A DNA stretch of 64,000 nucleotides from Kribbella aluminosa. GTDB taxonomy: Bacteria; Actinomycetota; Actinomycetes; Propionibacteriales; Kribbellaceae. The position numbers and the translations under genes were made by a program. Location of the stretch: assembly GCF_017876295.1 (NCBI RefSeq), contig NZ_JAGINT010000002.1, positions 3,286,001-3,350,000 on the forward strand, in the 5' to 3' direction. Positions within the stretch are counted from its first letter, which is position 1. Every line of letters begins with the position of its first letter. Under the pieces are notes generated by a model that was given only the letters and a program-made list of their open reading frames with translations, had not been told where the DNA came from and ran no database searches. Shown here piece after piece: positions 1 to 64,000 of this stretch.

Positions 1-126
1 ACCTGTCGCCAGACACCACCACCGCCCCTCAACGGCTCCGTCGCCGCGCACCCCGCGCACCCCGCGCACCCCCCGCGTGGCACGCAGCGAGCGGTTCTCC
101 ACAGCTTTCAAGTCGGGCTTCGAACG

Positions 127-1185
127 GTGCGCCGGACTCGTACCTTCTCTGGCGTGAAGGTCTTCCGCCGTACCCCACCCCCACCCCCGGACGTCCGGGC
201 GCGAGCACTCTCCCGCCTGGCAGTCCGGCCACCCACGCACGCCGACCCTCACACCCCCGACGTACCACCCGAAGACCCCGAGGAGCGTGATGAGGTGCGT
301 GGTGGATGGATCCCGGACCAAATACCCGACCGCCTACGCAACGCCCGCTGGACCCTCACCCCACGCCACATCCTGATCCTGGTGGCGGTCCTCGCCATAG
401 GCCTCACCTGGGCCACCTGGACCTTCGTCCACGCCCGCCCCACCCCGATCCCCGAAACCCACCCAGCCACCACGACCCCCGGCACCCCCGTAACCCAACC
501 CGGCACCGGCCCCACCCAACCGGGCGCGGGAACAAACCAACCCGGCGCCGCCCCAACCCAACCCGGCGCGGTATCCACGCAACTTGGCACAGGCGCCACG
601 CAGACCGGAACCGGGCCGAACCAACCTGGAGCCGGACCGACCCAACCCGGCCCCACCCAGCCTGGCGCGGCATCCATCCAACCCGGTGCCGCTCAAACCC
701 CACCCGATCCCGCCCAGTCACCCGGCACCGCAACCTCGTCCGGCCCGCAGTTGGTCGTGTACGTAGCCGGCAAGGTACGCCGCCCCGGCCTCGTCCACGC
801 CCCACCCGGCTCCCGCGTAGCCGACGTACTCACCCTGGCAGGCGGCCCCCTCCGGGGCGTAGACCTCACCACCCTCAACCTCGCCCGCCCAGTGACCGAC
901 GGCGAACAAATCAACGTAGGCCTACCGACCCAACCCTCACCTCCCAACCCATCGACCACCTCCACAACCACGTCTCCAAGAACCGCCCCCGGCACGACCG
1001 TCAACCTCAACACCGCCACGATCGACCAACTCGACACCCTGCCCGGCGTGGGCCCCGTCCTCGCCCAGCGAATCCTCGACTACCGAACCCAGAACGGCCC
1101 CTTCACCACGATCGACCAACTCCAGGAGGTCCCCGGCGTAGGTCCCAAGAAGTACGACTCCCTCAAGTCCCATGTCGGCATCTGA
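127..1185 (+). CDS. comEA: ComEA-like DNA-binding competence protein
   Basis: Membrane-anchored DNA receptor of the DNA-uptake machinery. The 352-residue product has a cytoplasmic N-terminus, one membrane segment at about residues 80-100 (ILILVAVLAIGLTW), a long Thr-Gln-Pro-Gly-Ala repeat spacer to about residue 200, an SLBB-like domain (VYVAGKVRRPG, then VADVLTLAGG) and a C-terminal pair of helix-hairpin-helix motifs (VNLNTATIDQLDTLPGVGP and FTTIDQLQEVPGVGPKK). Those are the hallmarks of ComEA. The start is GTG at 127; a GTG at 154 is an alternative. The 3' end overlaps the comEC start by 14 bp, so the pair is co-translated. The spacer repeats are unusually extended for the family. Confidence 0.88.
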   Translation: MRRTRTFSGVKVFRRTPPPPPDVRARALSRLAVRPPTHADPHTPDVPPEDPEERDEVRGGWIPDQIPDRLRNARWTLTPRHILILVAVLAIGLTWATWTFVHARPTPIPETHPATTTPGTPVTQPGTGPTQPGAGTNQPGAAPTQPGAVSTQLGTGATQTGTGPNQPGAGPTQPGPTQPGAASIQPGAAQTPPDPAQSPGTATSSGPQLVVYVAGKVRRPGLVHAPPGSRVADVLTLAGGPLRGVDLTTLNLARPVTDGEQINVGLPTQPSPPNPSTTSTTTSPRTAPGTTVNLNTATIDQLDTLPGVGPVLAQRILDYRTQNGPFTTIDQLQEVPGVGPKKYDSLKSHVGI

Positions 1186-3952
1186 CCCCGCCCCGGCCCC
1201 AGAGCGTCTACCGGAGCACGCACACGACGCCGCCCCCGACCTCACCCCCGAGCACCCGGCGGAGCCCCCACGACGCTCCACGTCAACGTCAGCCCCGACC
1301 CGAGAGCCGGACCCCGCTCCGGCCCTCAGCCCAGAGCCCTCGGGGGCGGCTGCACGAGGATGCATGTCGACGGCAGCTCCAGCTCGAGAGCCGGATCCCG
1401 CTCCAGCCCTCACACCCGTCCTCACTCCGGAGCACCCGGGGGTGGCTCGACCAGGCTCTACCTCGACGGCAGCTCCAGCCCGAGAGCCGGCCCTCACCCC
1501 GGCCCTCACCCCGGAGGCTGCGTTGGCGGCTGATGGGTTGGGTGGGGCCGAGGGAGTGGATGTGCGGTTGTTGCTGCCGGCGGGGGCTGGGTGGTTGGTG
1601 GCGGCAGTTTTGGTGGGGCGGGGGCCGGTGGTTGGTGGGGTAGTTGGTGGGGTGGCGCTGGTTTTGGCCGCGGTGGTGGGGCTGTTGTTGGTGTGGCGGC
1701 GGCGGCTGACTGACAACGGTGAGGTGGAGCCGTGGACGAGGGTCGCGTGGGTGGGAGTGGGGACATCGGTTGTTGTCGGGGGATTGGCGATCGCGGCGGC
1801 GCTGCAGGTTGCGACGGTGCGGGCCGGGCCGGTCTACGGGCTTGCGGGTGGTTCCGCGACGGTCAGCGTGCGGGTGCGCATCGACGGGGATCCGATCCTG
1901 AAGCAGAGCACCACCTCCAGGCGTCCGCCGTACGTCGTGGTGAAGGCAACTGTCGAGGAGGTACGCAGCCGGGCGAGCGGTCAGTCCTCCACCTCGGTTC
2001 GGGTTCGTACGCCGGTGCTCCTGATCGGCACCGCCAAGTGGAAGGACGTCAGGTTCGGCCAGCACGTCGACGCGAGTGGGCGGCTCGAGCGCGTCGACAG
2101 CGGTGGTGAGGTTGCCGCGATGCTCTCGACGCGGTCGCCGCCGCGCATCGTCGACGCGCCGCCGTGGTGGTTGCGTTCGGCCGAGCGTGTGCGAGCCGGC
2201 CTTCGGCAAGCGGTAGCCCACGAGCCAGACGACGTACGCGGACTCGTACCGGCACTGGTGATGGGGGACGTCTCCGGAGTCTCGGCCGAGTTGAACGCGG
2301 ACTTCCGGATCACCGGCCTCACGCATCTGTCCGCCGTCTCCGGGACGAACCTGACACTTCTACTGGCGTTCCTGCTCCCGCTGGCGCGGCTCATCGGCGT
2401 ACGGGCCCGTGGCCTGACGGTCGTCGGCGTGCTGACGGTTGTCGTGTTCGTCGTACTCGCCCGGCCGCAGCCGAGCGTGCTCCGGGCAGCCGCGATGGGC
2501 CTGATCGCGCTGGCCGCGATGACCGGCGGAGGAGGGCAGCGCCGTGCGGTGCGCAGTCTCTCGGTCGCGGTGATCGTGCTCTTGCTGCTCGACACCTCGC
2601 TCGCGCGGTCCGCCGGGTTCGCGTTGTCGGTGCTCGCGACCGCGGGGATCGTGCTGCTCGGGCCCGGTTGGCGGGATGCGTTGGCGCGTTGGCTTCCCGG
2701 CTGGCTGGCCGATGCGATCTCGTGCCCGCTTGCCGCACAACTCGCGTGTACGCCGATCGTCGCGTGGCTGTCGGGACAGGTGTCGCTGGTCGCGGTGGTG
2801 GCGAATCTGTTGGCCGGTCCAACGGTTGGTCCGGCGACGATCCTCGGGTTCGTGGCGGCCGGGGTTGCCTTGCTGAGTGCGGGATTGGCGCGGATCGTCG
2901 GGTGGGCGGCAGGCTGGCCCGCTCGGTGGATCATCCTCGTCGCGCGCGAGGGAGCCGATCTGCCCGGTGCCGAGAGTGCCTGGCCTGCAACGGTGTTCGG
3001 TGTCGCGGTACTGACGCTGCTCTGCCTGGCGCTCGTCTTTGGTATGCACCGCATCCTGGAGCGGCCGATCGCGATGATCCTGGCGACGGTGGTGCTGGCA
3101 GTCGTCGTACTGCGGCCGATCGGTACGTTCGGGTGGCCGCCGCGGGACTGGCTCTTCGCTGTCTGTGATGTCGGACAAGGGGACGGGTTGGTGCTGCGGG
3201 CGGGCGACGGTACGGCGGTGGTCGTCGATACCGGGCCGGATCCGGCGGCGATGGATCGGTGTCTGAAGGATCTTGGCGTTCGGCACATCCCGGTGGTTGT
3301 GCTCAGCCACTTTCATGCCGATCACGTCGGCGGGCTTGCCGGGGTGTTGAGCGGCCGGCAGGTCGACGAGATCGAGGTGACGCCGTACTTCTCGCCGCGG
3401 GCGGAGTACGACCGGGTGATGGAGCTCGCCGGGCACTCTGGGGCGGAGGTACGGACGGTCGCGTTTCACGAGCGGCGGGTTGTCGGGCAGGTGAGCTGGA
3501 CGACGTTGTGGCCGGCGAAGGTGCCGGCGCTTCCGCAGGCGGGTACGTCGTCGGCCACGTCAACGGACGAAGGATCTCCGGAGAACAATGCGAGCATCGC
3601 GATGATGGTCGAGGTGGGTGGTCTGCGGATCCTGCTCACCGGGGATCTGGAGCCTGAGTCGCAGCGGGCCGTGCTGGCGAGCGGGGCCGAGCTGCGGGCG
3701 GATGTGCTGAAGGTTCCGCACCATGGTTCGGCGCGGCAGGATCCGGCGTTCATCGCTGCCGTGAACGCCCGTCTGGCGGTCATCTCCGCGGGCCGCGACA
3801 ACGACTACGGCCACCCGGCGCCGAGGACGCTGGACCTCCTGTCACACAACACCACTCGCACAGCCACCACCAACGTCAGCGGCTCGCTGATCATCACCAA
3901 CCCGAACAACCGCCTCTCCCTTGCGACCCGCTCAAGTGAGGCGGTGGGTTAG
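1172..3952 (+). CDS. comEC: ComEC/Rec2 family competence channel protein
   Basis: Polytopic membrane protein that would carry single-stranded DNA through the membrane. The 926-residue product starts with about 120 residues of Pro/Ala/Glu-rich repeats (units like APAREPDPAPALTP), then a hydrophobic block, the competence domain (LTHLSAVSGTNLTLLLAFLL), further membrane helices, and from about residue 660 a metallo-beta-lactamase domain (CDVGQGDGLVL, then LSHFHADHVGG and LKVPHHGSARQ). It overlaps comEA at the start and ends 4 bp inside the convergent gene at 3949. Base composition switches from C-rich to G-rich near 1500, where the repeat region ends; a GTG downstream of the repeats could be the true start. 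Confidence 0.9.
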   Translation: MSASDPAPAPERLPEHAHDAAPDLTPEHPAEPPRRSTSTSAPTREPDPAPALSPEPSGAAARGCMSTAAPAREPDPAPALTPVLTPEHPGVARPGSTSTAAPAREPALTPALTPEAALAADGLGGAEGVDVRLLLPAGAGWLVAAVLVGRGPVVGGVVGGVALVLAAVVGLLLVWRRRLTDNGEVEPWTRVAWVGVGTSVVVGGLAIAAALQVATVRAGPVYGLAGGSATVSVRVRIDGDPILKQSTTSRRPPYVVVKATVEEVRSRASGQSSTSVRVRTPVLLIGTAKWKDVRFGQHVDASGRLERVDSGGEVAAMLSTRSPPRIVDAPPWWLRSAERVRAGLRQAVAHEPDDVRGLVPALVMGDVSGVSAELNADFRITGLTHLSAVSGTNLTLLLAFLLPLARLIGVRARGLTVVGVLTVVVFVVLARPQPSVLRAAAMGLIALAAMTGGGGQRRAVRSLSVAVIVLLLLDTSLARSAGFALSVLATAGIVLLGPGWRDALARWLPGWLADAISCPLAAQLACTPIVAWLSGQVSLVAVVANLLAGPTVGPATILGFVAAGVALLSAGLARIVGWAAGWPARWIILVAREGADLPGAESAWPATVFGVAVLTLLCLALVFGMHRILERPIAMILATVVLAVVVLRPIGTFGWPPRDWLFAVCDVGQGDGLVLRAGDGTAVVVDTGPDPAAMDRCLKDLGVRHIPVVVLSHFHADHVGGLAGVLSGRQVDEIEVTPYFSPRAEYDRVMELAGHSGAEVRTVAFHERRVVGQVSWTTLWPAKVPALPQAGTSSATSTDEGSPENNASIAMMVEVGGLRILLTGDLEPESQRAVLASGAELRADVLKVPHHGSARQDPAFIAAVNARLAVISAGRDNDYGHPAPRTLDLLSHNTTRTATTNVSGSLIITNPNNRLSLATRSSEAVG

Positions 3953-4524
3953 AAGGTGGTTGACGAGGTGGGAAGGGTGTTGGTGATCTGGTCGCCCAGG
4001 GACCAGGCGGCTACTCGGGAAGCGATGTGGGCGGGGACGAGGGCCGAGACGCCGGGGACGGCCGGGACGTCGTACGTGGCGTGGGCGTCGTGGGGGAGGG
4101 TTACCTGGTAGCCGCGGGAGATGGCGGTTTGGGCAGTGGCGCGGACGCACATTTCGGACATGACGCCGCAGATGGCGAGCGAGCGTACGCCGGCTGACAC
4201 CAGGACCTCACCGAGGGGCGTGGCGTCGAAGCCGTCGTCGCGCGGCTTGCGGATGACGTGTTCGCGGGGGCCGGGGTTGACCGGAAGATACAGCTCCCAG
4301 CCGGGGGTGCCAGGTTCGTCGTCGGCTCCGGGCGGGCCGTCGTTCTGGAGGTGTACGACGACTGCGCCGGCTTTCCGTGCGCGGTCGAGGAGATCGCGGA
4401 CCCGGTCCAGGAGTTGGGTGGCGCCTGGTACCGCGTCGGGGCCGGACACGAAGGCGGTCTGCATGTCCACGACGATCAGCGCATCGCAGGCGCCGGAAGC
4501 CGGCGCGTCGGTAGCGGAGGTCAT
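3949..4524 (-). CDS. Isochorismatase-family cysteine hydrolase
   Basis: Probable amidohydrolase of the isochorismatase/nicotinamidase fold, cytosolic. The 191-residue product shows the family aspartate (ALIVVDMQTAFV), a lysine in the middle (HVIRKPRDDGFDATPL) and the nucleophilic cysteine in the closing motif (VRSLAICGVMSEMCVRATA). Start is ATG at 4524 because AGGATGAGG lies just upstream; an ATG at 4533 is possible. The substrate cannot be told from sequence. It is divergent from holA and convergent with comEC, with stop codons overlapping, so it is probably transcribed alone. Confidence 0.8.
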   Translation of the reverse strand: MTSATDAPASGACDALIVVDMQTAFVSGPDAVPGATQLLDRVRDLLDRARKAGAVVVHLQNDGPPGADDEPGTPGWELYLPVNPGPREHVIRKPRDDGFDATPLGEVLVSAGVRSLAICGVMSEMCVRATAQTAISRGYQVTLPHDAHATYDVPAVPGVSALVPAHIASRVAAWSLGDQITNTLPTSSTTF

Positions 4525-4595
4525 GGGCCTCATCCTGGCGGGTTCGGGCGTGGGTGCGCACCCGGATTGTCCGGGCGTCGTGGGATGCTGGCACC

Positions 4596-5600
4596 GTGGC
4601 TGCTCGTAAAGGTTCTGCGCCGAAGCTCGGTGATGTCCTGCTGGTGACCGGCGCCGAGTCGTTCCTGGCGGATCGGGCGGTGCGGTCGGCCATCGCGGCG
4701 GTGTCCAAGAACAGTGCGGCCGTGTCCAGGAACAGCTCCGAGGTCGAGGTGACGGACGTCGACGCGTCGATGCTGGACGTCGGGGTGTTCGCGGAGCTCA
4801 CCGGGCCGTCGCTGTTCGCGAGCGAGCGGGTGCTGGTGCTGCGGGCGCTCGAGAACCTGCCGAGCGAGATGGCGGCGCATCTGATCGAGTACGCCGGGGC
4901 ACCGGTGGACGACGTGCTCGTGGTGCTCGTGCATTCGGGTGGGCAGAAGGGCAAGGGCGTTCTCGACAAGTTGCGGAAGGCATCGGTCAACGAGGTCGTC
5001 GCGACGGCGCCGAAGGCGTGGGAGTTGCCGCAGTTCGTCGCGGGGGAGATCCGGTTGCTGGGCGGGTCGGTCGACGAGGGGGCGGCGTCGGCGCTGGTCG
5101 ACGCGGTCGGGCACGATCTGCGGGCGCTGGCCGGGGCGTGTGCGCAGTTGGTGTCGGACTCGGGCGGGCAGGCGGTCACGGCCGAGCTGATCGGGCAGTA
5201 CTTCGGGGGGCGCGCGGAGGTGACGAGCTTCGCGGTCGCGGATGCGACGATCGCCGGGCGGACGGAGCCGGCGCTGGAGCAGTTGCGGTGGGCGCTGGAC
5301 TGCGGGGTTGCGCCAGTGCTGGTGACGAGTGCGATGGCCGGCGGGTTGCGCGGGCTCGCGAAGTACGCGAGCGCGTCGGGCGGGATGCGGGACGCGGATC
5401 TGGCGCGCGAGGTCGGCGTACCGCCGTGGAAGCTGAAGCAGCTCAAGCAGCAGTCGCGAGGCTGGACGCCGGGCGGGCTGGCCGCCGCGATCAAGGCCGT
5501 CGCCCAGGCCGACGCCGACGTCAAAGGCGCCTCCGGCGACGCCGGCTACGCCCTCGAACGCATGGTCCTGACCATCACCCGAGCCCACGGCCGCCGCTAG
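4596..5600 (+). CDS. holA: DNA polymerase III delta subunit
   Basis: Clamp-loader subunit that opens the beta sliding clamp at replication forks. The 334-residue product starts at GTG 4596 (reading VAARKGSAPKLGDVLLVTGAE); the frame stays open upstream but that part does not resemble the family. The N-terminal AAA+-like domain has the GAESFLADRAV segment typical of HolA, and the C-terminal part (VPPWKLKQLKQQSRGW, then LERMVLTITRAHG) matches the helical collar domain. It lies next to comEC and convergent with rpsT, the gene order usual in actinobacteria and many other bacteria. Confidence 0.88.
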   Translation: MAARKGSAPKLGDVLLVTGAESFLADRAVRSAIAAVSKNSAAVSRNSSEVEVTDVDASMLDVGVFAELTGPSLFASERVLVLRALENLPSEMAAHLIEYAGAPVDDVLVVLVHSGGQKGKGVLDKLRKASVNEVVATAPKAWELPQFVAGEIRLLGGSVDEGAASALVDAVGHDLRALAGACAQLVSDSGGQAVTAELIGQYFGGRAEVTSFAVADATIAGRTEPALEQLRWALDCGVAPVLVTSAMAGGLRGLAKYASASGGMRDADLAREVGVPPWKLKQLKQQSRGWTPGGLAAAIKAVAQADADVKGASGDAGYALERMVLTITRAHGRR

Positions 5601-5633
5601 CCACCTCGGCGAGGGTGGTTCTGGGTACGCAAA

Positions 5634-5692
5634 AACGATCGGCCGGTCGCGGGGACGGGCCGATCGTTCGGGGTCGCGTCAGGGACGCGACC
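5634..5692. terminator. Double-hairpin terminator between holA and rpsT
   Basis: A perfect 11-bp inverted repeat (5634-5644 AACGATCGGCC with 5658-5668) is preceded on the plus strand by five A residues, so the minus-strand transcript of rpsT reads hairpin then U-tract. A second perfect 9-bp repeat (5672-5680 GGTCGCGTC with 5684-5692) lies closer to rpsT. The pair can stop rpsT transcription and probably also holA readthrough. Confidence 0.75.
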
Positions 5693-5698
5693 GGGGTG

Positions 5699-5959
5699 TC
5701 AGATAGACGCGGCCTTCTTGAAGATGGCCGACTTGCGGTTGGCGGCCTGGTTGGCGTGGATCACGCCCTTGCTGACGGCCTTGTCCAGCAGCCGACCGGC
5801 CTTGCGAGCGGTGTCGTTGGCCTTCTCGGCCTCGCCGGCCTCGACGGCCTCGTGGAAGCGCCGGACAGCCGTCTTGAGGGTCGACTTCACGGACTTGTTG
5901 CGAAGTCGCGCAGCCTCGTTCTGGCGGTTGCGCTTGATCTGGGACTTGATGTTCGCCAC
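5699..5959 (-). CDS. rpsT: 30S ribosomal protein S20
   Basis: Small-subunit ribosomal protein bS20, binding 16S rRNA during early assembly. The 86-residue product starts with the standard [21 protein letters not shown] after a GTG initiator and is rich in Lys, Arg and Ala throughout, ending [22 protein letters not shown], as expected for the family at full length. It is a single-gene unit with its own terminator downstream. The non-AUG start resembles rpsT of other bacteria, where the weak start takes part in autoregulation; whether that applies here is not shown. Confidence 0.95.
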
Positions 5960-6080
5960 GGAGCAGAGCCTCGATCAGGTGTGTGCGGTCATTACGGAAG
6001 GTGTCGCGGCGCACGACTGAACAACCACCCGTGGGCGCGCGAAGAGCCAGATTACCAACAAGCGGCGCCCACCTCCAAAC

Positions 6081-6563
6081 TCAGCCGGCCTCGGCGGCGG
6101 ACTTCAGCCGCGTCAGCGTGGTGTGGATGCCTTCGGCGTTGCGCGGGGTGCGGTTGCCGAAGACCGGTCGGAACAGCACCTTCAAGGCAGCCGGGCGGTG
6201 GTCGGTCCAGGACTCGGTGACCGTGCAGCCGTCGGCGGTGACCACGAACTCGTAGTCCCAGCGCGAGATCGGGACCGGGCCGAAGGTGATGTCGAAGGTG
6301 AACCGGCGGCCCGGGTCCGCGGTCACCACCGTGCCGAAGGTGAACCATCGGACGAAGCCGACCCGGTTGTGCCCGACGAACCGCGAACCCGCCGCCGGAC
6401 CGATCCGGGACGAGGCGCCCCCGGACGACGAGCCGGACGGCGACGACCAGGTCACGCGGGTGCACTCCGGGCTCCACTCGCCCATCCGCGGTAGATCGCT
6501 GACCAATCGATACAGTGTGTCAGCGGTCGACTGCACTGCGATGGACTCGGTCAGATCGGGCAT
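6081..6563 (-). CDS. SRPBCC (START-like) superfamily protein
   Basis: Small hydrophobic-ligand-binding fold protein of the polyketide cyclase/dehydrase type, cytosolic, 160 residues. The N-terminus MPDLTESIAVQSTADTLYRL and the segment SDLPRMGEWSPECTRVTW are typical of actinobacterial SRPBCC proteins. The later VTESWTDHRP and FGNRTPRNAEGIHTTLTRLK also fit. ATG at 6563 is preceded by GGAAGGG at good spacing; the open frame upstream is spurious. It is divergent from the subtilase gene across 127 bp. Ligand and role are unknown. Confidence 0.78.
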   Translation of the reverse strand: MPDLTESIAVQSTADTLYRLVSDLPRMGEWSPECTRVTWSSPSGSSSGGASSRIGPAAGSRFVGHNRVGFVRWFTFGTVVTADPGRRFTFDITFGPVPISRWDYEFVVTADGCTVTESWTDHRPAALKVLFRPVFGNRTPRNAEGIHTTLTRLKSAAEAG

Positions 6564-6690
6564 CGGGTTTTCCCTTCCATCGGCGGTCGCCGGCTGTGCT
6601 GAGCGTGACACTGCCGGCGACCGACGGCATACTCGGGGCCTCGCGAGCCCCATCGCTCCCCATCGCTCCGCCAAGCCCTGGAGGAACTCC

Positions 6691-9600
6691 GTGACCCGCA
6701 AACGACCGGCGATCCTGGTCGCCACCGCACTGATCGCCGCCGCGGCAGGCGTCCCCGTGCTGGTGAACGCCGCCAGCGCCAGCCAGCCGGCCGCACAGCC
6801 GTCCGCACCGGCCGCACAGTCGTCCGACCCGGAGGTGAAGCGTTCCGAGACCGGTTCGTACATCGTCCAGCTCGACGACTCGCCCGTCGCGGAGTACGAC
6901 GGTGACATCGCCGGCCTCGCCGCCACCAAGGTGCTGCCCGGCGCGAAGCTGCTGAAGACCGCGGCGCCCGTCGTCGATTACGTGAAGCACCTCGCGAACG
7001 AGCGCAGCGACGTACTCAAGGCCGTCCCGCAGGTCAGGAAGCTCTACGACTACAACTATACGTACGCCGGTTTCTCGGCCGAGATGTCGTACGACGACGC
7101 CGTGAAGCTGGCGAAGTCGTCGGGTGTGAAGAGCGTCGAGCCGAGCGAGATCGAGCACGCCGACACCGTCGACACCCCGCGCTTCCTCGGGCTGTCCGGG
7201 AAGGGCGGCGCCTGGCAGCAGGCGGGCGGCGTCGACAAGGCCGGCGACGGGGTGATCATCGGCATGATCGACTCCGGGTACGTCCCGGAGCGCCCGAGCT
7301 TCGCGCCGATGAAGACCACCAAGCAGTCCGACGCGATCGTCGCGAAGAAGTGGAAGGGCACCTGCCAGGCCGGCGAGGAGGCACCCGTCACCTGCAACAA
7401 CAAGGTGATCGGTGCGCGGTACTTCGACAAGGGCATCGGCAACCGCCCGATCCCGGCGGAGTTCAAGTCGCCGCGCGACTACGGCGGCCACGGCACGCAC
7501 ACCGCGAGTACGGCGGCCGGCAACAACGGCGTCGACATGACCGTCATGGGCCGCGACTACGGCAAGGGCTCCGGTATGGCGCCGCACGCCCGGCTGGCGA
7601 TCTACAAGGCGTTGTGGGCGGTCGACGCGTCCGGCGGCGGCAGCGGTACGGACGCCGACATCGTGGCCGCGATCGACGCCGCGGTGTCGGACGGCGTCGA
7701 CGTCATCAACTACTCGATCTCCGGCAGCGGGTCGACGTACGTGAACGCCACCGGGCTCGCGTTCCTGCGGGCCGCCAAGGCGGGGGTCTTCGTGGCGAGC
7801 AGCGCCGGGAACACCGGTCCGGGCGACGCGACCGTCGGCAAGACGTACCCCTGGGTCATGTCCGTTGCCAACGGCACCCATGACCGCGACATCCAGACCA
7901 CGGTGACGCTCGGGAACGGCAAGGCCTACACCGGTGCGGGCATCGGTTCCGGTACGCCGCAGGCGCCGGTGGTGCTGGCGAAGGACGCCGGCCTGGCCGG
8001 TGCCGATCCGGCGAACCTCACCCTCTGCCAGGCCGGCACGCTCGACCCGGCCAAGGTGACGGGCAAGATCGTGGTCTGCGACCGCGGTGTGAACGCCCGG
8101 GCCGACAAGAGCCTGCAGGTGAAGAACGCCGGCGGTATCGGCATGATCCTGCTGAACATCACCCCCGGCACGCTGGACGCCGACCTGCACGCGGTCCCGA
8201 CCGTCCACCTGGACGACACCAAGGCGGCCGAGGTCAAGGCGTACGTCAGCGGTACCGCGAACCCGACCGCGACGATCGGCGCCGGTACGCCGGTCCGCGT
8301 CAACGCCCCGATGGTCGCGAGCTCGTCGAGCCGCGGTCCGTCCCCGGCCGGCAACGGCGACCTGCTGAAGCCGGACATCATGGCACCGGGCACGAACGTG
8401 CTGGCCGCGACCACCGCGTTCAGCGCGGCCGGCGGCGAGTACGCGTTCATGAGCGGTACGTCGATGGCCACGCCGCACATCGCCGGGATCGCGGCGGTCC
8501 TGAAGAGCGCGCACCCGACCTGGTCGCCGATGGCGATCAAGTCCGCGATGATGACGACCGCGACCGACAAGGACACCAGCGGCAAGCCGATCAAGAACGA
8601 CTCCGGCTCGGCGGCCAACCCGTTCGGGTACGGCGCCGGCGAGGTGCAGCCGAAGTACGGCATGGATCCGGGCCTGGTGTACGACTCGACGTACACGGAC
8701 TGGACGAAGTTCATCTGCGGTTCCGGTCAGGTGCCGAGCACACACGAGCTGTGTGCGAACGGCAAGATCGACCTGAGCGACCTCAACTACCCGACGATCG
8801 CGATCGGCGACCTGGCGGGCAAACAGACAGTGACCCGGACGGTCACGAACGTCGGCAGGACGCCCGAGGTGTACTTCCCGAAGGTCGAGGGTGCGAAGGG
8901 GCTCAAGGTGACGGTGTCGCCGAAGCTGCTGGTCACGTTCCCGGGCCGCAGTGCGACGTACACCGCCACCATCGAGAACAACGGCGCCCCGCTCGAGCAG
9001 TACTCGTTCGGCAAGCTGGTCTGGAAGTCGGCGAAGCACTCCGTCGCCAGCACGCTCGCGATCAAGCCGCTCACGGTGAAGGCACCGGTCCAGGTCAACG
9101 GCACCGGGACTGCGGGCTCCGTTGACGTCCCGATCACCGCCGGGTACGCCGGGACGCTCAACACGACGGCCCTGGGGCTTAACCCGGCGACGGTCGCCGA
9201 GGCCACACTGAAGAACCCGGGAGGCGTGGCGTTCCCGACCACCGCGCCGAAGGTGAACGACCACGTCGCGAAGTTCACGGCTGACGTCCCGGTGGGTACG
9301 ACGTACGCGAGGTTCTCCACGTTCGACGCCGACTACCCAGCAGGCACCGACCTGGACGTGTTCGTCTACAAGGCCGGTACGACGACCCTGCTCGGAAGCA
9401 GCACCGGTGGCTCCGCCGAGGAAGAGGTGAACCTGTCGCAGCCCGCGGGCGGTCCGGTGGACGTGTACGTCGACCTGTACGCCGGAGCCAACGAGCAGCA
9501 GGTCAAGCTCAACCACTGGGAGCTACAGAAGAGCACAGGCAACCTGACTGCCACCCCTGCCACCCAGCAGGTGCAGGTAGCCGGCCAGGCCACCGTGACC

Positions 9601-9705
9601 GCGAACTGGTCCGGCCTCACCGCCGGCACCCGCTACCTCGGCCAACTGCACTTCTCCGACGGCGCAGACGGCTCCGGCTCCACCGTGGTACGCGTAGACA
9701 GCTGA
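6691..9705 (+). CDS. Secreted S8 family serine peptidase (subtilase)
   Basis: Extracellular endoprotease. The 1004-residue product begins at GTG 6691 behind GGAGGAACTCC. It has a signal peptide (RKRPAILVATALIAAAAG with Ala-rich cleavage region), an I9-type propeptide (SYIVQLDDSPVAEY to about residue 155) and a subtilisin domain with Asp near 194 (GMIDSGY), His near 267 (GGHGTHTAS) and Ser near 591 (MSGTSMATPH). A PA-like insertion lies between His and Ser, followed by a fibronectin-like domain (TVTRTVTNVGR) and a C-terminal beta-rich tail. The layout matches the large PA-containing subtilases of actinobacteria and plants. A strong terminator follows. Confidence 0.92.
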   Translation: MTRKRPAILVATALIAAAAGVPVLVNAASASQPAAQPSAPAAQSSDPEVKRSETGSYIVQLDDSPVAEYDGDIAGLAATKVLPGAKLLKTAAPVVDYVKHLANERSDVLKAVPQVRKLYDYNYTYAGFSAEMSYDDAVKLAKSSGVKSVEPSEIEHADTVDTPRFLGLSGKGGAWQQAGGVDKAGDGVIIGMIDSGYVPERPSFAPMKTTKQSDAIVAKKWKGTCQAGEEAPVTCNNKVIGARYFDKGIGNRPIPAEFKSPRDYGGHGTHTASTAAGNNGVDMTVMGRDYGKGSGMAPHARLAIYKALWAVDASGGGSGTDADIVAAIDAAVSDGVDVINYSISGSGSTYVNATGLAFLRAAKAGVFVASSAGNTGPGDATVGKTYPWVMSVANGTHDRDIQTTVTLGNGKAYTGAGIGSGTPQAPVVLAKDAGLAGADPANLTLCQAGTLDPAKVTGKIVVCDRGVNARADKSLQVKNAGGIGMILLNITPGTLDADLHAVPTVHLDDTKAAEVKAYVSGTANPTATIGAGTPVRVNAPMVASSSSRGPSPAGNGDLLKPDIMAPGTNVLAATTAFSAAGGEYAFMSGTSMATPHIAGIAAVLKSAHPTWSPMAIKSAMMTTATDKDTSGKPIKNDSGSAANPFGYGAGEVQPKYGMDPGLVYDSTYTDWTKFICGSGQVPSTHELCANGKIDLSDLNYPTIAIGDLAGKQTVTRTVTNVGRTPEVYFPKVEGAKGLKVTVSPKLLVTFPGRSATYTATIENNGAPLEQYSFGKLVWKSAKHSVASTLAIKPLTVKAPVQVNGTGTAGSVDVPITAGYAGTLNTTALGLNPATVAEATLKNPGGVAFPTTAPKVNDHVAKFTADVPVGTTYARFSTFDADYPAGTDLDVFVYKAGTTTLLGSSTGGSAEEEVNLSQPAGGPVDVYVDLYAGANEQQVKLNHWELQKSTGNLTATPATQQVQVAGQATVTANWSGLTAGTRYLGQLHFSDGADGSGSTVVRVDS

Positions 9706-9715
9706 ACAACCCAGA

Positions 9716-9744
9716 GGGCGGCCCGGCAGGCGGCCGGGCCGCCC
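9716..9744. terminator. GC-rich hairpin terminator after the subtilase
   Basis: A perfect 11-bp inverted repeat, GGGCGGCCCGG at 9716-9726 and its complement at 9734-9744, with a 7-base loop and followed by TTGTCT. It sits 10 bp after the subtilase stop and 7 bp before the stop of the convergent gene, so it can serve both. Confidence 0.8.
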
Positions 9745-9751
9745 TTGTCTG

Positions 9752-10864
9752 TCACGGCTCCTGCAGCGTGACCTCCGTGGCGTTCTGCTGAATGACAGCG
9801 CACTCACCGCTGCGTACGTCACACCGGTACATCGCAGGAGGCTTGTGCTGGTTGCGCGGTGGTGTGCTGAGGAGGATCAGCCGGTTCGCGTCCTCGAACT
9901 GCGGCGGCGGGAAGTCGGTCATCTCGTCCGCCGCGGGCAGTTGGAGCTTGGTGATCTTCCCCGACCGTACGTCGACGACGAGCTTCGCGTGGCTGTTCAC
10001 GATGTTCCGGCCGTCGGGCGACATCACCGAGTACACCGACTCCGGGCCGGCGTCGCAGTACTGACGCAGGATCTTGAGCGCACCGTCGCGCAGTACGCCT
10101 GCCTTGAGACAGCGGTCGCTGCCCTGCCTTGTGGTCAGGGCGATGGTGTCGGTGTCCGCCGGAGCGCTCAGCCCACCCTCGAAGCCGGGGGCGTCGAGGT
10201 GTTCGGGCCGGCCGGACCCCGGCTGCGGCCACACCATGAGCTCGTTCGTCGTCACTCCCTCGTTGGCCATCCAGAGGCCGCTCCGGTTCCAGCCGAGCAG
10301 GGTCGGCTGGTGCGACAGCGGAGTGCGCGACACGGCCTTGCCCGTCTTGATGTCGACGATGACTATCTCGCCCCGAGTGCCGGTCAGGTAGTGCATCACG
10401 GCAACCTGCTTGCGGTCGGGGGACAGCGTGTTTCCATCCGATCGCTCCGGACCGATGGCGCGGAAGGTTCCGTCCGGGTTCAGCACGGCGGCCTGGAACT
10501 GCCTCGGTCTGGGCGTACTCATCGCCAGCCAGCCGCCGCCGTCGAGCCGTCCGAACAGGAAGGCGTCGAGGCCCTTCGGCATCCGCACCCGCTGGCCGCC
10601 GTCGTGCAGCGTCGTGCCGTCGGTGTACGGGATCGTCGGGGGACCGGTGGGCACCGGTTCGGCCGGCTGCGGCGTATCCCCGGACAGCCGGGTCAGGAAG
10701 GTCACGCTGACCGCCAGCACCACGGCGATCGCAGCCGCGGCCGCGAGAACCGGCCAGTGCCGGCGGCGGGCGAGTGGCTCGAAGCCGGGGCCTTGGGCGG
10801 TGTCGGGGACGGTGGTGGCCTGGGCCTGGAGGTAGTCGCGGAGGCGGGTCTCGGTGTCGGTCAT
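9752..10864 (-). CDS. Membrane-anchored beta-propeller-like protein partnered with a sigma factor
   Basis: Function unknown. The 370-residue product has a short cytoplasmic N-terminus (MTDTETRLRDYLQAQATTVP), one membrane segment at about residues 38-60 (WPVLAAAAAIAVVLAVSVTF) and an outside domain of repeated beta-rich stretches reminiscent of PD40/TolB blades (LSPDRKQVAVMHYLTG, MSPDGRNIVNSHAKLVV). Its start overlaps the sigma gene stop as ATGA, so the two are translationally coupled. Position suggests it senses an outside signal or tethers the sigma factor, but no zinc anti-sigma motif is visible. Confidence 0.7.
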   Translation of the reverse strand: MTDTETRLRDYLQAQATTVPDTAQGPGFEPLARRRHWPVLAAAAAIAVVLAVSVTFLTRLSGDTPQPAEPVPTGPPTIPYTDGTTLHDGGQRVRMPKGLDAFLFGRLDGGGWLAMSTPRPRQFQAAVLNPDGTFRAIGPERSDGNTLSPDRKQVAVMHYLTGTRGEIVIVDIKTGKAVSRTPLSHQPTLLGWNRSGLWMANEGVTTNELMVWPQPGSGRPEHLDAPGFEGGLSAPADTDTIALTTRQGSDRCLKAGVLRDGALKILRQYCDAGPESVYSVMSPDGRNIVNSHAKLVVDVRSGKITKLQLPAADEMTDFPPPQFEDANRLILLSTPPRNQHKPPAMYRCDVRSGECAVIQQNATEVTLQEP

Positions 10865-11400
10865 CGCAGTTCCTTCAGGCGTTCGGTGAGGATGGCGAGA
10901 CCGCGCGACGAGGTGCCGCGGGCGGAGGACTCGCCGATCCCGAGGATCTGGGCGATCTCGGCGAAGGGGAGATCGAGGTAGTACCGGAGCACGAGGACCT
11001 CTCGCGTACGTCGCGGCAGCGCCTGGAGCGCCCGCTGCACCTGTGACCGCTCCTCGCTCAGTACCGCGGCACTCTCGGCGGACGCGTTCGGCGCCTGGCG
11101 GGGCGGGATGTACAACCGCGCGACCTTGCGCCTTCGCAGGACGGACCGGCTGCGGTTCAATACCGACGTACGGAGGTAGGCAAGCGTCGCGTCCGGGCCA
11201 CGCAACGGCCAGCGTCGGTAGAGCTCCGCAAAGGCCTCCTGTACGACGTCCTCCGCCGCCTGCCGTTCGTCGACCATCAGCACCGCCAGCCGGACCAGCC
11301 CGGCCCAGTGCCGCTGGTAGAGCGCCGAGACGGCGGCCCGCGCGTCCTCCTGCGCGGGCGCTGCCACCGGGCGCCTGATACTCACCATTGGGTTCGTCAC
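10861..11400 (-). CDS. SigE-family ECF RNA polymerase sigma factor
   Basis: Redirects RNA polymerase to a set of stress or signal-dependent promoters. The 179-residue product has region 2 (ALYQRHWAGLVRLAVLMV, DERQAAEDVVQEAFAELYRRW), a short linker and region 4 (ALQALPRRTREVLVLRYYLD, then FAEIAQILGIGESSARG). This is the SAV-type or SigE-like ECF group common in actinobacteria. Annotated start is GTG at 11400; an ATG at 11388 is equally possible. It is first in a two-gene unit with the membrane protein at 9752. Confidence 0.88.
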   Translation of the reverse strand: MTNPMVSIRRPVAAPAQEDARAAVSALYQRHWAGLVRLAVLMVDERQAAEDVVQEAFAELYRRWPLRGPDATLAYLRTSVLNRSRSVLRRRKVARLYIPPRQAPNASAESAAVLSEERSQVQRALQALPRRTREVLVLRYYLDLPFAEIAQILGIGESSARGTSSRGLAILTERLKELR

Positions 11401-11421
11401 ACCGCTACAGACGTGTGCGGC

Positions 11422-12321
11422 TCAGAAACGCTGCATCCGGTCCCGTACCCAGTCCAGGTGCGCCAGGGCGTGCTCCCGCTGCCATGCCCGCATCGTAGGG
11501 ATACCCGGTGGCGCAGGTTGCGCGGAACCCCACCACAGGCCGCCCGCGACGGCCGCTATGAACCCTGTGATCGCCTCGTCGTCCGGGAGCTCCGGCAGCG
11601 TCACCGAGCCGCGCATCTCCGCGTAGAGGATCACCGTGTCCGTCCAGCGCGGTGCCAGCCCCGGGTGCGCCCAGTCGATGAACACCACCCGGTCGTCGGT
11701 CAGGATGATGTTGTCGGCCCGCAGGTCGTAGTGCGCCAGCGCCTTGCCCTCCGCCAGCGCGCTGACCCCGGTGCGGGCCAGCTCCGCGAACTGCTCGGGG
11801 ACAACCCACGGCGGTACGGCGATACCGTCCGCCAGCACGTCCTCCCAGCGGCTCAGGAAGTCATGGCTGCGTACGGCGACGACAGGAGCCTCCGGCCACG
11901 GCGACGGGTCCAGTACGTCGGTCAGCTCCGCCAGGGCGTCCAGCACCCGGTCCGCGTCGTACTGCTCCCACGGGTGCGCCGGGAGCCGCCCCTCGATGTC
12001 CTCGAAGAGCATCCCGACCCAGTCGCCGTCGTCGTACACCTCGTACAGCTCCGGCGCCATCGGGAGCCGGCCGATCTCCTGCATCGCGGTGATCTCCAGC
12101 CGGAACAGCGAGGGCGTCTTCGGGTTCAGCGACGTACCGACGGCCTTCAGGAACGCCCGGCGGCCGGAGGCGGTCACCAGGCGTGCCGCCGTACCGGGGG
12201 AGAAGCCGCCCCGCTGGGTCGTGGCCGACACCACGGCGGAGCCGAGCGTGCGCTCCACCCACCCGCGGACACCCGACGGCAGATCGGAATAGGGCAACCG
12301 GACCCCAGCAGCGTGCGCCAT
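11422..12321 (-). CDS. Aminoglycoside phosphotransferase-fold kinase
   Basis: Small-molecule kinase of the APH/choline kinase fold, 299 residues, cytosolic. The Brenner-type catalytic loop is clear ([16 protein letters not shown]), followed by the metal-binding aspartate ([13 protein letters not shown]). The N-terminal lobe has [10 protein letters not shown] in the ATP-lysine position and [15 protein letters not shown] as the conserved glutamate helix. The substrate is unknown; family membership does not by itself mean antibiotic resistance. It sits 21 bp upstream of the sigma gene in the same direction, so cotranscription is possible. Confidence 0.75.
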
Positions 12322-12425
12322 GCGTCACCACGCTATCGGGCGGCCGCCAGCGATTTTCGAATCTGCTGGACCCGCATGGGATGATTGACCGGATACACCA
12401 CCCGAGACCAGAACTGGACCCCTCC

Positions 12426-14315
12426 GTGCCCGTTGGCCCCACGAAAGTGCCGCAGCCGGGTCGTACCGACCCGTTGCTGATCCGGAACTTCTGCATCATC
12501 GCTCACATCGACCACGGCAAGTCGACGCTGGCCGATCGGATGCTGCAGATCACCGGAGTGGTCGACGACCGCTCGATGCGGGCGCAGTACCTCGACCGGA
12601 TGGACATCGAGCGCGAGCGCGGCATCACGATCAAGTCGCAGGCGGTCCGGCTGCCGTTCGCGCCCGGCCCGGACACCCCGGGCGGCCTGCTGGCCCCGGA
12701 CGGTACGACGTACATCCTGAACATGATCGACACACCGGGCCATGTGGACTTCACCTACGAGGTGTCCCGGTCGCTGGAGGCGTGCGAGGGCGCCGTGCTG
12801 CTGGTGGACGCCGCGCAGGGGATCGAGGCCCAGACGCTGGCCAACCTGTACCTCGCGCTCAACGCGGACCTGCAGATCATCCCGGTGCTGAACAAGATCG
12901 ACCTGCCGAGCGCGCAGCCGGAGAAGTACGCCGCCGAGCTCGCGCACATCATCGGCTGCGACCCGTCGGACGTGCTGAAGGTGTCGGCCAAGACCGGTGA
13001 GGGCGTCGAGGACCTGCTGAGCGAGATCGTCGCCCAGGTCGATCCGCCGAAGGGCGTCAAGGACGCGCCGCCGCGGGCGCTGATCTTCGACTCGGTCTAC
13101 GACACCTACCGCGGTGTGGTCACCTACGTCCGGGTCGTCGACGGCGAGCTGACGCACCGGGACCGGATCAAGATGATGTCCACCGGCGCGGTGCACGAGA
13201 TGCTCGAGGTCGGGGTGATCTCGCCGGAGCCGATGAAGACGCCGAGTATCGGTGTGGGTGAGGTCGGTTACCTGATCACCGGCGTGAAGGACGTCCGCCA
13301 GTCCCGGGTCGGTGACACCGTCACCGCCGCCGTGCACGGCGCGACCCAGGCGTTGGGCGGGTACAAGCACCCGCAGCCGATGGTGTACTCCGGGCTGTTC
13401 CCGATCGACGGCGACGACTACCCGACGCTGCGGGACGCGCTGGAGCGGCTGCAACTGAACGACGCGGCCCTGCAGTACGAGCCGGAGACCTCGGGCGCGC
13501 TCGGGTTCGGGTTCCGCTGCGGGTTCCTCGGGCTGCTGCACATGGAGATCGTCCGGGAGCGGCTCGAGCGGGAGTTCGACCTGGACCTGATCTCGACCGC
13601 GCCGAACGTGGTGTACCGGGTCGAGATGGAGGACGGCAAGGAGCACGTCGTCACCAACCCGAGCGAGTTCCCGGAGGGCAAGATCGCCGAGATCTACGAG
13701 CCGGTGGTGAAGGCGACGATCCTCAGCCCGAAGGACTACATCGGCGTCATCATGGAGCTCTGCCAGACCAAGCGGGGCACCCTGGGCGGGATGGACTACC
13801 TGTCCGAGGACCGGGTCGAGCTGCGCTACACGCTGCCGCTGGCCGAGATCGTGTTCGACTTCTTCGACCAGCTGAAGTCCAAGACCAAGGGCTACGCGTC
13901 GCTCGACTACGAGCCGACCGGTGAGCAGGCCGCCCAGCTGGTCAAGGTGGACATCCTGTTGCAGGGCGAGACGGTCGACGCGTTCTCGGCGATCGTGCAC
14001 CGCGACAACGCGTACTCGTACGGCGTCGCGCTGGCCGGCAAGCTGAAGGAACTGATCCCCAGGCAGCAGTTCGAGGTGCCGATCCAGGCGGCGATCGGGT
14101 CCCGGATCATCGCCCGCGAGTCGATTCGCGCGATGCGCAAGGACGTTCTCGCCAAGTGCTACGGCGGTGACATCACCCGGAAGCGCAAGCTGCTCGAGAA
14201 GCAGAAGGAAGGCAAGAAGCGGATGAAGATGGTCGGCCGCGTCGAGGTCCCCCAAGAGGCCTTCATCGCCGCCCTCCGCACCTCCGAAGGCTCGGAGAAG
14301 GCAGGCAAGAAGTAG
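12426..14315 (+). CDS. lepA: Elongation factor 4 (LepA)
   Basis: Ribosomal GTPase that acts on stalled or misassembled ribosomes. The 629-residue product has the G1 motif ([11 protein letters not shown]), switch region ([17 protein letters not shown]), G3 (DTPGHVDF), G4 (NKIDLP) and G5 (VSAKTGEG), then the LepA-specific C-terminal region ending with [24 protein letters not shown]. The start chosen is GTG at 12426 because the reading from there ([21 protein letters not shown]) resembles the N-terminus of other actinobacterial LepA; an ATG at 12381 is possible. Its stop codon abuts the next GTG at 14316. Confidence 0.95.
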
Positions 14316-15226
14316 GTGCAGGTCGAGATCCCCGAGGGTCTGCGGGTTGTCGCGTCTCGGGGGCAGGACTGGGCTGATTGGCTGGATCGGCTTCCGCGGT
14401 TGGTGCGTGAGCTGGTCGACGAGTGGAGCCTGCAGGTCGACGGTACGGCGGCGTACGGCAACTGTGCGCTCGTCGTACCGGTGCTCACCCGCGACGGCAA
14501 CCGCGCCGTACTGAAGGTCCAGTTCCCGCACTGGGAAGCGGAGACCGAGCACCTCGCGTTGCGCGACTGGACCGGCAACGGCACCGTCCAGCTGTTGCGC
14601 GCCGACCCGCGCCGGTTCGCGCTCCTGCTGGAACGGCTGCAGCCGCGCGATCTGACCACGATCGACGCCCTGGACGCCTGCGAGATCGTTGGCGGCACCT
14701 ACAAGCGGCTGCATATCCCGGCAGGCCCGCAGTACCGGACGCTGTCGGCGGAGCTGACCCGCTGGGTCGAGCGGCTCCGGAAGCTGCCGGCCTCCGCTCC
14801 GGTGCCGCACCGGTACGTCGAGCAGGCGATCTCGCTGGCGTCCGGCTTCATCGCGGACCCGGACACCGACGGGCGCCTGATCCACACGGACCTGCACTAC
14901 GAGAACATGCTCGCCGCCGACCGCGAACCGTGGCTGGTGATCGACCCGAAGCCGCTGTCCGGCGACCCGCACTTCGAGGTCGCCCCGCTGATCTGGAACC
15001 GCTGGGACGAGGTCGCGGCCGCCCCCGACCTGCGGTTCGCGTACGCCAGCGGTTCTGGACGACGATCGACGCGGCCGGTTTCGACGAGGACCGCGCCCGC
15101 GACTGGGTGATCGTCCGGCAGATGCTGAACGTCCTGTGGACCCTCGAGTCGACCGACACCGACGAGTCGCTGCCGCAGGACTGGCTGACCCGGAACATCG
15201 CGATCGTCAAGGCCATCCAGTCCTGA
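14316..15226 (+). pseudogene. Frameshifted APH(6)/hydroxyurea-resistance-type kinase
   Basis: Reads as a streptomycin 6-kinase-like APH protein in two frames. From GTG 14316 the frame gives the N-lobe (NRAVLKVQFPHWEAETEHLAL), the catalytic loop (LIHTDLHYENMLAADREP), the metal site (WLVIDPKPLSGDPHFEVAPL) and then runs off near 15045-15055. The typical C-terminus (RFWTTIDAAGFDEDRARDW, VRQMLNVLWTLES) continues in the +2 frame to the stop at 15226. One indel restores a full protein of about 303 residues, so it is either a recent pseudogene or a sequencing error. The start directly follows the lepA stop, implying coupling. Confidence 0.72.
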
Positions 15227-15268
15227 CTCACTCAGTGTCCCGTAAGACGGGTCGGGTGAGTGGTTGTA

Positions 15269-15291
15269 GTTAGTAGTTACTACCTACTAAC
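15269..15291. promoter_or_regulatory. TetR-type palindromic operator
   Basis: A 23-bp dyad: GTTAGTAG at 15269-15276 and its exact complement CTACTAAC at 15284-15291 with a 7-base centre, itself containing a second short dyad GTAG/CTAC. It is AT-rich in a GC-rich setting and ends 8 bp before the ATG of the TetR gene, as expected for an autoregulatory operator. Confidence 0.65.
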
Positions 15292-15299
15292 TTGGACGC

Positions 15300-15881
15300 A
15301 TGACGTCGACACGGATGAGTGGCCGGGAACGGCGCGAGCAGGTCCTGGCGATCGCGGAGGAGGAGTTCGCCGGTGCCGGGCTGTACGGCGCCTCGACCGA
15401 GACGATCGCGCGCCGGGCGGGGATCACCCAGGCGTACGTGTTCCGGATGTTCGGGACGAAGAAGCTGCTGTTCCTGGAATGCGTGGACGCCGCGTTCGAG
15501 CGGATGCGGCTCGCGATGATCGCGGCGGCCGGCGGGACGCACGGGATCGAGGCGCTCACGGCGATGGGGCAGGAGTACAACGACATGCTCGCCGACCGTA
15601 CGACGCTGCTCCTCCAGCTCCAGGGCACCGCCGCCGCGGCCGCCGGCGACGGCGAGGTCCGCGACGCCGTCCGCGCGAGCTTCGCCCGCCTGTGGCAGTC
15701 CGTCGCCGACACCGCCCAACTCGACCCGGTCACCGTCAAGGCCTTCCTGGCGTTCGGCATGCTCCTCAACACCAACGCCGCCCTGGACCTCCCTCAAGTC
15801 GACGAACCGTGGTCCCACCAGGCCAGAACCCGCATCAAACCAGGCCTCTTCACCCACATCACCACCGAGACGAACCGGTGA
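15300..15881 (+). CDS. TetR/AcrR-family transcriptional regulator
   Basis: Ligand-responsive repressor, 193 residues. The N-terminal HTH is standard (EQVLAIAEEEFAGAGLYGAST, then IARRAGITQAYVFRMFGTK), followed by a helical ligand domain. Its stop overlaps the GTG of the MFS gene by 4 bp (GTGA), so regulator and exporter form one translationally coupled operon. The perfect dyad 8 bp upstream is its likely operator. The inducer is probably a substrate of the transporter; this is inferred from arrangement. Confidence 0.88.
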   Translation: MTSTRMSGRERREQVLAIAEEEFAGAGLYGASTETIARRAGITQAYVFRMFGTKKLLFLECVDAAFERMRLAMIAAAGGTHGIEALTAMGQEYNDMLADRTTLLLQLQGTAAAAAGDGEVRDAVRASFARLWQSVADTAQLDPVTVKAFLAFGMLLNTNAALDLPQVDEPWSHQARTRIKPGLFTHITTETNR

Positions 15882-17257
15882 CCACGTTGAGTACCAAGCC
15901 TTCGCCTGGGTTGTTGGTGGGGTTTCTGGTTTCTGTTGGGTTGGTCGGGGCGGTGATCGGGAGTCTCGGGGCGCCGTTGATCACGGCGGTTGCCGAGACC
16001 TATGGCGTTTCGCTGGCTGCCTCGCAGTGGACGTTGACGATTGCGTTGCTGGCGGGCGCGGTGGCGACGCCGGTGTTCGGGCGGTTGGGGGCCGGGCCGC
16101 GGCGGCGGCGGGTGGTGCTGTGGATGCTCGGGGCGGAGGTGATCGGCAGCTTGCTGACCGTAGTGCCGGTGCCGTTCGCGTTCCTGCTGGTCGGCCGGGC
16201 ACTGCAGGGTTCCGGGCTCGGGCTCGTGGTGCTGATGATGGCGGTGGCGCGGGATCACCTGGACGAGCACCGGGCCACACGGACTATCGCGCTGCTGTCC
16301 GTCACCACGACCGCGGGCATCGGCATCGGCTACCCGTTGTGCGGTCTGTTGACCGACCTGGCCGGCGTGCGAACGGCGTACGGGCTCGGCCTGCTCATCA
16401 CCGCGGCAGCCTTCGGTGCGGCGCTCCTGCTACTCCCAGAGGCACCCGACCGCCCGCCGGCCCGCCTGGACGTCCGCGGCGCGATCCTCCTCGCGATCGC
16501 CCTCCCCGCCCTCCTCCTGGTGATCGGCGAGACCAGCCTCTGGAGCGACAACCCCGCCCTCGCCGTCGCCGTCCTGCTGGCCGCGATCCTGCTGCTCATC
16601 GGCTGGACCTTCCTCGAACTGCGTACCGAGCACCCGCTCGTCGACATCAAGCTGCTCAGGCATCCCGCGGTCGCCGCCGCCAACCTGGTGATGCTCACCG
16701 GCGGGGTCGGCATGTACCTGCTCTTCAGCCTGATCACCCGCTACGTCCAGACCCCCGCGGCAGTCGGCTACGGCTTCGGGCTGAACACCTTCCAAGCGGG
16801 TCTCGTCCTGGTCCCGTTCTCGGTCCTCGGCTTCGTCGCCGGCCGGCTCGTTCCGCAGTGGCGCGACCGCCTGGGCGCCCGCCTGTTGCTGGCGGCAAGT
16901 ACTGCGTTCGTCCTCGCCGCGTTCGTACTGTTCGCAGTCGCCCGCTCACATCTCGTCGAACCGGTCGTTGCCATCGGAATCCTCGGCTTCGGCGTCGGCG
17001 CGTTCTCGGCCGCCATGCCCACGGTCATCCTCGCGGTGACGCCGCAGGCCGAGACCGCCAGCGCGATGAGCGTGAACGCCGTCGTCCGCAGCGTCGGCTT
17101 CTCCACCGGCAGCGCGCTCGGAGGGCTGATCCTCGCCGCGCACACCACCCGCGTCTTCCCGCACGCGTCGGGGTACGGCGCCGCCGCCTGGATCGGGGTC
17201 GCGGTGACAGCTGCGACGCTGCTGATCATCGCCGTACTGCCACTCAGGCCCCGCTAA
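15878..17257 (+). CDS. MFS transporter, multidrug-exporter type
   Basis: Proton-driven exporter in the cytoplasmic membrane, 459 residues, starting at GTG 15878 inside the tetR stop. Many hydrophobic segments are visible, beginning GLLVGFLVSVGLVGAVIGSL; the loop GRLGAGPRRRRVVLW is the cytoplasmic motif between helices 2 and 3, and GRALQGSGLGLVV is the helix 4 motif. The hydrophobic helices continue to the C-terminus, consistent with the 14-helix DHA2-like group. Coupling to a TetR repressor suggests an inducible efflux pump; substrate unknown. Confidence 0.85.
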   Translation: MTTLSTKPSPGLLVGFLVSVGLVGAVIGSLGAPLITAVAETYGVSLAASQWTLTIALLAGAVATPVFGRLGAGPRRRRVVLWMLGAEVIGSLLTVVPVPFAFLLVGRALQGSGLGLVVLMMAVARDHLDEHRATRTIALLSVTTTAGIGIGYPLCGLLTDLAGVRTAYGLGLLITAAAFGAALLLLPEAPDRPPARLDVRGAILLAIALPALLLVIGETSLWSDNPALAVAVLLAAILLLIGWTFLELRTEHPLVDIKLLRHPAVAAANLVMLTGGVGMYLLFSLITRYVQTPAAVGYGFGLNTFQAGLVLVPFSVLGFVAGRLVPQWRDRLGARLLLAASTAFVLAAFVLFAVARSHLVEPVVAIGILGFGVGAFSAAMPTVILAVTPQAETASAMSVNAVVRSVGFSTGSALGGLILAAHTTRVFPHASGYGAAAWIGVAVTAATLLIIAVLPLRPR

Positions 17258-17298
17258 ACCAGTGGAAACGCCCGCGGCGCCGGGGGAGGATTGGGGGT

Positions 17299-17925
17299 AT
17301 GCGGGTGCTGACGGTCAACGTGGTGGAGGAGCTGATCCCGGGCCCGAAGGAGACAGGCTTCACCGCGATCGACAAGCGGCCATAGCCCGGCCGGGTCCGT
17401 GTCGGTGAGCTCGGGCTGGCGGGCGACCGGGTCTGCGACACCAAGAACCACGGCGGCCCGGACCTCGCGCTCTACGCGTACGCCGACGAGGACGCGAACT
17501 GGTGGGCCGACCAACTCGGCCGGGAGATCCAGACCGGGCTGTTCGGCGAGAACCTCCGGACTGCCGGGATCGACGTGAACGGCGCGCTGCTCGGCGAGGT
17601 CTGGCGGATCGGTCCCGAGGTCGAGGTGATGGTGCGCGCGCCGCGGATCCCGTGCATCACGTTCCAGCACCGGATGCAGATCCCGCGCTGGGTCAAGCGC
17701 TTCCACCAGGCCGGACGCCCCGGCGCGTACCTGAAGGTGCTCCGCACCGGCTCGATCGGCGCCGGCGACCCGATCGAGGTCATCGGCCGGCCGGACCACG
17801 AGGTCACGGTCGCGCACATGTTCGGCGACCAGGACCCGGTGAAGCTGCGGCGGATGCTCGACTCGGGCGTCGATCTGATGGGCGAGATCCGCGCGAACGC
17901 GCAACGCATCGCGGCCCGCGCATAG
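17299..17925 (+). pseudogene. MOSC-domain protein interrupted by an in-frame TAG
   Basis: The frame from ATG 17299 reads RVLTVNVVEELIPGPKETGF then TAIDKRP, meets TAG at 17383-17385, and continues in the same frame as PGRVRVGELGLAGDRVCDT, HGGPDLALYAYADEDANWW, LFGENLRTAGID and the conserved cysteine in APRIPCITFQHRM, ending at 17925. That is a complete MOSC domain of the YiiM type, about 208 residues, with only one codon wrong. MOSC proteins carry a sulfur group on that cysteine or use molybdopterin. An internal start at 17575 would lack half the domain. It is a recent pseudogene or a readthrough product. Confidence 0.75.
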
Positions 17926-17933
17926 TCTGGCGC

Positions 17934-17957
17934 TTATTGCGACACGGTCGCAGATAA
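17934..17957. promoter_or_regulatory. Imperfect dyad before the second MFS gene
   Basis: TTAT-t-GCGAC-acg-GTCGC-ag-ATAA, two stacked complementary arms, lies between the broken MOSC gene and the MFS start 15 bp downstream. It is a plausible operator; no regulator gene is adjacent on this side. Confidence 0.35.
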
Positions 17958-17971
17958 CTGATGATGGTCCG

Positions 17972-19177
17972 GTGCGGAAACTACTGCCGGCTCCGGGCCC
18001 GCTACGCCCATTGGCACTGGCCACTCTGCTGAGTCGGGTCGGCAACGGCCTGCTGATGACGATCAGCGTGCTGTACTTCACCCGCATCATCGGCCTGTCC
18101 GTAGCTCAGGTCGGGCTCGGGCTCACCGTCGCCGGACTGTTCGGTCTGCTGGCGAGCATCCCGTTCGGCCACCTCGCCGACCGCCGCGGACCGCGCACGC
18201 TGTTCGTCGTGCTCAGCCTGCTGCTGGCACTGCTGGCGCTGCTCTATCTCGTCATCGGCACCTTCTGGCAGTTCCTCGCGGTCGCGTCCGCGGTGACGGT
18301 GCTCGACCGCGGCTCCAACGCGGTCCGCTTCGCGCTCATCGCCGGTGTCACCCAGGGCTCCGAACGTGTCCAGGCCCGCGCGTACCTGCGCTCGATGACG
18401 AACATCGGCGTCACCGCCGGCGCGGGCCTCGGCGCCGTGGCCCTCTCGTTCGGTACGGCGGCGTCGTACCGGTTGATGTTCGGCCTGTACGTCGTCCTCG
18501 GCGTGATCTCGGCCCTCGTCGTTCTCGCCGTACCGCGGGTCGCGCCGCGGCCCCGAACCGACGGGCCGGTGTGGATCGCGCTCCGCGACCGTGGGTACCT
18601 GGCGGTGTCCGCGCTCAACGCCGCGATCTCGATCCACTTCTCGGTGGTCGACGTCGCGATCCCGTTGTGGGTCGTCGACCACACGGACGCGCCGCACTGG
18701 GCGGCCGCCGTACCGCTGATCGTGAACGCGGCCGGCGTCGCAGTTCTGCAGGTCCGCGCGTCCCGGGGCATCGTCGACACGGCGGGTGCCGCCCGAGCGA
18801 CCCGGACCGCCGGGTTGTTGCTCCTGGCCTCGATGGTGCTGTTCGCCGCCGCGTCAGCAGGAGACGTCATCGTGGCCGTGGTGGTCCTGGCCGTCGCCTC
18901 GCTGGTACAGACGGCAGGCGAGCTGCTGCAGTCGTCCGGATCGTTCCTGCTCGGCTTCGAGCTGGCCGCGGATCATGCGCAGGGCCAGTACCAGGGCGTC
19001 TGGAACACGAGTACGTCGGTCAGTTCGATGCTCGCGCCGTCGATCATGGCGCTGCTCCCACTCGGCCTCGGCGTGCCCGGGTGGATCATCCTCGGCGTCT
19101 GGTTCGCGGTCGTGGGGGTGCTGTTCGTCCCGGTGGTTCGCTGGGCAGCGGCGCGTCAGCTGGTGGGTTCGCGGTAG
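17972..19177 (+). CDS. MFS transporter (12-helix type)
   Basis: Cytoplasmic-membrane transporter of 401 residues, substrate unknown. Helix 1 begins LRPLALATLLSRVGNGLL; the cytoplasmic loop motif appears as FGHLADRRGPRTLFV, and a second half begins near GPVWIALRDRGYLAVSALN. The pattern is that of the DHA1-like group of actinobacterial efflux proteins. Start is GTG at 17972 with a weak ribosome site. Its last 22 bp overlap the 3' end of the convergent iclR gene. Confidence 0.82.
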   Translation: MRKLLPAPGPLRPLALATLLSRVGNGLLMTISVLYFTRIIGLSVAQVGLGLTVAGLFGLLASIPFGHLADRRGPRTLFVVLSLLLALLALLYLVIGTFWQFLAVASAVTVLDRGSNAVRFALIAGVTQGSERVQARAYLRSMTNIGVTAGAGLGAVALSFGTAASYRLMFGLYVVLGVISALVVLAVPRVAPRPRTDGPVWIALRDRGYLAVSALNAAISIHFSVVDVAIPLWVVDHTDAPHWAAAVPLIVNAAGVAVLQVRASRGIVDTAGAARATRTAGLLLLASMVLFAAASAGDVIVAVVVLAVASLVQTAGELLQSSGSFLLGFELAADHAQGQYQGVWNTSTSVSSMLAPSIMALLPLGLGVPGWIILGVWFAVVGVLFVPVVRWAAARQLVGSR

Positions 19178-19920
19178 CCGAGGGCGGCGGAGATCTTGCG
19201 GGCGGCCTCGAGTGCGGCGGGGGCCATCAGGGCGACCTGGGCGATCGACTGCTCCAGCGAGAGCGTGGAGATGCTGACCGCGGCGATCGCGGCGCCGGTG
19301 TGGTCGTGGATGACCGCGGCGACGCAACGGATACCGGGCTCGTTCTCCTCGTCGTCGAGCGCGTAACCGCGGGCACGGGTCTGCGTCAGGTCGGCCTTCA
19401 GTGCGGCGGCGGTCGTGTGCGTGAGCGGCGTACGGGCGGGCAGCCCGGTCCGGGTGATGTGGACGTCGAGCGCCTCGTCGTCCTTCTCGGCGAGCAGCGC
19501 CTTTCCGATGCCGGTGCAGTGCAGCCAGATCGCCTTGCCGACGCGGGACGGCATCCGGTACGGCTTCGGCCCGTCGAGCCGGGCGACGTAGATCGCCTCG
19601 TCGCCGTTCAGCAGTCCGACATGTACCGTGCAGCGGGTCTGCGCGACCAGGTCCGCGAGCACCGGGCGGGCCACGGTCGCCAGGTCGACGTTCGTCAGCG
19701 CGTGCCCGGCGAGCCGCAGCGCCTTCGGGCCCGGGTGGTACGACCCGTCGTCGGCCTGGGCGACGAACTCGTGCTCGACCAGCGACGCCATGATCCGATG
19801 CACGGTCGACTTGGCCAGACCGGTCGCGTTCACCACGTCGGTGAACCGCGAGTGCTCCAGTACGGCGTCCAGCACCATCAGCGTCTTGTCGATGGCCGAG
19901 GGCGAACTCATGTCGGACAT
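19156..19920 (-). CDS. IclR-family regulator, probably of the uronate genes
   Basis: Transcriptional regulator of 254 residues with an N-terminal winged helix (AIDKTLMVLDAVLEHSRFTD, TGLAKSTVHRIMASLVEHEF) and a C-terminal effector domain (HVGLLNGDEAIYVARLDGP, LHCTGIGKALLA, GIRCVAAVIHDHTGAAIAAV). Start is ATG at 19920. It is the third gene behind kduI and kduD on the same strand, with 23 bp to kduD. The GTTC-N9-GAAC palindromes at 21529 and 21605 have the form bound by IclR proteins, so it most likely controls its own operon and the divergent symporter, as KdgR does elsewhere. Confidence 0.88.
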   Translation of the reverse strand: MSDMSSPSAIDKTLMVLDAVLEHSRFTDVVNATGLAKSTVHRIMASLVEHEFVAQADDGSYHPGPKALRLAGHALTNVDLATVARPVLADLVAQTRCTVHVGLLNGDEAIYVARLDGPKPYRMPSRVGKAIWLHCTGIGKALLAEKDDEALDVHITRTGLPARTPLTHTTAAALKADLTQTRARGYALDDEENEPGIRCVAAVIHDHTGAAIAAVSISTLSLEQSIAQVALMAPAALEAARKISAALGYREPTS

Positions 19921-19943
19921 CCTGCCACCCCTCTCTCGCCGGG

Positions 19944-20699
19944 TTATCTGGAGAGCCAGCCGCCGTCGACAGCGAGCACGTGGCCGTTCACATAGTCGGC
20001 CGCGGCCGAGGCGAGGAAGACCGCGGCCCCGACGACGTCCTCCGGCCGCCCCCAGTGACCGGCCGGGATGCGCTCCCGGATCGCGGCCTCGCGGTCCGGG
20101 TCCGCACGCAGCTCGGCGGTGTTGTCGGTACTGATGTATCCGGGTGCGATCGCGTTCACCTGGACCCCGGCCGGTCCCCACTCGTTGGCCAGCGCCCGGG
20201 TGAGTCCCGCCACTGCGTGCTTGGCGGCAGTGTAGGCCGGGACCCGGATCCCGCCCTGGAAGCTGAGCAGCGACGCGATCGTGACGATCTTGCCGGTCTG
20301 CCGTCGCGCCATCGCGGCCCCGATCGGCCGGGTCACCGCCCAGGTGGAGTTCAGGTTCACGTCGATCACGTGCTGCCAGTCCGCGGTCGCGGTCACGGCG
20401 GCGGGCGCCCGCCGGATCGTGCCGGCGTTGTTGACCAGAATGTCGACCTTCCTGTTGTCGACAATCTCGGTCGCCACCTGTTCGACCGCGGCCGGGTCGG
20501 CGAAGTCCGCGATCACCACGGACGCGTCGCCACCGCCGTTCCGCTTGATCGCCTCGAGGGTGTCCTCGAGCGCCGCGTCCCGGGCCATCAGGATCAGCTC
20601 GGCGCCGGCAGCGGCGTACCCGGCGGCGATCGCGGCCCCGATCCCGCGCCGGGCCCCGGTGACCAGCGCCGTCCGTCCTTCGAGGCTGAACGACGTCAC
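19944..20699 (-). CDS. kduD: SDR oxidoreductase, 2-dehydro-3-deoxy-D-gluconate dehydrogenase type
   Basis: Short-chain dehydrogenase of 251 residues, expected to reduce 5-dehydro-4-deoxy-D-glucuronate-derived 2,5-diketo acid to 2-keto-3-deoxygluconate. It shows the NAD(P) motif (ALVTGARRGIGAAIAAGYA), the NNAG motif (VDILVNNAGTIRR), the catalytic Ser region (VTIASLLSFQGG) and YxxxK (PAYTAAKHAVAGLTRAL). The start is GTG at 20699, overlapping the kduI stop as GTGA, which ties the two reactions together. The specific call rests on this pairing with KduI; other sugar acids remain possible. Codons 20454-20465 carry one of the ATTGTYRACAAT-like palindromes. Confidence 0.85.
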   Translation of the reverse strand: MTSFSLEGRTALVTGARRGIGAAIAAGYAAAGAELILMARDAALEDTLEAIKRNGGGDASVVIADFADPAAVEQVATEIVDNRKVDILVNNAGTIRRAPAAVTATADWQHVIDVNLNSTWAVTRPIGAAMARRQTGKIVTIASLLSFQGGIRVPAYTAAKHAVAGLTRALANEWGPAGVQVNAIAPGYISTDNTAELRADPDREAAIRERIPAGHWGRPEDVVGAAVFLASAAADYVNGHVLAVDGGWLSR

Positions 20700-21520
20700 C
20701 GCAGCTCCCGTACGTCGACACCGTCCATGTCGCCGAACGCCTGGTTCTCGCCGGCCATCGCCCAGACGAAGCTGTACGACGACGTGCCGCAGCCGGAGTG
20801 GATCGACCAGCTGGGGGAGATGATCGCCTGCCGGTCCGCGACCAGCACGTGCCGGGTCTCGCCGGGCTCGCCGAGCAGGTGGACGATCCGCTCGGTCTCC
20901 GGCAGGCCGAAGTACAGGTAGCACTCGGTGCGCCGGTCGTGGGTGTGCGCGGGCATCGTGTTCCAGGTGCTGCCCGCGTGCAGGGTGGTCACGCCGAGCA
21001 CGATCTGGCAGCTCCGCACGCCGTCCGCGTGGATGAACTGGTCGATCGTCCGCCGGTTCGCGGTCTGCTGGTCGCCGGCCTCGATCCGGTTGCCCTCGCC
21101 GGGGTTGATCCGCGCGACCGGGTACGTCGTGTGCGCGGGCGCCGAGAACACGTAGTACGCCGCGTCGGGTCCTTCGAACACGACCTCGCGGACGCCGCGT
21201 CCGACGTACAGGCAGGCACCGGTGGCCAGCTCGTACTTCGTGCCGTCCGCGGTGACCGTGCCGGGTCCGCCGACGTTGACGATGCCGGCCTCGCGGCGTT
21301 CGAGGAAGTACTCGCTGCGCAGCTCGGGGTACGTGCCGAGAGTCAGCGGACCGTCGGTGGGCCGGGCGCCGGCGAGCACGATCCGGTCGTGGTGGGTGAG
21401 CACCGCGGTGACGGTGCCGGGGACGAAGAGGTCGTCCACCAGGTAGTGGCGGCGCAGCGCGGCCGTGTCGAAGCCGGGCAGCTGCTCGGGATGGGTGGCG
21501 TGCCTGATCTGCAGAGTCAC
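20696..21520 (-). CDS. kduI: 5-dehydro-4-deoxy-D-glucuronate isomerase
   Basis: Cupin-fold isomerase converting 5-keto-4-deoxyuronate (from unsaturated uronates released by polysaccharide lyases) into the 2,5-diketo acid used by KduD. The 274-residue protein keeps the family landmarks: YLVDDLFVPGTVTAVLTHHD, EYFLERREAGIVNVGG, and the metal site region NTMPAHTHDRRTECYLYFGL with the downstream SPSWSIHSGCGTSSYSFVW. Full length. First gene of kduI-kduD-iclR; its promoter on the minus strand reads TTGACA-17-GAACCT with an IclR-type palindrome between the boxes. Confidence 0.93.
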   Translation of the reverse strand: MTLQIRHATHPEQLPGFDTAALRRHYLVDDLFVPGTVTAVLTHHDRIVLAGARPTDGPLTLGTYPELRSEYFLERREAGIVNVGGPGTVTADGTKYELATGACLYVGRGVREVVFEGPDAAYYVFSAPAHTTYPVARINPGEGNRIEAGDQQTANRRTIDQFIHADGVRSCQIVLGVTTLHAGSTWNTMPAHTHDRRTECYLYFGLPETERIVHLLGEPGETRHVLVADRQAIISPSWSIHSGCGTSSYSFVWAMAGENQAFGDMDGVDVRELR

Positions 21521-21528
21521 GGAACAAG

Positions 21529-21545
21529 GTTCTACTCAGCAGAAC
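21529..21545 (-). promoter_or_regulatory. IclR-type operator inside the kduI promoter
   Basis: GTTCTACTCAGCAGAAC, a 17-bp GTTC...GAAC dyad. On the minus strand TTGACA lies at 21555-21550 and GAACCT at 21532-21527 with a 17-bp spacer, so the operator covers the spacer and the edge of the -10 box of the kduI operon. Confidence 0.65.
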
Positions 21546-21604
21546 AGCCTGTCAACGCTGGAACAGGGTCAGGAAATGTTCCAAGTTCCGTCTATTGACA
21601 CCTG

Positions 21605-21621
21605 GTTCTGTTCAGTGGAAC
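21605..21621 (+). promoter_or_regulatory. IclR-type operator inside the symporter promoter
   Basis: GTTCTGTTCAGTGGAAC matches the 21529 site at GTTCT..TCAG..GAAC. TTGACA at 21595-21600 and GAACCT at 21618-21623 (17-bp spacer) form a plus-strand promoter that is the mirror image of the kduI one. A third half-site pair, GGAACA/TGTTCC, lies between at 21560-21582. Confidence 0.65.
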
Positions 21622-21659
21622 CTCTCAAGGACTCGCCCAACGCCCCTGGGAGGTTCCCC

Positions 21660-23159
21660 ATGACCGCTGTGGACTGGACGGTCCTGGTCGGCTACTTCGT
21701 ACTGATGGTGCTGATCGGGATCTGGTCACGCACCAAGATCAAGACCGTCGTCGACTACTTCACGACCGGTGGCCGGATTCCCTGGTGGCTGTCCGGAATC
21801 TCGCACCACATGTCCGGCTACAGCGCCGTCATGTTCGTCGCCTTCGCCGCGGTCGCGTACTCGTACGGCATCACCGTCTACGTCTGGTGGGCGATGACGA
21901 TCGGGATCGGCGTCGGCATCGGCGCGTTCCTGTTCGCCGCGCGCTGGAACCGGCTGCGCGCGAAACACGGGGTCGTGTCGCCGCTGGAGTACCTCGCGCG
22001 GCGGTACAACCTCCCGACCCAGCAGGCGCTCGCGTACTCCGGTGCCGCGCTGAAGGTCGTCGACATCGCGTCCAAGTGGGTCGCGATCGCCGTGCTGCTG
22101 AACGGATTCACCGGCGTGCCGATGCGCTGGGGGATCCTGCTCACCGGCGTCGTGACGATGCTGTACGCGACGCTCGGCGGGCTGTGGGCCGACGTACTCA
22201 CCGACTTCGGGCAGTTCGTGATCCAGTTCGCGGCCGGCATCGCGATGTTCGTCGGCGTGCTGCACCACCTGGACGGCGTACCGACGCTGTGGAAGATGTG
22301 GGACCAGCTGCCGGCCGGTCACGGGCACGCGCTGAACGGTCCGTACACGCCGATCTTCCTGATCGCGTTCCTGTTCATCAAGACGTTCGAGTACAACGGC
22401 GGCATGTGGAACCTGGCGCAGCGCTACATGGCTGCGCCGTCCGGCTCCGACGCGAAACGGTCGGCGATGCTGTCGTCGGTGTTGTGGCTGGTCTGGCCGT
22501 TGGTCCTGTTCATCCCGATGTGCGCGGCGCCGCTGCTGGTGCACCCGGGCAAGCCGGAGCAATCGTACGTCGAGCTGGCACAGCTGTTGCTGCCGAGCGG
22601 CCTGATCGGGCTGGTCCTGGCCGGGTTCTTCTCGCACACGATGGCGATGGTGGCGTCCGACGCGAACGCGATCTCGTCGGTGATCACCCGCGATCTGGCG
22701 CCGGTGCTGGTGCCGCGCGTACGGCAACTGACCGACGGCGCGACGCTGAAGATGGCGCGGATCGTGACGTTCACGTTCGTCACGGTGAGCATGCTGATCG
22801 CGATCGCCACCAACGGGGAGGGTGTGGTGCTGAAGATCGTCGTCGACCTGGTCGCGGCGACCATGGGGCCGATCGCGATCCCGTTGATGCTCGGGCTGCT
22901 GCCCTGGTTCCGGCGGAGCGGATCGCGGGCTGCGCTGGCGTCCTGGGCGATCGGGCTGATCGCCTGGGTGATCGTGAAGTACGGCGTCGGGTCCACCGAC
23001 CAGACGCTGGTCGTCGCGTTGCCGCTGGCGACCTCTCTGGTGGTGTACGTCGGCCTCGGCTTGCTGCTGCCCGAGAATCGTGTGGACGTCGACGACCTGG
23101 TCGACTCGCTGAACACCGACCCCGAGCTCACCGCCCAACCGGCGGCGGCCCGGTCCTGA
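21660..23159 (+). CDS. Sodium:solute symporter family permease
   Basis: Sodium-coupled importer of the SSS family in the cytoplasmic membrane, 499 residues with roughly 13 hydrophobic helices. Start ATG 21660 follows GGGAGG. Characteristic stretches include DWTVLVGYFVLMVLIGIWS, YFTTGGRIPWWLSGISHHMS, the unwound helix 1 region SGYSAVMFVAFAAVAYSYG, and FLIAFLFIKTFEYNGGMWN. Divergence from kduI with a shared IclR-controlled region suggests it takes up a uronate or unsaturated oligouronide. The tautomerase-like gene follows 37 bp downstream. Confidence 0.87.
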   Translation: MTAVDWTVLVGYFVLMVLIGIWSRTKIKTVVDYFTTGGRIPWWLSGISHHMSGYSAVMFVAFAAVAYSYGITVYVWWAMTIGIGVGIGAFLFAARWNRLRAKHGVVSPLEYLARRYNLPTQQALAYSGAALKVVDIASKWVAIAVLLNGFTGVPMRWGILLTGVVTMLYATLGGLWADVLTDFGQFVIQFAAGIAMFVGVLHHLDGVPTLWKMWDQLPAGHGHALNGPYTPIFLIAFLFIKTFEYNGGMWNLAQRYMAAPSGSDAKRSAMLSSVLWLVWPLVLFIPMCAAPLLVHPGKPEQSYVELAQLLLPSGLIGLVLAGFFSHTMAMVASDANAISSVITRDLAPVLVPRVRQLTDGATLKMARIVTFTFVTVSMLIAIATNGEGVVLKIVVDLVAATMGPIAIPLMLGLLPWFRRSGSRAALASWAIGLIAWVIVKYGVGSTDQTLVVALPLATSLVVYVGLGLLLPENRVDVDDLVDSLNTDPELTAQPAAARS

Positions 23160-23196
23160 ACCACTGTTCGAAAACGACACACAGGAGAACCGCCTT

Positions 23197-23382
23197 ATGC
23201 CGAACATCACCGTCGAACTGCTCTCCGGCCGCACCCTCGACCAGCGCCGCGAGTTCGTCGCCGCCGTCACCGACTCCGCCATCGCCATCCTCGGCGCCAA
23301 GCGCGAGGCGGTCCGCATCGTCTTCCAGGAGATCGAGAAGACCGACGTCGCCAACGGCGGCACCCTGGTCGCCGACGCCTGA
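23197..23382 (+). CDS. 4-oxalocrotonate tautomerase-family small protein
   Basis: A 61-residue tautomerase subunit. The catalytic Pro directly follows the initiator Met (PNITVELLSGRTLDQRREF), and the rest keeps the family helix and strand pattern (AVTDSAIAILGAKREAVRIV). Length is that of the small homohexameric members. AGGAG lies upstream of ATG 23197. It is the last gene of the symporter operon; a role in keto-enol conversion of uronate-derived keto acids is possible but inferred from position only. Confidence 0.85.
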   Translation: MPNITVELLSGRTLDQRREFVAAVTDSAIAILGAKREAVRIVFQEIEKTDVANGGTLVADA

Positions 23383-23410
23383 CTCGCCCCCGCGGTCAGC
23401 CGCGATCTCG

Positions 23411-23469
23411 ACTTTGAGAAGCCACCAACCAGATTTTCGTGCTGGAAATGGTTGGTGGGTTCTCAAAGT
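23411..23469. repeat. 59-bp near-perfect palindrome upstream of asd
   Basis: Two 21-base arms (23411-23431 and 23449-23469) are complementary except for one C/G mismatch, with a 17-base centre that can partly pair as well (ATTTTC with GGAAAT). The left arm begins ACTTTGAGAA and the right arm ends TTCTCAAAGT. It is much more AT-rich than its surroundings. It could terminate the symporter-tautomerase transcript or be a small mobile palindromic unit. No U-tract follows, so it is not a typical intrinsic terminator. Confidence 0.7.
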
Positions 23470-23532
23470 TGGGGTTGGACGGGCGCGCCGGATGGTGGAA
23501 CGGGGGAGGGGGTGGGGGTTAGGGGCGATTAG

Positions 23533-24576
<1,044 letters not shown>

Positions 24577-24603
24577 CATCGAGGGACCGTGAGTCCGCGA
24601 TAG

Positions 24604-24891
24604 GCGGCCGGACGGCGGCTCGCTGACATCCTCAAGCGAGTACCTCGCCCAGAGCAGCAGCCGGGTACGGGAGAGACCGACCTTGCTGCCGGCGGCATTC
24701 TGTACCTGACCTGGCGTGTCTCGCCGACGGATCAGCGCGACGACGCGAGGCGTTTGTACGCCGCCGTCGACGAGCTAGTCGTGAAGGACGCGCTCGGCAC
24801 GTGTGACCTGCTCCTCGACGAGCAGGTCACCAGCGCGAGTCCGGGCCGGACGATCCGTCGCGTGGTCGCCCGGAAGCCTCAGCAGCGGTAG
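24604..24891 (+). pseudogene. Remnant of a protein C-terminus, possibly a methyltransferase
   Basis: An open stretch of 95 codons between in-frame TAG codons at 24601 and 24889, without a convincing start. It reads protein-like: LADILKRVPRPEQQPG, GGILYLTWRVSPTDQRDD and LLLDEQVTSASPGRTIRR, ending VVARKPQQR. The beta-strand plus charged tail resembles the C-terminus of class I SAM-dependent methyltransferases, but that is only an impression. It overlaps the 3' end of the convergent PNGase A gene by 13 bp. Most likely a truncated gene left after a rearrangement. Confidence 0.35.
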
Positions 24892-26474
24892 AAGTCCTTT
24901 GTATAAACGCCGTTCACCGCGGTGAGGGTGTGGTCGAAGCAGCCATGGCCGGTGGCCCGGAAGTGCACGGTCTGTGTGCCGGTCGCGTGGCGCTGGTCTC
25001 GTGGTACGCCGTAGATCCAGGACGCGCGGCCGTCGTACGTCTCGGTCGTGGTGAGCCGCGGCGTACGGATCGTGTCGTAGATCTTGAGGTCCGTGACCAC
25101 GTCGTACCCGCCGGGGATCGTTGCGTTGGGCAAGAAGGTCAGTACGCCGTGCTTGCCGTAGCCGAGGTCGGTCCGCTCGACGCGCCCGTTGCTGATCGTG
25201 GTCGCGGTGTCGCGCCAGTCGGCGTCGAGGGCGTCGTGGGACTCGCCGGCGTCCCAGGTGTGCTTGGAGACGTTGGTCAGCGCCCGACGGACGGTGGTGC
25301 GGATCCGGCCGGCCGAGGTGTCGACGTACCCGCTGATCGTGAGGTTGCGGGCTGCCGTCGTGTTGACGGAGCCGGCCGCGTTGGGGGCACCGGTCACGTC
25401 GTCGGTCTTCGCGAGCGGGCCGACGGTGTACGACGTGAGGGCGCCGGTCGTCTGCGTGCGGTGCGCGTCGGTCCACACGTGCAGGTTCGGGACCGTGAAC
25501 CAGCCGGACTGGCCCGCCGGTACGCCGTCGACGTGGATGCGGAACTCGTGCGGCTTGCCGTCGGTCAGCAGGCCTGCGAATGGCGTGAGGTCGTACGTCA
25601 ACGGCTTGATGTCGAACGCGCGCGGCGCGGGGGATGGGCGCCACTCGTACGGGTTCGACCAGCCGCCGGTGTAGATGTACGGGTACGGCAGGGCGATGCC
25701 GGCGAGCTTCCCGTCGATGCTCACGTCGACCTCGCGGTACGGCGAGCCGTCGGGGCAGGAGTACCCGGTCGCGGCCGGTGCGGACGTGTCCCAGAACTCC
25801 TCGCAGCCGCCGCCCGATCCGGTGACGTAGACCTCGCCGAGGACGCGGGTCGTGTTCCGGGGGAGGGTCGCCGTACCTCGGAGGTCGGCGTCCTCGCGGG
25901 TCTGGTCCTGCAGCGGCAGTACTTCGTCCGCGGTCCGGGCTGCCGGGGTGCGGCGGTCGGTGGTGTAGAAGTCCAGCGTGACCCGGATGTCGAGGACGCC
26001 GGTGTAGGTGCCGTCGACGACGTTGCCGAGCTCCATGACGACGGGTTGCGTCGTCCGCAGCAGCGGGATGTACGACGTGACGTCCTTCTCGACGTTCCAC
26101 TCGATGCCGTCGGTGCTCGGCTCCGGCGTCGAGGTCCGGAACACGCCGACGCCGCCGATCGTGAGGTGACCGAGGCGGTCGTACTGCACGCCCTGCACCG
26201 CGCCGTGCATCCGTAGCACGACCTTCGACCACGGACCTTGGCAGTCGGCGAGCGGCGTGTAGGTCGACCGGTACGGGTCGAAGTCGCGGAACTGATTGTT
26301 GACAATCTGCACTTCACAGTGCCGGGTGTGCGGGACCGCGACGGCCGGCGCGGGTGTCCGCGGGTCGTCGTAGTCCGAGCCGAACTCGGCCGGCGGGGCG
26401 GCCGCGCGGGCCGGAACGCCGATCGCCAGCAGGAGGACGGATAGTGAGGCGGTTACCACCGACCGTATGCGCAT
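24879..26474 (-). CDS. Secreted peptide-N-glycosidase A-like amidase
   Basis: Probable extracellular enzyme removing N-glycans from glycoproteins (peptide-N4-(N-acetyl-beta-glucosaminyl)asparagine amidase A type). The 531-residue product from ATG 26474 starts with a signal peptide (RIRSVVTASLSVLLLAIGVPARA). The mature part has family-like segments: FDPYRSTYTPLADCQGPWSK, YDRLGHLTIGGVGVFRTSTP, WNVEKDVTSYIPLL, VVMELGNVVDGTYTGVLDI, and EEFWDTSA and PYREVDVSIDGKLAG further on. The beta-rich C-terminus ends in Cys. Bacterial members are known in actinobacteria. The region coding VQIVNNQF contains an exact ATTGTTGACAAT palindrome. Confidence 0.78.
   Translation of the reverse strand: MRIRSVVTASLSVLLLAIGVPARAAAPPAEFGSDYDDPRTPAPAVAVPHTRHCEVQIVNNQFRDFDPYRSTYTPLADCQGPWSKVVLRMHGAVQGVQYDRLGHLTIGGVGVFRTSTPEPSTDGIEWNVEKDVTSYIPLLRTTQPVVMELGNVVDGTYTGVLDIRVTLDFYTTDRRTPAARTADEVLPLQDQTREDADLRGTATLPRNTTRVLGEVYVTGSGGGCEEFWDTSAPAATGYSCPDGSPYREVDVSIDGKLAGIALPYPYIYTGGWSNPYEWRPSPAPRAFDIKPLTYDLTPFAGLLTDGKPHEFRIHVDGVPAGQSGWFTVPNLHVWTDAHRTQTTGALTSYTVGPLAKTDDVTGAPNAAGSVNTTAARNLTISGYVDTSAGRIRTTVRRALTNVSKHTWDAGESHDALDADWRDTATTISNGRVERTDLGYGKHGVLTFLPNATIPGGYDVVTDLKIYDTIRTPRLTTTETYDGRASWIYGVPRDQRHATGTQTVHFRATGHGCFDHTLTAVNGVYTKDFYRC
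26295..26306. repeat. Intragenic ATTGTYRACAAT palindrome (PNGase A gene)
   Basis: Exact match ATTGTTGACAAT; codons ATT GTC AAC AAT (IVNN) on the minus strand use the A/T-ending Ile and Asn codons that are rare in this window. Confidence 0.6.
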
Positions 26475-26558
26475 GTTGCGGAAACGTAATGGAGAAGGTT
26501 CGGGTGGGCAAGCGAGTGGCATGGTCAGCCGCCGTGATTGCTATTACTGTCCGGTAAA

Positions 26559-26720
26559 GGCGTGCCTCCCGGCCCAACGCCTACTGCGCGGCACTCGGCA
26601 CGGCATCTCGCCGCACTGGAGCAAAGGCCACGATGGAACCACATCGAGGCCTTCGTTCCAGCACGCCGAGGCACCGCACCGAGCACCTGCTCGCTACGGC
26701 GCTGGACCGGGAGGCACGCC
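26559..26720. repeat. Long-range 14-bp inverted repeat before the acyl-CoA ligase
   Basis: GGCGTGCCTCCCGG at 26559-26572 and its exact complement at 26707-26720 flank 134 bp of noncoding DNA in the PNGase A/ligase divergent gap. The right arm ends 27 bp before the ligase ATG. The enclosed bases hold further short self-complementary stretches. It may fold as a leader RNA or mark a small inserted element. Confidence 0.5.
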
Positions 26721-26747
26721 CAACTTGACCCCCTACGGAGGCCAGTC

Positions 26748-28583
26748 ATGATGCCTGTCGCCGATCCCGGCCAGCTCGCACTTCTCAGCAACCGCAAGGA
26801 CACCATGGCCCAGATGTTCCTGGACCGGGTGGCGGCGACGCCTGAGCGGGAGGCGTTCCGGTTCCCGCGCGGAGAGCAGTGGAAGTCGGTGACCTGGCGG
26901 GAGACCGAGGCGCTGACCCGGCGCCGGGCCGCGGGCCTGATCGCGCTCGGGGTCGAACCCGAGCAGCGGGTCGGGATCGCGGCCGGCACCCGGATCGAGT
27001 GGATCGAGTGCTACCTGGCCGCCGTACTGGCCGCGGCCGCAACGTCGACGATCTACCCGTCGACGATCTCCGCCGATGTCGCCTTCATCGTGGCCGACGC
27101 CGACGTCCAGGTGGTGTTCGCCGAGGACGCCGGGCAGGTCGACAAGCTCCGCGCGCACCGGGCCGAGACGCCGTCGCTGCGCAAGGTCGTGCTGCTCGAC
27201 GGCACGCCGCTGGAGAGCGACGGCGACTGGGTGATCGGCCTCGGGCAGCTCGACCTGCTGGGCGACGAGTACCTCGCCGAGCACCCGTCGATTGTCGACG
27301 ATCGGATTGCAGGCATCACCCCGGATACCTTGTGCACGCTGATCTACACCTCCGGTACGACGGGTCGCCCGAAAGGCGTGCGGCTGCCGCACTCGGTGTG
27401 GACGTACGAGGGCGCCGCGGTCGAGGGCATGCGGGTGCTGTCGCCGGACGACCTGCAGTTCCTCTGGCTGCCGCTGTCGCACGTGTTCGGCCAGGTACTG
27501 CTCGCGGTCCAGTGCCAGATCGGCTTCGCGACCGCGGTGGACGGCCGCATCGACAAGATTGTCGACAATGCGGCTGTCGTCCAGCCGACGTTCATGGCGG
27601 CGGCGCCGCGGATCTTCGAGAAGGCGCACGCCCGGATCGTGACGATGATCCAGTCCGAGGGCGGGGCCCGGGCCAAGTTGTTCGACTGGGCGTTCGGGAT
27701 CGGTGCGAAGGTCTCCGCCCTCCGGCAGTCCGGTCGGGAGCCGTCAGGTCTGCTGGGTGCGCAGTTCGCCGCGGCGGACCGGTTGGTGCTGTCGAAGATC
27801 CGGGCCCGGTTCGGCGGCCGGATCCGGTTCTTCGTGTCCGGGTCCGCGGCGCTCGACAAGTCGCTGGCGGAGTGGTTCCACGCCGCCGGGTTGCTGATCA
27901 TCGAGGGGTACGGGCTGTCGGAGACGTCGGCGGGGTCGACGCTGAACCGGCCCACGCAGTACCGGCTGGGCAGCGTCGGTCCGGCGTTCCCCGGTACGTC
28001 GTTCAAGATCGCCGAGGACGGCGAGATCCTGATCAAGGGCGACGGCGTGATGAGCGGGTACCACAACCAGCCCGAGCAGACCGCCGAGGTGCTGACCGCC
28101 GACGGCTGGTTCCACACCGGCGACATCGGGCACTTCGAGGACGAGTTCCTCTACATCACCGACCGCAAGAAGGACCTGTTCAAGACCTCCGGCGGCAAGT
28201 ACGTCGCGCCGCAGGTGATCGAGGGCCGCTTCAAGACCATCTGCCCGTACGCGAGCCAGTTCATCGTGCACGGCAACCTGCGCAACTTCGTCTCGGCACT
28301 GGTCACGCTGGACCCGGACGCGATCACGAGCTGGGCGGAGTCGAACGGCCTCGGCGGCAGGCCGTACGCCGAGATCGTCACGTCCGGCGCCGCCCGCGCC
28401 ATGGTCCAGGGCTACGTCGACGAACTCAACGCCGGCCTGAACCGCTGGGAGACGATCAAGAAGTTCACCATCCTCGACCGCGACCTCACGGTCGAGTCCG
28501 GCGAGATGACCCCCAGCCTCAAGCTCAAGCGCAAACACGTCGAGACCGAGTACGCCGACGTCCTCGACAAGATGTACGAGTAG
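26748..28583 (+). CDS. Long-chain acyl-CoA synthetase (FadD15-like)
   Basis: AMP-forming ligase that activates fatty acids with ATP and CoA, cytosolic or membrane-associated, 611 residues. Start ATG 26748 follows GGAGG. Signature motifs are all present: P-loop-like YTSGTTGRPKGV, the IEGYGLSETSAGSTLNRP adenylate motif, GWFHTGDIGHFEDEFLYITDRKKDLFK split over the hinge, and GEMTPSLKLKRKHVE at the C-terminal lysine. The N-terminus (RKDTMAQMFLDRVAATPERE) is that of the large long-chain group. A hairpin terminator follows. Two ATTGTCGACRAT sites lie at 27291 and 27558. Confidence 0.9.
   Translation: MMPVADPGQLALLSNRKDTMAQMFLDRVAATPEREAFRFPRGEQWKSVTWRETEALTRRRAAGLIALGVEPEQRVGIAAGTRIEWIECYLAAVLAAAATSTIYPSTISADVAFIVADADVQVVFAEDAGQVDKLRAHRAETPSLRKVVLLDGTPLESDGDWVIGLGQLDLLGDEYLAEHPSIVDDRIAGITPDTLCTLIYTSGTTGRPKGVRLPHSVWTYEGAAVEGMRVLSPDDLQFLWLPLSHVFGQVLLAVQCQIGFATAVDGRIDKIVDNAAVVQPTFMAAAPRIFEKAHARIVTMIQSEGGARAKLFDWAFGIGAKVSALRQSGREPSGLLGAQFAAADRLVLSKIRARFGGRIRFFVSGSAALDKSLAEWFHAAGLLIIEGYGLSETSAGSTLNRPTQYRLGSVGPAFPGTSFKIAEDGEILIKGDGVMSGYHNQPEQTAEVLTADGWFHTGDIGHFEDEFLYITDRKKDLFKTSGGKYVAPQVIEGRFKTICPYASQFIVHGNLRNFVSALVTLDPDAITSWAESNGLGGRPYAEIVTSGAARAMVQGYVDELNAGLNRWETIKKFTILDRDLTVESGEMTPSLKLKRKHVETEYADVLDKMYE
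27558..27569. repeat. Intragenic ATTGTCGACAAT palindrome (acyl-CoA ligase gene)
   Basis: Exact 12-bp palindrome, codons ATT GTC GAC AAT (IVDN). A near match, ATTGTCGACGAT, lies 267 bp upstream at 27291-27302. Confidence 0.6.
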
Positions 28584-28588
28584 CCCGC

Positions 28589-28614
28589 GGGAGGCGCCGC
28601 GAACGGCGCCTCCC
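28589..28614. terminator. Hairpin terminator between ligase and convergent pseudogene
   Basis: Perfect 10-bp stem GGGAGGCGCC (28589-28598) with its complement at 28605-28614 and a 6-base loop, starting 6 bp after the ligase stop. Confidence 0.75.
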
Positions 28615-28626
28615 AACCGACACGGG

Positions 28627-30204
28627 TCAGCCGGCGCAGTTGTGGACGCCGGTGGTGGCCGAGGCGATCACGAGATCCACCTTGCCGTCGAGGGCTGTCA
28701 GGTGCAGAGCGGTGACCGATTGGCCGTGCTCGGTGTTGGCCACCGGCTTTCGTTGGTTGGTGGTCAGACGGATACCGGCGACGGTGGTCGTGCTGTTGAG
28801 CTCGGCCGAGACGGGCATCCGCCGGCCGCCGATGTACAGCCCGGCCAGGTCCGTGGTGGCACTGGCTCCGGCGCAGGTACTGGTGGATTTGGCGGTCGCA
28901 CCGCGGACCTCGATGACCGGGAGCCCCGGAATGCCGATTGTCGTGTTGTTGACAATCGACGATGCGGTGGAGGTGCCAGGAGCGAGGCTCGTCTGAACCT
29001 TCGGGCACAGCGCCCTCGTGGTCACCAGGCCGCCGGCCGCGAGTTCCGCCGTACATGACGTCCTGGTGGTGAACGGTTGTGCGACCCGAACGTCCTTGGT
29101 GTCCGGCTGCGACGGAATCTTGACCTGCGCGAGCAGCGGAACGTCGATCGTGCCTGCGACGCCGTACGTTCGCCCGGTGTAGTACTCCAGCTGCACGGTC
29201 GCCGACTTGGAGGACGACAGGTAGAAGTCGTCGCCCGTGAAGGACACCGAGACCCGAACGGTCGCCGCCGCGTTCAGCGGCTGGTTCGCCGAAGAAATCG
29301 TGCAACGGGCCGTCCCGGACGAGTCAGTCGTCCCCGTGCACGACTGGCGATCGCTCCCATTGCCCAGTGCCAGCTGCAGCTTCCGCCCAGCGACAGTGCA
29401 GCTTCTGCCCAGCGACAGCCGGGCCGTGGAACTCGCGCAGTGTCCCGACAGCGAAGCGGCCGTCCCGTTGGCGACCGCTTCGGACCCGTGTACGCGACCT
29501 GGGTCGCCTGATGCTCAACAGCGAACGAGACGAAGCTCGAACTCGCCGCAGTCCCGTGATCACCGAGATACCGCAACGTCAGGGTTGTCGGCCCAGACTT
29601 CTGCGTCGGCGTGAGGGCACACGATGCGACCCCGTTTGCATCGGTGGTCCCGGTACACGTCTGCGTCCCACCTCCGAGACCGAGCGTGAACTGGATCCGC
29701 GCACCCGGTATCGGCGTGGTGGCTCACCGGCCTGCGGCTGTGGAGCACCCGACGACGCGGCGGTCTTCGCCGTACCGCCCGTCAGTCTGGCCGCGGCCGT
29801 GAACGGCACGTGATGCGGCCGCGGCCTTCGAGCCCGGCGAATCCTGCGCGGCCTGCGCCTGCGCCGGGGTGACGCCGCCGATCGCTACCTCGCTGCCGCC
29901 CAACGCGGCCAGGCCTTCCTCGAGACCGAGATAGTCCCGGCTTCAGGTACTCGGCGAGGACCTTGCGCAGCGCCGCGTCACGGCCGGCGGGCGTCGCCGG
30001 CGTTGCGGCCTTGGTCGTCGTACTGCGGTGAGTGTCGACGCGGCTCGTCGCCGCGTCGTGGGCGGTGCCGGTTGCGGCCGTTTCGCCTTGTGCAGAAGGA
30101 TTTTCGTGGGTCGCGGCCTCCGACCCGGAGATGCTGATCGTTCCTGGAATCAATGCGCCAACGGCGACAAGGACAGCCCGCGGGCGGCGCGGTTGTCCGA
30201 GCAT
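28627..30204 (-). pseudogene. Decayed secreted Ig-like/choice-of-anchor-type surface protein
   Basis: A coherent protein can be read on the minus strand only by changing frame at least four times. It starts at ATG 30204 behind GGAGGAG with a signal-like segment (PRRPRAVLVAVGALIPG), passes a Thr/Ala-rich stretch, then Ig-like repeats (FTLGLGGGTQTC with TGTTDANGVASC; later LALGNGSDRQSC with TGTTDSSGTARC). It ends with the intact frame 28627-29247 (SVSFTGDDFYLSSSKSATV ... ASATTGVHNCAG), typical of choice-of-anchor proteins. A duplicated 22-24 bp unit (GCAGCTTCYGCCCAGCGACAG) lies at about 29375-29420. No single-frame product is plausible. Confidence 0.65.
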
Positions 30205-30245
30205 GTGAGTGTCTCCTCCGACGTGGTCGTCCTGGAGCAACTGTT

Positions 30246-30293
30246 TGTGTGCGTACCGGTCCTTCGATGGAAGTCGGTGATGTTACGCACACA
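30246..30293. promoter_or_regulatory. 10-bp inverted repeat upstream of the decayed surface gene
   Basis: TGTGTGCGTA at 30246-30255 and its exact complement at 30284-30293 with a 28-base spacer, 42 bp upstream of the pseudogene start and downstream of the hydrolase stop. It could be an operator or a hairpin. Confidence 0.35.
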
Positions 30294-30344
30294 GGGGTTC
30301 ACTCGCGGAACGACGCTCCCGGGTGCTCGGTCGGTGCGAAAGGC

Positions 30345-31220
30345 TTACCGGGACAAGAACTTCCGGATCGCTTCGACGTAGGCGGCCGGTTCTTCCTCGT
30401 CGATGGAGTGGGCCGAATGCTGGAAGATCTCCAGGGTGGCCTGCGGGAGCCGGGTCGCGAGGTCGCGCGGGATGTCGAAGCCGACCTGGCGGTCCCAGAG
30501 GCCGGCCAGGACCAGCGTCGGGATGTCCAGCGCGGCCAGGTCGTCGACGAGCTCGGGACGCTCGTCCCCGACCAGCGCCATCGCTACCTCGATGTTGGGT
30601 GGTGGCGCGTTCTGGTCGTCGGCCGGGATGTTCGACGGGTCGTGGTAGAAGAAGGCGGCGGCGTTCTCGCTCTGGGCGATCGCGCCGAGCGCGGCGACCG
30701 TCCGTTCCAGCGGCTTGGTGACGCCGTCGAGCTGGGCGCGCAACGCGGTCCGCTCGGCCGGTGTCAGCAGCGGGTCGACGGCGCCCGGCCGCATCGTCCA
30801 CAGCCCGGGATGCAGCGGGTCGACGATCGGCGGCGCGTGCAGTACCAGGCGGTCCACATGGTTGCTGTGAGCAACGGCGTACTCCGCGGCCAGCAAGGCC
30901 CCGAACGACACGCCCCACGGGACGATCCGGTCGGCGCCCAACGCCGTACGCAACTCGTCGAGGTCCGCGACCAGACGCTCCATCGTGTACGTCGACGTGT
31001 CGGCCGGACGCTGGGTACGCCCGCACCCGCGCTGGTCGTAGAACACCACCGGCACGAACCGGGCGAGCGCATCCCCGACGGACCGCTCCACGCCGTACGA
31101 ACTCTCACCCGGCCCGCCGTGCAACAGGACCAACGGCGTACCACCGTTCCCGGCCCCCGCCACCCGCACCCAGTGCGAGACCCCACCCGCGAGCACCGTC
31201 CGCGTCCCGTCACTCAGCAT
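30345..31220 (-). CDS. Alpha/beta hydrolase, proline iminopeptidase-like
   Basis: Serine hydrolase of 291 residues. It has the oxyanion-hole motif (LVLLHGGPGESSYG), DQRGCGRTQRP typical of prolyl aminopeptidases, the nucleophile elbow (VPWGVSFGALLAAEYA, Ser in GVSFG instead of the usual GGSWG), the acid (LVLAGLWDRQVGFDIP) and the catalytic histidine (FQHSAHSIDEEEP). Start ATG 31220 is chosen; ATG 31232 is possible. Specificity for N-terminal proline is uncertain because of the changed elbow. It is divergent from the HAD gene across 64 bp. Confidence 0.82.
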   Translation of the reverse strand: MLSDGTRTVLAGGVSHWVRVAGAGNGGTPLVLLHGGPGESSYGVERSVGDALARFVPVVFYDQRGCGRTQRPADTSTYTMERLVADLDELRTALGADRIVPWGVSFGALLAAEYAVAHSNHVDRLVLHAPPIVDPLHPGLWTMRPGAVDPLLTPAERTALRAQLDGVTKPLERTVAALGAIAQSENAAAFFYHDPSNIPADDQNAPPPNIEVAMALVGDERPELVDDLAALDIPTLVLAGLWDRQVGFDIPRDLATRLPQATLEIFQHSAHSIDEEEPAAYVEAIRKFLSR

Positions 31221-31284
31221 GCCGGCGAGCATACGCGTGCCTATGCTTGAGTGACTGCGCACGTGGGGACAGTCGGGGGGCAGA

Positions 31285-31740
31285 GTGAGCGGTCGTGATG
31301 GACGTCCGATCGTGTTCCTGGACGTCGACGGGACGCTGCTGCCGTTCGGCGGCGATCCCGCGGCACGGAGGCTGGTCGCGGGCGTCGGCGTACGGCTGGC
31401 GGCGATGCCGTGCGAACTCGTCTGGGCCACGACCTGGGGCGAAGACGCCAACACCGGCATCAGCCCGCGCCTGGGGCTGCCCCGCCTGCCGGTGGTGACG
31501 TGGGAAGCGGACCCCGGACCGGGAGACCACGGGCTCGGCCTGCACTGGAAGACCCGCGGCCTGGCGACCTGGGCAGGAACCCGCCCCTTCGTCTGGCTCG
31601 ACGACGAGCTGACCACCCTGGACAGCGACTGGCTCCGCAACTACCACCCGGCCCCCACCCTCCTCGAACACATCGACCCGCACGAGGGCGTCACTCCCCA
31701 AACCCTCACCGCCGTGGAATCCTGGCTCCACGACCTCTGA
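31285..31740 (+). CDS. HAD-like domain protein
   Basis: Small hydrolase-fold protein of 151 residues. The first HAD motif is clear (PIVFLDVDGTLLPFGG, with the nucleophile Asp and the second Asp), and motif IV-like acidic residues appear in RPFVWLDDELTTLDSDWL. The middle part (LVWATTWGEDANTGISPRLGLP) matches actinobacterial secondary HAD proteins that often act with phage or DNA-repair functions, but no such neighbours exist here. GTG 31285 follows GGGGGCA. Substrate unknown. Confidence 0.75.
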   Translation: MSGRDGRPIVFLDVDGTLLPFGGDPAARRLVAGVGVRLAAMPCELVWATTWGEDANTGISPRLGLPRLPVVTWEADPGPGDHGLGLHWKTRGLATWAGTRPFVWLDDELTTLDSDWLRNYHPAPTLLEHIDPHEGVTPQTLTAVESWLHDL

Positions 31741-31963
31741 TGAGGGGGAGCACGAATGACCGTTGATCGGGCTGCCGTTCGGTACGACGTACTTGTCGGT
31801 GGTGGCGACCGAGGACGGGGTGGAGCGGCCGTTCGTCGCGAGCGTCGGGGCCGGAAACAACTCCTGGTGTCCGGGCACAGGCTATTGCTTGTCTGCGGAC
31901 ACGAGTAGCTGTTCCGGCCCACATCACCGGGCATCGGCGCCCGGCCGGGAGTAGCAAGCGGCG

Positions 31964-38071
<6,108 letters not shown>

Positions 38072-38149
38072 TTTCGCAAGCAACCGGGGTCGGCCACCAG
38101 GGCCGGCCGGGTCGCCGGGTGCTGGCAAGTTCAACCAGGAGGTTGTTCG

Positions 38150-39529
38150 ATGATGCCGCACGCCCGCCCCACGGAGTACAGCGCGCAGTACACGCGGCGC
38201 CGTGTTCTCCAGGCAACCGGTGCCGGCCTGGCGCTGGCCGCAGTACCGGCAGTACCAGCGGTGGCCCACGCGCAGACCGTCACCAACAGCAGCAGCACCA
38301 CCAACACACTCACGATCGACGCACTCCCGTCCGCGCGGACGACGGAGCTCGACCGCACCCAGGACTCGCTCAGCGCCAGCGAACTCCGCACGACCGGCTT
38401 CTACCTACCCGCCAGCACCGCCCTCAACGTGGTTGTCCACACAGGTCTCGTCCCGACGCTGGTGATCGGCGCACCGGACGCCGACGCGCGCGCCGACTTC
38501 AAGTCGTCGCGCGAGTACCCGCTGCAGGCCGGCCGCAACACCGTCACCGACGCCGGCGGTGGCGTCGTCTACCTGAAACTGATCGGCGACTCCGGGCGCG
38601 CGAAGGTCACGATCGGCGAGCAGGCGCAGCCGATGCCGTACTTCGTCCTCGGCTGCACCGGCGAGGCCGACTTCCAGCGCCAGCTCGACGAACGCACCAC
38701 GCCGTACGTCGAGTTCGTCAGCCCGCACGCGATGATCACCGTCGAGCGCGCGTCGGCCCTGACCTACCGCGCGGAGAACCACACCGACCTGCTCGCGACG
38801 TACGAGGACGTCATCCGGGTCGAGGACGCGACCAGCGGGTACGACGGCTCCGCGCCGGTGCACGCGCGGCTGGTGCACCGGTACCACTTCGTCGGGTACC
38901 CGTCGGCGATCACCGGCGTCGGCGCGTACGCGACGCACGGCCACATGTCGTTCCCGCCGCCGATCCAGGACCGGATGCTGACCGTCGAAGGTCTCCGGAC
39001 GCGCGGCTGGGGCATCTACCACGAGCTCGGGCACCAGCATCAGCAGATCACCTACAAGCCGAGTTCACTGACCGAGGTCACGGTCAACATCTACTCGCTC
39101 GCGGTCAACGCGGTGTTCGCGACGAAGTACGGCCAGCAGCCACGGCTGCACGCGCCGGACGCGAAGACCGGCCGCACTCCCTGGCAGAGCGCGCCCGGCA
39201 AGCTGCGATCGCCGGGTGTCGACTACGGCAAGACGTTCGACCCGTACGAGAAGCTCGTGATGTTCGAGCAGCTCCGGCTCGGGTTCGGCGACGACTTCTG
39301 GCCACGGCTGCACCAGCTCGTCCGGGTCGAGCGTCCGTACGCCGGCGACTACACGGACGAGGTCCTCCGTCTGCGGAACCTGGTCGTCCTGTGCAGCCGG
39401 AACGCCGGCCACGACCTGAGCGACTTCTTCCGCGCCTGGGGCGTACCGGTCGACGCGGAGGCCACGGCCCAGCTCGCCGCCCGGCACCTGACGCCGCCGA
39501 CGACCGATCCGTCGACAATCCGCGAGTAG
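38150..39529 (+). CDS. Secreted peptidase M60-like metallopeptidase
   Basis: Probable extracellular O-glycopeptidase (mucinase-like, enhancin/M60 group). The 459-residue product begins with a Tat-like signal (TRRRVLQATGAGLALAAVPA). The gluzincin zinc motif HELGH is at about residue 291 in GWGIYHELGHQHQQ, with a downstream Glu in SSLTEVTVNIYSLAV as expected for HEXXH(8-24)E. The preceding N-terminal beta domain is family-like (TTGFYLPASTALNVVV, LIGDSGRAKVTIGEQ). AGGAGG lies upstream of ATG 38150. It follows the lyase by 78 bp and is followed by a strong terminator, so the two form one unit. Confidence 0.83.
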   Translation: MMPHARPTEYSAQYTRRRVLQATGAGLALAAVPAVPAVAHAQTVTNSSSTTNTLTIDALPSARTTELDRTQDSLSASELRTTGFYLPASTALNVVVHTGLVPTLVIGAPDADARADFKSSREYPLQAGRNTVTDAGGGVVYLKLIGDSGRAKVTIGEQAQPMPYFVLGCTGEADFQRQLDERTTPYVEFVSPHAMITVERASALTYRAENHTDLLATYEDVIRVEDATSGYDGSAPVHARLVHRYHFVGYPSAITGVGAYATHGHMSFPPPIQDRMLTVEGLRTRGWGIYHELGHQHQQITYKPSSLTEVTVNIYSLAVNAVFATKYGQQPRLHAPDAKTGRTPWQSAPGKLRSPGVDYGKTFDPYEKLVMFEQLRLGFGDDFWPRLHQLVRVERPYAGDYTDEVLRLRNLVVLCSRNAGHDLSDFFRAWGVPVDAEATAQLAARHLTPPTTDPSTIRE

Positions 39530-39544
39530 ACAATCTGCAATCAG

Positions 39545-39583
39545 GACGAAGGCACCCACCGGGTCGAGGTGGGTGCCTTCGTC
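39545..39583. terminator. Strong bidirectional terminator after the M60 gene
   Basis: Perfect 16-bp stem: GACGAAGGCACCCACC at 39545-39560 with its complement at 39568-39583, 7-base loop. It lies between the convergent M60 and fucosidase genes. Confidence 0.85.
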
Positions 39584-39610
39584 GTACGGGGGTGAACTCG
39601 GCGGACGGGC

Positions 39611-40885
39611 TCAGTCGCGCAGGAAGAGTTCGATCACGCAGCTGGCGACCTCGGGCGCACGGTTCGGCAGCTTGAGCGTCAACGTGTTCTCCGGCAGCCC
39701 GGTCAGATACGTGTGAGCGGGCGCCGCCGGGTCGACGGTCATCCGCTTCACCTCCGACGCGTCGTGCAGGAACTGCGCGTACTCCACCCGGTCGCCCAGC
39801 CCGGGCAGATGCAGATGCCCCATCGGCCAGGCGAACACGTGCAGATACAGCCGCCGCCCGTTCTGCGTGTACCGGCAGTCGGCCGGCGGCAGGTACGCGC
39901 TCGGCCCGCACCCCCGGATCGACCGCTCGTGCAGCCGCATCCACGAGCCGACCCCGGCCAGTGCCTCGAGCGCCCGGGGTTCCCAGGCGCCCCGACCGTC
40001 GGGACCGACGTTGAGCAGCATGTTGCCGCCCTTCGAGACCGAGTCGACCAGCATCCGGATCAGTAGCGCCGGCGACTTCCAGTCGTGGTTGTCGCGGTGA
40101 TAGCCCCAGCTGCCGTTCAAGGTCTGGCAGGCCTCCCACGGCACCTGCGTACCGTTGCCGGCAGCAACCTCGTTCCCCGGCGGCTGCACCTGCTCCGGTG
40201 TGGTGAAGTCACCCGAACCGAGCCCCAGTCGATTGTTGACAAGGATCTCGGGCTGCAACTCCTGCACCATCGCCAGCAGCTCCGCGGACCGCCACTCGTC
40301 CGGCCCCTTCGCGTTGAACCCACGATCGGCGTACGAGAAGTCGAACCACATCACGTCGATCGTCCCGAACCCCGTCAGCAGCTCCCGCACCTGACCGTGC
40401 AGATAGTCCGCGTACTTCGACACGTCGCGACCCGCCGTACGGTCGATGCCGGCTTCCAGTTCTCTGGCGACGTCCTTCCGCTGCGGGTGATACAGGTCCA
40501 CCGGGAACTCCGGGTGGTGCCAGTCGAGCAGCGAGTGGTACAGCCCGATCCTGAACCCGCGCTCGCGGAACGCCGACACCATCGGCGCCAGCAGGTCCTT
40601 GCCCCACGGGGTGTGCGGCGCCGAGTAGTCGGTGAGCTCGGAGTCCCACAGGCAGAACCCGTCGTGGTGCTTGGTGGTGATCACCAGGTACCGCATCCCC
40701 GCGTTCCAGGCGTCCTCGGCCCATTGCTCCGGGTCGTACCGATCCGGTTCGAAGTGGTCGAAGTACGGCTGGTACTGCGCGTCGGTGAGCTGTTCGTACG
40801 ACTTCACCCACTCGTGCCGCGCCGCGGACGCGTAGATTCCCCAGTGCACGAACAGCCCGAACCGGGCCTCGGTCAGCCAGCTCAT
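39611..40885 (-). CDS. GH29 alpha-L-fucosidase
   Basis: Releases L-fucose from glycoconjugates; 424 residues without a signal peptide, so it likely acts inside on imported oligosaccharides. Family motifs: ARFGLFVHWGIYASAARHEW, YLVITTKHHDGFCLWDSELT, GLYHSLLDWHHPEF, and the nucleophile motif IDVMWFDFSYADRG (Asp). The closing segments GNMLLNVGPDGRGAWEPRAL and the C-terminal beta domain are typical. ATG 40885 overlaps the stop of the binding-protein gene as ATGA, making it the last gene of the ABC operon (43462-44418, 42545, 40882, then this). Confidence 0.92.
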   Translation of the reverse strand: MSWLTEARFGLFVHWGIYASAARHEWVKSYEQLTDAQYQPYFDHFEPDRYDPEQWAEDAWNAGMRYLVITTKHHDGFCLWDSELTDYSAPHTPWGKDLLAPMVSAFRERGFRIGLYHSLLDWHHPEFPVDLYHPQRKDVARELEAGIDRTAGRDVSKYADYLHGQVRELLTGFGTIDVMWFDFSYADRGFNAKGPDEWRSAELLAMVQELQPEILVNNRLGLGSGDFTTPEQVQPPGNEVAAGNGTQVPWEACQTLNGSWGYHRDNHDWKSPALLIRMLVDSVSKGGNMLLNVGPDGRGAWEPRALEALAGVGSWMRLHERSIRGCGPSAYLPPADCRYTQNGRRLYLHVFAWPMGHLHLPGLGDRVEYAQFLHDASEVKRMTVDPAAPAHTYLTGLPENTLTLKLPNRAPEVASCVIELFLRD

Positions 40886-42534
40886 CGAGGGCTCGCACCG
40901 CCGCTCAGCGCCGTCTCGTACTCGCCGCGGATCTTGTCGCCGCCGTCCTTCTTCCACTTCGCCAGCGCCGCGTCGAACGCGCTGATCGGCTTGCGCCCGG
41001 CGATCACGTCGTTGCGGACGTCGGAGAACGCATGCCCGATGTCGCCTCCGAGTTTGTCGTTGGTCGGCGAGATCATCGACGTGGTCGGGTCCTTCACGAC
41101 CATCCCGAGCAGCTTGGTCAGGTCGGCGTGCGCATTGTCGACATAGGTCGGGTCGGTGGCGTTGAACAGCACCTGCGGGGGAGCGGCGATGTACTTCCAC
41201 GGCACGGTCAGCTCGGCCTCGCCCTTGCTGGTCTGCTTCGGGTTGCCGTTCGCGTCCCGGGTGAAGTCGACGCCCTCGACGCCGTACGTGAGCAGCAGGT
41301 TCTCGGTGCTGCCGAACGGCGCGGCGAAGAAGTTCGCGACCGCGAGCAGTTCCTTGGCGCGGGCGTCGTCGGACTTCTTGATCAGCGTGTACGCGAACAG
41401 CACGTTGTCCGCCCAGGTGTTCGCCTTGCCGCCCTTCGGCGCCATCGGCACGAACGCGCGCGGGTCGTTCTCCGGGTCGAGCCGCTTCATCGCCCTGCTG
41501 TAGTCGGTGTACGCCGGGAACCCGTCGTACACGAAGGCGCCCTTGCCGGACCTGAACGAGTTCTTCCGGGCGGTGCCGTCGGCGCCGTCCGAGCCGGGGA
41601 CCGTGACGCCGGCCTTCACCAGCTGGACGGCGAACTCCAGCGCGGCCTTGTACTCCGGAGTCTCGAAGCTCTTCACGAGCTTGCCGCCGTCCTCCTTCCA
41701 GCTGTACGGCACGCCGAACATCTGCTGGACGAAGGTGAAGAACGTGTTGCCCTTCGAGTTCACGATCGCCCACTGGCCCTGCTGCGGCTTCGTCAGCTCC
41801 TTGCAGGCGGCCAGGAAATCCTCGGCGCCGGCCGGGTACTCGATGCCCGCGGCGTCCAGCAGCCGCTTGTTGTAGAACCCGGCGCCACCGGTGATGCTGC
41901 GCGGGATCGGCAGCCCGTAGATCTTGTCCTGGACGACACAGGCCTGCCAGACCACCTGCGGGACGTTCGCCAGGTTCGGGTAGTCCTTCACCTTGTCGCC
42001 GCTCAGGTACGGCGTCAGATCTGTGCACTTCGCCGACAGGAAGGCCGGTAGATTGTTGACAAGAGTCGAATCCGACATCAGGAACAGGTCCGGCAGCTGG
42101 TTCGCGGCCAGGACCGTCTGGAACTTGGTCGCCCAGTCGCTGTCCGGGACGATCGTCAGGTCCAGCGTCCCGCCGAGCTGCTTCTCGACCGCCTGCCAGG
42201 CCGCGTTCTTGTCCTTGGACGGGGGCAGCGGGTCGAAGATGTCGGTCATCACGCTGACCTTGCCGCCGCGCAGCGGCGGCGACTTCACCGTGGTGACGAG
42301 CTCCTTCGGGTACGTCCGGTAGCCCGGCGGTACGCCGTCCGCGGTGCCGGCGAGATCCGGCTTCGGGCCGGCGAACGGCACGTACGACGGCAGCGTGACC
42401 GTGGACGCGCGCGCGGTGCCGGCCGTCGTACTTCCGTTGCTGCAGGCCACCAGCGTCGGGACGCCGGTGGCGCTCATCACGGCGACACCGACCGCGCTCC
42501 GCAGGAAGTTGCGGCGGCTCAATGAGGTGGTCAC
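40882..42534 (-). CDS. ABC transporter sugar-binding lipoprotein (LplA/YtcQ type)
   Basis: Extracellular solute-binding protein of a CUT1-type oligosaccharide importer, 550 residues. The N-terminus carries a twin-arginine motif and a lipobox (SLSRRNFLRSAVGVAV, then PTLVACSNGS). The long, aromatic-rich body (LTPYLSGDKVKDYPNLANVP, GLPIPRSITGGAGFYNKRLL, KGAFVYDGFPAYTDYSRAM) resembles LplA/YtcQ binding proteins for large glycans. It lies between the permeases and the fucosidase; no ATPase gene is in the operon, so a shared MsiK-type ATPase elsewhere is likely. Two ATTGTYRACAA-like sites occur at 41134 and 42052. Confidence 0.88.
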   Translation of the reverse strand: MTTSLSRRNFLRSAVGVAVMSATGVPTLVACSNGSTTAGTARASTVTLPSYVPFAGPKPDLAGTADGVPPGYRTYPKELVTTVKSPPLRGGKVSVMTDIFDPLPPSKDKNAAWQAVEKQLGGTLDLTIVPDSDWATKFQTVLAANQLPDLFLMSDSTLVNNLPAFLSAKCTDLTPYLSGDKVKDYPNLANVPQVVWQACVVQDKIYGLPIPRSITGGAGFYNKRLLDAAGIEYPAGAEDFLAACKELTKPQQGQWAIVNSKGNTFFTFVQQMFGVPYSWKEDGGKLVKSFETPEYKAALEFAVQLVKAGVTVPGSDGADGTARKNSFRSGKGAFVYDGFPAYTDYSRAMKRLDPENDPRAFVPMAPKGGKANTWADNVLFAYTLIKKSDDARAKELLAVANFFAAPFGSTENLLLTYGVEGVDFTRDANGNPKQTSKGEAELTVPWKYIAAPPQVLFNATDPTYVDNAHADLTKLLGMVVKDPTTSMISPTNDKLGGDIGHAFSDVRNDVIAGRKPISAFDAALAKWKKDGGDKIRGEYETALSGGASPR

Positions 42535-42544
42535 GGTCTTTCTC

Positions 42545-43465
42545 CTAACCTTTGATGGCGCCGGTGAGTACGCCCTTGGTGAAGTAGCGCTGCAGGAACG
42601 GGTAGACGCAGAGGATCGGGATGAGCGCCACGACGACGACCGCCATCTGCACGGCCTGGATCGAGGCGACCGCCTCGCCGGGGGACTCGGTGCCGCCGCC
42701 GACCGGCTGCCCCTGCAGGACGTAGAGGCGCAGGACGAGCGGCAGCGGCCACTTGCCGGTGTCGCTGAGGTACAGCAGCGCGTTGAAGAACGCGTTCCAG
42801 TGGCCGACGGCGTAGAACAGCGCGACGACGGCGAGCACCGCCTTCGACAGCGGCAGCACGATCCGGATCAGGATCGCGAGGTCGCCGGCGCCGTCGATCC
42901 GGGCGCTGTCCAGCAGTTCGGCCGGGATGCTCTGGAAGAAGTTGCGCAGTACCAGGAAGTTGAAGGCACTGACCAGGCCCGGGACGATCAGCGACGTGTA
43001 CGAGTCGTACATCCCGAGCGCCTTGACCAGCAGGAAGTTCGGGATGATGCCGGCCCCGAACAGCATTGTGAACAATACTGATGTCAACACGAACCGCCCG
43101 CCGACGATCGGCCGGCTGAGCCCGTACGCGAGCGCGATCGTGACGACCATGTTCAGCGCCGTACCGATGACCGTGACCGCCGCGCTGACCAGCAGCGCGT
43201 GACTCACCACGCCGCCGGCGAAGATCGTCCGGTACGCCGCCAGGGTTGGCTCGCTCGGGAACAGCGGGATGATCCCGCCGCGCCGGGTGATCTCGGACTC
43301 GCCGGCCAGACTGGTCGCGACGATGTTCAGGAACGGATACAGCACCAGCAGGCAGACGATCGCGATCACGACGGTCTTGACGGCCAGCCCGGCTCTGCTC
43401 GGCGCCTCCATCCAGGGTGGCCGGTTCAGGGGCCGGTTCGCGACCCGCTGCGACGACGTACTCAT
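42545..43465 (-). CDS. ABC sugar permease, second subunit (LplC/YtcP type)
   Basis: Inner-membrane half of the oligosaccharide importer, 306 residues with six helices, starting VKTVVIAIVCLLVLYPFLNI. The EAA loop that contacts the ATPase is FFQSIPAELLDSARIDGAGD followed by RIVLPLSKAVLAV. ATG 43465 overlaps the stop of the first permease as ATGA. The C-terminal region (PFLQRYFTKGVLTGAIKG) is the typical end of this subunit. It works with the permease at 43462 and the binding protein at 40882. Confidence 0.9.
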   Translation of the reverse strand: MSTSSQRVANRPLNRPPWMEAPSRAGLAVKTVVIAIVCLLVLYPFLNIVATSLAGESEITRRGGIIPLFPSEPTLAAYRTIFAGGVVSHALLVSAAVTVIGTALNMVVTIALAYGLSRPIVGGRFVLTSVLFTMLFGAGIIPNFLLVKALGMYDSYTSLIVPGLVSAFNFLVLRNFFQSIPAELLDSARIDGAGDLAILIRIVLPLSKAVLAVVALFYAVGHWNAFFNALLYLSDTGKWPLPLVLRLYVLQGQPVGGGTESPGEAVASIQAVQMAVVVVALIPILCVYPFLQRYFTKGVLTGAIKG

Positions 43466-44418
43466 TTGCTGTAGATCCCTTCGTGGCCGAACCGGTGCGC
43501 GATCTTGTTCGCGCCGAGGATCAGGACCAGGCCGATCACGCCCTTGACCAGGCCGACCGCGGCGGCCGGACCCCACTGGCCGTCGAGCACGCCGTGGAAG
43601 TACACGTAGGTGTCGAGTACTTCGGCCGCGTCCGCGCCGACCGCGTCGCGCTGCAGCAGGATCTGCTCGAAGCCGACCGAGAGAATGCTGCCCAGGTTGA
43701 GGATCAGCAGCAGCAACGTCACCGGCACGATGCCCGGCACCGTCACGTGCCACAGCCGCCGCCACCGGTCGGCGCCGTCGATCGCGGCCGCCTCGTAATG
43801 CTCGGTGTCGATGTTCAGGAGCGCGGCGAGGTAGATGATCGTGCCCCAGCCGGCGTCCTTCCAGATCAGCTGCAGCGTCACCAGCCAGGGGAAGAACCCG
43901 GGGCTGGTCATCAGATCGACGCGCGGCAGACCGATGTCACCGAGCAGTTGCGGGAGCAGACCGGTACCGCCGATCAGCTGCTGGCTGATCGAGATCAGGA
44001 TCACCCAGCCGATGAAGTGCGGCAGGTACACGACGCTCTGCACGAACCGCTTGATCTTGGGGCTGACGATGCTGTTCAGTAACAACGCCAGGCCGATCGG
44101 CGCGGGGAAGAACAGGACCAGCTGGAGTACGGCGAACTTCAGCGTGTTCAGCAGTGCGCCGTAGAACGCGGGCTCGGCGAACACCGCGAAGTTGCCGAAG
44201 CCGACCCACGGGCTCTCCTTGAACCCGAGGTACGGCTGGTAGTCCTGGAAGACGATCACGTTGCCCAGCAGCGGCACGTAGTGGAACACCCCGAAGAACA
44301 GGAATCCGGGCAGCACGAGCAGCAGCATCACCCGGTCCCGGCGCAGCCGGGCGCGCAGGCCGAGGCCGGACTGCCGGACCGCCGCAGGCCGGCGCGACGA
44401 ACGGCTGAGGCGGTGCAT
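43462..44418 (-). CDS. ABC sugar permease, first subunit (LplB type)
   Basis: First gene of the importer operon, 318 residues, six helices beginning RVMLLLVLPGFLFFGVFHYV. LGNVIVFQDYQPYLGFKESP is typical for LplB proteins, and the EAA loop is YEAAAIDGADRWRRLWHVTV followed by PGIVPVTLLLL. ATG 44418 sits behind AGGAGG with short spacing. A LacI-type palindrome (44432-44443) lies 14 bp upstream of the start, so transcription is expected to be repressed by a LacI protein, most plausibly the one at 49423. Confidence 0.9.
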   Translation of the reverse strand: MHRLSRSSRRPAAVRQSGLGLRARLRRDRVMLLLVLPGFLFFGVFHYVPLLGNVIVFQDYQPYLGFKESPWVGFGNFAVFAEPAFYGALLNTLKFAVLQLVLFFPAPIGLALLLNSIVSPKIKRFVQSVVYLPHFIGWVILISISQQLIGGTGLLPQLLGDIGLPRVDLMTSPGFFPWLVTLQLIWKDAGWGTIIYLAALLNIDTEHYEAAAIDGADRWRRLWHVTVPGIVPVTLLLLILNLGSILSVGFEQILLQRDAVGADAAEVLDTYVYFHGVLDGQWGPAAAVGLVKGVIGLVLILGANKIAHRFGHEGIYSK

Positions 44419-44431
44419 GTTCCTCCTGATG

Positions 44432-44443
44432 GTAAGCGTTTGC
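44432..44443. promoter_or_regulatory. LacI-type operator of the ABC/fucosidase operon
   Basis: GTAAGC|GTTTGC, central CG dyad, identical in the first nine bases to the site before the lyase (35527). It is 14 bp upstream of the permease start on the minus strand. A minus-strand TTGACA (44490-44485) lies further upstream. Confidence 0.6.
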
Positions 44444-44544
44444 TGTCCGATGTGTGAGCAACGATGAAACCTGGAGCGCCTTGCTGTCAAGCACTTGTGG
44501 GAACTTCTCTTGACCATCCTTCGGTTCACTGCCTACGGTTTCCA

Positions 44545-44558
44545 GTAACCGTTTACTA
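44545..44558. promoter_or_regulatory. LacI-type operator before the dehydrogenase
   Basis: AGTAACCGTTTACT, a 14-bp dyad with one mismatch, 11 bp upstream of the dehydrogenase start. TTGACC (44510-44515) and TACGGT (44535-44540) upstream could be the promoter, with the operator just after it. Confidence 0.6.
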
Positions 44559-44568
44559 GGAGTGATCC

Positions 44569-45753
44569 GTGCCGAAACCTGAAACCGACCCGGTCCGCCG
44601 GCCGCGGTTGCGTACGCTCGTCGCGATGCCCGCCGAGACCTGGTCGGAGGTCTTCACCCCGGCAGCACGCGCCCGCCTGGAAGCCGTCACGGACCTGCTC
44701 GGCCTGCAACCGGCCGCTGCGCCCGCGGCCGGCGCGCTGGCCGGCGCGACCGCGAACGGCACCGTGGTGGGCCGCGCGACCGCGAGCGGCGTTGTGGGCG
44801 GCGCCGTGGTGGGCGGCGCGGCCGCGCGCGGGGTGGTGGGGTGGGGGGTGGGGAGTGTTCCGCGGTTGGAGGGGTCGTTTGCGGGTGTTGCCGGGGAGTT
44901 GGCCGTGGCCGAGGTGCTGCTGACCGGATGGAGCTGTCCGCGGATCACCGCCGAGGTGCTGGACGCGGCACCGAAGCTGCGGGCGATCGTGCACGCCGCC
45001 GGGACGGTCAAGACGTTCGTGGATCCGGTCGTGTTCGAGCGTGGGATCGAGGTGTCGTCGGCGGCCGCGGCGAACGCGATCCCGGTGGCGGAGTTCACGG
45101 TCGCGGCGATCGTGCTGGCGGCGAAACGCGCGTTCCGGCAGCGGGACTGGTTCCGGACGTCGGGCACCAAGCGGCCGTTGCCCGGGGCACCGATCCTCGG
45201 CACGCTCGGGACGACGGTCGGCGTACTCGGGGCGTCGCGGATCGGGCGGCAGGTGATCGAGCGGCTCCGGCGCCTCGATGTCGACGTACTGGTGAGTGAT
45301 CCGTACTTGAGCCGGTCGGAGGCGGCGGCCCTCGGAGCGCGGTGGTGTGAGCTGCCGGAGCTCTTCGCGGCCAGCGAGATCGTCACCGTACATGCGCCGT
45401 TGCTGCCGGAGACGCGCGGGCTGGTCACCGCGGAGCTGCTGGCCGCAATGCCGGACGGCGGGGTGCTGATCAACACGGCGCGCGGCCCGGTGGTCGATCA
45501 TCTGGCGCTGGAGCGGGAGTGTGTCGCCGGGCGTCTGGACGCGATCCTCGACGTGACAGATCCTGAGCCGCTTCCGCCGGATTCGCCGATGCTGCGCCTG
45601 CCCAACGTCTTCATCACCCCGCACCTGGCCGGTGCCATGGGCAACGAGTCGACGAGACTCGGCGACGCGGCCGTGGACGAGATCGAGCGCCTGGCTGCAG
45701 GCAGGCCGCTCGCGCACGGCATCCACCGCGAAGACCTTGGGCGGATCGCATGA
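44569..45753 (+). CDS. D-isomer-specific 2-hydroxyacid dehydrogenase family protein
   Basis: NAD(P)-dependent oxidoreductase of 394 residues. The Rossmann motif is GVLGASRIGRQVIERLRRLD, the catalytic Arg region is GVLINTARGPVVDHLALERE, the Glu is in LDVTDPEPLPPDSP and the His in VFITPHLAGAMGNE. Residues about 44-80 are an Ala/Gly/Val-rich low-complexity insert (GATANGTVVGRATASGVVGG) placed in the substrate domain, unlike normal family members. It is divergent from the ABC operon with LacI-type sites on both sides, so it probably oxidises or reduces an acid derived from the imported glycan. Confidence 0.85.
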   Translation: MPKPETDPVRRPRLRTLVAMPAETWSEVFTPAARARLEAVTDLLGLQPAAAPAAGALAGATANGTVVGRATASGVVGGAVVGGAAARGVVGWGVGSVPRLEGSFAGVAGELAVAEVLLTGWSCPRITAEVLDAAPKLRAIVHAAGTVKTFVDPVVFERGIEVSSAAAANAIPVAEFTVAAIVLAAKRAFRQRDWFRTSGTKRPLPGAPILGTLGTTVGVLGASRIGRQVIERLRRLDVDVLVSDPYLSRSEAAALGARWCELPELFAASEIVTVHAPLLPETRGLVTAELLAAMPDGGVLINTARGPVVDHLALERECVAGRLDAILDVTDPEPLPPDSPMLRLPNVFITPHLAGAMGNESTRLGDAAVDEIERLAAGRPLAHGIHREDLGRIA

Positions 45754-45791
45754 CATGTGCAGCTCGACAGACATCCCAGGAGCTAAGGGTG

Positions 45792-47039
45792 TCAAGCTGC
45801 GAGCAATTCGGCCTGTTGTGACCAGGCGGTTGTTTCGTTGTAGGGGGTGCTGGTTTTGAGGCAGCCGTGGAGGATGCCGACGAGCCGGTTGGCGAGTTGG
45901 CGCAGGGCGGGGTTGTGTTCGGCTCCGCGGGCTCGTTGTTTGTCGTAGTAGGCGCGGGCTCCGGGCGAGGTGTTGAGCGCGGAGAAGGCCTGGGTCATGA
46001 GGGCGTCGATGAGCCGGTCGTTGTGCACGTAGCGGGCCAGGGCGACCTTCTTCTTGCCCGAGGAGATGGTGATCGGGCTGGTCGCGGCGTAGTTCTTGCG
46101 GGCTTTGGCCGAGGCGTACCGTTCGGGGTCGTCGCCGAACTCTGCGAGCACCCGGGCGCCGAGGATCGGTCCCAGCCCGGGCTGGGACACGATGATCTCA
46201 GCGGCCGGGTGCCGGCCAAAATGTGCCTCCACCTGGCCCTGCAGCGTCGTGACCTGCTCATCGAGGACGACCAGGACCGCGACCAGCGCGCGGGTCGAGG
46301 CGGCGTAGGCGGCAGTCACCACGGCAGGCTGGCCGAGGTGCTCGGCGCGCAGCGCGGCCCGGATCCGCGCGGCCCTGCCGTCGATGCCGTCGATCTTGCG
46401 GCGCCGGGCGTGTTTGAGCGCCGCGGTGATCTGCGCGGTGGTCAGCCGGGCCGCAGACGCCGGGTCGGGGGCCTTGGCCAGTAGTTCGAGGGTGTCGGGC
46501 GCGTCGAGGTCGGCGAAGGCTTCCAGCGCGGCGGGGAAGTACTCGCGCAGCGCGTGCCGCAGCCGCTGCGTGGTGCGGGTCCGTTCCCAGATCAGTGTCT
46601 TGTGCATCCGGGTGACGACCTTGATCGCCTCGGCCCCGGCGCTGTCACCGGCCACCGTGCGCAGCTGGTGGGAATCGGTGCGGACCATGTCGGCCAGCAC
46701 GTGCGCGTCGCCCGCGTCGCTCTTGGCGCCCGACACCGCATGCCGTTTGCGGTACGCCTTCGCCTGCAACGGGTTCACCGCGAACACCTGGTAGCCCGCG
46801 GCCACCAACGCGGCCACCCACGGCCCCCGATCGGTCTCGATCCCGACCACCACCTCGACCTCGTCCAGATCGGCATCGGGATCAACAGCGGCGAACTGCT
46901 CGGCCAGCAGCGCGTGCAGCCGGGCCATCCCCACCATCCCCTCGGGCAGCCGCGCCTTGGCCAGCACCCGCCCGGCCGGGTCCATCACCTCCACATCGTG
47001 ATGCGCCTCGGCCCAGTCATCACCCACGAACAACTTCAC
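45792..47039 (-). mobile_element. IS110-family transposase
   Basis: Transposase of 415 residues, starting at GTG 47039 behind GGGAG. The DEDD domain residues are visible: Asp in VKLFVGDDWAEAHHDV, Glu in VVVGIETDRGPWVAAL, and two Asp in SGAKSDAGDAHVLADMV. The C-terminal transposase 20 domain has IIVSQPGLGPILGARVLAEF, then YASAKARKNYAATSPITI, with its catalytic Ser region. The frame is intact, so the element may be active. IS110 elements lack clear terminal repeats, and none were found; the element probably spans about 45760-47240. It separates the dehydrogenase from the DUF2264 gene. Confidence 0.9.
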
Positions 47040-47308
47040 TAAGTTCTCCCGCTCTCGATCAAGCCAGTCACCCGCAGGCAAGCCGGTCGGGAGAACCATC
47101 AGCGACCTAATGAAGCAGTACTCACGGCAACCCACCACACAGCACGGCGGGGCCAGGCACGACATCCCATCAGCGATCAACTCTCCCGGTCACCGGCAGG
47201 GGCACGCTCTGTCGACAGGACTCAAAGTCCAGGACGTATAGAGTGCTCACCCACCGGCGGCCTACCAGCTACCGAGTCTGCCCGACGGCGACCCGATAAC
47301 TCTCATTA

Positions 47309-47322
47309 GGACGTATACGTCC
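47309..47322. promoter_or_regulatory. Perfect 14-bp palindrome upstream of the DUF2264 gene
   Basis: GGACGTATACGTCC, 51 bp before the gene start. A partial copy (GGACGTATA) lies at 47232, and GTATAC recurs at 47376 and 47453. It is a candidate operator for the DUF2264-lacI unit, or a feature of the insertion-sequence end. Confidence 0.45.
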
Positions 47323-47372
47323 ACTGGCCGTTGTCGAAGACAGTGCTGAGCGTACGGGTGGTGGGTGAGTAG

Positions 47373-49463
47373 ATGTATACGTACTGTCGAGCTGTCGCAC
47401 AGCGGGGGCCGTGCTTGCCTGCGCCGGATCGGGTGTTGTCTTCGCGGACGGGGTATACGCGGGAGACCTGGTTGGCGGTGGCGGATCACCTGCTGGATTC
47501 GTTGGTGCCTTGGTTTTCGGGGAGTGGGGCTCAGGTTCGGTTGCCGGGGCGGGGGAGCTGGTCGGGGGCGGACTGCGACGGGTTGGAGGGGTTCGCGCGG
47601 TCGTTTCTGCTGGCGGCGTTCCGGATTGCGGCGGGGGCGGGCGACGAGCGGCTGGTGGAGCGGTACGCGCGGGGGCTGGTCGCGGGCGCGGCCGGGGAGT
47701 GGCCTCGGTTGACGCCTTGTTCGCAGCAGATGGTGGAGGCGGCGGCGATCGCGGTCGGGTTGCACGAGTCGCGGGCCTGGCTGTGGGATCGGCTGGACGG
47801 GCGGGAGCAGCAGGTTGTCGTCGACTGGTTGGGCGGGTTCGTCGGGTCGCGGACGTGGGACAACAACTGGCGGCTGTTCCAGGTCGTCGGGGAGCAGTTC
47901 CTCGCGTCGGTCGGGGCGCCGTACTCGCAGGACGACATCGACGCGGGTCTGGAGCGGATCGAGGACTGGTACGTCGGCGACGGGTGGTACTCCGACGGGC
48001 CTGGGCAGAACTTCGACCATTACATCGGGTGGGCGATGCATCTGTACCCCGGGTTGTGGACGCGGATGGCCGGCCCGTCGGCGGACGGCCGGCTGGCGGT
48101 GTACCGCGAGCGGCTGCATCGCTTCATCGAGGACGCCGTACAGCTGACCGGGTCGGATGGTGCGCCTGTGCACTTCGGACGGTCGCTCTGTTATCGGATG
48201 GCTACCGCGGCGCCGTACTGGATGGGTGTGCTCCTCGACGCGACGCCGTTGACGCCGGGGCAGACGCGACGGTTGTGTTCCGGGACGCTTCGGCACTTCG
48301 TCGATCACGGTGTGCCGGACGAGCGCGGTCTGCTGACGCTGGGCTGGCATCACCACTTCCTACCGGCGACGCAGCCGTACTCCGGTCCCGCGTCGCCGTA
48401 CTGGGCCTCGAAGGGATTCCTCGGGTTGCTGCTTCCGCCCGACCACGAGGTGTGGACCGCGCCGGAGTCCGCGTTGCCGCTCGACGAACGGGATCAGGTG
48501 CGCGCGATGCCGGCACCCGGGTTTCTGATCCAGGCAACGAAACACGACGGCATCGTCCGCCTCCTCAACCACGGCAGCGACCACGGCGGCGAAGGCGACC
48601 CGCACTACAACCGCCTCGCCTACTCGACCCGCACCGCCCCGGAGCTGGGCGAGGAGATTGTCGACAATCAGATTGTCCTCGGCACGCACGGTCCACGAAG
48701 GCGGATCCGGCGGCGGACCGTGGAGGGGAGTTCCGCAGCGTCGTGGTGGGAGGCCGGTGAGGCGCGGGTCGAGGTGGTGTCGGTGGTGCACGGGCGCATC
48801 GAGGTCCGGTGTGCGCTGGTGGACGGGCCGGCGGGCGTGGTACGGCACGGTGGGTACGCCGTCGCCGGAGCCGACCGTCCGGAGGCGGAAGCGGTAGTGG
48901 GAGCGGAAGCGGAAGCGGTAGTGGGAGCGGAAGCGGAAGCGGAAGCGGGAGGGGGAGCGGCAGCGGGGGCGGAGGCGGGGGCGGAGGCGGGACCGGAGGC
49001 GGAGGCGGGACCGGAAGCGGAGGCGGAGCCGGAAGCGGGACCGGAGGCGGAAGCGGGAGCGGAAGCGAGAGCGGCGGACGGCGCCTTGCGCGGGGCGGGG
49101 GTAGGACGGCCGTGGGCGCAGGTTACCCGGGTGGACCGGCTGAGCTCGGTGGTTGTCGGGTTGTCGGGTTACGAGCGGGCGGGCGTACGGCGGGGGCTTG
49201 ATTCGAATGCGTTCGGGCCGCACTCGGCGACGCCGTACCTGGAAGCGGAGTACGACGGAAAAGGTCCCCGGGTGCTGGTCGCGGCGGTGGTACTGTCCGG
49301 CGACACGGTCTGGGCGCGGCAGTTGGGTGAGAGCATCGGCGTGACGGTGCGCGGGTCGCGGGTGATCGTGCGGTTCGCGGACGGTAGGCGGGCCGCGGTA
49401 CAGCTGGGCGAGGAGGTGGACGATGGCGGCGGAGCCACCGCGGACGCGGGCGCGCCGGCGTGA
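47373..49463 (+). CDS. DUF2264 protein (glycoside hydrolase-like)
   Basis: Cytosolic protein of 696 residues with a DUF2264 (alpha/alpha-toroid, glycosidase-like) domain: RTGYTRETWLAVADHLLDSL, RTWDNNWRLFQVVGEQFLAS, DWYVGDGWYSDGPGQNFDHY, HFGRSLCYRMATAAPYWMGV and PYWASKGFLGLLLPPDHEVW. Such proteins are found in glycan loci and relate to glucuronidase-like families, so a role on lyase products is plausible. Residues about 505-570 are an Ala/Glu/Gly repeat splitting the C-terminal domain. The gene overlaps lacI by 41 bp. ATG 47373 is tentative because no good ribosome site is visible. Confidence 0.8.
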   Translation: MYTYCRAVAQRGPCLPAPDRVLSSRTGYTRETWLAVADHLLDSLVPWFSGSGAQVRLPGRGSWSGADCDGLEGFARSFLLAAFRIAAGAGDERLVERYARGLVAGAAGEWPRLTPCSQQMVEAAAIAVGLHESRAWLWDRLDGREQQVVVDWLGGFVGSRTWDNNWRLFQVVGEQFLASVGAPYSQDDIDAGLERIEDWYVGDGWYSDGPGQNFDHYIGWAMHLYPGLWTRMAGPSADGRLAVYRERLHRFIEDAVQLTGSDGAPVHFGRSLCYRMATAAPYWMGVLLDATPLTPGQTRRLCSGTLRHFVDHGVPDERGLLTLGWHHHFLPATQPYSGPASPYWASKGFLGLLLPPDHEVWTAPESALPLDERDQVRAMPAPGFLIQATKHDGIVRLLNHGSDHGGEGDPHYNRLAYSTRTAPELGEEIVDNQIVLGTHGPRRRIRRRTVEGSSAASWWEAGEARVEVVSVVHGRIEVRCALVDGPAGVVRHGGYAVAGADRPEAEAVVGAEAEAVVGAEAEAEAGGGAAAGAEAGAEAGPEAEAGPEAEAEPEAGPEAEAGAEARAADGALRGAGVGRPWAQVTRVDRLSSVVVGLSGYERAGVRRGLDSNAFGPHSATPYLEAEYDGKGPRVLVAAVVLSGDTVWARQLGESIGVTVRGSRVIVRFADGRRAAVQLGEEVDDGGGATADAGAPA
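48657..48668. repeat. Intragenic ATTGTCGACAAT palindrome (DUF2264 gene)
   Basis: Exact match, extended to 14 bp as GATTGTCGACAATC and followed by another GATTGTC half; codons ATT GTC GAC AAT CAG ATT GTC. Confidence 0.6.
48884..49076 (+). repeat. Purine-rich 6-bp repeat expansion in the DUF2264 gene
   Basis: About 190 bp built from GGAAGC, GGAGGC and GGGAGC type hexamers, translating to alternating Ala-Glu, Ala-Gly and Pro-Glu. A unit containing GGAAGCGGTAGTGGGAGCGG occurs twice at its start. Purines dominate one strand throughout. Confidence 0.8.
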
Positions 49464-50523
49464 TCCGGAGGCGGCGCGGACCATCCGCGACGTCGCCGAC
49501 CGGGCCGGGGTCTCCACCGCGACCGTCTCTCGTGTTGTCAACGGCAACTATCCGGTCGCGGCCGGGACCCGGACCGCGGTGCAGCGCGCGATGCGGGAGC
49601 TCGGGTACGTCGCGAACGCGCACGCCCGGGCACTGGCCGGGTCCACCACCCGGGTGGTCGGGATCGTGGTCAGCGAGATCGTCGACCCGTTCTTCGCCTA
49701 CATCGCCCGCGGGGTGCAGTCCGAGGCGCTGTCGTCCGGCCGGCTCTGCCTGGTCTGCTCGACGCAGGGCGGTGATTCCGCCGAGCTGCGGTTCGTCGAC
49801 CTGCTGCTCGAGCAGCGCGCGGACGCGGTGATCCTGGTCGGCGGTGCGGTCGAGGACCAGGAGTACTTCGCCACCATCGGACAACGCGCGCAGCAACTGG
49901 CGAAGAACGGTTCCAGCCTGGTGCTCTGCGGGCGGCCGGGCCTGGAGTCCGGCGTACCGGCGTACGCCGTGGACTACGACAACTCCGGCGGCGCCGCGGC
50001 GATCACCGACCATCTGCTGAGCGCCGGGCACACGAGGATCCTGTACCTCGGCGGCCCGACGACGCTGTCCACGACGACGGCCCGGGTCCGCGGTTTCCGG
50101 CAGGCGTACGCCGCCCGCAAGCTCGACCACGATCCCGCACTGGTCCGTACCGGCGCCTTCGGCCGCCAGTGGGGTCACGACCAGACGCTCCGCGCTCTCG
50201 ACGAGGGCCTCGACTTCACCGCCGTCTTCGCCGCCAACGACATCGTCGCGGCCGGTGTGTACGCCGCCCTCCGGGAACGCGGCCTGAGCATCCCGGGCGA
50301 CGTCTCGGTGGTCGGGTACGACGACGTACCGGTCGCGGTCGAGCTGCAACCGGCGCTGACCACCGTCCGGGTCCCGCTCGAGGAGCTCGGCCGTGCAGCG
50401 GTCCGGGCCGGCATCGCCGGTCAGCAGCCGAGCGCGGACCCGTTCGCGCACCAGCAGCAGGTGACCACGCTCGGCACCGTCGTCGTGGTCCGCGACTCGG
50501 TCGGGCCACCGCGCTCCCGCTGA
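49423..50523 (+). CDS. LacI-family regulator of the glycan island
   Basis: Sugar-responsive repressor of 366 residues. The HTH and hinge helix are RTIRDVADRAGVSTATVSRV followed by VNGNYPVA, ELGYVANAHARALAG. The periplasmic-binding-like core starts TRVVGIVVSEIVDPFFAYIA and includes DAVILVGGAVEDQEYF and DFTAVFAANDIVAAGVYAAL. It overlaps the DUF2264 gene by 41 bp and so is co-expressed. The LacI-type GTAARCGTTTAC sites at 35527, 44432 and 44546 are its most likely targets, though the regulator at 52107 cannot be ruled out. Confidence 0.88.
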   Translation: MAAEPPRTRARRRDPEAARTIRDVADRAGVSTATVSRVVNGNYPVAAGTRTAVQRAMRELGYVANAHARALAGSTTRVVGIVVSEIVDPFFAYIARGVQSEALSSGRLCLVCSTQGGDSAELRFVDLLLEQRADAVILVGGAVEDQEYFATIGQRAQQLAKNGSSLVLCGRPGLESGVPAYAVDYDNSGGAAAITDHLLSAGHTRILYLGGPTTLSTTTARVRGFRQAYAARKLDHDPALVRTGAFGRQWGHDQTLRALDEGLDFTAVFAANDIVAAGVYAALRERGLSIPGDVSVVGYDDVPVAVELQPALTTVRVPLEELGRAAVRAGIAGQQPSADPFAHQQQVTTLGTVVVVRDSVGPPRSR

Positions 50524-50558
50524 TCACTCAGTGTTGACGCACGGTGACGAAACGGCAC

Positions 50559-50619
50559 TTGACATATCCGGTGCCGAGGTTTGAGACTCAGCTCACTTTC
50601 GCGATCCGAGAGCGCTCTC
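50559..50619 (+). promoter_or_regulatory. Promoter and LacI-type operator of the orphan binding protein
   Basis: TTGACA at 50559-50564 is a consensus -35 box; the -10 box is weak. GAGAGCGCTCTC at 50608-50619 is a perfect 12-bp palindrome of the GAGCGCTC kind bound by actinobacterial LacI regulators such as CebR. It lies 29 bp before the gene start. The regulator at 52107 is the natural candidate. Confidence 0.6.
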
Positions 50620-50648
50620 AAACCCGTCCAGTTCCAGGGAGCAACCCC

Positions 50649-51959
50649 ATGGGGCCCAGTGCCCGCTATCGCCCCGTAGCCGGCCTGCTCGCCGTTACGG
50701 TCATGCTGCTCGTCACCGCCTGTGCCGGCAGTTCCGGCGCACCCCAGGCCGCCGACGCCCCGAAGATCGAGCTCACCGTCGCGACCTTCAACGAGTTCGG
50801 GTACGCCGACCTGTACGCCGAGTACGAGGCCCAGCACCCGAACATCACGATCGTCGAGCAGCACGCGAAGACCGTCGACGACCACGTGAAGAACCTGGAC
50901 GCGAACCTGGCCCGCGGTACCGGGCTGGCCGACATCGAGGCGATGGAGGTCAGCTGGATCTACAAGTACCTGGCCAAGGCGGACAAGTTCGCCGACCTGC
51001 GCAAGTACGGCGCGGACGATCTGAAGGACCGCTGGCTGGGCTGGAAACTCGACGGTGCCACCACCACCGACGGGAAGGTCATCGGCTACGGCACGGACAT
51101 CGGCCCGGAGGCGATCTGCTACCGCCGCGACCTGTTCGCGAAGGCCGGGCTGCCGACCGACCGGGCGCAGGTCGCGAAGCTGTTCGAGGACTGGCCGTCG
51201 TACTTCGCGGTCGGCCGGAAGTTCAAGCAACGGGTGCCGGGATCGGCGTGGTACGACTCCGCCGTCCTGACCTGGGAGGCGATGCGGAACCAGCTGATCC
51301 AGGCGTACTACTCGAACGAGGACCGCTTCCTCGGCGACGAGAACCCGCTGCTGAAACGCACCTGGGACCAGGTCGTTGCGGGCAGCAAGGACGGGCTGTC
51401 GGCGGGGTTGCCGGCCTGGAGCGACGCCTGGAACTCTGCGTTCCGCACCGACAAGTTCGCGACGATGGCCTGCCCGGGCTGGCTGCTCGGCGTGATCCAG
51501 GACAACGCGGGCAGCTTCGGCAAGGGCAAGTGGGACGTCGCGGACGTGTTCCCGGGCGGCGGTGGCAACTGGGGCGGGTCGTACCTGACCGTCCCGGTCC
51601 AGTCGCAGCATCCCGAGGAGGCCGCCAAGCTCGCCGCCTGGCTGACCGCTCCGGAGCAGCAGGTGAAGGTGTTCAAGACAATCGGCTCGTTCCCGTCGAC
51701 GCTCGACGCGTACAACGACCCGCAGGTGAAGTCGCAGGTGAACGCGTACTTCAACAACGCACCGGTCGGGCAGATCTTCGTCGACCGCGCGCGCAGCGTG
51801 ATCCTCAAGCAGCACAAGGGCCCGCGGGACGGCGAGATCAACCAGATCTTCACGGCCGCACTGGCCCGCGTCGACGCGGGCAAGCAGGCACCGGACGCCG
51901 CCTGGCGGCAGGCGCTCGCGGAGGCGGACAAGGCGGCGACCGTCCGGGTCGGCAGCTGA
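50649..51959 (+). CDS. Orphan ABC sugar-binding lipoprotein
   Basis: Extracellular substrate-binding protein of 436 residues. The signal ends in a lipobox (AVTVMLLVTACAGSSG). The body is of the carbohydrate CUT1 group: KIELTVATFNEFGYADLYAE, TGLADIEAMEVSWIYKYLAK, GYGTDIGPEAICYRRDLFAK, TMACPGWLLGVIQDNAG, NWGGSYLTVPVQSQHPEEAA. Start ATG 50649 follows AGGGAG. No permease genes follow, which is unusual since two normally do; a lacI gene follows instead. It must share permeases from elsewhere or serve as a sensor. Confidence 0.88.
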   Translation: MGPSARYRPVAGLLAVTVMLLVTACAGSSGAPQAADAPKIELTVATFNEFGYADLYAEYEAQHPNITIVEQHAKTVDDHVKNLDANLARGTGLADIEAMEVSWIYKYLAKADKFADLRKYGADDLKDRWLGWKLDGATTTDGKVIGYGTDIGPEAICYRRDLFAKAGLPTDRAQVAKLFEDWPSYFAVGRKFKQRVPGSAWYDSAVLTWEAMRNQLIQAYYSNEDRFLGDENPLLKRTWDQVVAGSKDGLSAGLPAWSDAWNSAFRTDKFATMACPGWLLGVIQDNAGSFGKGKWDVADVFPGGGGNWGGSYLTVPVQSQHPEEAAKLAAWLTAPEQQVKVFKTIGSFPSTLDAYNDPQVKSQVNAYFNNAPVGQIFVDRARSVILKQHKGPRDGEINQIFTAALARVDAGKQAPDAAWRQALAEADKAATVRVGS

Positions 51960-52106
51960 GAAGGCCTCTGAGAACGCCTCTGAGAACCCTGCGCCCTCTG
52001 AAGATTTCTGCCGACACACCCCGCTTCGGTGGCCAACGACCGACGCGTGATCGACCGGCGAGGTACTACGGTGTGAACGCAGGCCGATCACGGACCGAGG
52101 AGGGCC

Positions 52107-53114
52107 ATGAACGAGTCCGGTTCTCCGACGCTGGAGCAGGTCGCGGCGCTCGCCGGGGTGTCCCGGGCGACCGTGTCGCGGGTCGTGAACGGGTCACCGA
52201 AGGTGCTGCCGGACACGGTGGCCGCGGTCGAGCAGGCGATCCTCCAGCTCGGCTACGTCCCGAACCGGGCGGCCCGCGCGCTGGTGACCCGGCGTACGGA
52301 CTCGATCGCGATCGTCGTGCCGGAGCCGGACAGCCGGGTGTTCTCCGACCCGTTCTTCGCCGGCATGCTGAGCGGGGTCAGCCGGACACTGGCGCCGACG
52401 CCGTCCCAGCTGGTGCTGCTGATCGAGCCCGCGGAGGCCGATGACCAGCGCCTGCTGCGCTACCTGCGCGGCGGGCACGTGGACGGCGCGATCATCATCA
52501 GTCACCACGGCCGCGACAACGTGCTGCAGGAGCTGGCGCTGTTGCCGCTGCCGATCGTGTTCAGCGCGCGGCCGCTCGGTGTCGACGTACCGGTCGCGAG
52601 TGTGGACGTGGACAACGTGGCCGGCGCGCGCACCGGCGTCCAGCATCTGCTGGCGATCGGGCGCCGGAAGGTGGCGACGATCGCCGGGCCGCTCGACATG
52701 ACCGCGGGAATCGACCGGTTGACCGGCTACCAGGAAGTGATGAAGGAGGCCGGGCTGCCCGCGATGATCGGGTACGGCGACTTCACCGCGGACGGCGGCG
52801 AGCACGCGACGCAGCGGCTGCTGGACGAGCACCCTGACCTGGACGGACTGTTCGTGGCCTCCGACCTGATGGCGACGGCCGCGCTCCGGGTCCTCTCGCA
52901 GCGCGGCCGGCGGGTCCCCGCCGATGTCGCCGTGGTCGGCTTCGACGACTCGGTGCTGGCCACGACGACCACTCCCAAACTCACCACGGTCCGGCAGCCG
53001 GTGGAGCAGCTGGGCGCCCGGCTGGCCGAGATCCTGCTCGCGAAGATCGCCGGCGCCGACCACCACGATGCCGAGATCTACAGCACCGAACTGATCGTTC
53101 GCGACTCCGCCTGA
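52107..53114 (+). CDS. LacI-family transcriptional regulator
   Basis: Repressor of 335 residues: HTH PTLEQVAALAGVSRATVSRV followed by VNGSPKVLPDTVAAV, hinge LGYVPNRAARALVTRRTDS, and a sugar-binding core (SIAIVVPEPDSRVFSDPFFA, HVDGAIIISHHGRDN, VDVDNVAGARTGVQHLLAIG, LDGLFVASDLMATAALRVL, VVGFDDSVLATTTTPKL). ATG follows AGGAGGGCC. It probably controls the binding protein upstream through the GAGAGCGCTCTC site. Two copies of GCCTCTGAGAA lie in the gap before it. Confidence 0.9.
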   Translation: MNESGSPTLEQVAALAGVSRATVSRVVNGSPKVLPDTVAAVEQAILQLGYVPNRAARALVTRRTDSIAIVVPEPDSRVFSDPFFAGMLSGVSRTLAPTPSQLVLLIEPAEADDQRLLRYLRGGHVDGAIIISHHGRDNVLQELALLPLPIVFSARPLGVDVPVASVDVDNVAGARTGVQHLLAIGRRKVATIAGPLDMTAGIDRLTGYQEVMKEAGLPAMIGYGDFTADGGEHATQRLLDEHPDLDGLFVASDLMATAALRVLSQRGRRVPADVAVVGFDDSVLATTTTPKLTTVRQPVEQLGARLAEILLAKIAGADHHDAEIYSTELIVRDSA

Positions 53115-53193
53115 CACTGGGAACCGCCCAGGGCGGGGCTTTCTTTCGCCCTGCGCGCAGCAAGTGGACCTGACCACTTGTTGACACTTTCGC

Positions 53194-53245
53194 TGGACAT
53201 GAGCGCAACACCTGCCTATTCTCTCTCATCATTGGTCCGTACCAG
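53194..53245 (+). promoter_or_regulatory. Promoter and GntR-type operator of the amino sugar operon
   Basis: TGGACA (53194-53199), a 17-bp spacer and TATTCT (53217-53222) form a good promoter. A HutC/DasR-like dyad TGGTCCGTACCA (53233-53244) sits where transcription should start, so the GntR protein can block its own operon. A separate perfect dyad CAAGTGG-N6-CCACTTG lies at 53161-53180. Confidence 0.65.
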
Positions 53246-53268
53246 TTGGACACGGTGGAGAGATGATG

Positions 53269-53985
53269 ATGTCAGAGCGGGCCGAGCAGCCGAAGTACGA
53301 GCAGGTTGCCGACGAGATCGCGCGGCGGGCGGGGGAGCTGCAGGCGCACGACCACCTGCCGTCGGAACGTGACCTGATGCAGCAGCTCGACGTCAGCCGG
53401 ATGACCGTCCGGCGCGCGATCGAGCAGCTGGTACGGCGCGGGCTGGTCTACCAGGTGCACGGGTCCGGGACGTTCGTCGCCGACCCGGACGTGGTCACGA
53501 AGACGCTCCGGCTGACCAGTTTCACCGAGGACATGCAGCAGCGCGGCCTGACACCGTCCACGACGGTTCTCGGTACGGCGGTGCAGCCGGCCACCGAGGA
53601 CGTCGCCCGGCGCCTCCGGATCGAGCCAGGCGCCGACGTACTCGTGCTGAGCCGGCTGCGGTCGGCCGACGGTACGCCGATGGCGCTGGAGTCGGTGCAC
53701 CTGCCGGCGATGGGGACGGACTGGTCGACATTCGACCCGACCGCCTCGCTGTACGCGCAGATGAGCGCGGCCGGGATCACCGTGGAGCGGGCCGCGCAGT
53801 CCATCCACGCCGTCAACCTCGACCGCGACCAGGCGTACCACCTCGACCAGGCGGTCGGCGCGGCTGCGTTGCAGGTCACCCGGGTCAGCTACACCGAGGC
53901 CGGTGTACCGGTGGAGATCGCGGAGACGATCTACCGCGGCGACCGGTACGGCTACGACGTGGTGATCAACCGGGCGGCGCAGTGA
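53269..53985 (+). CDS. GntR-family (HutC/UTRA) regulator
   Basis: Repressor sensing a phosphosugar, about 238 residues. The winged helix is HLPSERDLMQQLDVSRMTVR followed by RAIEQLVRRGLVYQVHGSGTF; the UTRA effector domain follows (TEDMQQRGLTPSTTVLGTAV, ARRLRIEPGADVLVLSRLRS, YTEAGVPVEIAETIYRGDRY). Three tandem ATG codons (53263, 53266, 53269) are available; spacing from GGAG favours the second or third. Its stop overlaps the ROK kinase start as GTGA. It resembles NagR/DasR-type regulators, in keeping with the amino sugar genes it precedes. Confidence 0.88.
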   Translation: MSERAEQPKYEQVADEIARRAGELQAHDHLPSERDLMQQLDVSRMTVRRAIEQLVRRGLVYQVHGSGTFVADPDVVTKTLRLTSFTEDMQQRGLTPSTTVLGTAVQPATEDVARRLRIEPGADVLVLSRLRSADGTPMALESVHLPAMGTDWSTFDPTASLYAQMSAAGITVERAAQSIHAVNLDRDQAYHLDQAVGAAALQVTRVSYTEAGVPVEIAETIYRGDRYGYDVVINRAAQ

Positions 53986-54866
53986 CTTCTGGGATCCTGG
54001 TCGCTGACATCGGCGGTACGAAGATCGCGGCCGCGCGGGTCGACTCAGCTGGCGTACTGGCGAGCGAGATCCGGCAGGTGCCTACGCCTGCTGGTGTCGT
54101 AGACGCGGTCGTCAAACTGCTCGCAGAGCTGCGGGAGACCGGGGACGTGGCAGTCGCGATCGCGGCCGCGGGTGTCGTCGACGTCGCCGGCGGGAAGGTC
54201 CTCACCTCGACCAGCAGCATCAGCGGCTGGGGCGGCACGCCGCTCGCGGACCTCGTCTCCGAGCGGCTCGGCCTGCCGGTGTGGGTGATCGGCGACGGCA
54301 ACGCATTCGGCATCGGGCTGTCGATCGAGTACGGCGTACCCGATCTGCTGGCCCTGGTCGCTGGGACCGGCGTCGGCGGCAGCCTGATCCTGAACGGCGA
54401 GCCGGTCCTCGGCGCGCACCACGCCGGCGGGCACTTCGGCCACGTGGTCGCCGCCGAGGCAGCTGGAATGCCCTGTCCCTGTGGGCGGATCGGCCACCTC
54501 GAAGCGGTGGCCAGCGGCTACGGGATCCTCGCCTGGTATCACGCGCAGGGCGGCGATCCCACCGTGGCGACGACCCGCGACCTGGCCCGCCGTACCGACG
54601 AACTCGCCCTGGCGGCCCTGCGGACCGGCGGTACGGCGTTGGGTGCCGCGGCGGCCGGTCTGGTGAACGCGATCGATCCGCAGCTCGTCGTCGTCGCGGG
54701 CAGTGTCGCCCGCGCGGGCGAGGTGTGGGAGTCGGCGCTGCGGACGGCGTACCGGGACGGGCTGATCCCGGCGGTCGCGGCGACCCGGCTCGAGGTGTCC
54801 GGCGGCGGTGCGGAGACGGCGCTGCGCGGTGCAGCCCATTACGTGACGAGGAGGATGACGGCATGA
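53982..54866 (+). CDS. ROK-family sugar kinase, probable N-acetylmannosamine kinase
   Basis: ATP-dependent hexosamine kinase of 294 residues. The phosphate-binding motif is GILVADIGGTKIAAARVDS, the ROK glycine region is LVAGTGVGGSLILNGEPVLG, and the zinc motif is GGHFGHVVAAEAAGMPCPCG followed by RIGHLEAVASG, with His instead of the usual Cys in the GC position. Start GTG 53982 is inside the gntR stop, and its own stop overlaps nanE as ATGA. Pairing with NanE suggests it makes ManNAc-6-phosphate. Confidence 0.85.
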   Translation: MTSGILVADIGGTKIAAARVDSAGVLASEIRQVPTPAGVVDAVVKLLAELRETGDVAVAIAAAGVVDVAGGKVLTSTSSISGWGGTPLADLVSERLGLPVWVIGDGNAFGIGLSIEYGVPDLLALVAGTGVGGSLILNGEPVLGAHHAGGHFGHVVAAEAAGMPCPCGRIGHLEAVASGYGILAWYHAQGGDPTVATTRDLARRTDELALAALRTGGTALGAAAAGLVNAIDPQLVVVAGSVARAGEVWESALRTAYRDGLIPAVAATRLEVSGGGAETALRGAAHYVTRRMTA

Positions 54867-55549
54867 TCGCGCGTACTGGGGGTACGGCGCTCGCCGCGCT
54901 CGAGGGCAAGCTGGTGGTCTCCTGCCAGGCGTACCCGGGCGAGCCGATGCGGTCGCCGGCCATTATGGCGGCGGTCGCCCAGGCTGTCGTGCAAGGTGGT
55001 GCGTACGGCGTCCGGGCGCAGGGCATCCAGGACCTGAAGGCGATCCGCCCGCTGGTGGACGTCTGCCTGATCGGCCTGGTGAAACGTGGCTCCGACGGCG
55101 TCTTCATCACGCCGACGGTCGCGGACGCGGTCGACTGCGTCACCGCCGGAGCGGACATCGTCGCGCTCGACGGCACCGCACGGGAGCGGCCGGACGGGCA
55201 GCCGCTGGCCGCGAGCATCGCCGCCGTTCACGAACGCGGCGCCTTGGTGATGGCCGACTGCGGGAGCCTGGACGACGCGCTGTACAGCGTCGACGCCGGC
55301 GCGGACTGTGTCGGCACCACCCTCGCCGGCTACACCGGCGCCCGCCCGGTGAGCCGCGGCCCCGACCTCGAACTCCTCGCCGAACTCGTTGGCGACGTCA
55401 ACGTTCCGGTACTCGCCGAGGGCCGGATCCGGAATCCCCAGGACGCCCAGGCCTGCCTGACCGCCGGCGCGTACGCCGTCGTCGTCGGCACCGCGATCAC
55501 CCACCCGGCCCGAATCACCCGCACGTTCGTCGACCAACTCCACGCCTGA
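54863..55549 (+). CDS. nanE: N-acetylmannosamine-6-phosphate 2-epimerase
   Basis: Converts ManNAc-6-P to GlcNAc-6-P in sialic acid breakdown. The 228-residue TIM-barrel protein has the NanE landmarks LEGKLVVSCQAYPGEPMRSP, GAYGVRAQGIQDLKAIRPL, LIGLVKRGSDGVFITPT, AGADIVALDGTARERPDGQP, VMADCGSLDDALYSVDAGAD, CVGTTLAGYTG and VPVLAEGRIRNPQDAQACL. Full length. No sialic acid lyase (nanA) or sialidase is next to it, so the operon may be fed by free ManNAc or by lyase genes elsewhere. Confidence 0.93.
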   Translation: MIARTGGTALAALEGKLVVSCQAYPGEPMRSPAIMAAVAQAVVQGGAYGVRAQGIQDLKAIRPLVDVCLIGLVKRGSDGVFITPTVADAVDCVTAGADIVALDGTARERPDGQPLAASIAAVHERGALVMADCGSLDDALYSVDAGADCVGTTLAGYTGARPVSRGPDLELLAELVGDVNVPVLAEGRIRNPQDAQACLTAGAYAVVVGTAITHPARITRTFVDQLHA

Positions 55550-55570
55550 CCGCGCGCCCGCACACGGTCC

Positions 55571-56407
55571 CTAGGGTGGGTCGTTCTCGAACTGGAACTG
55601 CACGCGGATCGAGTCGTCCAGTGGTACGACGACCGTGGTGTTGGAGGCGGTCCAGACGTGGGGGACGAGGAAGAGGCGGTCTTTGCCGACGACGAGGAGG
55701 CGGAGGCCGCGGTAGCGGTAGCGGAAGGTTTGGCCGGCGCTCGGGGTGAGGGCGGTTTCCTCGATGTCGGGTGAGCGGAGAGCGAGCCTTTCCTTGGTGT
55801 CGAGGATGACGACCGGGAAGCGGTTCAGGTGGCGGGCGTCGGACTTGGCGAGGCCGCGGCCGGAGTACTGCGCGGTGGTTGCGGTTGCCCAGAACGCGCA
55901 GGTCGTGGTGGCGACGGCGAGCAGTGCGACGAGGATGCGTTGCGAGCCGGCGGTGGGGTCGGCTCTGCGGCGCAGGTAGGTGAGGTAGGCAAGCGTCGCG
56001 GCGGACAGTCCGATGACGCCGGGGACGATGAGCGCGTAGTACGGGATCCCGCCGATCAGTGGATAGGCGAGCAGGCCGAGTACACCCAGGACCAGCACCA
56101 GTACGGCGATCCGCGCGGCCCGGCGTACGGCGACCGTGGCCGGATGGATCGCGTTGTGCAGAAGGAGTCCGGCAACCGCGAGCAGCGTGATCACGAGCAG
56201 CGGGACGAGCAACGGCTGGGGGCTGCGCATCACGTAGTCCTGGGTGCTCAACCCGATCGTGTCGACGTCGATCCCGAAGTACTCGTACTGCGACCGCGCC
56301 GACACGTACCCGAAGTAGAACAGCAAGGCACTCAGCAACGTCACCGGCGCCACGATCCCGGCAGCAAAACTCACCCACCGCTCGGCCTGTGACCGCTCGT
56401 CCGCCAT
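55571..56407 (-). CDS. Hypothetical membrane protein
   Basis: Not recognised. The 278-residue product has about five membrane helices in the first two thirds (VSFAAGIVAPVTLLSALLFY, LLVPLLVITLLAVAGLLLHN, IAVLVLVLGVLGLLAYPLIG, YALIVPGVIGLSAATLAYLT, LVALLAVATTTCAFWATATT), then an outside domain of about 95 residues rich in beta pattern (FPVVILDTKERLALRSPDIE, YRYRGLRLLVVGKDRLFLVP). The start lies 3 bp after the stop of the lipoprotein gene, so they form an operon and probably one envelope complex. Confidence 0.7.
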   Translation of the reverse strand: MADERSQAERWVSFAAGIVAPVTLLSALLFYFGYVSARSQYEYFGIDVDTIGLSTQDYVMRSPQPLLVPLLVITLLAVAGLLLHNAIHPATVAVRRAARIAVLVLVLGVLGLLAYPLIGGIPYYALIVPGVIGLSAATLAYLTYLRRRADPTAGSQRILVALLAVATTTCAFWATATTAQYSGRGLAKSDARHLNRFPVVILDTKERLALRSPDIEETALTPSAGQTFRYRYRGLRLLVVGKDRLFLVPHVWTASNTTVVVPLDDSIRVQFQFENDPP

Positions 56408-56410
56408 TGT

Positions 56411-56971
56411 TCAGCTCGTCGGGGTTTCAGTGGGTTGGGCGGTCAAGGTGATCTGGCTGCCACCCAGGGACTTGAGCTTCTCGCACAGGGTTTCGGTGTC
56501 GCAGGTCGCGGTGGCTGGAATGACCAGCGTGGCGGCGCCTTCGGGGGCGACCTGTTTGAAGCCGACCCAGCATTGCGGGAGGCCCTGGGAGGTCCACAGC
56601 AGTCCCTCGCAGGACTGGGCGTCGGCCGGGCAGCCGGTCTGGTCGGGTTCGAAGATGCCGGCCGGGTTGAACGCGGGCGTACCGAGTTTGATCGTGACGC
56701 CGCTGGGGATGTCTCCGGCCAGCCAGCTGATCGGGTTGCAGGTCGAGCCTCCTTCCGGTATTCCTCCGATCGGGAGCGACGCGATCTCGATGGAAGGCTT
56801 GTTCTGTTGCGATTGCGCTGGCTCGGTGCCGGTCGGCTCCGGGACCGGTTCGCTGGTGCCGCCGGGGGTGCCGACCGTCGCCGGTGGCGCCGTACCGCCG
56901 TCACCGGACGTGCCGGAGCACCCCTGCACCAGCAGAATGAGTACGGAAACCGTCACAGCCCAGAAGCGCAT
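56411..56971 (-). CDS. Hypothetical secreted lipoprotein
   Basis: Not recognised. The 186-residue product from ATG 56971 has a lipoprotein signal (RFWAVTVSVLILLVQGCSG, Cys as the lipid site), a Pro/Thr/Glu-rich linker and a domain with several cysteines (GGSTCNPISWLAG, DQTGCPADAQSCEGLLW, LPQCWVGFKQVA, ATCDTETLCEKL) that may form disulfides. A GTG at 56980 is an alternative start. It is upstream of and almost abuts the membrane protein gene; the two are divergent from the patatin gene. Confidence 0.68.
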   Translation of the reverse strand: MRFWAVTVSVLILLVQGCSGTSGDGGTAPPATVGTPGGTSEPVPEPTGTEPAQSQQNKPSIEIASLPIGGIPEGGSTCNPISWLAGDIPSGVTIKLGTPAFNPAGIFEPDQTGCPADAQSCEGLLWTSQGLPQCWVGFKQVAPEGAATLVIPATATCDTETLCEKLKSLGGSQITLTAQPTETPTS

Positions 56972-57085
56972 GACGACCACCCCCAGGACAAGGATGACCC
57001 TGCGTGCAGATCACGACAACCTTTCGTGCACTCTCCGCTGCGACGGACGCCGAACCGTGGTATCTCTGAGTGATAGGGGGCGCCG

Positions 57086-59662
57086 ATGACTGACCACGAG
57101 ATCCGGATTGCTCTGGTACTGAACGGGGGCGTCAGTCTGGCGGTCTGGATGGGTGGGGTGACGCACGAGCTGGACCTGATCCGGCGGGCGTCCGGCAGGT
57201 CCGGCGCGCCCGGGCCGCAGCGGTACGACGCGGTGATCGCGGACCGGTGGCGGGAGCTGTGCCGGCGCGGGGACGAGCAGCGGCGGATCGTGGTGGACGT
57301 GATCGCGGGGACGAGCGCCGGCGGGCTGAACGGGTCCTTGCTGGCGACCGCGATCGCGAACGGGTCGACGCTCGACCCGGACAGCGAGAACGGGCCTTGG
57401 CTGCGGCAGAAGTGGGTCGCGCTCGGGTCGCTCGACGTCGGCAAGCTGGTGCCGTCCGCGGGCGTGAAGTCGCCGTCGGTGCTCGACGGCAAGTACTTCC
57501 TCCGCCAGGTCGAGGGGCTGCTCAAGGACGTCGCCGACGCCGGCCAGAGCGCCGCCGAGGAGCCGGTGACGTTATTCGTGACGGCGTCCGGTCTGGGCGT
57601 GCAGCAGTTCGAGGCGAAGGACGCAGCCGGACAGGCGTTCGTCGTACCGGATCATCGGTATCTGTACGGCTTCACGAGCGAGGATGCGCCGACGTACGAC
57701 GGGGTGCGGCGGAAGTTCGTCACCGAGGACAAGAACGCGCTGAAGGACACCGAGCTGCTGGCGCGCGCGGCGCGGGCGTCCGCGTCGTTCCCGGCCGCGT
57801 TCGGTCCGGTACTGGAGACGCCGGAGCTGGCCGCGCAACCGCCGCGGCTGCGCCCCGGTCCGGCCGAGGCCGGCGCCTGGCTGATCGACGGCGGCGTCCT
57901 CGACAACGCGCCGTTCGGGCCGGTGCTCGACGTCGTGGCCCGGCGTCCCGTCGTCGGCAAGGCGACCCGCTACGTGCTGTACGTCGTACCGTCCGCGGGG
58001 ATCGGGCACGCGTCGACCGCGCTGCCCGCGGCGAAGGAGCCGAGCTGGCGGGTGTCGGCGCTGTCCGCGGTGCAGTTCCCGCGCGAGGTGGACTTCCGTT
58101 CGGACGTCGAGCAGCTCGAACGCCTGCTGCTGGAGGCGGACGCGTCCTGGTCCGACACCCAGCGGCTCTTCGACCGTTGCCTGGAGCAACCGGACGAGCG
58201 GACCCGGCTGCGGGCGGCGGCCGCGGCGCTGCAACCGGCGTACTGCCGGGGCCGCGCGGCCGGTGGGGTGTGGGAGGCCGTGACGATCGCGAGCCACGAC
58301 CAGTCGACCGTGCTGGACGCCGCGACCGCGCTGTCGGAGTCCGAGATCGACGAGGTACTGCGCACCGAGCACCTGTGGGTCCCCGGGCCGGACGGCTCGA
58401 CCGCCGTGCTGCACGAGGAGGCCGACGGCAAGCCGAGCTGGTGGTGGGGGACCGGTTCGGCGGAGCGGATCGTCCGGTTGATCCTGCGGTCGTTGCGGAC
58501 CCGGATCAGCGCGGCGCCGCGCGCGGAACGGTCCGGGCTGGAGAGGCGGCTGACCGCGGCGAGCGACTGCCTGCTGAAGGTCCAGGCCGTCCGCGACGCA
58601 CTCGACGTACAGCTGGCGGCCGCGGATCTCGACCTGCGACCGGCCGGCGGGGCCGAAGCGGTCGCGGTCGGGCTGAACGACATCTTCGAGCAGTTGCAGA
58701 TCCAGCGCACCCTCGGCGACACGTTCGCCGCCCTGATCAAGAGCGTCGGCCAGGAGTTGGTGGACATCGCGCTCGAGGTCGAGATCGTGTCCCGGTGTAC
58801 GTCGGCGCGGACGCCGGAGCAGCGCAGTGCGCCGTTCCAGTTCCTCCGGCTCGGGCCGGACATCCCGCTGGCGGTGCTCGACGACCTGCAGGAAGGGTCG
58901 ATCGCGAACGAGCTGAACGACCGCATCCTGTACGGCAGCCAGGTCGGGCACTTCGGCGCGTTCGGTGCCGCGGACTGGCGGCGGTGGGACTGGCTGATGG
59001 GCCGGCTGCACTGCGTCGCGCACCTCGGCGCGATGCTCGGCGCGGACGCGGACTGGATCCGCGAGACCCAGCACCAGGTGCTGCAGGCCGAGGGCTGGCA
59101 GCTGGACGCGGTCGCCGAGCGGATCGAGCGGCTGGCCAGGGACTTCCCGGCCGACGCCGGGATGAACGCGTTGCTGACGATGCGGGACGAGCTGAACGCG
59201 TCACCCGAGGGCCGCGCGATCACGAAGGGGCTCGCGGACCGGATGGTCGACGTGTCGGGCGGTCTCGGTCCACAGGTCGGCGACTGGGTGAAGGCGACCG
59301 CCGGGCGGAAGAACCGGCCCGGCTCGTGGCTGCTGCGGACGGCCCGCTGGTTCACCGAACCGGCCCGGCAGGCGGTGTGGGAGCGGACCGTTCGCGGCGC
59401 CAAGGTGACTCCCGCGCAACGGCCGCCGATCTTCGAGCCATGGTTGCCCCTGGCAACAGCTGCGCTGGGGATCGTCCTGCTGGTGGTCGCCGGCGCGGTC
59501 GGCCCGCTCCGGCTGATCGCCGCCGTACTGGCCGGCGCGATCCTCGCACTCAGTGCCGTCCTCGGCGCGATCACCTGGTACGTCCGCCGCACCCGTCGCC
59601 GGATCCGTACGTGGCTGGAGAAGCGGATGCCGGAGATCAGTCCAGCGTCACGAAATCGATGA
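57086..59662 (+). CDS. Patatin-like phospholipase with C-terminal membrane helices (DUF3376 type)
   Basis: Probable lipid acyl hydrolase of 858 residues. The oxyanion loop is LVLNGGVSLAVWMGGVTHEL, the nucleophile Ser77 lies in IAGTSAGGLNGSLLATAIA, and the Asp of the dyad in WLIDGGVLDNAPFGPVLDVV. A long alpha-helical middle region follows, resembling DUF3376. Near residues 785-830 there are hydrophobic segments (LPLATAALGIVLLVVAGAVG and LIAAVLAGAILALSAVLGAI) ending in an Arg-rich tail, so the protein is membrane-anchored. Its last 26 bp overlap the convergent DUF3097 gene. Confidence 0.85.
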   Translation: MTDHEIRIALVLNGGVSLAVWMGGVTHELDLIRRASGRSGAPGPQRYDAVIADRWRELCRRGDEQRRIVVDVIAGTSAGGLNGSLLATAIANGSTLDPDSENGPWLRQKWVALGSLDVGKLVPSAGVKSPSVLDGKYFLRQVEGLLKDVADAGQSAAEEPVTLFVTASGLGVQQFEAKDAAGQAFVVPDHRYLYGFTSEDAPTYDGVRRKFVTEDKNALKDTELLARAARASASFPAAFGPVLETPELAAQPPRLRPGPAEAGAWLIDGGVLDNAPFGPVLDVVARRPVVGKATRYVLYVVPSAGIGHASTALPAAKEPSWRVSALSAVQFPREVDFRSDVEQLERLLLEADASWSDTQRLFDRCLEQPDERTRLRAAAAALQPAYCRGRAAGGVWEAVTIASHDQSTVLDAATALSESEIDEVLRTEHLWVPGPDGSTAVLHEEADGKPSWWWGTGSAERIVRLILRSLRTRISAAPRAERSGLERRLTAASDCLLKVQAVRDALDVQLAAADLDLRPAGGAEAVAVGLNDIFEQLQIQRTLGDTFAALIKSVGQELVDIALEVEIVSRCTSARTPEQRSAPFQFLRLGPDIPLAVLDDLQEGSIANELNDRILYGSQVGHFGAFGAADWRRWDWLMGRLHCVAHLGAMLGADADWIRETQHQVLQAEGWQLDAVAERIERLARDFPADAGMNALLTMRDELNASPEGRAITKGLADRMVDVSGGLGPQVGDWVKATAGRKNRPGSWLLRTARWFTEPARQAVWERTVRGAKVTPAQRPPIFEPWLPLATAALGIVLLVVAGAVGPLRLIAAVLAGAILALSAVLGAITWYVRRTRRRIRTWLEKRMPEISPASRNR

Positions 59663-60461
59663 GCTCCTCGACGCGGCCGAGCAGGGCCGGGTCGAGGTCG
59701 GCGAAGCTGTTCACCTTCGACAGGATGTGTTTCCAGGCGGCGGCGACGTCGGCCTGGTCGGTGGCCGGCCAGCCGAACGACTGCAGCACGCCCTTCTTCC
59801 AGTCCTGCCCGTGCGGGATCTTCGGCCACGCCTTGATCCCGACCGACGACGGCTTGACCGCCTCCCAGATGTCGATGAACGGGTGCCCGACGACCAGGAC
59901 GTAGCGGTTGCTGACCTGCGCCGCGATCTTCGACTCCTTCGAGCCTTCGACCAGGTGGTCGACGAGTACGCCGAGCCGCCGGCCGGGGCCGGGCTGGAAC
60001 CGGTTGACGATCTCGACCAGGTCGTCGACGCCTTCGAGGTACTCGACCACGACGCCCTCGATCCGCAGGTCGTCGCCCCAGACCCGCTCGACCAGCTCGG
60101 CGTCGTGCCGGCCCTCGACGTAGATCCGGCTGGCCCGCGCCACCTTCGCCCGGACGTTGCCGACCGCGACCGAACCGGACGCGGTCCGGGTCTTCTTCGC
60201 CTGGCCGGCCTTCTTCGGCGGCTTCAGGCTGACCGGCTTCCCGTCCAGCCAGAACCCCGGCCCGAGCGGATAGGTACGGATCTTCCCGTGCCGGTCCTCG
60301 AGATCGACGACGCCGTGCTCCCAGCGCACGATCGCCCCGACGAACCCCGAGCTGGGCTCCTCGACGACCATCCCCTTCTGGATCTCGACCTCGACGGTCC
60401 GCCCGTTCTTGGGCTTGCGCCAGTCACCCGCGAGTACGTCGTTCCCATACCTGTCGGCCAC
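59637..60461 (-). CDS. DUF3097 family protein
   Basis: Conserved actinobacterial protein of unknown function, 274 residues. The N-terminal part is a small beta domain (GMVVEEPSSGFVGAIVRWEH, LEDRHGKIRTYPLGPGFWLD). The C-terminal part (RIYVEGRHDAELVERVWGDD, RLGVLVDHLVEGSKESKIAA, RYVLVVGHPFIDIWEAVKPS) looks Toprim-like, with Glu and DxD-like acidic residues at strand ends, suggesting a nucleic acid function. That fold guess is inference. It is the second gene in the direction of the NCS1 permease, 9 bp downstream of it. Confidence 0.82.
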   Translation of the reverse strand: MADRYGNDVLAGDWRKPKNGRTVEVEIQKGMVVEEPSSGFVGAIVRWEHGVVDLEDRHGKIRTYPLGPGFWLDGKPVSLKPPKKAGQAKKTRTASGSVAVGNVRAKVARASRIYVEGRHDAELVERVWGDDLRIEGVVVEYLEGVDDLVEIVNRFQPGPGRRLGVLVDHLVEGSKESKIAAQVSNRYVLVVGHPFIDIWEAVKPSSVGIKAWPKIPHGQDWKKGVLQSFGWPATDQADVAAAWKHILSKVNSFADLDPALLGRVEELIDFVTLD

Positions 60462-60470
60462 CCGCCCATG

Positions 60471-62006
60471 CTAATAAGTGGGAGCCGCATGCGCGGCCGT
60501 CGACTGGCGGTTCGGCGCGGTGAGTGTGAGGACGAAGTACGCGAGGAATCCGGCGGCGATGCCGACGGCCCACGAGTAGTCGTAGAGCGGTTTGAGGAAC
60601 GGGATCAGGCCGTGCTGGGGGAACGGGCCGGCGCCCGGGTCAGAGTGCGCGCCGCCGACCGCGAGCAGGGAGCCGAACAGGGTCGCGACGACGGCGCGCC
60701 AGTTCCAGCCGGCCGAGTACCAGTAGCGGCCGTCCGGTGTGTAGAGGTCCGCGAGTTGCAGGTGCGTACGGTCGATCACCCAGTACCCGGCGACCAGTAC
60801 GCCGGCCACCGACGCGAGCAGGCCGCCGTAGAACGACAGCCAGACGAAGATGTAGATCGACGGGTCCGAGATCAGCCGCCAGGGCTGGATGACGATCCCG
60901 ATCACGCCGGTGACCAGGCCCGCGGTCCGGAAGTTCAGCCAGCGCGGCACCGCGTTCGCGAAGTCGTACGACGGACTCACCACGTTCGCCGCGACGTTGC
61001 AGGACATCGTCGCGAGGATCGCCATCACCAGGCCGATCGTGACGATCACCGGGTTCTGGAACCGGCGGGTGAGCTCGACCGGGTCCCAGATCGCCGAGCC
61101 GTACAGCACCACGGTGCCGGACGTGGTGATGATCGAGACCAGCGCGATGAACGACATCGTGGTCGGCAGGCCGATCACCTGGCCCCACACCTGCGCCCGC
61201 TGGCCCTTCCCGAACCGGGTGAAGTCCGGCATGTTCAGCGACAGCGTCGCCCAGAACGCGATCATGCCCATCAACGACGGCGCGAAGATCTTCCAGAAGT
61301 CCGGTCCCCAGCCGAGCTTCGACGGCTGCGACAGGATCGGGCCGAAGCCGCCGGCCTTCACCAGGATCGCCACCATCAGCGCCACGAACGCGATCGTCAC
61401 CAGCGGCGCAGCCCAGTTCTCGAACCGCCGCAGGCCCTCGATCCCGCGGAAGATCAGCACCATCTGCAGGGTCCAGAAGAACAGGAAGCTCACCCACATC
61501 GTCCACGGGTGGCCGCCGATCGCCGACGCCCCGGTCCAGCCCTTGCCGAACAGCTCGCCGACGATCACGAAGATCGCCTGGCCGCCGATCCAGGTCTGGA
61601 TCCCGAACCAGCCGCAGGCGATGAAGGCCCGCAGCAGCGCCGGAAAGTTCGCGCCGCGGACGCCGTAGAACGCCCGCGCGAAGACCGGGAACGGGATGCC
61701 GTACTTCGTACCGGCGTGACTGTTCAGCAGCAGCGGGACCAGGACGATCAGGTTCCCGAGGGTGATCGTGAGGAACGCCTGCAGCCAGTTCATCCCGAGC
61801 GCGACCAGCCCGGCCGCGAGCAGGTAGCTGGGGATGTTGTGCGCCATCCCCATCCAGAGCGCGGCGTAGTTGTACGTCGTCCAGGTCCGCTCGGGCAACC
61901 GCGTCGGCGCGAGTTCGGCGTTCGCGTACCGGCTGTCCTTGAGTGCTTGCGGATCGGTCAGCTCGACACGTCCGTCGGGGTGAACGGTTTGCACAAGCGT
62001 GGTCAT
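60471..62006 (-). CDS. NCS1-family nucleobase/hydantoin/allantoin permease
   Basis: Cation symporter for nucleobase-related compounds, 511 residues with 12 helices. Family motifs: DLYTPDGRYWYSAGWNW near the end, RTWTTYNYAALWMGMAHNIP at helix 1, FPVFARAFYGVRGANFPALL, RAFIACGWFGIQTWIGGQAI, and SLNMPDFTRFGKGQRAQVWG. The substrate (allantoin, hydantoin, uracil or other) is not readable; no catabolic genes are adjacent. Both the Shine-Dalgarno GGGAGG and the ATG are inside the 3' arm of a 20-bp leader hairpin (62002-62090), which strongly suggests control at translation. Confidence 0.88.
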   Translation of the reverse strand: MTTLVQTVHPDGRVELTDPQALKDSRYANAELAPTRLPERTWTTYNYAALWMGMAHNIPSYLLAAGLVALGMNWLQAFLTITLGNLIVLVPLLLNSHAGTKYGIPFPVFARAFYGVRGANFPALLRAFIACGWFGIQTWIGGQAIFVIVGELFGKGWTGASAIGGHPWTMWVSFLFFWTLQMVLIFRGIEGLRRFENWAAPLVTIAFVALMVAILVKAGGFGPILSQPSKLGWGPDFWKIFAPSLMGMIAFWATLSLNMPDFTRFGKGQRAQVWGQVIGLPTTMSFIALVSIITTSGTVVLYGSAIWDPVELTRRFQNPVIVTIGLVMAILATMSCNVAANVVSPSYDFANAVPRWLNFRTAGLVTGVIGIVIQPWRLISDPSIYIFVWLSFYGGLLASVAGVLVAGYWVIDRTHLQLADLYTPDGRYWYSAGWNWRAVVATLFGSLLAVGGAHSDPGAGPFPQHGLIPFLKPLYDYSWAVGIAAGFLAYFVLTLTAPNRQSTAAHAAPTY

Positions 62007-62090
62007 GGGGCCTCCCGGTCTGGACTGAGGAGCGGAGGGAGCGAAGCGACCGGAGCGACGAGGGAAGACCGGGAGTTAGAGCCCCATGAC
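62002..62090 (-). promoter_or_regulatory. Start-sequestering leader hairpin of the NCS1 permease with a three-codon upstream ORF
   Basis: Read as RNA from the minus strand: GUCAUGGGGC (62090-62081), a 5-base bulge UCUAA, CUCCCGGUCU (62075-62066), a 44-base loop, then AGACCGGGAG (62021-62012) and GCCCCAUGAC (62011-62002). Both 10-bp arms are perfect. The 3' arm contains the Shine-Dalgarno sequence and the permease AUG. The 5' arm contains AUG GGG CUC UAA, a complete three-codon upstream ORF (62087-62076). A smaller hairpin CCGCGAC-gga-GTCGCGG lies at 62094-62110. Confidence 0.7.
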
Positions 62091-62122
62091 CCGCCGCGAC
62101 GGAGTCGCGGCATCAATAGAGC

Positions 62123-62195
62123 CATGAGGTCCACCCCATTCGGTCCGGCGATGTCCGTTCCGAACAAGTTGCGGGACGGGATGACCTCATGTCAA
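62123..62195 (-). promoter_or_regulatory. Inverted repeat and -35 box upstream of the NCS1 leader
   Basis: CATGAGGTC (62123-62131) and its exact complement GACCTCATG (62183-62191) are separated by 51 bp. The right copy overlaps a minus-strand TTGACA (62195-62190). The arrangement suggests two half-sites for a regulator of the permease promoter; no clear -10 box was found. Confidence 0.4.
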
Positions 62196-62215
62196 CGGAC
62201 AACTACCGAAAGGCT

Positions 62216-62983
62216 TTATCCGGGGCCGAGGAGCGGGAGGCTCGGGCGTTTCGGTGTGCCGAGGGCCGCGTAGCCGCGGCGGATCGCGTCCTGGAGTTTG
62301 TCGACCGGCCACGGCCAGTCCTCGGTGTGCTCGAGCGCGTCGTCCAGCGACGTACCGGCGTGGTGCAGCGTCGAGATCGTGTTCGCGACCCTGCCGAGCT
62401 CGATCGCCTGGTCGCGGGCGAACTCGAGGTCGACGACGGCGCCGTGGCCGGGGACGATCCGCACGCCCAGCGGCATCATCCCGACCACGGCCTGGATGGT
62501 GTCCGGCCATTCGAGCGGGAACGAGTCCTCGCCGTACGACGGCGGCGCCGACTCCTCGAGCAGGTCGCCGACGAAGAACACCTCGACATCCGGTACGGCG
62601 ACCACCGTGTCGCCGGAGGTGTGCCCGTTGCCGACGTGCAGCAGCTCGACGCGGCGGTCGCCGAGGTCGACCACCTTCGCGGCGGCGAACGTCGTACCGG
62701 CGAGGTTCTGCTCGGTGGCGGCGTTCTCGTGCAGGTAGACCTCCGCGTCGGTGAAGACGCTGTTGCCGACCACGTGGTCGAAGTGCGCGTGGGTGTTGAC
62801 GACCCACTTCACCGGGAGGCCGGTGAGCTCGCGGATGTGGTCGCGGAGCTGCTCGGCCTCCTCGGCGGTCGCGCGGGTGTCGATCACCAGGGCGCCGTCC
62901 GCGCCGACGACCAGGCCGACGTTCAGGTCCCATTCGTCGTACCGGCGAACCCACGTACGGTCGCCGAGCTCCGTCCAACTCAT
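62216..62983 (-). CDS. MBL-fold metallohydrolase
   Basis: Metallo-beta-lactamase-fold hydrolase of 255 residues, class B2/B3-like quinoprotein-hydrolase type. Metal ligands are clear: [17 protein letters not shown] (HxHxDH), [19 protein letters not shown], the Asp in [14 protein letters not shown], and [14 protein letters not shown] (last His). Start ATG 62983. Substrate unknown. It is 232 bp downstream of the divergence point of the NCS1 leader on the same strand and follows the EF-Tu-like gene by 23 bp, so it is likely transcribed with that gene. Confidence 0.83.
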
Positions 62984-63006
62984 GCGCTCGACAGTACTTG
63001 CCGTCG

Positions 63007-63387
63007 TTATTTGCCGAGTACGTCGCCCCTCGCGACCTGGTCCCGCTTGACGCCGCGGAGCAGCAGGCCCACGTTGTCGCCGGGCTTCGCGGTCTGCACG
63101 ATCTTGCGGAACATCTCGACGCCGGTCACCTCGACCTGCAGGAGCGGCTGCCCGGCGCGGCTGATCAGCACCTGCTCGCCGACCGAGACCGTCCCGGTCC
63201 GCACCCGCCCGGTGACCACGGTCCCGCGTCCGGCGATCGAGAACACGTCCTCGACCGTCATCCCGAACGACCCCACCGGCAGGGTGTCCTGCGGCCGCTC
63301 GGGAAAGCTGTTCGGCTGCGCGTGCCCACGCGCCAGCAGCTCCTGCGGATCCATCGGATTCGACCGCTTCCAGAACTTCCAGCCCAT
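63007..63387 (-). CDS. Free-standing EF-Tu domain 2-like protein
   Basis: A 126-residue protein consisting almost only of a translation-factor beta-barrel. The segments [58 protein letters not shown] and [20 protein letters not shown] follow domain 2 of EF-Tu in order. There is no GTPase domain and no domain 3; instead there is a short N-terminus ([20 protein letters not shown]) with basic and aromatic residues. It cannot act as a classical elongation factor. It may bind RNA or the ribosome; the role is unknown. Start ATG 63387. Confidence 0.82.
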
Positions 63388-63480
63388 GTGGTGAGAGTAG
63401 TGCTTGGCAAGCCCTCTCCCGCCGATTTAAGGTCGCAAGTGTTCCGATCGGAACTCCGGAACTTTCGAAGGGTGGCCGGT

Positions 63481-64000
63481 GTGACGACACGACGTGCGGT
63501 TGTGGTCCGGGGTGGCTGGGAAGGGCACTCCCCGGTCGAGGCGACCGATCTGTTCATCCCGTACCTGGAGGCGAACGGGTTCGAGGTGACGGTCTCCGAC
63601 TCGACCGCGGCGTACCTCGAACTCGACGGCGTCGACCTGGTGCTGCAGTGCGTGACGATGAGCGAGATCGAGCCCGAGCACTTCAAGGGCCTGGAGGCGG
63701 CGATCCGGCGCGGTACCGGGTTCGCCGGCTGGCACGGCGGGATCGCGGACTCGTTCCGCAAGAACGTCGACTACAGCTTCATCACCGGCGGGCAGTTCAT
63801 CTCGCACCCGCACGGCTTCACCGACTACCGCGTCGACATAATTGCCGACCATCCGATTGTCGACGGCATCACGCACTTCGACGTGCACACCGAGCAGTAC
63901 TACATCCACTACGACCCGACGAACACCGTGCTCGCCACGACGACGTTCCAGTCGCACCCGGACTACCCGTGGATCGAGGGCGCCGTGATGCCGGCGATCT
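63481..64000 (+). CDS. ThuA-like protein, 3' end outside the window
   Basis: Partial gene, 173 codons visible, starting at GTG 63481 behind AAGGGTGG. The fold is glutamine-amidotransferase-like, as in ThuA of trehalose/maltitol utilisation: RRAVVVRGGWEGHSPVEATD, LFIPYLEANGFEVTVSDSTA, LDGVDLVLQCVTMSEIEPEH, RGTGFAGWHGGIADSFRKNV, GGQFISHPHGFTDYRV, THFDVHTEQYYIHYDPTNTV. The usual protein is about 210-240 residues, so only the last part is missing. Such genes often sit in sugar operons; the downstream partners lie beyond the window. ATTGTCGACGGC, a partial match to the recurrent palindrome, is at 63856. Confidence 0.85.
   Translation, partial: MTTRRAVVVRGGWEGHSPVEATDLFIPYLEANGFEVTVSDSTAAYLELDGVDLVLQCVTMSEIEPEHFKGLEAAIRRGTGFAGWHGGIADSFRKNVDYSFITGGQFISHPHGFTDYRVDIIADHPIVDGITHFDVHTEQYYIHYDPTNTVLATTTFQSHPDYPWIEGAVMPAI

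Follow-up and report, generated by a model that had tools for sequence, protein, structure and literature searches.

Bacterial MITE-like palindromic repeats, among them ERIC/RU-1, Correia/NEMIS, RUP, CIR and YPAL/RU-2, are small (~100–200 bp), dispersed, strongly folded and presumably non-autonomous, and some of them carry open frames; in the parts of their descriptions available to us (PMC2229807, PMC2759123) they mostly lie between genes or are joined to them in frame, and these parts mention neither a placement on start codons nor the supply of a new Shine-Dalgarno (SD) sequence and start with an overlapping stop. The Rickettsia palindromic elements (RPE; Ogata et al. 2000, via the available part of PMC2229807) are palindromic, mobile and tolerated in genes thanks to their own open frame, by which they are fused into the host protein. 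Translational coupling across ATGA overlaps (TeRe) is described for ordinary neighbour genes and was strict in 13 of 14 tested overlapping pairs (PMC6728339, in part), and the unfolding of a ribosome-site hairpin by upstream translation is one of two models given in the accessible part of PMC12548453. HEARO/IscB-associated elements are structured RNAs with mobile-element links (PMC9755519, in part), and the part available of a work on stem-loop families (PMC2267715) holds nothing on a start-codon element.

The element described here touches on all of these systems. As a small folded repeat it belongs with the bacterial MITE-like elements (PMC2229807, in the part available), sharing their size, dispersal, strong fold and presumed dependence on other functions for movement, but it sits on start codons and shows no clear target duplication. 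It resembles the RPE in being palindromic, mobile and open in frame, but the N-terminus of the host protein is kept and the foreign peptide would be encoded by a cistron of its own. It has the ATGA overlap of coupled gene pairs, but here the element itself creates both the upstream cistron and the overlap; with the HEARO elements it shares a structured RNA linked to mobility.

The window, that is the whole 64,000-nt stretch of Kribbella aluminosa DNA that was analysed, contains one copy at the start of an NCS1 family permease gene located between an upstream metallo-beta-lactamase-fold gene and a downstream DUF3097 gene. Among named relatives, those nearest to the permease belong to Kribbella (K. 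pratensis, 91%; K. antiqua, 88%). A separate 126-aa ORF (63007-63387, minus strand) is a stand-alone protein with little beyond EF-Tu domain 2 (GTP_EFTU_D2). The features of the permease leader are as follows.

60471..62006, minus strand: NCS1 family permease, the host gene (PF02133, 2.9e-130; TIGR00800 over its cut-off)
62001..62011, minus strand: 3′ arm of the outer helix, GCCCCATGACC, holding the new start codon
62002..62120, minus strand: element copy, 119 bp, placed after the host ATGGC and with ATGAC as right end, delimited by repeat boundaries and empty orthologous sites (boundary uncertain by ~1 base)
62003..62125, minus strand: 40-codon upstream ORF (uORF), beginning at the ancestral permease start, its TGA (62003-62005) overlapping the new ATG
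62004..62006, minus strand: element-borne permease ATG, in the 3′ strand of the hairpin
62011..62016, minus strand: element-borne SD sequence GGGAGG, in the 3′ strand of the hairpin
62012..62021, minus strand: 3′ arm of the inner helix, 10 bp
62022..62065, minus strand: conserved C/U-rich loop, 44 nt, TCCCTCGTCGC...CTCAGTCC
62066..62075, minus strand: 5′ arm of the inner helix, 10 bp
62076..62080, minus strand: bulge, 5 nt
62076..62087, minus strand: mini-ORF ATG-GGG-CTC-TAA of the first-pass annotation, not conserved (6/47 units)
62081..62091, minus strand: 5′ arm of the outer helix, GGTCATGGGGC, pairing with 62001-62011 over 11 bp
62093..62111, minus strand: small left hairpin, GCCGCGAC-TCC-GTCGCGGC
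62121..62125, minus strand: ATGGC, the ancestral, host-derived NCS1 start and now the uORF start; ATGGC stands at the equivalent site in many empty leaders
62131..62140, minus strand: ancestral purine-rich ribosome-site region, AATGGGGTGG, similar in relatives' leaders and now presumably serving the uORF
62166..62195, minus strand: likely promoter, TTGACA (62190-62195) and CAACTT (62166-62171), as judged from relatives

The first-pass annotation of this DNA had proposed a translational switch particular to NCS1 permeases, built on a minus-strand hairpin with two stacked helices, a 5-nt bulge and a 44-nt loop. That geometry is present, with GGGAGG and the permease ATG in the 3′ strand and ATG-GGG-CTC-TAA in the 5′ strand at the coordinates given there; the outer helix is perfectly paired as claimed but measures 11 bp, not 10. 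The annotation had made no mention of a repeat family, of the in-frame 40-codon ORF (62125-62003) or of the second small hairpin (62111-62093). RNAfold gives −112 kcal/mol for 251 nt around the hairpin (z = −3.4, 0/200 shuffles as stable) and −43.2 kcal/mol for the hairpin by itself, and the hairpin exceeds chance because the same sequence recurs across the genome. In a check for terminal inverted repeats, the element's right end is paired with an arm inside it (62091-62081) and its left end (62120) falls beyond the main hairpin; the ends of the loop are recognisable even in distant relatives of the element. HEARO elements have been reported to integrate at ATGA/GTGA-like sites, and no paper with those terms was found in the open-access literature. 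Positions 58000-64000 of the window contain no Rfam match up to E 1 and none to HEARO, and seven further loci of the element gave two weak Rfam matches only, both under the gathering score and outside the element, again without HEARO.

The element is a dispersed 119-bp repeat and not an NCS1-permease leader. With the leader as query, a search of the element's own genome (8.94 Mb on two contigs) yielded 42 places, with 40 of 79 first-look candidates scored, and a covariance model based on 42 aligned units matched 49 times (46 full-length copies, 1 deletion derivative, 1 partial copy and 1 opposite-strand echo). We analysed 47 oriented units at 45 loci, leaving out the partial second copy at L007 (C1:3157124-3157195) and the opposite-strand echo (C1:1009215-1009343); the window's other matches, an opposite-strand echo at 61981-62093 and a weak match at 50411-50551 (E 0.12), were likewise unused. 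Each unit runs from just past one start codon to a second start codon, and in the head-to-tail tandems at two loci (L011, L032) adjoining units share a start codon, the second of one serving as the first of the other. In its many dispersed copies the element agrees with small palindromic mobile repeats that are MITE-like in the broad sense. The deletion derivative, L155 (C1:321496-321561), has lost 63 nt of hairpin and loop in an internal deletion, which leaves it without the loop, and keeps the small hairpin, the frame and the ATGA overlap.

An ORF of at least 100 codons begins at the element's own RTGA in 41 of the 47 units (45 loci). The remaining six are two tandem first units, which are followed by the 40-codon ORF of the next unit, together with L013, which has just a 53-codon ORF downstream, and L016, L026 and L033, which have no gene downstream. 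Among 46 units the left host start is ATGAC (27), GTGAC (6), ATGGC (4) or another sequence (9), which places RTGAC or RTGGC at 37/46 insertion sites. Insertion occurred at codon 4 in L021 (ATGAAACTCAC) and at TTGAATAC in L022, from which it may be that a purine-C in second-base phase near a start suffices as target. The flanking RTGRC resembles ATGAC, and with a different target (ATGGC in NCS1, GTGAC in L028) the right copy still reads ATGAC. Selective survival, instead of targeting, could account for some of the start-codon bias. The host genes fall into unrelated Pfam families (40 of the 41 non-NCS1 units with an ORF of at least 50 codons were searched, L155 being left out; 8/40 proteins had no hit at 1e-5), including shikimate dehydrogenase, GidB, amino acid kinase, MlaE, several ABC transporter parts, the NADH-quinone oxidoreductase/Mrp antiporter family, a second NCS1-family permease and others. 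We take the shikimate dehydrogenase, GidB and amino acid kinase matches to be aroE, rsmG and argB. The second NCS1-family gene, L030 (C1, around 595144-595272), has its copy at the start.

The frame opened at the old start is conserved. In 43 of the 46 units with a left start the uORF stops exactly at the overlap with the new start, as the upstream gene of an ATGA pair does, and the frame is kept in 17/19 length variants (p = 6e-7 against one third). Because the left starts of length variants had been assigned by eye, we repeated the count from a fixed anchor, chosen from the alignment without regard to frame, and obtained 41/47 units and 16/21 length variants (p = 7e-5). Three of the anchor misses (L020, L023, L028) are in the right frame from the host start because their insertion point is shifted relative to it. 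Counted from the host start, the exceptions are L016 (early stop) and L033 (shifted frame), neither of which precedes a gene, and L040, which does precede one and whose uORF stop falls 8 nt past the new start.

The fold is conserved as well. In the alignment, 95.6% of cells pair in the 29-pair structure, versus 23–47% in slid versions of it, and two-sided changes occur at 11 pairs in 62 cells (shuffled mean 16.2, 0/500 shuffles as high). The first-pass annotation had looked to compensatory changes in both arms for support; they are present, but among paralogous copies. The small left hairpin has compensatory changes at 2/8 pairs and 90.1% of its cells paired. The new start codon itself covaries, the five GTG units having CAC in the 5′ arm, and the match is incomplete, as three ATG units also have CAC there. 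Conserved frame and conserved pairing are not independent observations because the copies share descent, although the evidence from pairing is strong.

Computed from an assumed transcription start, the stretch from SD to AUG has a predicted unpaired probability of 0.0 in the window versus 0.29–0.41 in four element-free leaders, in agreement with the earlier proposal that ribosome site and start are locked in the hairpin, and the uORF initiation region is predicted to be open at 0.35, about as in the element-free leaders. The TTGACA...CAACTT pair recurs, with variation, upstream of the site in relatives' leaders, and because this promoter-like pair lies upstream of the element the hairpin is probably transcribed into the mRNA. 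Where the left start of a copy reads ATGAC, the GTCAT of the 5′ arm might pair with either the new start or the left start, a possible alternative fold that would set 62091-62081 against 62125-62121 in the window.

Relatives preserve the empty NCS1 site. All 38 congeneric genomes have an ortholog of the permease, and 28 of the 30 congeneric leaders read (the window's included) lack the element, the two carriers being the window and genome G007 (L131). The permease of the 28 element-free genomes starts at the equivalent site, where relatives read ATGGC|CACG and the window reads ATGGC, element, CACG. Supported branches of the gene tree part the two carriers, with two changes required and a single gain in 0% of 200 bootstrap trees, and the old start codons of the carriers differ (ATG versus GTG). 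Two independent insertions at the same NCS1 start codon are the simplest history, because the tree parts the carriers and one gain with several exact losses needs more steps.

The other copies are patchy too. Using joined N-terminal pieces of 40 proteins as query, we sought 40 loci in two relatives (G058 and G022) and scored a site as empty if the loop end CAGTCCAG was absent near the start. Orthologs were found at 38 loci and every one of these had at least one empty site (34 empty and 3 filled in G058, 34 and 4 in G022); these two relatives therefore do not share most of the copies. Such presence and absence at orthologous sites, at 38/38 loci and at NCS1, is that of MITE-like elements. Most empty sites have a start codon at the insertion point, with no clean RTGRC start at L022 and L040. 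The ortholog of L007 was not found, and L021 fell under the threshold of the empty-site table, though an empty ortholog is visible. The table has 44 rows and leaves out the tandem first units of L011 and L032 and NCS1 itself; four of its rows (L013, L016, L026, L033) lay outside the search in the relatives because their ORFs are short.

Our preferred reading, with a probability of about 0.8, is that the repeat is a small non-autonomous mobile element, a "start-codon hitchhiker", made tolerable by what would be translational coupling. It inserts just past a host start codon, mostly after RTGAC or RTGGC, as can be read from the junctions. The old start then opens an element-encoded frame of about 40 codons, also legible in the DNA, and the right end of the element gives the host gene a second SD and start codon (ATG or GTG) inside the long bulged hairpin, with the UGA of the uORF overlapping the new start (RTGA, as AUGA or GUGA) in the sequence of the copies. 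Ribosomes loading at the old start may translate the ~40-codon frame, melt the hairpin and end at the UGA, whereupon synthesis of the host protein would begin either at the SD and start thus set free or by reinitiation of the same ribosome, and expression would be preserved. With a coupled new start the host protein would therefore hardly change, and its expression would still depend on the old initiation site; the element appears to invade genes without silencing them. Some factor would have to move the element, perhaps as a folded single strand, by reading the conserved loop and hairpins. The hairpin is likely opened by a ribosome translating an upstream ORF, as the first-pass annotation had suggested, but the ORF in question would be the conserved 40-codon frame from 62125 and not the three-codon one.

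A switch specific to NCS1 permeases, worked by a loop ligand, the three-codon ORF or an antisense RNA, would account for the predicted sequestration of the permease ribosome site and for the copy before the second NCS1-family gene, but we consider it extremely improbable. The element is not NCS1-specific because 28/30 congeneric leaders are without it and unrelated genes are preceded by it, including those of the shikimate dehydrogenase, GidB and amino-acid-kinase families; the arms are thus not conserved in orthologous leaders, which the annotation itself had held against a switch, the mini-ORF occurs in just 6/47 units, no Rfam family matches in 58000-64000, and no support was found for a nucleobase ligand or an antisense RNA. 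An NCS1 riboswitch or three-codon-ORF switch is out on the empty orthologs and the unconserved mini-ORF. The same predicted sequestration of SD and start, with the strong conservation of the loop among copies, would also fit a regulon in which a protein or RNA acting in trans binds the loop and controls ~45 genes jointly, the copies being spread or kept for that purpose. A conserved loop is also expected of a mobility signal, though, and we judge a regulon quite improbable given that the host genes have no common theme (Pfam, 40 proteins, 8 without a hit), that copies are missing at 34/37 and 34/38 orthologous sites of the two relatives, and that 10 of the 38 congeneric genomes have no model match among the best candidates scored (up to 11 per genome).

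The remaining alternatives accept mobility. An ordinary non-autonomous element of the IS200/605 or REP/RAYT type, moved by a Y1 HUH transposase, is favoured by hairpins near both ends and by a junction consistent with entry on the 3′ side of a short, unduplicated target, the right end repeating a target-like ATGAC; such a junction would resemble IS200/605 joints. We regard this as unlikely, since the Y1 domain PF01797 was not found in the element's own genome and was found in 1/38 congeneric genomes, one without the element, by a search whose controls were positive in 5/14 known genomes; a diverged or recently lost Y1 enzyme may be involved. Reverse transcriptase (RVT_1) does not track the element either (1/12 element-bearing versus 3/10 element-free congeneric genomes), so that presence and absence support neither enzyme as mobiliser. 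Plasmid and phage collections gave no blastn match at E 1e-5, and a scan of viral contigs with the loop pattern gave 24 matches, known at pattern level only. It is possible, if doubtful, that the element enters many RTGRC-like sites and that only the gene-preserving insertions at start codons persist: the target core RTGAC/RTGGC is short, L021 lies at codon 4, and L016, L026 and L033 lie where no gene starts. However, the 64-kb window contains 487 RTGRC sites on both strands against an estimated some tens of gene starts, non-coding insertions should persist too, yet 41/47 units precede a long ORF, and NCS1 was, most simply, struck twice at the same start.

The preferred reading of a mobile element tolerated through coupling could extend further. 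We advance tentatively, at somewhat less than even odds, that this is a wholly new class of mobile element that targets start codons and whose mobile module of uORF, hairpin and new start remakes the ATGA overlap, so that almost any gene, even an essential one, could be entered with its expression maintained, at the price of translational coupling for that gene; the class would be part of a wider actinobacterial bulged-hairpin superfamily with one other family mostly near gene ends. No description of the element was found in the open-access literature, and to that extent the combination of start-codon landing and a coupled new start is new. If true, it would be a translational counterpart of introns and inteins, which rely on splicing, in that insertion is tolerated through decoding. 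About 40 genes that occur in sister species both with this coupling module and without it would form a natural experiment on the effect of coupling on expression. The case also cautions that uORF-plus-hairpin leaders can be mobile DNA and not evolved switches, and it raises the question of which enzyme recognises start codons.

Divergent relatives of the element are present in other actinobacteria. Within the order, the model has matches in at least 41 of 293 genomes (28 congeneric, 12 of family f3 and 1 of f2, with up to 11 best candidates scored per genome), and the ten congeneric genomes without a match gave none in another search either. All 20 copies sampled from the top-scoring matches in 10 other congeneric genomes have the start-codon layout: the RTGA is followed by an ORF of at least 92 codons, and a left start lies in frame at −119. 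The related elements of family f3 keep the bulged double hairpin and CTTCCCTC...CAGTCCAG-like loop ends; among 30 loci read, a long sense ORF terminates close to the left end at 23, and at none does a long ORF start at the right end, counts that are indicative only, given loose windows, GC-rich DNA and some near-identical loci. At two loci (L248 in G278, L253 in G207) a related hairpin element lies directly past the stop codon of a gene, whose product has, by eye, a C-terminus like that of the DUF3097 protein after the window's NCS1 gene. Across the class, 16/393 other genomes match at E <= 1e-6, and placement is mixed, because at 10 of 22 loci read a long sense ORF terminates close to the left end. 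Two copies in genome G613 (L273, L305) end in GGGAGGCCCCGTGACC at an ORF start, and the start-codon form therefore also occurs outside the genus; L305 lacks a uORF start in frame. The same genome holds a longer-loop variant of the superfamily (L306-L309), with an extra palindrome TTTCAAGATCGC...GCGATCTTGAAA in the loop and no ORF of at least 100 codons from the right end.
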